32,928 nucleotides of DNA from Bdellovibrionales bacterium (GTDB lineage Bacteria; Bdellovibrionota_C; UBA2361; SZUA-149), in NCBI GenBank assembly GCA_020434415.1, contig JAGRAW010000008.1, positions 1 to 32,928 on the forward strand, in the 5' to 3' direction. Positions 1-32,928 of the stretch are shown here, piece after piece. The position numbers and the translations under genes were made by a program. The notes beneath the pieces are model-generated. The model was not told the origin of the DNA, did not search any database, and was given only the letters and a program-made list of their open reading frames with translations. The stretch's first letter is position 1, and the number at the start of each line of letters is the position of its first letter.

Positions 1-2
1 TT

Positions 3-149
3 GGCAAACCAGAGCTCGGCATGCTTGGTGTTGGTGGTGACGAGGTTTCCCTGGTCGGCGACTTCGAAGCGCGGATGGTATCCCATGCACTACTATTCGC
101 CGGAATGTCAGGAATGTTTCTGGGGGTACTGGTCTTGCGGGGGGGCTAG
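3..149 (+). CDS. 3' end of an unidentified gene (partial)
   Basis: An open frame runs from the window edge to a TAG at 147-149 and gives 48 residues. The codons resemble those of neighbouring genes, with many GGT/GGC, GTC and GAC. The translation ends in a hydrophobic, glycine- and methionine-rich stretch (ALLFAGMSGMFLGVLVLRGG) that could be a C-terminal membrane segment. I do not recognise the family and cannot see the start. A competing frame is open from 1 to 183, but its product is cysteine- and tryptophan-rich and looks non-coding. The gene is convergent with pilU. Confidence 0.45.
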   Translation, partial: GKPELGMLGVGGDEVSLVGDFEARMVSHALLFAGMSGMFLGVLVLRGG

Positions 150-167
150 TCTCAGAGACCTGTGCGG

Positions 168-186
168 GCTTCAACAGCGTTGAAGC
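168..186. terminator. Hairpin between convergent genes, possible bidirectional terminator
   Basis: A perfect 7-bp stem, GCTTCAA (168-174) with TTGAAGC (180-186), closes a 5-nt loop between the upstream partial gene and the 3' end of pilU. There is no T-tract on either side, so termination is only inferred from position. Confidence 0.3.
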
Positions 187-229
187 TGGGGGTCGCAGGT
201 CGAGTCGGGAGCTGAAGGAGCTTGAGCGT

Positions 230-1393
230 TCAGTCGAGGTGTAGTTTCAGGTCGTCCTCAGCGGATTTTTTGGTCTCGCTTGAAGCGTTTGTCTTGGGCG
301 AGAAGGCTGCCGGTTGATCTTCGCCCATGGAGTCTTCGTTCAGCTTGATGCGTAGGCGTAGATTGTTGGCGCTGTCGGCGTTTCGTAGCGCTTCTTCGAG
401 CGTTATCTTGCCTTCGCTGTAGAGTTCGAACAGGTGTTGGTCGAAGGTCTGCATGCCAATCGTGGTGCCCTTCTCCATCGCCTCCTTGATGTCGGCGATT
501 TCTCCCTTGTGAATCAGATCCTTGATCCGGGGGCTTCCGAGCAGCACTTCGACGGCAGCTATTCGATTGCCGTCGACCGATCGGACGAGTCGTTGACTGA
601 TGATCGAGCGTAGATTGAGGCTCAGCTGAAGGTAGATTTGCTTGTGACGTTCCTGGGGAAAGAAGTTCATGATTCGCTCCATCGCCTGGTTGGCGTTGTT
701 TGAATGAAGCGTTGCCAAGCAGAGATGACCTGTCTCGGCGAAGGTAATTGCGGCCTCCATTGTCTCCAAGTCACGTATTTCGCCGATCAGAATGACGTCG
801 GGTGCTTGGCGTAGCGCGTTTTTCAACGCGTAATGGTAATTGTCCGTATCCATGCCGATCTCCCGCTGGGTGATGATGGATTTTTTGTGGACGTGCACGA
901 ACTCGATCGGATCCTCGACCGTAATGATATGGCCGGCTTGATTCGTATTTCGATAATCAATCATCGCAGCGAGAGAGGTCGACTTACCGGAACCTGTCGC
1001 ACCTACAAAGAGAACCAGTCCCCGCTTTGCCATGGCAACTTCTTTGAGCACGGCGGGCAGACTCAGATCGTCGAGAGTGGCGATATCGCTTTTTATCTGC
1101 CGAATTACCATACCGACGCAGCCGCGCTGACGGAACGCATTCACCCGATACCGTCCAAGAGCGGGGTAGTAGAGTGCCAGATTCTGCTCGTTAGACTCTT
1201 CGAATTCGCGTTGTTGCCGCTCGTTCATGATGCTCATCGCGAGCCGCTCGGTATCCTCCGGGTCGAGGCAGCGGTTCCCCGCCGGTCGGACGACGCCATT
1301 GACGCGATAACACGGCGGGCTATCGACCGTGATATACAGGTCCGAAGCATCGTGTTCGTTCATGACTGTCAGTAATTTCTTGATGTCGAGCAT
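230..1393 (-). CDS. pilU: Type IV pilus retraction ATPase PilU
   Basis: A cytoplasmic hexameric secretion-family ATPase, accessory to PilT in pulling pilin subunits back into the inner membrane. The 387-residue product has an N-terminal PAS-like domain (about 1-110), then the RecA-like core. Visible motifs are Walker A GATGSGKSTSLA, the Walker B-type stretch VILIGEIRD and the His-box region GHLCLATLHSNNANQA. The stretches ALKNALRQAPDV, MNFFPQ and GMQTFDQ, and the tail NADSANNLRLRIKL, are typical of PilU rather than PilT, as is the length of about 380 residues. It starts 16 nt after the pilT stop on the same strand, so the pair is probably one operon. The last 35 or so residues are polar and variable. 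PilU identity is well supported; whether it can act without PilT cannot be read from sequence. Confidence 0.93.
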   Translation of the reverse strand: MLDIKKLLTVMNEHDASDLYITVDSPPCYRVNGVVRPAGNRCLDPEDTERLAMSIMNERQQREFEESNEQNLALYYPALGRYRVNAFRQRGCVGMVIRQIKSDIATLDDLSLPAVLKEVAMAKRGLVLFVGATGSGKSTSLAAMIDYRNTNQAGHIITVEDPIEFVHVHKKSIITQREIGMDTDNYHYALKNALRQAPDVILIGEIRDLETMEAAITFAETGHLCLATLHSNNANQAMERIMNFFPQERHKQIYLQLSLNLRSIISQRLVRSVDGNRIAAVEVLLGSPRIKDLIHKGEIADIKEAMEKGTTIGMQTFDQHLFELYSEGKITLEEALRNADSANNLRLRIKLNEDSMGEDQPAAFSPKTNASSETKKSAEDDLKLHLD

Positions 1394-1409
1394 GGCCTAG
1401 CCTTGGTGC

Positions 1410-2504
1410 CTAGCGTCCGTAGTTGATGGAAGACGGCTTGCCTGCTGCGCCATTCGGTGCGGAGTGGTCGCCAAATAGATTGGGATTGCCGGATTTTTCG
1501 ATGGCGTGCTCATGGGTAATCAAATTCTTGTGCGCCAGCTCGAGAATTGAAGACTCCATAGTGCACATGCCCACAGCCTGGCTGGTCTGGATCACCGAAG
1601 GGAGTTGGTGAATTTTCGCCTCGCGGATCAAGTTGCGCACAGCACTTGTGCCGATCATGATCTCAAGCGCGGCCGCCCGGCCACCCCCGATCTTTTTACA
1701 CAAGGTCTGCGTAATGACAGCCTGAAGGGATTCCGCGAGCATTGCACGCACCTGAGCTTGCTGACTGGGCGGAAAAACGTCGATAATACGGTCGATGGTC
1801 TTGGGCGCGCTCGATGTGTGGAGTGTTCCCATTACCAAGTGGCCGGTCTCAGCCGCAGTGAGTGCAAGCTGGATAGTTTCCAGGTCGCGCATTTCACCGA
1901 CAAGTATGATATCCGGATCCTCGCGCAGTGCCGCCCGAAGGGCATTGGCGAAGCTCTGTGTGTGAGGTCCGACCTCTCGCTGGTTCACGAGGCATTTCTT
2001 GGATTGATGAACGAATTCGACCGGATCCTCGATAGTGAGGATGTGATCTTCGCGCTCTTCGTTGATTAGGTTGATCATCGCCGCGAGAGTGGTTGACTTC
2101 CCTGAACCGGTCGGTCCGGTTACGAGAATCAAGCCTTTTTCCTTTCGCGTAAGCTTTGCCAGAATCGACGGCATGCCCAATTGTTCCAGGGTGAGAATCT
2201 TGGTTGGAATGATACGGAAGACAGCACCCATACCGCGACGTTGACGGAAAATGTTGACGCGAAAGCGGGCGGTGTCGCCCAGCTCGATCGAAAAGTCGAT
2301 GTCGGAGCGCTCTTCGAAGACCTTGCGCTGCTGATCGCCCATGATGTCGTAGAGCATCGATTGGGTTTGTTCCGTGGAGAGCGCAGGTACCTTGACCTTT
2401 CGCATTGAGCCGTCGACGCGAATCATCGGGGGCTCACCTGCACTGATGTGCAGATCGGATCCGCCCTGTTGGAAACAGAAAGTAAGAAGCTGCGTTATAT
2501 CCAT
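1410..2504 (-). CDS. pilT: Type IV pilus twitching motility ATPase PilT
   Basis: The main retraction motor of type IV pili, powering twitching motility and DNA uptake from the cytoplasmic face of the inner membrane. The 364-residue product matches the usual PilT length plus a short extra tail. Motifs in order are an N-terminal SDLHISAGEPPMIRVDG, Walker A GPTGSGKSTTLA, Asp-box region ILTIEDPVEFVH, Walker B region IILVGEMRD and His box GHLVMGTLHT. Near the C-terminus is AVRNLIRE, the PilT retraction signature (AIRNLIRE in other species). The ATG at 2504 gives the standard N-terminus; only a weak GGAAG lies upstream. It is first in an apparent pilT-pilU operon. The structural pilus genes are not in the window. 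Confidence 0.95.
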   Translation of the reverse strand: MDITQLLTFCFQQGGSDLHISAGEPPMIRVDGSMRKVKVPALSTEQTQSMLYDIMGDQQRKVFEERSDIDFSIELGDTARFRVNIFRQRRGMGAVFRIIPTKILTLEQLGMPSILAKLTRKEKGLILVTGPTGSGKSTTLAAMINLINEEREDHILTIEDPVEFVHQSKKCLVNQREVGPHTQSFANALRAALREDPDIILVGEMRDLETIQLALTAAETGHLVMGTLHTSSAPKTIDRIIDVFPPSQQAQVRAMLAESLQAVITQTLCKKIGGGRAAALEIMIGTSAVRNLIREAKIHQLPSVIQTSQAVGMCTMESSILELAHKNLITHEHAIEKSGNPNLFGDHSAPNGAAGKPSSINYGR

Positions 2505-2699
2505 GTGTTGCTTCCGATAAGCAGACGTGCGTAATGCGTTGCTTCACAGACCCCCATAGAGAATGTCGAAGAGAACGGCCGGAAGCTTAAGCTCTCGGTG
2601 AACGCAAAAGCGTGATAGTTTTAAGTCGTTGGATCCGAAGGACTTTTGTCGGCGCTCAGCACTGGCGGGGGCGACTGGAGCGAGGGGCAGCTCTGTTGC

Positions 2700-2954
2700 T
2701 TAGCAGACCGGCCCGTTACAGAACCCTTCTCCGGCATCGGAAAACATCGAGCTGGCCTCTGTCCCGAGAAAGGTGACTCCCGCGATACAGACGACGGCAA
2801 TTACGGCCGCGAGCATCACGTACTCGATCATCGTTGCGCCCTTTTCGGGTTGCTCGCGGGTATCCATCAGGTAGTGTAGTTGGTCAGACAGCCAGGATAA
2901 TTGGTTAGACAGCCGGTGTAATTGATCAGAGTTTTGTTGTTTACGCTTGCCCAC
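2700..2954 (-). CDS. Flp-type pilin precursor with extended heptad-repeat leader
   Basis: A small type IVb (Flp/Tad) pilin. The hallmark EKGATMIEYVMLAAVIAVV is present: a prepilin peptidase site G|A, Glu at position +5 and Tyr at +6 of the mature chain, then a hydrophobic helix. I start it at the GTG at 2954 because GGTGGAGG lies 6-7 nt upstream; this gives 84 residues with a 39-residue leader and a 45-residue mature pilin. The ATG at 2867 would give a conventional short leader (55 residues) but has no ribosome site. The extra leader holds three consecutive heptads (SDQLHRL, SNQLSWL, SDQLHYL). The mature end has two cysteines (FCNGPVC). No tad assembly genes are nearby; the neighbours are pilTU and, divergently, mfd. 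Family assignment is firm, the start less so. Confidence 0.8.
   Translation of the reverse strand: MGKRKQQNSDQLHRLSNQLSWLSDQLHYLMDTREQPEKGATMIEYVMLAAVIAVVCIAGVTFLGTEASSMFSDAGEGFCNGPVC
2868..2930 (-). repeat. Three tandem 21-bp repeats in the Flp pilin leader
   Basis: Units lie at 2868-2888, 2889-2909 and 2910-2930. Read on the minus strand each encodes one heptad of the form S-[DN]-Q-L-[HS]-x-L. Many differences between units leave the S, Q and L positions intact, which argues that the stretch is translated. Confidence 0.85.
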
Positions 2955-3095
2955 GCTACTACCTCCACCACATAAACGACCAACCAGCATGGACTTCGCA
3001 ATCACGAGAAGTGCGTTCTCCAGCCGAGCGCTTCCCATACGGGACGATGCCTTGCTAGTGTCCAGGTCCTACTCGGTCGGTAGGCTAAAAACACA

Positions 3096-3114
3096 TCGCG
3101 GCTGAGTGCCGCGA
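3096..3114 (-). terminator. Intrinsic terminator-like hairpin in the putative flp leader
   Basis: A perfect 7-bp GC-rich stem, TCGCGGC/GCCGCGA, has a 5-nt loop and is followed on the minus strand by TGTGTTTTT (down to 3087). It sits between the candidate flp promoter and the pilin start, where it could attenuate pilin transcription, or simply stop unrelated minus-strand transcripts. Confidence 0.55.
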
Positions 3115-3132
3115 AAGGCATTTACCAATTTG

Positions 3133-3161
3133 ATTATACCCCGACGGAGACTTCCGTTGAA
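3133..3161 (-). promoter_or_regulatory. Candidate sigma-70 promoter for the Flp pilin gene
   Basis: On the minus strand a perfect TATAAT (3138-3133) is preceded at 17 bp by TTCAAC (3161-3156), which matches the -35 consensus at 3 of 6 positions. Transcription would start near 3126, about 170 nt before the GTG start of the pilin. Confidence 0.4.
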
Positions 3162-3237
3162 GCCCCTGATTGCGTGAAATGACTTCAAATATCCCAGTGC
3201 CAGGAAGGAGGAATCGACCGATTCGCACTGAAATCCC

Positions 3238-6200
3238 ATGGTAGCTGCTTCTCCGAACAGACAGACCGAGTCTCTGCAAAGCCTACGCTACCTAGGTCTC
3301 GGGAGCGGTGCGACCGCACTTCAGGTGCTGGACCTGGCATCGACGAGTGGGGGAGGTCCGGTGTTGGTTGTCGTTGAAAACAGCCGGGCCGGCGAGCTTT
3401 TTTTGAGCGATGCACGGTTTCTCGCTCCACCACAGCATCAGGTCATTCCGTTGTTCGGCTGGGAAGTTCTCCCGTTCGACGGTCTTTCGCCGGCGCCGGA
3501 CGTTTCGGCGGCTCGTCTCTACGCTTTATACGAGCTTACGCGGGGCAGTGCTGCGATTGTGGTCGCGAGCGTGGAAGCCATGATGCAGCGCATCGCTCCG
3601 CCGAACTTTCTTCGGCAGTCCGTGCTCGAGCTTGCAGTCGGTGCCGAGCTTGATAGAGAGGAGCTCATCGAGAAGCTCGACGAAGGGGGGTATCGACGAA
3701 GCACGCTGGTCGAGGAGACCGGACAGATGGCGATTCGCGGTGCGGTCGTCGATCTATTTCCGCCGGGAAGCGTCTATCCGGTTCGCGTTGAGCTTTTCGG
3801 TGACGAAGTGCAATCCATTCGGCGGTTCGATTCTTCGACCCAACGCTCGCATGATCAGGTGACGCGTTTCTCCGTGTTGCCGGTTCGCGAATTATTCGTC
3901 TCGTCGGACCGGGATGCGATGCTGAATGCGCTTCGCGATCGGGCATCGGAGCTCTCGCTTCCCCGTGCTGCGAGTAAGACCGTAGAGGATGCTTTGCAAA
4001 CCGGCGTAGCGTGGCCGGGTATCGAGCATCTTCAGCCGCTGCTGCTGGAGCAGTTGGCGACTGTTTGGGACTATCTACCTCCTGGGGCCCCGGTTGTCGT
4101 GATCGATGAGGCAGGGGTGGAACGTTCTGCGGACGAGTTTCAAGCCTTGGTCGAAGAACGCCGGCACCGGGCTCATGAAGAGGGAAGGTTGTTTCCGCCT
4201 GCGGAAGCAGCCTTTGACAGTGCAGACCGCTTCGTCGAATCAGCTCGGTCGCGCATGACGCACGCCTTCAACGCCATGGAATTGCTCAGCAGCGCCGCAA
4301 CCGAGCCGCCTGTAGCTGAGCGCGATGCTTCGCAGGGGAACAAGCGCTTCGCCACGAACGAAACCCTTCGCGGGGCACTTCGTGCTGCTCGTCAAAGCGA
4401 GCGTCCGCTGCAACCGCTGGCTGAAGCCCTGACGCGAAGAATCGCCGACGGCGAAAGTGTCGCCATCAGCGTCAGTCAGGAGCAGCGAGGAGTGCGAGTG
4501 CGGGAGTTACTCGAGCCGTACGAGGTACCAGTCGACACCTTCCATGGCTCCTTCTCCGAATGGCGACAGGCTACCTGTGCGAAGGAGCGATTGCCCGACG
4601 TTGCACTGCTCACGGGCACGATCAGCGAGGGGTTTCGTCTTCCCGAAGAACGCTGGGGCATCATTTCCGAGCGTGAAATTTTTCCTGATCTACCGGTCCG
4701 CCGCGCTGCGCCTGCCGCTCGGAGCGTCCGTCGGTTTCTGAGCTCCGTAGCGCAGCTTGCCGAGGATGACTATGTCGTACATCTCGATTACGGGATCGGG
4801 ATCTACCGCGGACTGAAGCAGCTTCGTGTCGAAGGGAAAATTGGCGACTTCCTCGAGCTCGAGTATGCCGCGGAAGCCAAGCTTTACGTGCCGGTCGAAA
4901 ATATCGGCAAGGTGCAAAAATACAGTGCCGTCGAAGGGAAGCAGCCTGCGCTGACAAAGCTCGGCGGAAAGACTTGGGAGAAGACGAAGAGTAAGGTCCG
5001 CGAGAACGTGGCACATCTCGCCGGTCAGCTCGTGCAGGTGATGGCCGAGCGGGAAATGGCCCCCGGCTTTTCCTTCGGTCCTGTAAACACTTACGACCTG
5101 GATTTCGGTTCTTCGTTTCCCTTCGAGGAGACCCCGGATCAGCTAGCGGCGATTGAAGCAACGCTGGAAGATATGGCTCGTGAACGTCCGATGGATCGGC
5201 TGGTGTGCGGTGATGTCGGCTACGGAAAAACCGAAGTGGCGATGCGTGCGGCATTCAAGGCGGCGACTGCAGGAAAGCAAGCTGCTGTGCTTGTGCCGAC
5301 TACGGTCCTTGCAGATCAGCATTACGCGAGCTTTCGTGAGCGCTTCGAGCACACGGGAGTCGCCATCGGCTGCGTAAGCCGTTTTTTCTCTGCGGCAGAG
5401 AACAAGGCGACCCTCGCGCGACTTGCCGAAGGGAAAATCGACGTCATTATCGGAACGCACCGGCTACTACAGCGGGACGTGCAGTTCAAAGATCTTGGCC
5501 TCTTGATCATTGACGAAGAGCATCGCTTCGGGGTTGCCCACAAGGAGAAATTCAAGCGACTTCGAGCAGATGTTGATGTACTCACACTTACGGCCACGCC
5601 GATTCCCCGTACGCTCCACATGTCGCTTTCCGGCATCCGAGACTTGAGCCTGATCGCGACGGCCCCTGTGAACCGGCAGGTTATTCGAACCTATCTCGCG
5701 CCATACGAAGCGAATATCGTCCGTGAGGCGGTTGTTCGGGAGCTGAGTCGTGGCGGGCAAGTCTTTTACATCTACAATCGGGTCGGTACCATTCAACAGG
5801 TTGCCGACGAGGTGGCCGATCTTGTGCCGGAGGCCCGAGTGCTCGTCGGCCATGGCCAGATGAAGGAGCGCGAGCTTGAATCGGTGATGCACCGCTTTAT
5901 CAAGCATGAGGCGGATGTACTGATCTCTACCACGATCGTCGAGTCCGGACTTGATATTCCGAACGCGAATACGATTATCATCCGCAACGCCGATATGTTC
6001 GGCCTTGCCGAACTGTATCAGCTTCGGGGGCGTGTCGGACGAAGCTCCCGGCGGGCCTACGCATATCTGCTGGTCTCCGATCCTAAGGCCTTGAAAGCCG
6101 AAGCCCGTCAACGTCTAGCTGTGCTCCAATCACTCGACGACCTCGGCGAAGGGTTTCGACTTGCGCTGCAAGACATGGAAATCCGTGGAGCAGGTAATTT

Positions 6201-6783
6201 ACTGGGCAAAGACCAGTCAGGCCATATCAGCCTCGTGGGATACGAGCTTTATTCTCGGATTCTCAAGGAAGCTGTTGCCGAAATCAAAGCCCAACGCGAG
6301 CGAGGAAGCGGGCAAGCGGCCACACGTCCGCGGATCGATCCGGAGCTCCACGTCGGATTCCCGGCGCACATTCCGCCGTTCTACATTCCCGATGTGGCGG
6401 AACGTCTACTGCTCTATCAGCGTCTCATCGAAGTGTCAGGTGAGGTCGAGGGAAACGAGATACTCGCGGAAATCGAAGATCGCTTCGGTAACCCGCCGGA
6501 CGAGGTATATCTGTTGATTGATTTGATGGTGCTTCGGGCATTCGCAAGAGATGCGGGCATCGTCCGTCTTAACTTCCGCGGTGGCCGTCTGAGCTTTTCG
6601 TTTCATCAGGACGTCAAACTGGATGTAGAAGCCCTTAAGGCAGCAGTGAGACGTTCGCACGGCCGTCTGAAGGTGAGTCCTTCCGGCGTCGTCAGTTGGG
6701 AGTTGGACGAGCGGGCGGTGGAGCGCCCCTTGGAGCTTCGTCGGGAGCTGGAGAGACTGCTTGGAGATTTCGGAAGCAGGTAG
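3238..6783 (+). CDS. mfd: Transcription-repair coupling factor Mfd
   Basis: A DNA translocase that removes RNA polymerase stalled at lesions and recruits UvrA. The 1181-residue length is normal. The N-terminal UvrB-like region (about 25-340) contains WEVLPFDGLSPAPDVSAARL. An RNA polymerase-interaction domain begins near 511 with HLDYGIGIYRG. The RecG-like helicase core carries Walker A GDVGYGKT (about 657-664), the DEEH box IIDEEHRFG (about 757), TATPIPRTL and LRGRVGRS. The TRCF C-terminal domain follows. An in-frame TGA at 3229-3231 means the ATG at 3238 is the earliest possible start, yet the only strong Shine-Dalgarno (AAGGAGG, 3205-3211) is 26 nt upstream, too far for normal use. It is divergent from the flp gene. 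Confidence 0.97.
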   Translation: MVAASPNRQTESLQSLRYLGLGSGATALQVLDLASTSGGGPVLVVVENSRAGELFLSDARFLAPPQHQVIPLFGWEVLPFDGLSPAPDVSAARLYALYELTRGSAAIVVASVEAMMQRIAPPNFLRQSVLELAVGAELDREELIEKLDEGGYRRSTLVEETGQMAIRGAVVDLFPPGSVYPVRVELFGDEVQSIRRFDSSTQRSHDQVTRFSVLPVRELFVSSDRDAMLNALRDRASELSLPRAASKTVEDALQTGVAWPGIEHLQPLLLEQLATVWDYLPPGAPVVVIDEAGVERSADEFQALVEERRHRAHEEGRLFPPAEAAFDSADRFVESARSRMTHAFNAMELLSSAATEPPVAERDASQGNKRFATNETLRGALRAARQSERPLQPLAEALTRRIADGESVAISVSQEQRGVRVRELLEPYEVPVDTFHGSFSEWRQATCAKERLPDVALLTGTISEGFRLPEERWGIISEREIFPDLPVRRAAPAARSVRRFLSSVAQLAEDDYVVHLDYGIGIYRGLKQLRVEGKIGDFLELEYAAEAKLYVPVENIGKVQKYSAVEGKQPALTKLGGKTWEKTKSKVRENVAHLAGQLVQVMAEREMAPGFSFGPVNTYDLDFGSSFPFEETPDQLAAIEATLEDMARERPMDRLVCGDVGYGKTEVAMRAAFKAATAGKQAAVLVPTTVLADQHYASFRERFEHTGVAIGCVSRFFSAAENKATLARLAEGKIDVIIGTHRLLQRDVQFKDLGLLIIDEEHRFGVAHKEKFKRLRADVDVLTLTATPIPRTLHMSLSGIRDLSLIATAPVNRQVIRTYLAPYEANIVREAVVRELSRGGQVFYIYNRVGTIQQVADEVADLVPEARVLVGHGQMKERELESVMHRFIKHEADVLISTTIVESGLDIPNANTIIIRNADMFGLAELYQLRGRVGRSSRRAYAYLLVSDPKALKAEARQRLAVLQSLDDLGEGFRLALQDMEIRGAGNLLGKDQSGHISLVGYELYSRILKEAVAEIKAQRERGSGQAATRPRIDPELHVGFPAHIPPFYIPDVAERLLLYQRLIEVSGEVEGNEILAEIEDRFGNPPDEVYLLIDLMVLRAFARDAGIVRLNFRGGRLSFSFHQDVKLDVEALKAAVRRSHGRLKVSPSGVVSWELDERAVERPLELRRELERLLGDFGSR

Positions 6784-6823
6784 AGGCACCCGTGGTGTTT
6801 CAGATCCTCAATCAGCCAGCGTC

Positions 6824-6850
6824 AACCCCGGACTGTTGAAACCGGGGGTT
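6824..6850 (+). terminator. Hairpin after mfd, possible terminator
   Basis: AACCCCGG (6824-6831) pairs with CCGGGGGTT (6842-6850) with one bulged G and a 10-nt loop. No T-run follows, so this is a weak terminator candidate 40 nt after the mfd stop. Confidence 0.35.
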
Positions 6851-7011
6851 AAGCTGAGTTATATCCCTATGACTTCAACCGTCGCTTTGGGGGACGTGAG
6901 GTTGGGTGCAGGAGACGATTTTCCTGCGCAGGCAAGACCGAAATACCGGTTTTTCGTTCCGTTCTGTTTCCGACAGGACATTTTACTTCGCCCGGCTCCG
7001 AGCGCTTCAAG

Positions 7012-7017
7012 TATAAA
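7012..7017 (+). promoter_or_regulatory. Possible -10 box upstream of the SurA-like gene
   Basis: A TATAAA hexamer lies 65 bp before the ATG at 7083, but no acceptable -35 sits at 16-18 bp. Downstream, in the presumed leader, are two direct repeats of 12 bp. Confidence 0.2.
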
Positions 7018-7044
7018 AGGGCAGGTGTTGAGACTGAGCGATAC

Positions 7045-7074
7045 TCTAGACAGGACCATACATCTAGACAGGAC
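7045..7074. repeat. Two 12-bp direct repeats before the SurA-like start
   Basis: TCTAGACAGGAC occurs at 7045-7056 and again at 7063-7074, 18 bp apart start to start. The second copy supplies the AGGA that serves as ribosome site for the ATG at 7083, so a protein or RNA bound there could affect translation. Function is unknown. Confidence 0.6.
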
Positions 7075-7082
7075 AATCAAAA

Positions 7083-8081
7083 ATGAAGTTGGTAGCGATT
7101 ATCTCGATGGCCTTACTGTGTTTCTCCGGCCGGGCGCTTGCCGAAGATGCATCTTTGTTGCCTGAGCCGTTGGCGGGCGGAGCGCTATCGTCGGATGAAC
7201 CCACGCCTCGAGCGCTTGCCCCGCGCGAAATTGTCCTCGACATGGTTTTGGCGACAGTTGACGGTGAACCGCTTTCCGCAAGCGATCTACGAAGGCACAT
7301 CCTTGCTCAGGGTGGAACTCCGCCGGAAAGTTTCCTTGACCCTACCCCTGAGACCCAGCGGTATCTCCGTGAACTTGTAGCGGAGCGGATGCTTGCCAAA
7401 GAAGCGGAAGATTCCGGCATCACCGTCGCCGACGACGAAATTGAAGCGTATATCGACGAAATCAAGCGCCAGAATCAAGTCGACAGTGACGGCTTCAATA
7501 GCATCTTGGCCAATCGCGGGCTGACCTACGACGAGTATGTCGCTCAAGTTCGGAACGACATCGTGCGGGCACGAGTCATGGCGCAGAAGGTGCGGGCAAA
7601 GGTGAACGTGCTGGATGTAGACGTGGAGCGCTATCTCAAGGAACGACCCGAACTGTTGCCTGAGCAGGGCAGTGTGCGCCTACAACAGGTGTTTATTGCA
7701 GCCAATCCGCAAGCCGAGGATCGTGAGCTGCTTCGTGCGCGGATGGGGCTGATCCGGGATCGTCTGACCACCGGTGCGCCATGGCAGGAAATCGCCGGAG
7801 AATACTATACCGACTTAGGCTACGTCGATCCGAGCGAGCTGCGAGGAGAAATTCGCGACGCAATTCGAGATCTAGAGCCCGGGGCGATAAGTGACATCGT
7901 CGAAACGCCGCAGGGAGTGTACATTTTTGCGGCCACACCGGCAGGAGAAGGACTAACGCCCGACTCGAAGTTCAAGGAGGAGATCCGCAAAGAACTCTTC
8001 GAGGCGCGCTTCAAGGAAGAGGTAAACCAGTTTCTTAACACTGAGCTTCCCAAAAAGTATCACGTCGAGATGAAAATCTGA
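7083..8081 (+). CDS. SurA-like periplasmic peptidyl-prolyl isomerase/chaperone
   Basis: Probably a periplasmic chaperone for outer-membrane or secreted proteins. The first 20 residues are a signal peptide ending in GRALA|ED. Residues of about 50-190 form a SurA N-terminal-type region, including VDGEPLSASDLRRHI and many charged helices. About 198-300 is a parvulin-type rotamase domain, from VRLQQVFIA to FAATPA. The domain is short: DLGYVDPSEL and ETPQGVYIFAA are kept but the loop between them is reduced. SurA of E. coli has two such domains and about 430 residues; this has one and 332. The start is preceded by AGGA 9 nt upstream. The gene lies 47 bp before the phosphomutase on the same strand, not beside lptD as surA often does, so true orthology is uncertain. 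Confidence 0.8.
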   Translation: MKLVAIISMALLCFSGRALAEDASLLPEPLAGGALSSDEPTPRALAPREIVLDMVLATVDGEPLSASDLRRHILAQGGTPPESFLDPTPETQRYLRELVAERMLAKEAEDSGITVADDEIEAYIDEIKRQNQVDSDGFNSILANRGLTYDEYVAQVRNDIVRARVMAQKVRAKVNVLDVDVERYLKERPELLPEQGSVRLQQVFIAANPQAEDRELLRARMGLIRDRLTTGAPWQEIAGEYYTDLGYVDPSELRGEIRDAIRDLEPGAISDIVETPQGVYIFAATPAGEGLTPDSKFKEEIRKELFEARFKEEVNQFLNTELPKKYHVEMKI

Positions 8082-8128
8082 TTCGAGGCGGTGTCGCTGT
8101 CGCCGCTGCCACAACTGCTGGAGGACTT

Positions 8129-9526
8129 GTGCTGGCAAAAGATAAAATTTTCCGCGAATACGATATCCGTGGTGTCGTCGATAGTGACTTCGATGAGGAA
8201 TTCGCTCGAGAGCTCGGCCGAGCGTTTGGCGCAAAGGCTCACGCTACGTTCGAACGGGCGCCGGGTACGGGGGTTCGCATTGCGGTCGGGCGCGATTGCC
8301 GAGTGTCGGGCGAGAAACTTGCAGCCGCATTGATGGCAGGCTTGCAGGATGCGGGAGTTGCTGTCGTTGACTGCGGCATGGGACCGACGCCGCAGCTCTA
8401 CCATGCAGTATTTTCACGTGCGCTTGACGGTGGGATTCAGGTCACGGGAAGTCACAACCCGGCGGACCAGAACGGTTTCAAAATGATGATTGGCCGCACG
8501 ACCCTCAGTGGGACGGCAATTCAAGATCTACGGGAGCGTATCGCTACGCATCGTGCCGGCGGATTTATCCCAACAGCCGGTCCGGAGCCGGAGCAATTCG
8601 ATGCTCGCGCGCCGTACATTGCTGACCTTGTTGAACGCTCGCGGCCTGAGATGGGGCAGCGCAAGCTGAAAGTGGTGGTAGATGCCGGGAATGGTGTCGG
8701 GGGCCTTGTAGGTCCCGAGGTCCTTCGCGCGCTTGGTTGTGAAGTGCTCGAACTGTACACGGAACCAGACGGTACTTTTCCGAACCATCATCCCGATCCG
8801 ACCGAGCTCGAAAACATCGTGGAGCTTCGCCGCAAAGTGGTGGAGGAGGGAGCGGACCTCGGGATCGGCTATGACGGTGATGCCGACCGAATTGGCGTAA
8901 TCGACCAAAAAGGAGAGCCGATTTACGGCGACATGCTCCTACTGATCTACGGTCGTCACTTGGTGAAGCATGTCGAGCATCCCACGATCATCGGCGATGT
9001 TAAATGTTCGGAGGTGGTGTTTCGCGAGCTGGAAAAAGCAGGTGCGAAGCCTGTGATGGCGAAAACCGGCCACAGTCTCATCAAGGCCAAGTTGAAGGAG
9101 CTAGATGCGGAACTCGCCGGAGAAATGAGCGGCCATGTGTTCTTCGTGCACCGCTATTACGGATTTGATGATGCGATCCACGCGACAGCGCGTCTGGTCG
9201 AGATTTTGAGCCACACCGAGGGCAGTGTCAGCGACCTGCTGGCGGATGTGCCGCCCGTGTTCTCGACGCCTGAGCTGAGATTTGATTGTCCGGACGAGGT
9301 CAAGTTTCGAGTGGTCGAAACGGCTCAGAAGAGTTTTCCGGAATTTGAAGTGAATACGCTCGACGGCGCGCGCATCACCTTTCCGTACGGGTGGGGCCTT
9401 GTCCGTGCGTCCAATACACAGGCGGCGCTGGTCATGCGGTTCGAGGCCGATTCTGCCGACCGCCTTTCCGAGTATCGAAGTCTTGTTGAGGACAGGGTCG
9501 CTTCGATTCGCGATCAGCTTCTTTAG
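8129..9526 (+). CDS. Phosphomannomutase/phosphoglucomutase (AlgC/ManB type)
   Basis: Interconverts hexose 6-phosphate and hexose 1-phosphate in the cytoplasm, feeding nucleotide sugars for lipopolysaccharide, exopolysaccharide or protein glycosylation. All four alpha-D-phosphohexomutase signatures are visible: the phosphoserine loop TGSHNP (Ser108), metal loop DGDADR (249-254), sugar-binding GEMSGH (from about 331) and phosphate-binding RASNTQ (about 425). Length 465 fits the AlgC type. It opens with KIFREYDIRGV, standard for the family. The GTG at 8129 has GGAGG 4 nt upstream, a little close but the only good site. Its stop precedes the UvrA-like start by one base, so the two are probably translationally coupled. 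Preference between mannose and glucose cannot be told from these motifs. Confidence 0.93.
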   Translation: MLAKDKIFREYDIRGVVDSDFDEEFARELGRAFGAKAHATFERAPGTGVRIAVGRDCRVSGEKLAAALMAGLQDAGVAVVDCGMGPTPQLYHAVFSRALDGGIQVTGSHNPADQNGFKMMIGRTTLSGTAIQDLRERIATHRAGGFIPTAGPEPEQFDARAPYIADLVERSRPEMGQRKLKVVVDAGNGVGGLVGPEVLRALGCEVLELYTEPDGTFPNHHPDPTELENIVELRRKVVEEGADLGIGYDGDADRIGVIDQKGEPIYGDMLLLIYGRHLVKHVEHPTIIGDVKCSEVVFRELEKAGAKPVMAKTGHSLIKAKLKELDAELAGEMSGHVFFVHRYYGFDDAIHATARLVEILSHTEGSVSDLLADVPPVFSTPELRFDCPDEVKFRVVETAQKSFPEFEVNTLDGARITFPYGWGLVRASNTQAALVMRFEADSADRLSEYRSLVEDRVASIRDQLL

Positions 9527-9527
9527 C

Positions 9528-12059
9528 ATGGCTTCTCCCCGGCGGTCTCTTCCATCCGAAGCGGGAAAGGCGATCGAGGTGCGGGGAGCTCGTGCCAACA
9601 ACCTGAAAGATATCTCGGTTGCGATACCCAAGGGGCGGCTTACAGCGGTGAGCGGTCCCTCCGGCTCGGGCAAGTCTAGCCTGGTATTCGGTGTGCTCTA
9701 CGAGGAGGCGCGTCGTCGATGGCAGCCCACGTTAGACGGGGGGCTGCCGATCGAAGTTCCTCCAACGGATTGGATTTCCGGACTCTCTTTCCCCGTTGCG
9801 GTGCAACCGAAGGTGATCCGTTCAGGCCGCACATCGGTAGCGACCCAGGTCGGCATCTACCCGATTCTAAGCGAGCTGTTTTTTCATCTTGGGGAAGCTC
9901 GCTGCACTGCCTGTGGTGGGGACGTCGTCGGAGTGAGTCCGCGGGAGATTGCGGAAGCGTTATTGACGTACTCCGACGGTTCAACCGTGGAGCTTCGAGC
10001 GCCCGTCGGCCTGTGCGATCTTTCGGGTGTTCGCTCGACAGCCGAGAGACTTCGTCACCACGGATTGGCTCGCATGCGAGCAGGAGAGACGGTCCTCGAC
10101 CTAGGTGCAGAGCATTTCTATCTGGAGTTAGAAGAGCCGCATGTTCATTGTTTCGCCGTTATCGACCGACTGCGGCTGAAGCGCTCTTCGGGGCCGCGGC
10201 TCCTCGAAGCAGTGGAAATGGCGCGTCAGCTCGGCAGTGATTCAGTCATCGCCGAAATTGAGATGGCGGAAGGAACAAGCCAAGTGAGGACGTTTTCGCT
10301 CCGCTTTGCCTGCCTAGCTTGCGCGATGCCGCAGCCGGAGATTCATAGAACAGACTTTTTCTACTATACATCTCGGTCAGCCTGTCCGGTTTGCGATGGC
10401 CAAGGTGTAATCAGCGAAGCGAATCTATCCTGGTCCGTGCCGACACAATGCCAAGAATGTGATGGGGCGAGAGTGAAACCCCATGTGCGGACGCGCGTTC
10501 TGGGCGGAAGCACTTTCGGCGAGGTGTTTACCGGGACCGCAGATCGTGCGCTGAAATGGCTGTCGCAACTGCTTGAACGACGCCACGAGTTGTCCTCTGA
10601 TCGATTGGGCAAGGGGGGTCAACTCGAACCGGCGCTCATCCGGGGAGCTGAGGAGTGTCGTGAACGGTTACAGTGGGTGGTGGAGCTTGGGGCGGGATAC
10701 CTCGAGCTGCATCGAGCTCTTGGTTCGCTTTCCGGAGGGGAACAGCAACGGCTTGCACTGGTTCGCGAGCTAGCCGGTCATATTCATGGAGTGCTGTATC
10801 TTATTGAGGAGCCCTCGGCCGGACTGCATCCGTCCGATGTCGCAAGGTTGCTTGCTGCCTTGGAAAAGCTTCTCGCCAAGGACGGCACCGTGGTGGTCAC
10901 CGAACATGACCCGGCTCTGCTGCGGCAGGTCGACTATCTGATCGACCTTGGCCCCGGTTCGGGCGCCGAGGGAGGGCAAGTGTGCGCCGCCGGGACCCTA
11001 GAGGAGGTTCGAATATCCGGCTCAGCCAGCGCGCCATATCTTGCACCGAATTTTACTTGGCCCAAAGCCCCCGAGACGAGGCAGGTGCTACGGAATTGCA
11101 TGACGGTTGTTGGCGCGTCGAAGCACACCTTGCAGGATATCGACGTTCACTTTCCGCTGCAGGCGTTCACCGTAGTGACCGGAGTTTCCGGTTCCGGAAA
11201 GTCGACTCTGCTCTTCGACTGTCTTGCACCGGCGCTGCGCAGTCTGCTCGAGGTCCGAAATACAACAGGTTTGGCGTCTCCAATCGGTCCTGCTGCTGCT
11301 CGAGCATTTGGAGTTGCGCGAGTGGAGGGTTGGGAGTCGCTGGCGGTGCTGGTAGAGACAACTGAACGAATCGGGAAGCTTGGCTACCGTTCGACAGTCG
11401 CTACTTTGGCGGGTGCGATGGCGCCTCTTCGAGCGCTCTATGCGATGACCCCTGACGCCAAGGTTCGCGGCCTGACACCACGACATTTCAGTTTCAATTG
11501 CAGCGAAGGAGCATGTCCTCATTGTTTCGGCAAGGGAGTCGAGACTGTCCGGGCAGCACGGGTTGAGCTTCTTCGGCGTGCCTGTCGGTCGTGCGGAGGA
11601 CGGCGTTTTGCCCCTGCCACGCTTGCAGTTCGCTATCGGGACCGCTCGATTGGCGACACTCTAGCCCTCACCGCCGAGGCGGCGTTGGGGATATATCAAA
11701 CCGTTCCCGGGTTGCAGCAGGTGTTGCAAGCGATGGTGGATTTCGGTTTGGGCTACCTCACTTTGCAGCAGTCCGGACCGACACTCTCAGCAGGTGAACT
11801 TCAGCGGCTCAGCTTGCTGAGGCATGTCCTTCGTCGCGGGAGTACCACAACGCTGTTTCTTTTCGATGAACCTACTCAAGGGCTACATCCCACTGATATC
11901 GAGTCGCTTATTCTCTTGTTCCGCCGCCTTACTGCGGCTGGCCATACAGTCATCGCGGTTGAACATAATCGGCAACTGATAAGCGCGGCGGACTTTGAAA
12001 TCGAGCTGGGTCCTGGAGCCGGTCCCGCCGGAGGGCGATTGGTTCGCGCTCCAGGGTAG
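9528..12059 (+). CDS. UvrA-like tandem ABC ATPase (UvrA paralog)
   Basis: An ABC-family ATPase built like UvrA, with two nucleotide-binding halves and zinc-finger cysteines. Motifs are Walker A SGPSGSGKSSLV (half 1), cysteine pairs CTAC, CLAC, CPVC and CQEC, and signature LGSLSGGEQQR. Half 2 has Walker A TGVSGSGKSTLL, then CPHC and CRSC, signature LSAGELQR and Walker B LFLFDEPTQGLHP. At 843 residues it is about 100 shorter than canonical UvrA. The first Walker B reads LYLIEEPSAGLHP, with Glu in place of the usual Mg-binding Asp. It therefore looks like a UvrA paralog rather than the housekeeping repair protein. The ATG at 9528 follows the phosphomutase stop by one base and has no clear Shine-Dalgarno, suggesting coupled translation; the open frame extends upstream but only across the phosphomutase. 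Confidence 0.85.
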   Translation: MASPRRSLPSEAGKAIEVRGARANNLKDISVAIPKGRLTAVSGPSGSGKSSLVFGVLYEEARRRWQPTLDGGLPIEVPPTDWISGLSFPVAVQPKVIRSGRTSVATQVGIYPILSELFFHLGEARCTACGGDVVGVSPREIAEALLTYSDGSTVELRAPVGLCDLSGVRSTAERLRHHGLARMRAGETVLDLGAEHFYLELEEPHVHCFAVIDRLRLKRSSGPRLLEAVEMARQLGSDSVIAEIEMAEGTSQVRTFSLRFACLACAMPQPEIHRTDFFYYTSRSACPVCDGQGVISEANLSWSVPTQCQECDGARVKPHVRTRVLGGSTFGEVFTGTADRALKWLSQLLERRHELSSDRLGKGGQLEPALIRGAEECRERLQWVVELGAGYLELHRALGSLSGGEQQRLALVRELAGHIHGVLYLIEEPSAGLHPSDVARLLAALEKLLAKDGTVVVTEHDPALLRQVDYLIDLGPGSGAEGGQVCAAGTLEEVRISGSASAPYLAPNFTWPKAPETRQVLRNCMTVVGASKHTLQDIDVHFPLQAFTVVTGVSGSGKSTLLFDCLAPALRSLLEVRNTTGLASPIGPAAARAFGVARVEGWESLAVLVETTERIGKLGYRSTVATLAGAMAPLRALYAMTPDAKVRGLTPRHFSFNCSEGACPHCFGKGVETVRAARVELLRRACRSCGGRRFAPATLAVRYRDRSIGDTLALTAEAALGIYQTVPGLQQVLQAMVDFGLGYLTLQQSGPTLSAGELQRLSLLRHVLRRGSTTTLFLFDEPTQGLHPTDIESLILLFRRLTAAGHTVIAVEHNRQLISAADFEIELGPGAGPAGGRLVRAPG

Positions 12060-12080
12060 CGATGATCGCTGTTTTTCTTT
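12058..12080 (+). terminator. Terminator overlapping the UvrA-like stop codon
   Basis: AGCGA (12058-12062) and TCGCT (12066-12070) form a short stem with a 3-nt loop, followed by GTTTTTCTTT. The stem is only 5 bp but the T-rich tail is good. Confidence 0.45.
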
Positions 12081-12220
12081 ACTTGGCGTTTCCATAAGTT
12101 GCATTCCGCTTGAAGTCCATTCCCAAGGGTTGCGTCCTGCTGCAAGATAGCGACTATCAGATTGCTGAGAAGAGTTTTTCAGCACCCTGATAGAAGCGAT
12201 GAACCTGGATAGGATGGGTG

Positions 12221-12748
12221 ATGAAAACAATCTCGGCAGCAGAACTGCAACAGCAGCTGGTAGCGAAAGACAAGCTTTTGGTGTTCGATGTGCGGTCTCC
12301 TGAGGAGTATCTTTCCGGGCATATTCCGCAGGCGATAAATTATCCGCTTGAGTGTATCGACGCGGCCTCGCTTGAGCCGTTAAGTAAACTCGGGGAGCTG
12401 ATCTTCGTGTGCAAATCCGGAGCACGCTCCAAGATGGCCTGCGAACGGGCCCAAACAGCGGGGGTGCCGCAGGTAGGAATGTTGACCGGTGGAACAGACG
12501 GTTGGCGTCAATCCGGATTCGAGATCTGTGCGACTGCGGTCGCCGGGCCGCCCATCTCAATCGAACGGCAGGTGCGTATTGGAGCCGGCCTGCTTATTCT
12601 ACTTGGCGTCGTACTCGGCTTCTCGGTTTCCTCTACTTGGTTTCTCCTGAGCGGATTTGTCGGGCTGGGCCTTACCCTGGCCGGCATCACGGACTGGTGT
12701 GGCATGGGGCTCTTGCTCGCTCGTATGCCTTGGAATAGGCGGAACTGA
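12221..12748 (+). CDS. YgaP-like membrane rhodanese
   Basis: A single-domain rhodanese (about 1-105) fused to a two-helix membrane domain (about 120-165), the layout of E. coli YgaP. The active loop CKSGARS has the catalytic cysteine at residue 64, which carries a persulfide in this family. The membrane part, IERQVRIGAGLLILLGVVLG to GMGLLLARMPWN, matches the inner-membrane DUF2892 domain. I use the ATG at 12221, with AGGA 6 nt upstream; a GTG at 12218 is too close to that site. The next gene also contains a rhodanese, so both likely act in sulfane-sulfur handling. The exact sulfur donor and acceptor are not visible. Confidence 0.88.
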   Translation: MKTISAAELQQQLVAKDKLLVFDVRSPEEYLSGHIPQAINYPLECIDAASLEPLSKLGELIFVCKSGARSKMACERAQTAGVPQVGMLTGGTDGWRQSGFEICATAVAGPPISIERQVRIGAGLLILLGVVLGFSVSSTWFLLSGFVGLGLTLAGITDWCGMGLLLARMPWNRRN

Positions 12749-12823
12749 CACCACACACGAGCGGTTCCGTGCCGGTTCGGGTGTTATAAACCCCATCATA
12801 CTTCTCACAGGATGGAGAATCGT

Positions 12824-14500
12824 ATGTCTAAACGTATTGTAATCATCGGCGGTGTTGCCGGAGGGGCGAGTGCTGCAGCACGAGCACGACGGCTGTCAGA
12901 AGATGCTCAAATTATTGTCATCGAACGGGGCCCCCACGTTTCGTTTGCCAACTGCGGATTGCCCTACCACATCGGCAAGGAAATCCCTCAGCGGGAGAAG
13001 CTCCTGCTGCACACGCCGGAATCGCTAGCGAAGCGGTTCAATCTCGACGTCAGAACTCGGACCGAAGCCGTCGCGATCGATCGAAATGCGAAGACGGTTC
13101 GCGTGAAAGACCAGGTAGGGGCAATTTCGCAGATTGCTTATGACGACTTGATCTTGTCTCCGGGTGCCGGACCTATCCGTCCGAATGTGCCAGGCAGTAA
13201 CGCACGCGGCGTTTTTACGCTTCGTGATATAGGCGATATGGATGCCATTATCGCCTATATCGACGAGCACGCCGTGAAGCGTGCTGCGGTTATCGGTGGG
13301 GGCTATATCGGCGTCGAGGTGGCGGAGCAACTTGCGTGCATCGGTCAGAAGGTGACCCTTGTCGAGGCACTCGACCAGGTCATCGCTCCTCTCGATCCCG
13401 AAATGGCGGGAATTCTGGCTGAGGAGCTTCGCAAGCATCTTACACTGACGCTGATGAAGCGTTTCGAACGGATCCGCACAGACGACGCGGGTCAACACGC
13501 GACAGGCGTGATCCTTGACGATCAGAGCGTCGTAGAGGCGGAACTCGTCATCCTCGGCCTTGGAGTGCGTCCGGATGTCTCGCTTGCCAAGAATGCGGGT
13601 CTCGAGATTGGCAAGCTCGGCGGTATCGCGGTCAATGAGTACCTGCAGACCTCGGACCCTCATATATGGGCCGTGGGGGACGCTGTCGAAGTGCGGCATC
13701 TCCCGCTGGAACAGCAGGCGCTAATCGCTTTAGCGGGCCCGGCTAACAGGCAGGGGCGGATGGCGGCCGACAACATTTTGCTCCCCCGGAAGAAAAGCTA
13801 TGCCGGTTCTCTTGGGACGGCCGTGGTGCGTGTGTTCTCTAAAATTGCTGCCTGTACGGGTGCTAACGAGAAGCAGCTGCGTCGGCTGGAGAAACCGTAC
13901 GTGCCCCTGTATTTGTTCCCTGGGTCGCATGCCGGGTATTTCCCCGGAGCGAAGAGCATAGCGATGAAACTACTATTTCATCCCCAGAGCAGGACGCTGC
14001 TTGGTGCTCAGGCCGTCGGTGAAGATGGAGTGGAGAAGCGAATCGATGTTCTAGCGACGGCGATCAAAGGCGGGCTTACGATCGACGAGATCGCGGAGCT
14101 TGAGCTCTGCTACGCGCCGCCCGTCGGTTCAGCCAAGGACCCGGTGAATCTGGCCGGTATGATGATGCAAAACGTTGCGGACGGGCTGGTCAAGACCGTT
14201 GCGCCTGGAGACGTAGTTCAGGCGAAGCCGGATGATGCCTTTCTGCTCGATGTTCGTTCCCGCCAAGAGCTGGACCGCCTGGGGCGCTTTCGCTCTGCCG
14301 TACACATTCCGCTCGATGAGCTAAGAGGGCGACTGGATGAACTGCCAAAGGATAGACCCATACACGTGTTCTGTCAGTCCGGGTTACGTTCTTATAACGC
14401 CGCGCGGATCCTCAGCCACCACGGCTTTGATGTCTACAATGTCACTGGGGCGGCAACTGCGCTTCGTTTGTTTCAGGCCGTAGCCAATCCCGGGTCATGA
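12824..14500 (+). CDS. CoA-disulfide reductase-like FAD oxidoreductase with C-terminal rhodanese
   Basis: A pyridine nucleotide-disulfide oxidoreductase of the CoA-disulfide reductase/NADH oxidase group with a fused rhodanese, an architecture reported to reduce CoA disulfide, CoA persulfide or polysulfide. FAD is bound by GGVAGGASAAARARR, and the redox cysteine is Cys44 in SFANCGLPYHIG. The NAD(P) site is GGGYIGVEVAEQL, the second FAD motif is WAVGDAVEV, and a dimerisation domain follows to about residue 450. The rhodanese (about 460-550) has the catalytic loop CQSGLRS at Cys517. The ATG at 12824 has GGAG 6 nt upstream; an earlier ATG at 12812 overlaps that site and is rejected. It lies 75 bp after the YgaP-like gene on the same strand. 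Confidence 0.9.
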   Translation: MSKRIVIIGGVAGGASAAARARRLSEDAQIIVIERGPHVSFANCGLPYHIGKEIPQREKLLLHTPESLAKRFNLDVRTRTEAVAIDRNAKTVRVKDQVGAISQIAYDDLILSPGAGPIRPNVPGSNARGVFTLRDIGDMDAIIAYIDEHAVKRAAVIGGGYIGVEVAEQLACIGQKVTLVEALDQVIAPLDPEMAGILAEELRKHLTLTLMKRFERIRTDDAGQHATGVILDDQSVVEAELVILGLGVRPDVSLAKNAGLEIGKLGGIAVNEYLQTSDPHIWAVGDAVEVRHLPLEQQALIALAGPANRQGRMAADNILLPRKKSYAGSLGTAVVRVFSKIAACTGANEKQLRRLEKPYVPLYLFPGSHAGYFPGAKSIAMKLLFHPQSRTLLGAQAVGEDGVEKRIDVLATAIKGGLTIDEIAELELCYAPPVGSAKDPVNLAGMMMQNVADGLVKTVAPGDVVQAKPDDAFLLDVRSRQELDRLGRFRSAVHIPLDELRGRLDELPKDRPIHVFCQSGLRSYNAARILSHHGFDVYNVTGAATALRLFQAVANPGS

Positions 14501-15028
14501 GTTTCGCTAGTGGATAAGCTCTTAGTTAACTCGGTGAATACCATGGACGTCATGTCTTGCGCCCCCTCCGGCAAAATGTCCTCGCTTTTCGCGGCCTTTG
14601 GCTGCGAGTGAGTCCTGCACTTTTTCAGTGAATGACTGAAGCAGGACGCTATTTCACAGAAAGCGAAACGCTTTTGGCCGCGATAGTTCTTGTTTCAGCG
14701 TAGGCGTGAATGCTTAGGGCAGATTTCTTCGTAATAGCAGCTACTTAGGGGTCGAGCGGGCCCAGGGAGGTCTTGTCGATAGGCGGCCCGAGGAATGCGG
14801 GGCGGCGTGAAATTCGTCGAAATCGTTCAGGGCGATCCCGAAGGCTAAAGGAAGCCGATTTTTCGCTCGATACAACAGTTAACCGACAGTGACTGCGTGT
14901 GTGGTGTCATCACGTAGCGCTATTACATTTCGAAAACGAAGAACTACAGCCCCTCCGGCGCTTCTTGAGCGAAACGTGCTGATTAACTCACCGATATCGA
15001 CGGATCTCGATTCCATGAAGGAAGGCGG
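14501..15028. other. 528-bp intergenic region rich in hairpins
   Basis: No convincing gene is visible. The region holds a nested set of stems at 14590-14682, a 6-bp stem CGGGCC/GGCCCG closing a 22-nt loop at 14757-14790, and a short GGCT/AGCC hairpin followed by GATTTTT at 14843-14863 that could be a weak terminator before the sensor kinase. I could not match the whole to a riboswitch class by eye. Confidence 0.5.
14590..14682. ncRNA. Possible structured RNA, three stems closed by an outer helix
   Basis: CGCGGCC (14590-14596) pairs with GGCCGCG (14676-14682). Inside, GTCCTGC (14612-14618) pairs with GCAGGAC (14641-14647), topped by TTCAGT/ACTGAA with a 5-nt loop. AAAGCG (14660-14665) pairs with CGCTTT (14669-14674). 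All stems are perfect. Strand and function are unknown; a DNA-level inverted-repeat element is the alternative. Confidence 0.4.
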
Positions 15029-17023
15029 ATGAAAGAGCCGGCGAACTCCACTATGCTTCGCAACAGCAGCCCTACCATCGAGCTCATTTTTCGAGCTCCG
15101 CACCGAAAGCTTTCGACGCTTTACATTGGCGCTCTTATCGGTATTGCCGTTGTGGTCATCGCCGGGCAGGCTTTCATTCACTGGTCTTTTACGCTTCAGA
15201 AGAACCAAGCCGGTTTTCTAACCGCAGCGGGGCAGCAGCGGTATCTGAGCGAACGGATGGGCAACTACGTCCTTCAAGCTCAGCTTGCTACGGATGAGGT
15301 AGCCCGCCGCACCGCCGTCGCAAAGTTCACCAGCTCGATTTCAACGTGGCGGTCTACATTCGACAGGCTTCGCGGACACAAGCAGAATTTCAAGCCGTTT
15401 TTCAATGAGCCTCCGCCCCAGCTAGAGACCAGCTTCGCGAATCTCGAGCGTGCTTACGAAGGCGTCATTCGCTCAGCGGCCTGTTTGACGACACCCGGTG
15501 CCGATGCGGGTTGCGCTGCGGAATCAGCCGAACAATTACGCGCACTAGAGCGGACACTGGAGCAGTTCGGCAACCGAATGGGGGAGCTCATACCGGTTTT
15601 TGAAGCACATGCGGCCGCTACCTACAACCGATTTGCCAACATTCAGACGGGAGTGCCGTGTGTAATCTTGCTACTGCTCATTTTCGAAGGGCTCTTCATC
15701 TTTCGTCCTGCTGCGCGGGAATTGCGTGCAGCCTTCGACACCGTCGCAAATGCGCGCCTGCGAATCGGTCAGGATGCTGCCTTGTTAAAGCAGACGAACG
15801 CCGCCTTGAACGAGGCGCTTCGCGATTCACAAGAAGCGGCCGAACGACAGGCGGAGTATGAACGAAAGTTGCAACAGGGAAAGCGGCTTCAGTCTCTAGG
15901 TCGTTTGGCGGGCGGGATCGCGCATGACTTCAACAACATCTTGTTCGCGATTCTCGGCTATACGCAGATGGCTCTCCTGAAGTGTGAGAAGGAAACGCGG
16001 GTATCTCGCAACTTGGAAGAGGTGATCAAAGCGGCAAATCGAGCCAAGCAACTCGTCGATCAAATTCTGGTCTTCAGTCAATGGAAAGACAAGGAGGTGT
16101 ATCCGGTTGCTTTGGAAGAAGTGGTCGAGGGGACCATCGGAATTATCGAACACACACTCCCTCTTAACGTACAGATAGTAAAGGATGTTGACCGAGATGC
16201 TTCTTGGGTGCAGGCGGATGTCGGTCATATGTATCAGTTGATGAGCAACCTCTGCCAAAATGCGATCCAAGCGATGCAGCCGGCAGGCGGAACGCTGACG
16301 GTAACGCTTCGCCCTGCACCGGATGCCGACGGAGGCAATGCGTTTGTCGAGCTCAGCGTTAGAGATACCGGTTGTGGGATGCCGGCTGAAGTGCAGGAGC
16401 GGATTTTCGAACCGTTCTATACGACGAAGCCGGTCGGAGAAGGGACGGGTTTAGGATTAGCTGCGGTGCACGGTATCGTCGAGGAGCACGGCGGCAGCAT
16501 TCTTGTCGAAAGCACGGAAGGCGTAGGGACACTTTTCCGAGTACTCCTTCCAGCAGCGCAAGAAGGCTCGGTTGTCGAACTCGGGCTCGTTGGCAGTGTC
16601 TCGATTCCGAAGGGCGGTGGAAAGGTCTTGGTCGTCGATGACGAGGCCTCTGTGCTCGACGTGATGTCACAAATGTTAGCGGAACTCCACTACGAGGTGG
16701 AGGTCGAATCGGATCCCTTGGAGGCGCTCAAGCGATTGGTCGAGCACCAGGAGTCGTTCGATCTGGTCATCGTCGACGAGAAGATGCCGAAACTCACCGG
16801 CTTGTCGTTTCTCGAAAAACTTAGGCGCTTCCGTCCTGATCTACCGGTCGTCCTTTGCACCGGCTTTAGCGATGATATTTCGCCCCGCGAGGCTCTCGCC
16901 AGGGGATGCCGTGCCTGTCTGATCAAGCCGGTTTCATTGGCAACGCTCGCTACCGCTGTTGAAGATGCGATCTGCCCGACGGGACTGAGTTTGAATGCAG
17001 ATGAACCGATTCATCACGCTTAA
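15029..17023 (+). CDS. Hybrid sensor histidine kinase with PilJ-like sensor and receiver domain
   Basis: An inner-membrane sensor kinase. Two membrane helices (about 31-53 and 208-227) flank a periplasmic helical region. Its start, AGQQRYLSERMGNYVLQ, resembles the PilJ/NIT-type sensor domain seen in pilus chemoreceptors and nitrate sensors. A coiled coil (about 230-285) leads to the H-box GGIAHDFNNI (His299). The ATPase domain has NLCQNAIQAM (N box), DTGCGMP and GEGTGLGL. The C-terminus is a receiver domain, VLVVDDEASV to LIKPVS, with the phospho-acceptor Asp583 in VIVDEKMP. The ATG at 15029 follows AAGGAAGGCGG. A free receiver protein is 89 bp downstream, so a phosphorelay is likely. The signal sensed is unknown. 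Confidence 0.9.
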   Translation: MKEPANSTMLRNSSPTIELIFRAPHRKLSTLYIGALIGIAVVVIAGQAFIHWSFTLQKNQAGFLTAAGQQRYLSERMGNYVLQAQLATDEVARRTAVAKFTSSISTWRSTFDRLRGHKQNFKPFFNEPPPQLETSFANLERAYEGVIRSAACLTTPGADAGCAAESAEQLRALERTLEQFGNRMGELIPVFEAHAAATYNRFANIQTGVPCVILLLLIFEGLFIFRPAARELRAAFDTVANARLRIGQDAALLKQTNAALNEALRDSQEAAERQAEYERKLQQGKRLQSLGRLAGGIAHDFNNILFAILGYTQMALLKCEKETRVSRNLEEVIKAANRAKQLVDQILVFSQWKDKEVYPVALEEVVEGTIGIIEHTLPLNVQIVKDVDRDASWVQADVGHMYQLMSNLCQNAIQAMQPAGGTLTVTLRPAPDADGGNAFVELSVRDTGCGMPAEVQERIFEPFYTTKPVGEGTGLGLAAVHGIVEEHGGSILVESTEGVGTLFRVLLPAAQEGSVVELGLVGSVSIPKGGGKVLVVDDEASVLDVMSQMLAELHYEVEVESDPLEALKRLVEHQESFDLVIVDEKMPKLTGLSFLEKLRRFRPDLPVVLCTGFSDDISPREALARGCRACLIKPVSLATLATAVEDAICPTGLSLNADEPIHHA

Positions 17024-17112
17024 GCCGCTACCGGGCGCAAGTTCACGAAGAGCTTGCCCTTTGTGCGTCATCTTACTATGAAATAGGGAGGCGGCTTTCC
17101 GGAGTGCTACGT

Positions 17113-17502
17113 ATGGCAAAAATCCTTGTAGTCGAAGATGATGTCTCTCTTCGCAATATGTATCAGTTGATGCTTGAAGATGCAGGCTATGAGGTGACTA
17201 CTGCCGAGAGTGGGGAAGTCGCTTTGGCAATCGCAGAAGAGCAGCAATTTGACCTACTAATTGCCGACATCGTACTGCCCGGTATGGATGGCGTCGAGTT
17301 GATGAAGCGGCTCGTGGACGGTTCCGTCGCGATGAGAGCTATCGCGATCAGCGGGGGAGCGCCGCAGATCAAACAGGTGTTTGGTCGAGCAGATTTAAGC
17401 GACTCCAAGCTTTCCGAGCGGATTTCGATAATCAGCAAACCTGTCGAGATGCCGTTTTTGCTTGCTGCGGTGAAAAGCAGCTTGAAGAACGAGTTAGAGT
17501 AG
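17113..17502 (+). CDS. Single-domain response regulator (CheY-like)
   Basis: A 129-residue receiver domain with no output domain. It shows the acidic pocket VVEDD (Glu8, Asp9, Asp10), the phospho-acceptor Asp52 in LLIADIVLPGMDG and the conserved Lys in IISKPVEMP. The loop after beta-4 (AISGGAPQIKQVFGRADLSD) is longer than in CheY. I start it at the ATG at 17113 because GGAG lies 8 nt upstream; a GTG at 17104 overlaps that site. It follows the hybrid kinase by 89 bp and probably takes phosphate from it. Without an output domain it must act by protein contact, as CheY or Spo0F do. Confidence 0.9.
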   Translation: MAKILVVEDDVSLRNMYQLMLEDAGYEVTTAESGEVALAIAEEQQFDLLIADIVLPGMDGVELMKRLVDGSVAMRAIAISGGAPQIKQVFGRADLSDSKLSERISIISKPVEMPFLLAAVKSSLKNELE

Positions 17503-17662
17503 AGAGTCGGCAGCCAGCCTAGCATCCAATGCTCCCCGTTCATCCTCGTGCGCGTGAACGTTCCCGGACGTAGTCTGTCCGATTGCCGAATCGGCAACGG
17601 TCAGGTGCACGCGCAAGTTCACGGTGAGTCTTGCACGCAAAACTCATGCTCGAGTAACAAGA

Positions 17663-17692
17663 GGCCTGAACACACAGATGTGCGTTCAGGCC
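17663..17692. terminator. 30-nt hairpin between convergent genes, likely bidirectional terminator
   Basis: GGCCTGAAC (17663-17671) pairs perfectly with GTTCAGGCC (17684-17692); after one mismatch three more pairs close a 4-nt loop. It lies between the response regulator (plus) and the 65-residue gene (minus). There is no T-tract on either side, so efficiency is uncertain. Confidence 0.5.
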
Positions 17693-17735
17693 CTACAGCT
17701 TGAGTAAAACAGGTACAATGGGTGCTGGCGGACTG

Positions 17736-17933
17736 CTACCGTCCTTCGTTATCGAAGAACGAGTCAACGTCATCTTCCGCCTCGGCAATTCCGTTTTCTT
17801 TGTACGGAATCAGTACGAGTGGGAGCATCCCGGTTTCAATCGGTAAATAGTCGGGGCGTTCGTAAAGAAAATTGCTAACTAGCCAATCCAGATCTGGATC
17901 GTCTGCTTCGTGAGGGTAAAACGGTCTGGCCAT
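17736..17933 (-). CDS. Small acidic protein of unknown function
   Basis: A 65-residue protein with about 16 acidic and 4 basic residues, aromatic-rich near the start (MARPFYPHEADDPDLDWL) and ending in EDDVDSFFDNEGR. There is no signal peptide, membrane helix or cysteine. I do not recognise the family. That it is a real gene is supported by a strong ribosome site (GGAGGAGGAAAGG, 7 nt before the ATG) and a sigma-28-like promoter about 110 bp upstream. If that promoter works, the protein belongs to the flagellar late-gene regulon although it lies 7 kb from flaG. It faces the response regulator gene tail to tail. Confidence 0.7.
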   Translation of the reverse strand: MARPFYPHEADDPDLDWLVSNFLYERPDYLPIETGMLPLVLIPYKENGIAEAEDDVDSFFDNEGR

Positions 17934-18405
17934 GTTACAACCTTTCCTCCTCCATGAGTTACCACTTAACCTGCGTTTACAACTTCGAAGAAGGCAGCCT
18001 TGGGAAAATCCTTATTCCGTGACCCAGCCTTCCTAGGTTTCAGTATCGGCGCGCATAGAAGCCAACTTTAGAAACTGTGTCGGCTGCGTTCAAAAAATAT
18101 TCTGAGAATCTAATTAGCTGAACTGACGAGAGTAATTTGATCAACGAGGGCATCCCCGCGACGGACTTTCACGGTTGCGGTTTGGGTTTCGCCAAAAACG
18201 GGTAGAAGTGTCGGAAGTTGATGATTTGGCGAATTAGGACTTCATTAGACAGTTTTTTACCTGCTAGAATAAGCGGACGGGAGGTGCCCGGTTGCAGGAC
18301 CGGCCGGTTTTTGACTGCGGTTCGAAGCAGGTTCTCGCTGTCAACCAGACGATAGGCGCGCGGCTAAGCTCCGAGCGGCCTCGTCGTAGTTCCGCGGAGG
18401 ACGTC
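17934..18405. other. 472-bp intergenic region between divergent genes
   Basis: On the minus strand it holds the sigma-28-like promoter for the 65-residue gene. Towards the plus-strand ankyrin gene there is a TAGAAT (18265-18270) that could be a -10 box without a good -35. A second ribosome-site-plus-TTG combination lies at 18279-18294. I see no other gene. Confidence 0.4.
18043..18070 (-). promoter_or_regulatory. Sigma-28 (FliA)-like promoter for the 65-residue gene
   Basis: On the minus strand TAAAGTTG (18070-18063) and GCCGATAC (18050-18043) each match the FliA consensus (TAAAGTTT and GCCGATAA) at 7 of 8 positions. The spacer is 12 nt rather than the usual 11, which is the main doubt. Confidence 0.5.
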
Positions 18406-18723
18406 ATGAGCACCATAACTACGTCACTCACTCCTTTGATGCGCGCATGCGCGATCGGCCATATTGAAGTTGTTCAGCAGCTCCTCGATGAGGGAGTCGA
18501 CGTCAATGTACGTGGGCCCAGAGGCTCGACTGCCTTGATGTTTGCTGCGGGCGGCGGACATCTTGATGTGGTAAAAATTCTGGTCGCGCGCGGAGCCGAT
18601 CTCAGCGTACGGGAAGACGGCGGTTGGACTGCGCGCATGCACGCTGAAGACGAAGATATCGAGGTAGCGAAATTTCTCGAAGAAGCCGAGAAGCATTTCG
18701 CGGTTCACTGGGGGACGGCATAG
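18406..18723 (+). CDS. Ankyrin-repeat protein
   Basis: A 105-residue cytoplasmic protein made of about three ankyrin repeats. The first two are clear: TPLMRACAIGHIEVVQQLL with DEGVDVNVR, then TALMFAAGGGHLDVVKILV with ARGADLSVR. The third is degenerate (GWTARMHAEDEDIEVAKFLE). Such repeats mediate protein-protein contact; the partner is unknown. I start at the ATG at 18406, which has GGAGG 5 nt upstream. The frame is open from a TTG at 18292 that also has GGGAGG 7 nt upstream; this would add 38 residues with no repeat-like features. Confidence 0.82.
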   Translation: MSTITTSLTPLMRACAIGHIEVVQQLLDEGVDVNVRGPRGSTALMFAAGGGHLDVVKILVARGADLSVREDGGWTARMHAEDEDIEVAKFLEEAEKHFAVHWGTA

Positions 18724-18741
18724 TCTGTCGTATCGAGTGGC

Positions 18742-19383
18742 TCACTGCTCAAGTTGACCGCTTTTAACGTCTAGTGCGTCGAGCCGACGTTTTGTTTCAG
18801 CCACACCTCTGTGGAGGACGCCGTGCCAGCCGCGTTCGATCGCAGCAAGCACGTTTTGCTCGATGTCATCGACAAAGACCGTGCGATGAGGCGAAACGGC
18901 AAACCGCTGCTCGGCAAATGCATAAATAGCGGGGTCCGGCTTCATGGCTCGCGCAGCGAACGAAGTGATAACCCCGTCTGCAAGCGAGCTGAGAGCATAC
19001 GTTTGGTCGAGGTGTTGCCAGTGCAGCTCATTCGTATTGCTCATCAAGAGTACGCGATACCGGGGGCGCAGCGATCGCGCGAGCTCGAGCATTTCCGGAA
19101 TAGGGCTGAACACTTCTTGCCAGCGCCGCGTCAGTTCGATTAGGCACGTGGGGGTGCCAAGCAATCCTTGAACCTTCTCTAAAAAACGTTCGCTGGTGAG
19201 GCGCCCATGTTCGTAGGCCAGTAGTTCGCTACGGTCGATAAAGTCTTGGACGGTGGTCAACGTTGCGCCATTTGCTACGAGGAAAGTCCGAAAGTCCTCG
19301 AACGAGAACTGGATCAGCACTCGGCCGATGTCGAAGATAACGGTGTCGATAGAGGCGGGGGCAGTCGACTGTTGCACGTTCAT
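18742..19383 (-). CDS. HAD-superfamily hydrolase, YihX-like
   Basis: A haloacid-dehalogenase-type phosphatase of about 213 residues. Motif I is FDIGRVLI (Asp18), with Gly where most phosphatases have the second Asp, as in the YihX-type sugar-phosphate phosphatases (FDLGNV). Motif II is LMSNTNE, motif III MKPDPAIY and motif IV VFVDDIEQN. The cap region (about 30-90) contains ELTRRWQEVFSPIPEMLELA, again like YihX, which hydrolyses alpha-glucose 1-phosphate. The ATG at 19383 is preceded by an in-frame GTG at 19386; neither has a clear ribosome site. It lies 71 bp downstream of topA on the same strand and may share its transcript. Substrate is not certain. Confidence 0.85.
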   Translation of the reverse strand: MNVQQSTAPASIDTVIFDIGRVLIQFSFEDFRTFLVANGATLTTVQDFIDRSELLAYEHGRLTSERFLEKVQGLLGTPTCLIELTRRWQEVFSPIPEMLELARSLRPRYRVLLMSNTNELHWQHLDQTYALSSLADGVITSFAARAMKPDPAIYAFAEQRFAVSPHRTVFVDDIEQNVLAAIERGWHGVLHRGVAETKRRLDALDVKSGQLEQ

Positions 19384-19454
19384 CACGAATTGTTTCGCGG
19401 CCTAGGGCGGGGGGTGTGTCCTGCGCTCTTTCGGCGAACAAACAAGGCAGAGGA

Positions 19455-22088
19455 CTACCCGGTAGACTTCTTTCGTCCGCGCTTTTTGGGCTCTCGTCCT
19501 TTGCGGGCTTCGAGCAGCTCTACCGCTTGATCCATACTTAGCTCGTCGGGATTGACCGCCTTTGGAAGGGACGCGTTCGTCTCGCCGTCCGTGACATAGG
19601 GGCCGTAACGACCATTCAGTATCTTGAGCTGCACTCCACTCACAGGGTGAGCGCCCAGTGCTTTCAATTCCTTCGGCGTTGCGGCGGCGCGACGGCCGCG
19701 GCTCTTTGGCTGCTTGAGGAGTTCCACGGCCTGGTCAAGCGTTATATCGAGTGGCGAATGTGTCTCCAGATTGATCGACCGGGTCTCGCTACCGCACATG
19801 ACGTACGGGCCATAGCGACCATTGGCAGCTACGATAGTTTCACCATTCTCTGGATTCTTTCCGAGGCTTCGTGGCAGCGACAGCAACGCGACGGCTTGTT
19901 CGTGGGTGACCGTCTCGGGCGTCATCGTCGGCAACAGCGACGCCATCTTCGGCTTTTCTTTTTTCTTCTTTTTGCCGTCAGCGGAAGATTCTTCCGGCGT
20001 TGCAAATCCCCCGAGTTGCACGTAAGGCCCGTACGGCCCACTTTTTAGGTAGATTGGCTCACCGGTTTCCGGATGCAGTCCCAGTGATTCCGGCTCACGG
20101 GAAGCATTGGCCAGGAGCTGAGCCGCTAGATCGGCGGTAAGCTCATCGGGCAACTGCATCTCCGGTACGCTCGCTCGCTGTTCACCGTTGGTAAGGAACG
20201 GGCCGTAGCGACCAATCCGGACTTCGATCTCTTTGCCGTCGGAGGTCGTGCCGATGGGGATCCCGCAGACGTCACGAGGATCGATTTTCGCTTCACCTTC
20301 TTCGACAAGCGTCTTGAGCCCCGGAAACCCGTTTCCGTAGTAAAATTGCTTGAGATAGTGAAGGTTTTCCGCTTCTCCCCGAGAAATCGCATCCAGATCA
20401 TCTTCGAGGCGAGCGGTAAATTCGTAGTCCAGCAGATTGGTGAAGTGCTTCTCCAGCAACCCTACAACGCCAATCGCCGTGAAGGTCGGTACGAGTGCTG
20501 TCCCTTTCTTGAATGCATAGTCACGGTTCAGAACCAGTTGGACAATTGACGCCCAGGTGCTAGGGCGACCGATACCACGGCGCTCAAGCTCTCGGATGAG
20601 GCTTCCTTCCGTGTACCGTGCAGGCGGCTGCGTACTGTGTTCGACTGCGTCCACACTGGTAGTGCCGAGTTTCTCGCCTTCAGCAACTTTCGGCAGAATC
20701 TTCTCCTGGTCGGCGAGATCTGCCTCTGGATCGTCCGAGCCCTCAACATACGCACGCAAGTAACCAGGAAACTCGATTGTCTTACCGGATGCACGGAAGC
20801 GTGCCTCGGCTGCCGCAATGTGGACCGAGATATGCGTGCCTTTGGCATCTTTCATCTGACTTGCGACGGTTCGCTTCCAAATCAGCTCGTACAGGCGGAA
20901 TGCCTCGTCGCCGAGCTGGGCCTTGACCGTTTCCATCGGTGTAAAGCTTTCGCCGGCAGGTCGGATAGCTTCATGTGCTTCCTGCGCGTTTTTAACGCGA
21001 GTGGTGTACTGTCGCGGCTGGTCCGGTAGATACTCGCGACCGAATTCGCGATCGATAAACGCGCGGGCAGCAGTGAGCGCCTGCTCGGAGAGCGTCGTCG
21101 AGTCGGTTCGCATGTAGGTAATGTAGCCGTTTTCGTAAAGCTGCTGTGCGATCCGCATGGTTCGCTGCGCCGAATAGCGTAGCTTACGATTTGCCTCTTG
21201 CTGTAACGAGCTCGTCACGAAGGGCGCTGGGGGACGTGACGTAAAGGGTTTTTCTTCGACGCCGGCAACTCGCGCTTGGTCGGCGAGCACTCGCTCCCGG
21301 AGCGACTCCGCTTGCGGCCCAGTCAACGCGATGACTTTTCCATCGCTCTTGAGCACGCCGGTTTCCGGATCGAAATCCTTTCCGGCGGCTACTCGCTGAT
21401 CGCCGACATGGGTCAGTTCTGCTTCGATCGAGGCATCCTGTCCGCCGCTTTGGGCGAACACGCCTTTCAAGCTCCAGTAGCTCGCTTTCGTAAAACGAAT
21501 TCTTTCGCGTTCGCGGTCGACCAGAAGCCGGATAGCTACGCTTTGTACTCGCCCGGCGCTAAGCCGCGGGGCCATTTTCTTCCAGAGGAGGGGACTTACG
21601 CGGTAGCCGAACAAGCGGTCGACGATGCGGCGAGTCTCTTGGGCACGGACCAAATTGTAGTCGATTTCTCGGGTGGCATCGAGCGCCTGCTGAATCGCGT
21701 CCTTCGTGATCTCGTGAAAGACTAACCGCTTCACCGGCACTTTGGGACTAAGCGCCTCGACCAGGTGCCATGAAATCGATTCTCCCTCTCGGTCTTCATC
21801 GGTGGCGAGCAGCAGAGTTTCCGATCCCTTCAGCGCTTCTTTGAGCGCCTTCAAGTTGTCCTTCTTGTTTGCAGGGACGATGTAGAGCGGCTCGAACCCG
21901 TTGTCGATGTTTACACCAAGTTTTGCCCATTCCTCTTTCTTGAACTTGGTGGGAATCTCGGCGGCTTTGTTCGGTAGATCACGGATGTGCCCGTTAGAGG
22001 CCTTCACCGTGAAGCCTTTCCCCAGGAATTTTGAAATCGTCTTCGCTTTGGTGGGTGATTCGACAATGACGAGAGCTTTATCGGACAT
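19455..22088 (-). CDS. topA: DNA topoisomerase I
   Basis: A type IA topoisomerase that relaxes negative supercoils. The Toprim domain starts at once (ALVIVESPTKAKTISKFLG) with the metal site ATDEDREGE. The active-site tyrosine is Tyr325 in YITYMRTDST, and the core runs to about residue 600. The C-terminal part has four repeats with the motif GRYGPYV or close variants at about 625, 682, 757 and 825, separated by a lysine-rich linker (about 700-715) and ending in a basic tail, KGREPKKRGRKKSTG. No CxxC zinc fingers are present, unlike E. coli TopA. Such zinc-free repeat tails are known from actinobacteria and cyanobacteria among others. Length is 877. The ATG at 22088 fits the family start, though no strong ribosome site is seen. 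Confidence 0.96.
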   Translation of the reverse strand: MSDKALVIVESPTKAKTISKFLGKGFTVKASNGHIRDLPNKAAEIPTKFKKEEWAKLGVNIDNGFEPLYIVPANKKDNLKALKEALKGSETLLLATDEDREGESISWHLVEALSPKVPVKRLVFHEITKDAIQQALDATREIDYNLVRAQETRRIVDRLFGYRVSPLLWKKMAPRLSAGRVQSVAIRLLVDRERERIRFTKASYWSLKGVFAQSGGQDASIEAELTHVGDQRVAAGKDFDPETGVLKSDGKVIALTGPQAESLRERVLADQARVAGVEEKPFTSRPPAPFVTSSLQQEANRKLRYSAQRTMRIAQQLYENGYITYMRTDSTTLSEQALTAARAFIDREFGREYLPDQPRQYTTRVKNAQEAHEAIRPAGESFTPMETVKAQLGDEAFRLYELIWKRTVASQMKDAKGTHISVHIAAAEARFRASGKTIEFPGYLRAYVEGSDDPEADLADQEKILPKVAEGEKLGTTSVDAVEHSTQPPARYTEGSLIRELERRGIGRPSTWASIVQLVLNRDYAFKKGTALVPTFTAIGVVGLLEKHFTNLLDYEFTARLEDDLDAISRGEAENLHYLKQFYYGNGFPGLKTLVEEGEAKIDPRDVCGIPIGTTSDGKEIEVRIGRYGPFLTNGEQRASVPEMQLPDELTADLAAQLLANASREPESLGLHPETGEPIYLKSGPYGPYVQLGGFATPEESSADGKKKKKEKPKMASLLPTMTPETVTHEQAVALLSLPRSLGKNPENGETIVAANGRYGPYVMCGSETRSINLETHSPLDITLDQAVELLKQPKSRGRRAAATPKELKALGAHPVSGVQLKILNGRYGPYVTDGETNASLPKAVNPDELSMDQAVELLEARKGREPKKRGRKKSTG

Positions 22089-22126
22089 GAACTGTAGCCA
22101 AGCCTAAACTATTAGCGAGTAAAAAC

Positions 22127-22140
22127 TTGTATAAATACAA
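22127..22140. promoter_or_regulatory. Perfect inverted repeat upstream of topA, possible operator
   Basis: TTGTAT-AA-ATACAA is a 14-bp perfect inverted repeat 39 bp upstream of the topA start codon, in the region where its promoter should lie. It resembles a dimeric repressor site but could arise by chance in AT-rich DNA. Confidence 0.25.
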
Positions 22141-22294
22141 CAACAGCCATAAATCGCAGAATGAGCGGTGTAACACAAGAGCAGGGGAGACAGCCAAGGG
22201 AGGAGCTCGCACTGGGCTCAGAATAAACGCAACGACTGCAAGGAAGAGTGGCATAAAACCATGACAGGCAGAAACCTAAAATTGGCGGGGGATA

Positions 22295-22774
22295 ATGTCG
22301 GGATTTCGGACTCTGTTGGAAGTGTTGATCAGCGGCACGGTGGATGTAGCCGGCAACGGGGCGGTGCACAGCGGCAAGGGCCTATTGGTAGCCGGCGCGC
22401 GAAAGATTGGCTGGGCCAGTGGCGGTAGTGCCTCACGCCAAGGCAAACGTTTTGCCGGCCACAGTATCGCGAGTCGCTCCCTGGGAAGTGGTTTCGGCGG
22501 TAGCGGTCGCAGCCGTACCGGCGCCTATAATCCGGCGGCTGAATACCAGAGTCGAACACTGAACTCTTACCATCAGGCAATGAAGTGCGGCACCGGCGTG
22601 CAGCAGTTTGCGGCCCCGCAGCGCAACGCACCGTCTCATCTGTTTGGTCGGCCGGGGTTCGAAGCTCCTCAGAGCAAAGTCGGGAGGAACGACGGGAATC
22701 GCTTCTGTCGGCATCAGTCCGATACGCGAGGACAGAGCTGGTCGAAAAATCCCCGGGGCCACATCAAGTTCTAG
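22295..22774 (+). CDS. Doubtful ORF of unknown function
   Basis: A 159-residue frame opening with FRTLLEVLISGTVDVAGNGA and then rich in Gly, Ser and Arg, with a more mixed second half (NPAAEYQSRTLNSYHQAMKC). Codons (GGC, GCC, GGT, CGC) look like those of neighbouring genes, which favours coding. Against it, there are overlapping open frames on the opposite strand, only a run of Gs for a ribosome site, and no recognisable domain. Its TAG stop lies inside the first unit of an 18-bp tandem triplicate. If it is not a gene, 22089-22970 has no visible gene. Confidence 0.35.
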   Translation: MSGFRTLLEVLISGTVDVAGNGAVHSGKGLLVAGARKIGWASGGSASRQGKRFAGHSIASRSLGSGFGGSGRSRTGAYNPAAEYQSRTLNSYHQAMKCGTGVQQFAAPQRNAPSHLFGRPGFEAPQSKVGRNDGNRFCRHQSDTRGQSWSKNPRGHIKF

Positions 22775-22826
22775 CTTGTTTCTGAAGCACAGCTTGTTTC
22801 TGAAGCACAACTTGTTTCTGAAGCAC
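22773..22826. repeat. Three tandem 18-bp repeats
   Basis: The unit AGCTTGTTTCTGAAGCAC occurs at 22773-22790 and 22791-22808, and with one change (AACTTG start) at 22809-22826. The first unit overlaps the stop of the doubtful ORF. Copies are directly adjacent with no spacers, so this is not a CRISPR array. Confidence 0.95.
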
Positions 22827-22970
22827 AACGGGATTGCGGGCGGACTAGCTTTAGCAGATTGCTAAAAGCGTCCTTCTCCATGTCCGAGCGGTTGGGCTCG
22901 GCATCGAAGCTGACCTATGCTCTTAAGGCACATTGCGGCAACATTCGGTCTGCATCACTGGGAATCTGTC

Positions 22971-23702
22971 ATGATCATGCGAATCATTCAGTGCGGCGCG
23001 GTAATCGTTTTGAGCGCCTCGGTCGCTCAAGCACAGCTTTCGCAGCTCGAATTCGACAAGCCTCGAGCAGCCGTCGGGAAGCAAGTGACCGCGCCGGTAG
23101 CGACTGCTCGGCAGGAAGTGATTAACAGCATCTTGGCCGACTCGCCGACGGAAAAATCGGTCAGCCGGGCTCGCCTTGCCCCCTCGGCTCCTGAACAACC
23201 GAAAAGTGCGCCCAAGGAAGTAGCAGGCACCGCACCGGCGAATGACCGCAAGCAACGCACGTTCGAAGTACAGTTTGATGCCGAGAATGGCGATGCAGCT
23301 CAGCGACAAAAGCGAACAATCGTTCCTCGCCTCAAGGGGCCTTTCATCGACAGAGGTGACGATGGTGCGATTACAAGCCGCTATTCCTGGAAGAGGGAAG
23401 GGAACTGTGGAAATCCGAAAAACGAGCGTGATCTGAAGAACAAGGCGAATGCCCTGAAAGAAGTCCTCTTCCGGTTCAGTGGCAGAGACGATTTCTATGA
23501 CGCCATCACCGCCGAGCACTGTGCGGCCGGCTGTGGCGCACAGCAAGCGGCGGTGGTCGGTTTCGCAGTTCAGTCGTCTCAGGGCGGGGAATTCAAGATA
23601 GCCGAACAGGCCGGTGAATGCCGCTACAGCCTCACGCGTCCGGCTGAGGGGCAATGGAAGTTGCTTGAAGCGAGCAAGATCGTTTGTCTCTGTAGCAATT
23701 GA
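22971..23702 (+). CDS. Secreted or periplasmic protein of unknown function
   Basis: A 243-residue protein with an N-terminal signal peptide (hydrophobic core IIQCGAVIVLSASV, likely cut after VAQA). A low-complexity Ala/Pro/Lys-rich stretch follows (about 40-100), then a globular C-terminal part with six cysteines in the patterns NCGN, HCAAGC, ECRY and VCLC. It contains VGFAVQSSQGGEFKIAEQAG and ends in SKIVCLCSN. No family is recognised. I start it at the ATG at 22971; another ATG at 22977 is equally possible, and both have only a weak GGGA site. The open frame extends to 22917, but that would bury the signal peptide. Confidence 0.7.
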   Translation: MIMRIIQCGAVIVLSASVAQAQLSQLEFDKPRAAVGKQVTAPVATARQEVINSILADSPTEKSVSRARLAPSAPEQPKSAPKEVAGTAPANDRKQRTFEVQFDAENGDAAQRQKRTIVPRLKGPFIDRGDDGAITSRYSWKREGNCGNPKNERDLKNKANALKEVLFRFSGRDDFYDAITAEHCAAGCGAQQAAVVGFAVQSSQGGEFKIAEQAGECRYSLTRPAEGQWKLLEASKIVCLCSN

Positions 23703-23704
23703 CA

Positions 23705-23720
23705 GCCGCCGGCGCGCGGC
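23705..23720 (+). terminator. Possible terminator after the secreted protein gene
   Basis: GCCGC (23705-23709) pairs with GCGGC (23716-23720) across a 6-nt loop just after the stop codon; T-rich runs follow only after about 8 nt. Weak. Confidence 0.3.
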
Positions 23721-23927
23721 CAGCCATCCTTTTCCGCACCCTTTTTTTGAGTACCTTTCTCTTCCGGCGCCGTGGATCTGGCATGGTTTCAGACGCCAGA
23801 TACTGCCGAATGTTGTACGCTTCGACTACAATATCATTGTTCTACGCGGCCTGCGCAACCAATTGAAGAGTGCTTTAACCGCCGTCCCTTCCAGGTGGGA
23901 GGTTCAGCCGTTCGACAGGAGAAGCTG

Positions 23928-24650
23928 ATGGAAAAGGGAACCCTTACGAACGAGATTGCGGATGGAGTTGCATATCTCCGCTTCGGCCATGCCAAAGCGA
24001 ACAGTCTTCCGCTTGCCCTACTCGAATCACTCTCTGCCGCAATCGAAGCTGCGGGACGCGATCCTGCGGTGCGCGTCATCGCCCTCAGCAGCGAAGGTGA
24101 AAAGGCGTTCTGCGCGGGAGCTTCATTTGAAGAGTTTCAGCGGATCACTACAGCCGAGGATGGTCGACGATTCTTCATGGGCTTTGCGAACTTGCTGCTT
24201 TCGATGCGAGCAGCGCCTAAGCTTGTTGTGGTGCGAGTGCAAGGAAAGGTCGTGGGAGGCGGAGTCGGAGTGGTTAGTGCCGCAGACTATGTCTTGGCGA
24301 CAAATGCCGCACAGTTGCGATTGAGCGAGTTCGAGCTCGGAATTGGGCCGTTCACGATCGGGCCGGCGGTGGAGCGTCGGATCGGCACCAGCCGGTTTTC
24401 AGCAATGGCAATTGATACTGCTTGGCGAGAAGCCGAGTGGGCGCTTGCGACAGGACTGTATCAACAGGTCCTGCCGGATATTCCCACCCTCGACGAGGCT
24501 TTTGACAAGATGCTCCGAACCCTTGCCTCCCGCGATACGAGGGCATCGGCTGCACTGAAGGCTGTTCTCTGGGAAGGAACTGAGCACTGGCCGCGCTTAC
24601 TGCCACAACGTGCCGAAATTAGTGGGGAACTGCTTGCCCGCGCACCATGA
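23928..24650 (+). CDS. Enoyl-CoA hydratase/isomerase (crotonase) family protein
   Basis: A 240-residue crotonase-fold protein. The first oxyanion-hole segment is AFCAGASFEEF and the second is KVVGGGVGVVSAADYVLA. In classical enoyl-CoA hydratase the first catalytic Glu lies in GGGCE; here that position is Gly (GGGVG). The second Glu position is kept (RLSEFELGIGP). The stretch LSEFELGIGPFTIGPAVERRIG recalls LiuC/GnyH-type methylglutaconyl-CoA hydratases, but I would not assign the substrate. The ATG at 23928 has AGGAG 6 nt upstream; the open frame continues further up but without a ribosome site. It sits just before the flagellar block but is probably a separate unit, since a sigma-28-like promoter lies after it. 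Confidence 0.88.
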   Translation: MEKGTLTNEIADGVAYLRFGHAKANSLPLALLESLSAAIEAAGRDPAVRVIALSSEGEKAFCAGASFEEFQRITTAEDGRRFFMGFANLLLSMRAAPKLVVVRVQGKVVGGGVGVVSAADYVLATNAAQLRLSEFELGIGPFTIGPAVERRIGTSRFSAMAIDTAWREAEWALATGLYQQVLPDIPTLDEAFDKMLRTLASRDTRASAALKAVLWEGTEHWPRLLPQRAEISGELLARAP

Positions 24651-24707
24651 CTGACCGTAGGGCCTGCCGGGAATGAAAAAAAATATCGTTTTTTAGACAT
24701 TCCCCGC

Positions 24708-24734
24708 TAAAGTCTTTCAGAGAACGGTCGATAC
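24708..24734 (+). promoter_or_regulatory. Sigma-28 (FliA) promoter for flaG-fliD
   Basis: TAAAGTCT (24708-24715), an 11-nt spacer and GTCGATAC (24727-24734) match the FliA consensus TAAAGTTT-N11-GCCGATAA at 13 of 16 positions with ideal spacing. Transcription would begin near 24742, giving a flaG leader of about 255 nt. Confidence 0.8.
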
Positions 24735-24755
24735 TAGGGAGGTAAGAGAGGGTCT

Positions 24756-24782
24756 TGGCCCGGCGTGGACGCCAGAGGGCCA
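24756..24782 (+). promoter_or_regulatory. Hairpin at the 5' end of the flaG leader RNA
   Basis: TGGCCC (24756-24761) pairs with GGGCCA (24777-24782) and stacks on GGCG/CGCC inside, with a 3-nt bulge. It would lie within about 15 nt of the 5' end of the transcript, so it may protect the mRNA or affect its translation. Confidence 0.4.
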
Positions 24783-24996
24783 GAGTCGGTAGTTTGGCTG
24801 GTCAGGGAAAGAGAGCAGTTGTAGGCCTTGGATTGGCGACCTTCTCGACGCAAGGCAGTTTTCTGACGCTCCTCGGTGTTACCCCCCGAGCGTCGTTTCG
24901 CTCTCCTTCTATCGCATCAGCCGCAATGCCGACGAACGTGTCGACAGGGAATGTCGAGCGAGTGCTGCGCATGCAGATGGGCTGTGGCGCGGGAAA

Positions 24997-25467
24997 ATGG
25001 AGTTTAAGAGAGCAATGGTTACCAACAGCAGTATCGAGGTACTTTCGAGTTACCGTGCTGCGGAACCGACGGCGAAAGGTCGAGGGGCCTCTCCTCAGGA
25101 TGCTCCGAAGCCGGTTGCGCTTGACGTTCCGCCTCCGCCGGCTGCCGTGCGTATTGACGGCGTGCAAAAGCCGGAACAAAGCCAGGAATCGCAGGCGCCG
25201 GTAAGCGAGCGAGAGACGCTGGAGCTTTCCGAGGAAACGGCGAAAGAGGTCGCCTCTCAGCTAGCGCGAGCGCTGAATGACGCGCACGGCACCAAAGTCC
25301 GGTTCAATGTTGCAGCAACTCAGGCTGGTCCTCATTCGTTCAGCTTCGAAGTTGTCGAAGAAGAAACAGGCGAGGTGGTGCGACAATTCCCCGCAGAAGC
25401 GGTGAGAAAACTTGCGGAGCGAGCGCTCGAGGAAGGGGCGGGAGTTTTTGTCGATCAGTCGGCATAA
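24997..25467 (+). CDS. flaG: FlaG-family flagellar protein
   Basis: A FlaG-family protein, linked to control of flagellar filament length in other polar-flagellated bacteria. The N-terminal 80 residues are low-complexity and rich in Pro, Ala and Glu. The C-terminal domain (about 90-156) shows the family pattern: VRFNVAATQAG, FEVVEEETGEVVRQFPAEAV, then a helix and GAGVFVDQSA. I use the ATG at 24997; the ATG at 25015 (MVTNSS) is a realistic alternative since neither has a strong ribosome site. At 156 residues it is somewhat longer than usual because of the disordered start. It is the first gene after the sigma-28 promoter and precedes fliD, a standard order. Confidence 0.88.
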   Translation: MEFKRAMVTNSSIEVLSSYRAAEPTAKGRGASPQDAPKPVALDVPPPPAAVRIDGVQKPEQSQESQAPVSERETLELSEETAKEVASQLARALNDAHGTKVRFNVAATQAGPHSFSFEVVEEETGEVVRQFPAEAVRKLAERALEEGAGVFVDQSA

Positions 25468-25500
25468 ATGACCGGGTGGAGAAATTCCCCGCCTTTCAAG

Positions 25501-25516
25501 TGGCATTTGCGAAGCA
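25501..25516 (+). promoter_or_regulatory. Weak sigma-54-like promoter upstream of the first fliD
   Basis: TGGCATTTGCGAAGCA has GG and GC separated by 10 nt and a good TGGCA at -24, but lacks the TT before the -12 GC. It lies 113 bp before the fliD start. Many polar-flagellar fliD operons are RpoN-dependent, so it merits mention, but the match is poor. Confidence 0.22.
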
Positions 25517-25628
25517 GGTAATGCCCTAACATCACGCGCTATTTTTGCGCACTAGCCTTCGTGCGGCTTGGCGAGGGTCTTGCATCGAACGCTTCGAGGA
25601 TTCCAGCGTTCCTTTGCAAGGTCTTCCG

Positions 25629-27041
25629 ATGCCTATTATCCAATTCTCCGGTCTCGCATCCGGTATCGATGGTAAAGCCATTACCGATGCGATGATTGAA
25701 GCGAAGCGACTCGCAAGCATTCCGCTTGAGAACAAAGTCGCGATTAACGATGCTGAGAACGAAGCGCTTGAGGAGTTCAACACCAAGCTGCTTTCGCTCA
25801 ACACCATCGTGAACGATTTCCTCACCCTCGCGGGAGGGGCAATCGAGAAGCAAGCTTCGAGCTCGAATGAAGATGCAGTGCGAGCGGTCGCCAGCTCCAA
25901 CGCGGGAACCGCTTCTACCACCATCAATGTGTTGAACCTGGCTCGGACCGCGACAATTTCATTCGATGATCGATTCGCCGGTCCTGACGCGAAGGTCGCT
26001 CCGGGGCTGGTGGGGACCGGAACGTTGTCGATCACGGTTGGAGTCGGGGATGCGCAGCAAACCGTCGACATCAGCGTGACGAATCAAACAACCCTAGAGG
26101 AGCTTGTTGCGAAGATCAGCGACGCCCTGCCGGGCAAGGTGCAAGGTTCTTTCGTGAATGCCGGAACCGAAACGTCCCCCGAGTACGTCATGCTGATTCA
26201 GGGCCTCGAATCAGGCGTAGATTTGGGAACGCTCAGTGTGACCGCCTCGCCGGAACTTGCCGGCGCAGGTGTTTTTCAGAGCCAAAACGTGGTGCAGGCG
26301 GAAGACGCGCTGATAGAGATCGCCGGAATCGGCCAGGTGCGGCGACCGAAGAACCAAATCAACAATCTACTGCCTGGAGTCAGCCTCGACCTGAAGCAAG
26401 CTGGCACCGGAGCTGTCACGATTGGCGTCAGCACCGATTCCTCCGCGACAGCGAAAAAGGTGGCTGATATGGTCGCTGCGTTCAACGATATCGTCAAATA
26501 TTCTGACGAGAACGATACCATCGAGCGTGTCGAAGACGAGGAAGGTGCGAATAACGTATTCGGTAGTCTCGCACGTACTCGCGTTGACGATCAGGCGATC
26601 GATGCCCTCCGCCGAGCTCTTGCGGATGCGCAGTCCGGCATACCGGACTCGAGTGTGCAAACCATGGCCGACTTGGGCATCACCACGGAACGCGATGGTA
26701 CGTTGAAGTTCGACGAGACCAAGTTCAGTCAAGCCATCGGTCAAAACGCGGGGGCGGTAGAATCGCTACTCCAGCGCTTCAGTGATCGAGTGGGAACTTC
26801 CAACGGTGTGATCGCGAACTACACGCGCTTCAACGGTCTGGTCGATATGGCCGTGAACGCGAACAACACCGAGACCGAGTCGATTAACGCGCGGCTACAG
26901 CGGCTCGAAGCCAACCTGGCGCGTCAGCGTGAAGGTCTCGAGCGAATCTTTGCCAACCTGGAATCGACGGTAGGACGTCTGAACAATGATTCCAGCGCAC
27001 TAGTCAGCCTCATCAGCGGCGGTGGCGTACAGCAACGATAA
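25629..27041 (+). CDS. fliD: Flagellar hook-associated protein 2 (filament cap), copy 1
   Basis: The filament-cap protein that helps flagellin monomers fold at the filament tip. The 470-residue product begins MPIIQFSGLASGID, the conserved FliD start. An N-terminal coiled-coil domain follows (about 10-95), then variable central domains, and the C-terminal domain with AAFNDIVKYSDENDTIERVE and VFGSLARTR. A terminal helix starts at about 420, with INARLQRLEANLARQREGLE. The ATG at 25629 has AAGG 7 nt upstream; the frame is open earlier, but that extension is unlike FliD. It shares many blocks with the second fliD just downstream, so the two are paralogs. A terminator follows. Confidence 0.93.
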   Translation: MPIIQFSGLASGIDGKAITDAMIEAKRLASIPLENKVAINDAENEALEEFNTKLLSLNTIVNDFLTLAGGAIEKQASSSNEDAVRAVASSNAGTASTTINVLNLARTATISFDDRFAGPDAKVAPGLVGTGTLSITVGVGDAQQTVDISVTNQTTLEELVAKISDALPGKVQGSFVNAGTETSPEYVMLIQGLESGVDLGTLSVTASPELAGAGVFQSQNVVQAEDALIEIAGIGQVRRPKNQINNLLPGVSLDLKQAGTGAVTIGVSTDSSATAKKVADMVAAFNDIVKYSDENDTIERVEDEEGANNVFGSLARTRVDDQAIDALRRALADAQSGIPDSSVQTMADLGITTERDGTLKFDETKFSQAIGQNAGAVESLLQRFSDRVGTSNGVIANYTRFNGLVDMAVNANNTETESINARLQRLEANLARQREGLERIFANLESTVGRLNNDSSALVSLISGGGVQQR

Positions 27042-27082
27042 CTGCCCGTTCTTGCATCTGCCTGCAATCACAGAACAAAATG

Positions 27083-27106
27083 GCCGCAATCGCTATGCGG
27101 TTTTTT
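27083..27106 (+). terminator. Intrinsic terminator after the first fliD
   Basis: CCGCA (27084-27088) pairs with TGCGG (27096-27100), extended by a G-T pair, and is followed by six T residues. The hairpin is short but the T-run is ideal. Confidence 0.75.
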
Positions 27107-27108
27107 GC

Positions 27109-27136
27109 TCAAGTACGGCAAGAGATCTGCCGATTT
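27109..27136 (+). promoter_or_regulatory. Weak sigma-28-like promoter before the second fliD
   Basis: TCAAGTAC (27109-27116), a 12-nt spacer and GCCGATTT (27129-27136) match FliA elements at 11 of 16 positions. It would give a leader of about 255 nt, similar to that of flaG. Confidence 0.35.
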
Positions 27137-27398
27137 ATCCCTTTAGACCGCGCGTAACGGCTCTCGCGTGGAGGGAACGGACTCTTGATGGTCCGGAGCA
27201 CTGCTACCGGCTCCGGCAGGCACTAAGGAATGGCGAGCGATTGTAATTTCTCCACATCGTCACTTCCTGTCCTCGACAATCAGAGATGTCGAAGTTCCCT
27301 ACTGCGTTCTGTGAAAGGGGATACACTCACGCGTTTACGTTAGCGGCTAGCGGAAAGTACCGGCAGGTTGCCGGATTGAAACCCAGGGAGGGTTGACG

Positions 27399-28781
27399 AT
27401 GCCGATAGCACAGTTTTCCGGACTTGCGTCCGGTATAGATTCCGGTGCCTTGATCGATGCGATAATCGAGGCTCGGGAACTACGAAACCAAATTCGCCGT
27501 GACGAGATCGAATTTCTCGAATCGGAGAACGAGTCGCTCGAGGAGCTCAATACCAAGCTACTCGATCTGGACGATCTCATCTCGAAATTCCGTACCGCCA
27601 ACGGTAACGGTGTCGCCAAGAAATCTTCGAGTACCGATCCGGCCGTCGCGACAGCGAGCGTCGGTTCGAATGCCTACAACGCGACCTATTCACTGGATGT
27701 GAGTTCGATTGCCGATGGCGCTACCGGCTCATTCAACAACAGCTACGCTTCTGAAACTGCGGTGGTGAGCGCCGGGAGCGGTGATGTCACTCTGACTATC
27801 GGTACCGGTGGCGATCAAGTGACGGTCTCCGCAACGGTCACCGCCGGTGTCACTAACCTGACGCAGCTGGCTAACGCGTTGAACGCCGATCCGGACGCTG
27901 CAGGCCGGGTGGTTGCCAGCGTCGTGAATGTGGGCACCAGCGGCTCGCCTGACTATCGCCTTTTGGTCACGACTCTTGAATCCGGCTTGGATATGGGCAC
28001 TTTGGCGATGTCTGCCGATGCCGGTCTCACGGAGCTTCAAACGACCACCATCGACCAAGCTTCAGATGCCGTGTTCACTATTTCGGGGATCACGGGGTCG
28101 ATCACGCGGTCATCGAATACCGTAGAAGATGTGATTAGCGGTGTTACCTTCAATCTCACCGACACCGGCAGTACCGATATCGCAATTTCGAATGACCCGG
28201 ACAAGACTGCTGACGAGATAAGTCAGATCGTCGAGGCATTCAACGACATTGTTTCCTTCGTCGCGGAAAACGATACCATCGAACGCGTCGAAGATGACAG
28301 TGACGCTACCAACGTCTTTGGCAGTCTCGCCAAAACGCGGCTCGACAACGACTTTTTGGCAGCCTTCCGAACGAACCTGCTGTCGGCGAGTTCTTCCGGA
28401 ACTTCAATTACTAGCATGTCCCAGCTCGGTTTGAGCACCAATCGTGACGGCACTATCACCTTCGATGCCGACGACTTCAAGGAGGCAGTCGACGAAGATC
28501 CGGAGGGTGTGACCGGTGTGCTGAACAACTTTGCCGATTCCGTGTCGGGAGTAAGCGGCACCATCTTCCAGTATACGCGGTTCAGCGGCTTTATCGACGT
28601 CGCACAGGAGTCCAACAACGATCAGATTGAGAACTTGAGCGACGCGATTGCCAACCTCGAGCGACAGACTGACAAGCAACGGCGGACCCTGGAGTTGCGC
28701 TTCGCCAACTTGGAGAAGATCACCGGGGACCTGCAAAGCCAACAGCAGGCGCTGAGCGGTATTTTGGCGGGGCTGGGCTAG
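27399..28781 (+). CDS. fliD: Flagellar hook-associated protein 2 (filament cap), copy 2
   Basis: A second FliD of 460 residues. It begins MPIAQFSGLASGIDSGALID and retains an N-terminal coiled coil, a FNDIVSFVAENDTIERVE block, VFGSLAKTRLD and a C-terminal helix (IANLERQTDKQRRTLELRFA). The central domains (about 95-260), which are surface-exposed in FliD, differ strongly from copy 1 and are rich in Thr, Ser and Gly. The ATG at 27399 has an excellent GGGAGGG 6 nt upstream. Whether both caps are used together, alternately or on different filaments cannot be read here; it could also cap a second flagellin type. Confidence 0.92.
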   Translation: MPIAQFSGLASGIDSGALIDAIIEARELRNQIRRDEIEFLESENESLEELNTKLLDLDDLISKFRTANGNGVAKKSSSTDPAVATASVGSNAYNATYSLDVSSIADGATGSFNNSYASETAVVSAGSGDVTLTIGTGGDQVTVSATVTAGVTNLTQLANALNADPDAAGRVVASVVNVGTSGSPDYRLLVTTLESGLDMGTLAMSADAGLTELQTTTIDQASDAVFTISGITGSITRSSNTVEDVISGVTFNLTDTGSTDIAISNDPDKTADEISQIVEAFNDIVSFVAENDTIERVEDDSDATNVFGSLAKTRLDNDFLAAFRTNLLSASSSGTSITSMSQLGLSTNRDGTITFDADDFKEAVDEDPEGVTGVLNNFADSVSGVSGTIFQYTRFSGFIDVAQESNNDQIENLSDAIANLERQTDKQRRTLELRFANLEKITGDLQSQQQALSGILAGLG

Positions 28782-28848
28782 TGAGAGCCGTAAAGCGTAG
28801 TAATTTGAGGATGTTAGCTGTCAGGCGGGTGACCGATCAACGAAGAAT

Positions 28849-28875
28849 GAAAGTTTCAGCCCTAAAAATCGCTAA
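28849..28875 (+). promoter_or_regulatory. Sigma-28-like promoter for fliS
   Basis: GAAAGTTT (28849-28856), an 11-nt spacer and ATCGCTAA (28868-28875) match the FliA consensus at 7 of 8 and 5 of 8 positions, with correct spacing. It lies 77 bp before the fliS start. Confidence 0.55.
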
Positions 28876-28952
28876 AGGAATCAAGCCCGCGAACACGATA
28901 CTACACTAGTAGGGTGCGATTGATATCGAACTCGGGAGAGGACGAGGGAAAT

Positions 28953-29414
28953 ATGTACAGTAAGAAAGCGCATAAGCAGTATACCAACGTTCACGTATCT
29001 ACCGTAGATCGCGGGCGGCTACTGCTGATGCTCTACGATGGATGCACGAAGTTCCTCAAGCACGCGAAGGCGGGTTTGGAGAGCAAGGACATTCCGAAAT
29101 TCGCACGCTTTCTAAGTAAAGCTCAGGCAATCATTTCCGAACTGATGCTGACACTCGATTTCGAGAAAGGCGGCGACGTTGCCAAAGACCTCGACAGGCT
29201 TTACGACTTCATGCTGTTTTACCTGACTGAAGCGAACCTCGAAAAGAATCCGGATAAGCTACAGAAGGTCATCGAGCTGGTCGACGTTATCGCCAGCGCT
29301 TACCGTGAGGTTATCGAGGGCGAGACTCGAAAAGCCGCCGCCGAGACTACAGACTCGGCTGAGCCTTCCGAAGAGGGACCGAGGCAGCCGGGTGGTTTAA
29401 GCGTAGCACTCTAA
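28953..29414 (+). CDS. fliS: Flagellin export chaperone FliS
   Basis: A cytoplasmic chaperone that holds flagellin unfolded before export. The 153-residue product starts MYSKKAHKQYTN, then a four-helix bundle with RLLLMLYDGCTKFLKHAKAG, LSKAQAIISELMLTLDFEKG and LDRLYDFMLFYLTEANLEKN, the standard FliS signatures. The tail after residue 130 is acidic and disordered (TTDSAEPSEEG). The ATG at 28953 has GAGGGA just upstream; the frame is open from 28914, but those residues are unlike FliS. FliS normally lies right after fliD, as here. Confidence 0.94.
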   Translation: MYSKKAHKQYTNVHVSTVDRGRLLLMLYDGCTKFLKHAKAGLESKDIPKFARFLSKAQAIISELMLTLDFEKGGDVAKDLDRLYDFMLFYLTEANLEKNPDKLQKVIELVDVIASAYREVIEGETRKAAAETTDSAEPSEEGPRQPGGLSVAL

Positions 29415-29448
29415 CCTATTGAATTACTGCCACTTACCCCTCCCACGC

Positions 29449-29470
29449 GGCCTTTTGCTGACGTAAGGCC
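29449..29470 (+). terminator. Terminator candidate after fliS
   Basis: GGCCTT (29449-29454) pairs perfectly with AAGGCC (29465-29470) across a 10-nt loop, followed by TCCTGTTTT. Confidence 0.5.
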
Positions 29471-29508
29471 TCCTGTTTTCACCACTCTGGAGCAACGCCG
29501 GACCCAGT

Positions 29509-29544
29509 AAGCGCATCTTCCCTAATGGGGCGCTTTGCCTTTTT
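29509..29544 (+). terminator. Second terminator hairpin after fliS
   Basis: AAGCGC (29509-29514) pairs with GCGCTT (29530-29535) and encloses CCC/GGG with a 4-nt loop. A TGCCTTTTT tail follows. Together with the first hairpin it would isolate the flagellar unit from the next gene. Confidence 0.55.
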
Positions 29545-29716
29545 GCCGAAGTAATCCGGCAGTTGTCGTTCGCCCCACTGGTATATTGCTGAACAAGTCG
29601 ATTTTTTAGTCAACGCAAGAAGGGTCCGGTAGACCTTTCGAAGGTGCGCCATTGGCGCAACGGGAATCCGATTGCCCGGCGTGCCGTAGCGACTGCGGAG
29701 CGCAGCCCTCGGACCT

Positions 29717-32602
29717 ATGGCCAAAAGGATGCTGGATACTTCCGAATCAACGGACCTGGGCGACCTCACCGCGCGCATGCGGGAGGAATGGGACCGCCGC
29801 ATCCAGCACGATTATCGCTTTTGGATGAGTGATGGGATCGAAAGCGACGCCGAAATGTGGGCTACCGGAGAACGCGACTTCACTATGCTCACCCGCGGCA
29901 TTGCGGCGGAGTGGATGCACCAATCGACGGCGCTCGAAGTCGGATGCGGAGTCGGAAGATTGCTCCGTGCCGCTGCGGGGCGGTTCAACTTCGTCATGGG
30001 CGTCGATGTATCGGCAGCAGCAATCGAGAAAGCGCGTCGGCTCCTAGCTGACGTCGAAAACGTGAAGCCGATGCTCGGCAACGGGCTAGATTTGTCCGAA
30101 ATCTCCACCGCGTCTGTCGATTTTGCTTATACGTTTGCAGCGATGAGTAGCATGCCTGTAGCGGTCATTGCAGCGTACATCGGTGAGCTTGCCCGAGTGG
30201 TAAAGCCGAAAGGGCTGCTCCGATTGCAGATGTATCTGGGATCGGCGCAACACACCTGTTCCGAAGACACCATCGCCATTCGAAGCTTCTCCCGCGAGCA
30301 ATTTTTGAAAGCCGTCGAATGTGCCGGTTTCGACCTCCAGTATACGGAGGAGATTCAACTTCCGTTCGAGGTATCGAACCCTGCGTTAGGTCTTTTCGCC
30401 GAAGTTGTCGCCTTGGAGCGGCGCTCCACGCCCGGAGCCACAGCCGCTCAGATTGAGCCGCTCCTGCTGCCCGAAGGAGAGCAGGCTGCCGGTGTAGCTT
30501 GGAACGGTTCGGAAACGGAGTATCTGATGGCCTTAGCCAGGGCACGTCAGCATCTGGAATCGGGTTGTGAGCAGGAAGCCAAGCGGGCGATTGAATTCGC
30601 CGTCGCCCATTACGGCCAGGCAGAGCAGGAAGTGCTCGATCTGCTGGAAGAACTCCGGACGCTCGATTCCGCGTCATCGGGAACACCACCAGCGTCGGTG
30701 ACGAAGTCCACATCCGAGAAGGGGACCGATGCACTAGGGAGGCTTTTCCGTGCTGAAGTGTATGAGCAGAATACTCGAGCTCTTCGTGACCTCTTTCCGG
30801 CAACGGCAAACGATGCGCTCGCGGTAGCTATACCCGAAGTGATTTCAGTGAGCGAGAGTGTCGAGGGCCAACCGGTACTCTCTCTTCGGAAGCTTCCGCT
30901 GAGCCATCGCGAGAAGCCGGTACGCAGCGCCGAACGCTGGGCGGAACGCGCCCTGAACAACCCGAGTGCGAGAGCGAAGGATATTCTGCTTGTTGTCGGA
31001 TTCGCTGATGCGTATCACCTCGAGGCGCTGGCGGCGATATGGGAGAAGGAGCTTCTTGTTTTTGAACCGACTCCTGCCGTTCTACATGCCGCGTGCGGCA
31101 TTCGAGACCTTCGTCATGTGTTCCCGCGGATCAGCAGCTTGATTACTTCGATCCCTCAACTACGGGAGGTAATCGCCCGCATTGACATCGATAGAACCGA
31201 GCTGATCATTCATCCCCAGACGCAGGCAACTGCCGGGGAAACTGCTGTTGAAGCCCGTCGATTGTTCCAGTCCGCTCGGGGCTTGGGGAAGCTTCGGCCG
31301 AGTATCGGCGTCGTCGGTCCGATGTACGGCGGATCCTTGCCGATAGCGCAGTACACCGCGCAGGCACTTACCAATCTGGAGCAGCGCGTCACGCCCTACG
31401 AGCTGGACGAGTACTACAAACCCTACGTCGGTCTCTCCAAGTTCCTTCGCGATCCGGGGCGCCAGAGCGTGGTGGAAAGCCAGTTTGTGGAGGTGCTTTC
31501 AACGCTGGTACTCGAAGCGGTGAGCGAGCGGCCGGTGGATATACTGATTTGCCTGGCGCAGGCACCCCTATCACCAAGAGTCCTCACGGAACTTCGGAAT
31601 CGTGGTGTCATTACAGTCATGTGGTTTGTCGAGGATTGCAGGCGCTTCTTGACGTGGCAACAGATTGCACCGTTTTACGACTACATGTTCTTGATTCAAA
31701 AAAACGACTTTCCACGGCTTGTCGAGCAGGCAGGCGCAGGACGCGCCTTATATTTGCCGGTGGCTTGTGATCCAGTTCGACATGCACCGGTCTCTCTTTC
31801 GGAGGCAGAACGACAGGAGTTCGGTTCGGCAGTATCGTTTGTCGGTGCCGGGTACAACAATCGCCGCCACGTGTTCGCAACCCTGGCTGATCGCGATTTT
31901 AAAATCTGGGGTACGGAATGGCCGAATTGCCTACCGTTTTCACGTATCGTGCAGCGAGGCGGTGCACGCGTGTCGGTTGAGGACTATACCAAGGTCTTCA
32001 ATGCTTCGACCATCAACATCAATCTGCACTCCTCGATGGAACGCGACGGGGTGGAGCCAAACGGGGACTTTGTCAACCCGCGCACGTTTGAGCTTGCAGC
32101 GGTGGGCGCCTTTCAGTTGGTCGACAATCGTACGTTGCTGCCGGAGCTTTTCGTGCCGGGTAAAGAGGTCGCGACTTTTTCCGATGAGCAGGAACTGCAC
32201 GACAAGATCGATTACTACCTAGCACATCCTGAGGAACGGGCCTCACTTACCGAGGCAGCCCGTGCTCGTGTCCTTGCCGAGCATACCTACGAGCAGCGCG
32301 TAAAGACGATGCTCGAGCATATCTTTGCCGATCGTTTCGATGAACTCACGACACGCATTCAACGCGGGCCATGGCCACGCACGTTGCAGGCCGCAAAGCC
32401 GTATCCTGAGCTTGCTGCGAAACTTGACGCTGTTTATCAGCGCGGGTGTGAACCGACCTTGGACGAGCTGGTCGGCGACATTCAACAAGGAAAGGGAAAG
32501 TTGAACGATGCGGAGCAGAAGCTCCTCTTTCTCCACCACCTTCGTGGTCAGATCAAGCAAGTCCGAAAGGCGAGGCGAGAAGATGATCAGCAGAAAATTT
32601 AA
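29717..32602 (+). CDS. Fused methyltransferase and CgeB-like glycosyltransferase
   Basis: A 961-residue cytoplasmic protein. The N-terminal part (about 40-190) is a class I SAM-dependent methyltransferase with motif I ALEVGCGVGRLL and an acidic VDVSAAAIEKA strand. A helical linker (about 250-390) follows. A Rossmann-like segment begins near 420 (DILLVVGFADAYHLEALAAI, VFEPTPAVL) and recalls the DUF115/Maf-type core. From about 528 it resembles CgeB-type glycosyltransferases: IGVVGPMYGG, then MWFVEDCRRF (about 635). Near 784 comes FVNPRTFELAAVGAFQLVDN, a probable donor-sugar site. The ATG at 29717 has no clear ribosome site. The last 20 bases overlap the heptosyltransferase gene. Proximity to fliD/fliS suggests flagellin or surface-glycan modification, but that is inference. 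Confidence 0.82.
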   Translation: MAKRMLDTSESTDLGDLTARMREEWDRRIQHDYRFWMSDGIESDAEMWATGERDFTMLTRGIAAEWMHQSTALEVGCGVGRLLRAAAGRFNFVMGVDVSAAAIEKARRLLADVENVKPMLGNGLDLSEISTASVDFAYTFAAMSSMPVAVIAAYIGELARVVKPKGLLRLQMYLGSAQHTCSEDTIAIRSFSREQFLKAVECAGFDLQYTEEIQLPFEVSNPALGLFAEVVALERRSTPGATAAQIEPLLLPEGEQAAGVAWNGSETEYLMALARARQHLESGCEQEAKRAIEFAVAHYGQAEQEVLDLLEELRTLDSASSGTPPASVTKSTSEKGTDALGRLFRAEVYEQNTRALRDLFPATANDALAVAIPEVISVSESVEGQPVLSLRKLPLSHREKPVRSAERWAERALNNPSARAKDILLVVGFADAYHLEALAAIWEKELLVFEPTPAVLHAACGIRDLRHVFPRISSLITSIPQLREVIARIDIDRTELIIHPQTQATAGETAVEARRLFQSARGLGKLRPSIGVVGPMYGGSLPIAQYTAQALTNLEQRVTPYELDEYYKPYVGLSKFLRDPGRQSVVESQFVEVLSTLVLEAVSERPVDILICLAQAPLSPRVLTELRNRGVITVMWFVEDCRRFLTWQQIAPFYDYMFLIQKNDFPRLVEQAGAGRALYLPVACDPVRHAPVSLSEAERQEFGSAVSFVGAGYNNRRHVFATLADRDFKIWGTEWPNCLPFSRIVQRGGARVSVEDYTKVFNASTININLHSSMERDGVEPNGDFVNPRTFELAAVGAFQLVDNRTLLPELFVPGKEVATFSDEQELHDKIDYYLAHPEERASLTEAARARVLAEHTYEQRVKTMLEHIFADRFDELTTRIQRGPWPRTLQAAKPYPELAAKLDAVYQRGCEPTLDELVGDIQQGKGKLNDAEQKLLFLHHLRGQIKQVRKARREDDQQKI

Positions 32603-32928
32603 CATTCTGCTCGTTGCCATCACGCGACTGGGGGACATGCTGCAGATGTCTCCGACCATCGCCGGATTGAAGCGGGAGCATCCGGACGCGCGGATCACCG
32701 TGGTCATCGACCGGCAGTTCGCCGCGATTTGCTCCGGCATCCCGGGCATCGACGAGGTCTACGTGCTCGATTTGAATTTCGTCGTTCGTTGTATCCATCG
32801 TGAACAGGACGGCATTGTCGAAGCCTACAAGTATATCAGTGACGCGCTCGAGGATCTGAAGGAAAAGAACTTCGACTACTGTCTCAACATGTCGAATTCG
32901 CCTTATACGGCGTTGCTGATCAAGATGC
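32583..32928 (+). CDS. Glycosyltransferase family 9 (heptosyltransferase-like), partial
   Basis: The first 115 residues of a GT9 protein, cut by the window end. The start MISRKFNILLVAITRLGDML matches the family pattern of an initial beta strand followed by an R-x-GD loop. PTIAGLKREHPDARITVVI and IPGIDEVYVLD follow, typical of heptosyltransferases of the LPS core and their relatives in flagellar glycosylation. The ATG at 32583 overlaps the end of the preceding gene by 20 bases, and GAGG/GAGAAG lies just upstream, so translation is probably coupled. Sugar donor and acceptor are unknown. Confidence 0.88.
   Translation, partial: MISRKFNILLVAITRLGDMLQMSPTIAGLKREHPDARITVVIDRQFAAICSGIPGIDEVYVLDLNFVVRCIHREQDGIVEAYKYISDALEDLKEKNFDYCLNMSNSPYTALLIKM

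Follow-up and report, generated by a model that had tools for sequence, protein, structure and literature searches.

An orphan Flp prepilin gene between mfd and pilT-pilU in a Bdellovibrionales genome, with a triplicated 21-bp unit in its predicted leader

The window analysed here is a stretch of 32,928 nucleotides and represents one contig (C666) of a draft Bdellovibrionales genome (4,538,795 bases, 677 contigs, 79.7% complete). Our best reading of the gene at its centre of interest is an ordinary, orphan prepilin gene of the Flp family (Tad-type), located between mfd and pilT-pilU (Table 1). We think it rather probable that this prepilin starts at GTG 2954 and has a disposable leader that was lengthened by local tandem duplication, the added heptads being tolerated. 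The repeat is real and was found in the host genome alone, and nothing shows a special job for it.

Table 1. Positions of flp, its parts and its neighbours in the window.
Feature	Position	Strand	Basis
Second PilT/PilU-family ATPase gene	230..1393	-	TIGR01420, 456.7 bits
pilT-family ATPase gene, same direction as flp and 195 bases downstream	1410..2504	-	TIGR01420, 502.5 bits, cut-off 319.1
flp, Flp/Fap-family prepilin gene	2700..2954	-	PF04964 match and 8u2b/8u1k alignment
Mature pilin, 45 residues, two Cys at C-terminus (CNGPVC)	2703..2837	-	Pfam, motif, solved-chain match
Leader peptide, 39 residues, last residue Gly; predicted to stay in the cytoplasm and to be cut off by prepilin peptidase	2838..2954	-	motif KG/ATMIE; cleavage as expected for the family
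21-bp unit 3, SDQLHYL	2868..2888	-	sequence
21-bp unit 2, SNQLSWL	2889..2909	-	sequence
21-bp unit 1, SDQLHRL	2910..2930	-	sequence
Ribosome-binding site GGAGGT, 6 bases from GTG 2954	2961..2966	-	sequence; duplex -10.7 kcal/mol
mfd (transcription-repair coupling factor), divergent, upstream of flp	3238..6783	+	Pfam TRCF, CarD_TRCF_RID, UvrB_inter, DEAD

The preliminary description had called the product a Flp-type pilin, and this was borne out. The gene runs on the minus strand from GTG 2954 to a stop codon at 2702-2700 and encodes 84 aa, leader then mature part, VGKRKQQNSDQLHRLSNQLSWLSDQLHYLMDTREQPEKG / ATMIEYVMLAAVIAVVCIAGVTFLGTEASSMFSDAGEGFCNGPVC (here and below a slash marks the predicted cut). 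The product scored 38.4 bits against Pfam PF04964 (Flp_Fap; cut-off 32.2) over residues 37-77, and the solved Flp/PilA chains 8u2b and 8u1k matched it at residues 40-77 (E 3e-4), beginning at residue 40, which is the first mature residue. The mature protein is very short, 45 residues, and the matched solved chains have 45 as well. A Gly before the cut and a Glu at +5 make up the usual prepilin cleavage site. The flp product has this G/xxxxE motif as KG/ATMIEY, with Gly preceding the cut, Glu at +5, Tyr at +6 and a hydrophobic stretch next (residues around the predicted cut, KG/ATMIEYVMLAAVIAVVCIAGVTFLG). An NCBIfam profile search assigned the pilin to no family.

flp is not linked to a tad locus, a linkage that is common but not needed for PF04964 membership; its neighbours are mfd and the two pilT-family genes. 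Another contig of the host genome carries a tad-like flp, flanked by a TadZ-like AAA_31 gene on one side and by rcpC on the other; the genome also encodes a prepilin peptidase with an A24 N-terminal domain and a peptidase domain (PF06750, PF01478). Among the 18 pilT loci examined, the window's own included and with two (L063 and L095) that look like one genome, an mfd gene adjacent to pilT was detected in 10. A Flp gene between mfd and pilT was present in two of the 18, the window and genome G012, and no Flp was found in the mfd-pilT interval of G001, a genome of the same family; the presence of Flp at this site is thus patchy. By the PilT neighbour, the closest named genomes were 'Proteobacteria bacterium' H1_MAG_00014 (84%), AM_0729 (74%) and 'Deltaproteobacteria bacterium' UBA2409 (73%). 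Orphan flp genes of another kind of site were seen in G000 and G001 (L196 525-653 and L197 1076-1201), where they lie divergently beside a CHASE2-domain gene, a pilin-sensor neighbourhood common to two genera. In the window, the gap separating mfd from flp contains a terminator-like hairpin (3096-3114, minus strand, that of flp), the number of such sites being that expected by chance.

The reading frame of flp is still open upstream of GTG 2954; the open reading frame was listed from ATG 3038, and the frame is open above that codon too. In-frame starts would give leaders of 67, 56, 51, 39 and 10 residues, with duplex energies of -3.0, -6.4, -2.4, -10.7 and +0.7 kcal/mol, respectively, against what we take to be the 16S tail. 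The hexamer GGAGGT in front of GTG 2954 belongs to GGTGGAGG, given as 2962-2969, and its energy was equalled by just 1.0% of the 2719 start-like triplets in the window. The preliminary description had placed the start at this GTG for its ribosome site, which would give the 39-residue leader, and our values agree with it. Judging from the ribosome site, GTG 2954 is the most likely start of translation. The codon score of the leader in its true frame was -5.3 bits over 29 codons, the best of six frames yet below zero, and its GC content was 46% versus 58% for 2700-2867, a segment that scored +7.7 bits. As coding sequence the leader segment is therefore favoured, not proven.

Two other starts have to be weighed. 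Translation from ATG 2867 would produce a leader of 10 residues and leave the repeats untranslated, perhaps as direct repeats bound by a regulator, 21 bases being two helix turns, or as a neutral array. Leaders of 10-11 residues are normal here, since the last ATG gives a leader of at most 11 in 12 of the 68 other Flps; the repeat segment has a higher AT content than the gene and a negative codon score, and weak ribosome sites are tolerated at real genes in the window, such as the mfd start (+0.3 kcal/mol). However, ATG 2867 has no ribosome site, 95% of the 2719 triplets being as good or better, whereas that of GTG 2954 is in the top 1%, and the frame, which runs open across the three units, scores best among the six. 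At up to 3 mismatches, moreover, the unit occurred nowhere in the genome except at its three leader sites, unlike a shared operator, and the stretch 2400-3400 yielded no sigma-70-like promoter. We regard the start at ATG 2867 as unlikely. A start upstream of 2954, at ATG 3038 or ATG 2990, appears very unlikely. The leader would then have 67 or 51 residues, with GGTGGAGG amounting only to Gly codons. Such a start agrees with the frame being open above ATG 3038 and with the 28 codons of 2955-3038, which scored +2.3 bits in the same frame, the best of six. The ribosome sites of these two ATGs are weak, however, and a leader of 67 exceeds all those in the census described below; one of 51 is surpassed there by a single, doubtful leader. 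Of the 69 other Flp genes, 55 have a start whose site reaches -5 kcal/mol or better, in line with a strong site at GTG 2954. Neither GTG 2954 nor ATG 2867 is conserved among homologues.

The three 21-bp units differ from one another at 5, 5 and 6 of 21 bases, and the array has a TRF score of 74, a value that none of 60 dinucleotide-shuffled versions of the window reached (best 62). The triplicated unit encoding three heptads, as first described, was therefore confirmed. Arrays scoring at least 74 numbered 17 in 425,157 bases of the host genome (the window, 40 sampled contigs and three contigs with other Flp genes), about 1 per 25 kb, indicating that the leader array is ordinary for this genome. 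A dispersed operator or mobile repeat was ruled out by the restriction of the unit to the leader, and a promoter and terminator scan around flp gave nothing above chance. A stronger array was observed elsewhere in the window (22775-22829; 18-bp unit CTTGTTTCTGAAGCACAA, 3.1 copies, 97% matches). It begins directly 3' of the stop of the open reading frame 22295-22774, and 18-bp arrays are also present in other contigs of the host genome.

We compared the leader with those of 45 genomes of the phylum, which belong to one class only and include none of the window's genus. A motif search over fetched loci, leaving out 80 PilT loci, yielded 70 distinct Flp genes, the window's included. In this non-random census (the better matches to the window protein plus a selection of others), in which the start was the one with the best ribosome site so that long leaders rest on predicted sites, the median leader was 18 residues, with at least 26 in 10, at least 30 in eight and at least 38 in three, the window's gene being counted each time. 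The 64 residues of the longest leader probably reflect a wrongly assigned start, as the same gene has an ATG at 18, though with a weaker site. Leader lengths in this phylum thus probably reach well past 26. The premise that Flp leaders normally have roughly 20 residues or less was too tight, in view of these 10 of 70, a leader of 38 in the same family of bacteria and the 26 of Flp1, and the view that this leader is exceptional in kind for its length found no support. In a separate observation, the mature Flp ends in CNGPVC (2703-2720), and a tail with two cysteines occurs in four of the 70 Flps (the window's, L046, L086 and L208); the tail of L046 is CGMPGC, and a small disulfide loop is possible in such tails.

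The comparison of homologues proposed earlier bore fruit for leader length, which varies widely (median 18, up to 38 and more); for repeat number, the 45 genomes offered no counterpart to count. All alignments of Flp homologues at E <= 1e-7 begin at flp residues 25-35, which leaves the heptads without a counterpart. Queries made of the leader and the start of the mature part found with confidence only the window itself in the 45 genomes. The next-best match (E 0.024, query residues 11-42, 31% identity) was taken as chance, and one leader-query search did recover Flps, via the mature part. A whole-protein search of genome contigs gave 57 pattern matches and no relative; viral contigs gave 21 matches and no relative, and plasmids no match. 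A triple repeat comparable to that of the window was absent from the other census leaders; the leader at L206 ties at 4/7 self-matches at distance 7, apparently by chance.

What remains to be weighed is whether the heptads do something. Their regular leucine spacing was as reported, 3-4 in all three units: Leu occupies all a and d positions of the three heptads, g is always Q and e always S. AlphaFold2 (single sequence, monomer) predicted helices at residues 3-34 and 42-68 (mean pLDDT 69.7; 94 for residues 11-20), a model that supports a leader helix and is silent on pairing. These features would suit a helix that self-associates as a coiled coil or lies on the membrane surface and, until cleavage, holds the prepilin, targets it or makes it cluster, with an effect tuned by copy number. 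In addition, the hydrophobic moment of the heptads (0.391 at 100 degrees) was attained by just 409 of 20000 residue shuffles (2%), and the diverged units retain all four pattern residues. However, with the columns of the heptad permuted and the repetition retained, the same moment was attained in 4342 of 20000 cases (22%), and simple counting gives 3-4 spacing for one third of the ways to place two Leu in a 7-residue repeat. The three units agree in four residue columns (S, Q, L, L); when we simulated from a consensus unit with equal substitution numbers, at least four columns stayed unchanged in 9% of trials, and in 17% of those that were stop-free. The conservation of the pattern between units is therefore not significant (P = 0.09; 0.17 given no stop), and at these values the keeping of all four columns would fit selection too.

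The comparison of synonymous and non-synonymous change between units, which had been suggested as a check, could be carried out as a count by codon position (8, 4 and 4): it gave no third-position excess, and the differences are too few to decide. No homologous leader, and hence no coiled-coil pattern among homologues, was found in the 45 phylum genomes, and a same-family Flp with a leader of 38 residues lacks such a pattern. For the targeting or holding module proposed in the preliminary description we thus obtained nothing positive, and a functional heptad helix in the leader seems quite unlikely to us. Its stronger form, a variable-number coiled-coil module in which in-frame slippage by 21 bp alters prepilin clustering before cleavage and so tunes pilus output between strains, we hold to be highly improbable.

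We therefore return to the tolerated, duplicated leader. The array suggests that the three in-frame copies arose through local tandem duplication. The leader would remain cytoplasmic while the hydrophobic segment inserts in the membrane, and the family motif predicts that the prepilin peptidase cuts after Gly39. Until then, the extra heptads, a predicted amphipathic helix, may rest against the membrane or associate weakly with one another. Once cleaved, the mature protein of 45 residues would serve in a Tad-type pilus, as either a major or a minor subunit. We consider it most likely that the extra heptads are tolerated and not selected, because the leader is thrown away after the cut and because both its length and its sequence drift freely from relative to relative. 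The main lesson of the case at present is that large changes in leader length are tolerated in Flps. We know of no earlier sign of a role of a prepilin leader beyond setting topology and cut, and a functional leader module, if true, would be the first. In the titles and abstracts of the literature surveyed, no coiled-coil prepilin leader was described; no paper combining a prepilin or pilin leader with coiled-coil heptads was found, and none on in-frame 21-bp heptad repeats concerned pilins, judged by title.

Published leaders give a scale for this one. Prepilin leaders of 6 to 26 residues have been listed, 26 being that of Flp1 itself, and type IVb leaders were put at about 15-30 residues (PMC4471445). 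A later review states that leader length can be variable (PMC10191384), and in Streptococcus sanguinis, PilE1 and PilE2 have 18-residue leaders that were termed much longer than those of canonical type IVa pilins (2015; PMC4832360). Flp1 of Aggregatibacter actinomycetemcomitans is, like the product described here, a Flp pilin with a long leader; however, its leader is 13 residues shorter, and the part of that paper drawn on here mentions no repeats for Flp1 (PMC4471445). Closer to the host, the second Flp of contig C78 in G002 (locus L017), from the same family of bacteria, has a 38-residue leader from an ATG with a strong ribosome site. It differs in having no repeats, no common leader sequence and a different genomic site. 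In G012 (C51, locus L199, 3500-3950), from the same taxonomic order, two Flp genes lie between mfd and pilT, the site that the single flp occupies in the window, the first with a best-site leader of 30; both are without repeats, and their mature parts look no more than weakly alike by eye. With Flp/Fap pilins in general (PF04964), the window's Flp shares the short mature helix, the G/xxxxE motif, the E-Y pair and an above-cut-off score, and it departs from the usual members in its 39-residue leader with triplicated heptads and in its orphan site between mfd and pilT-pilU.
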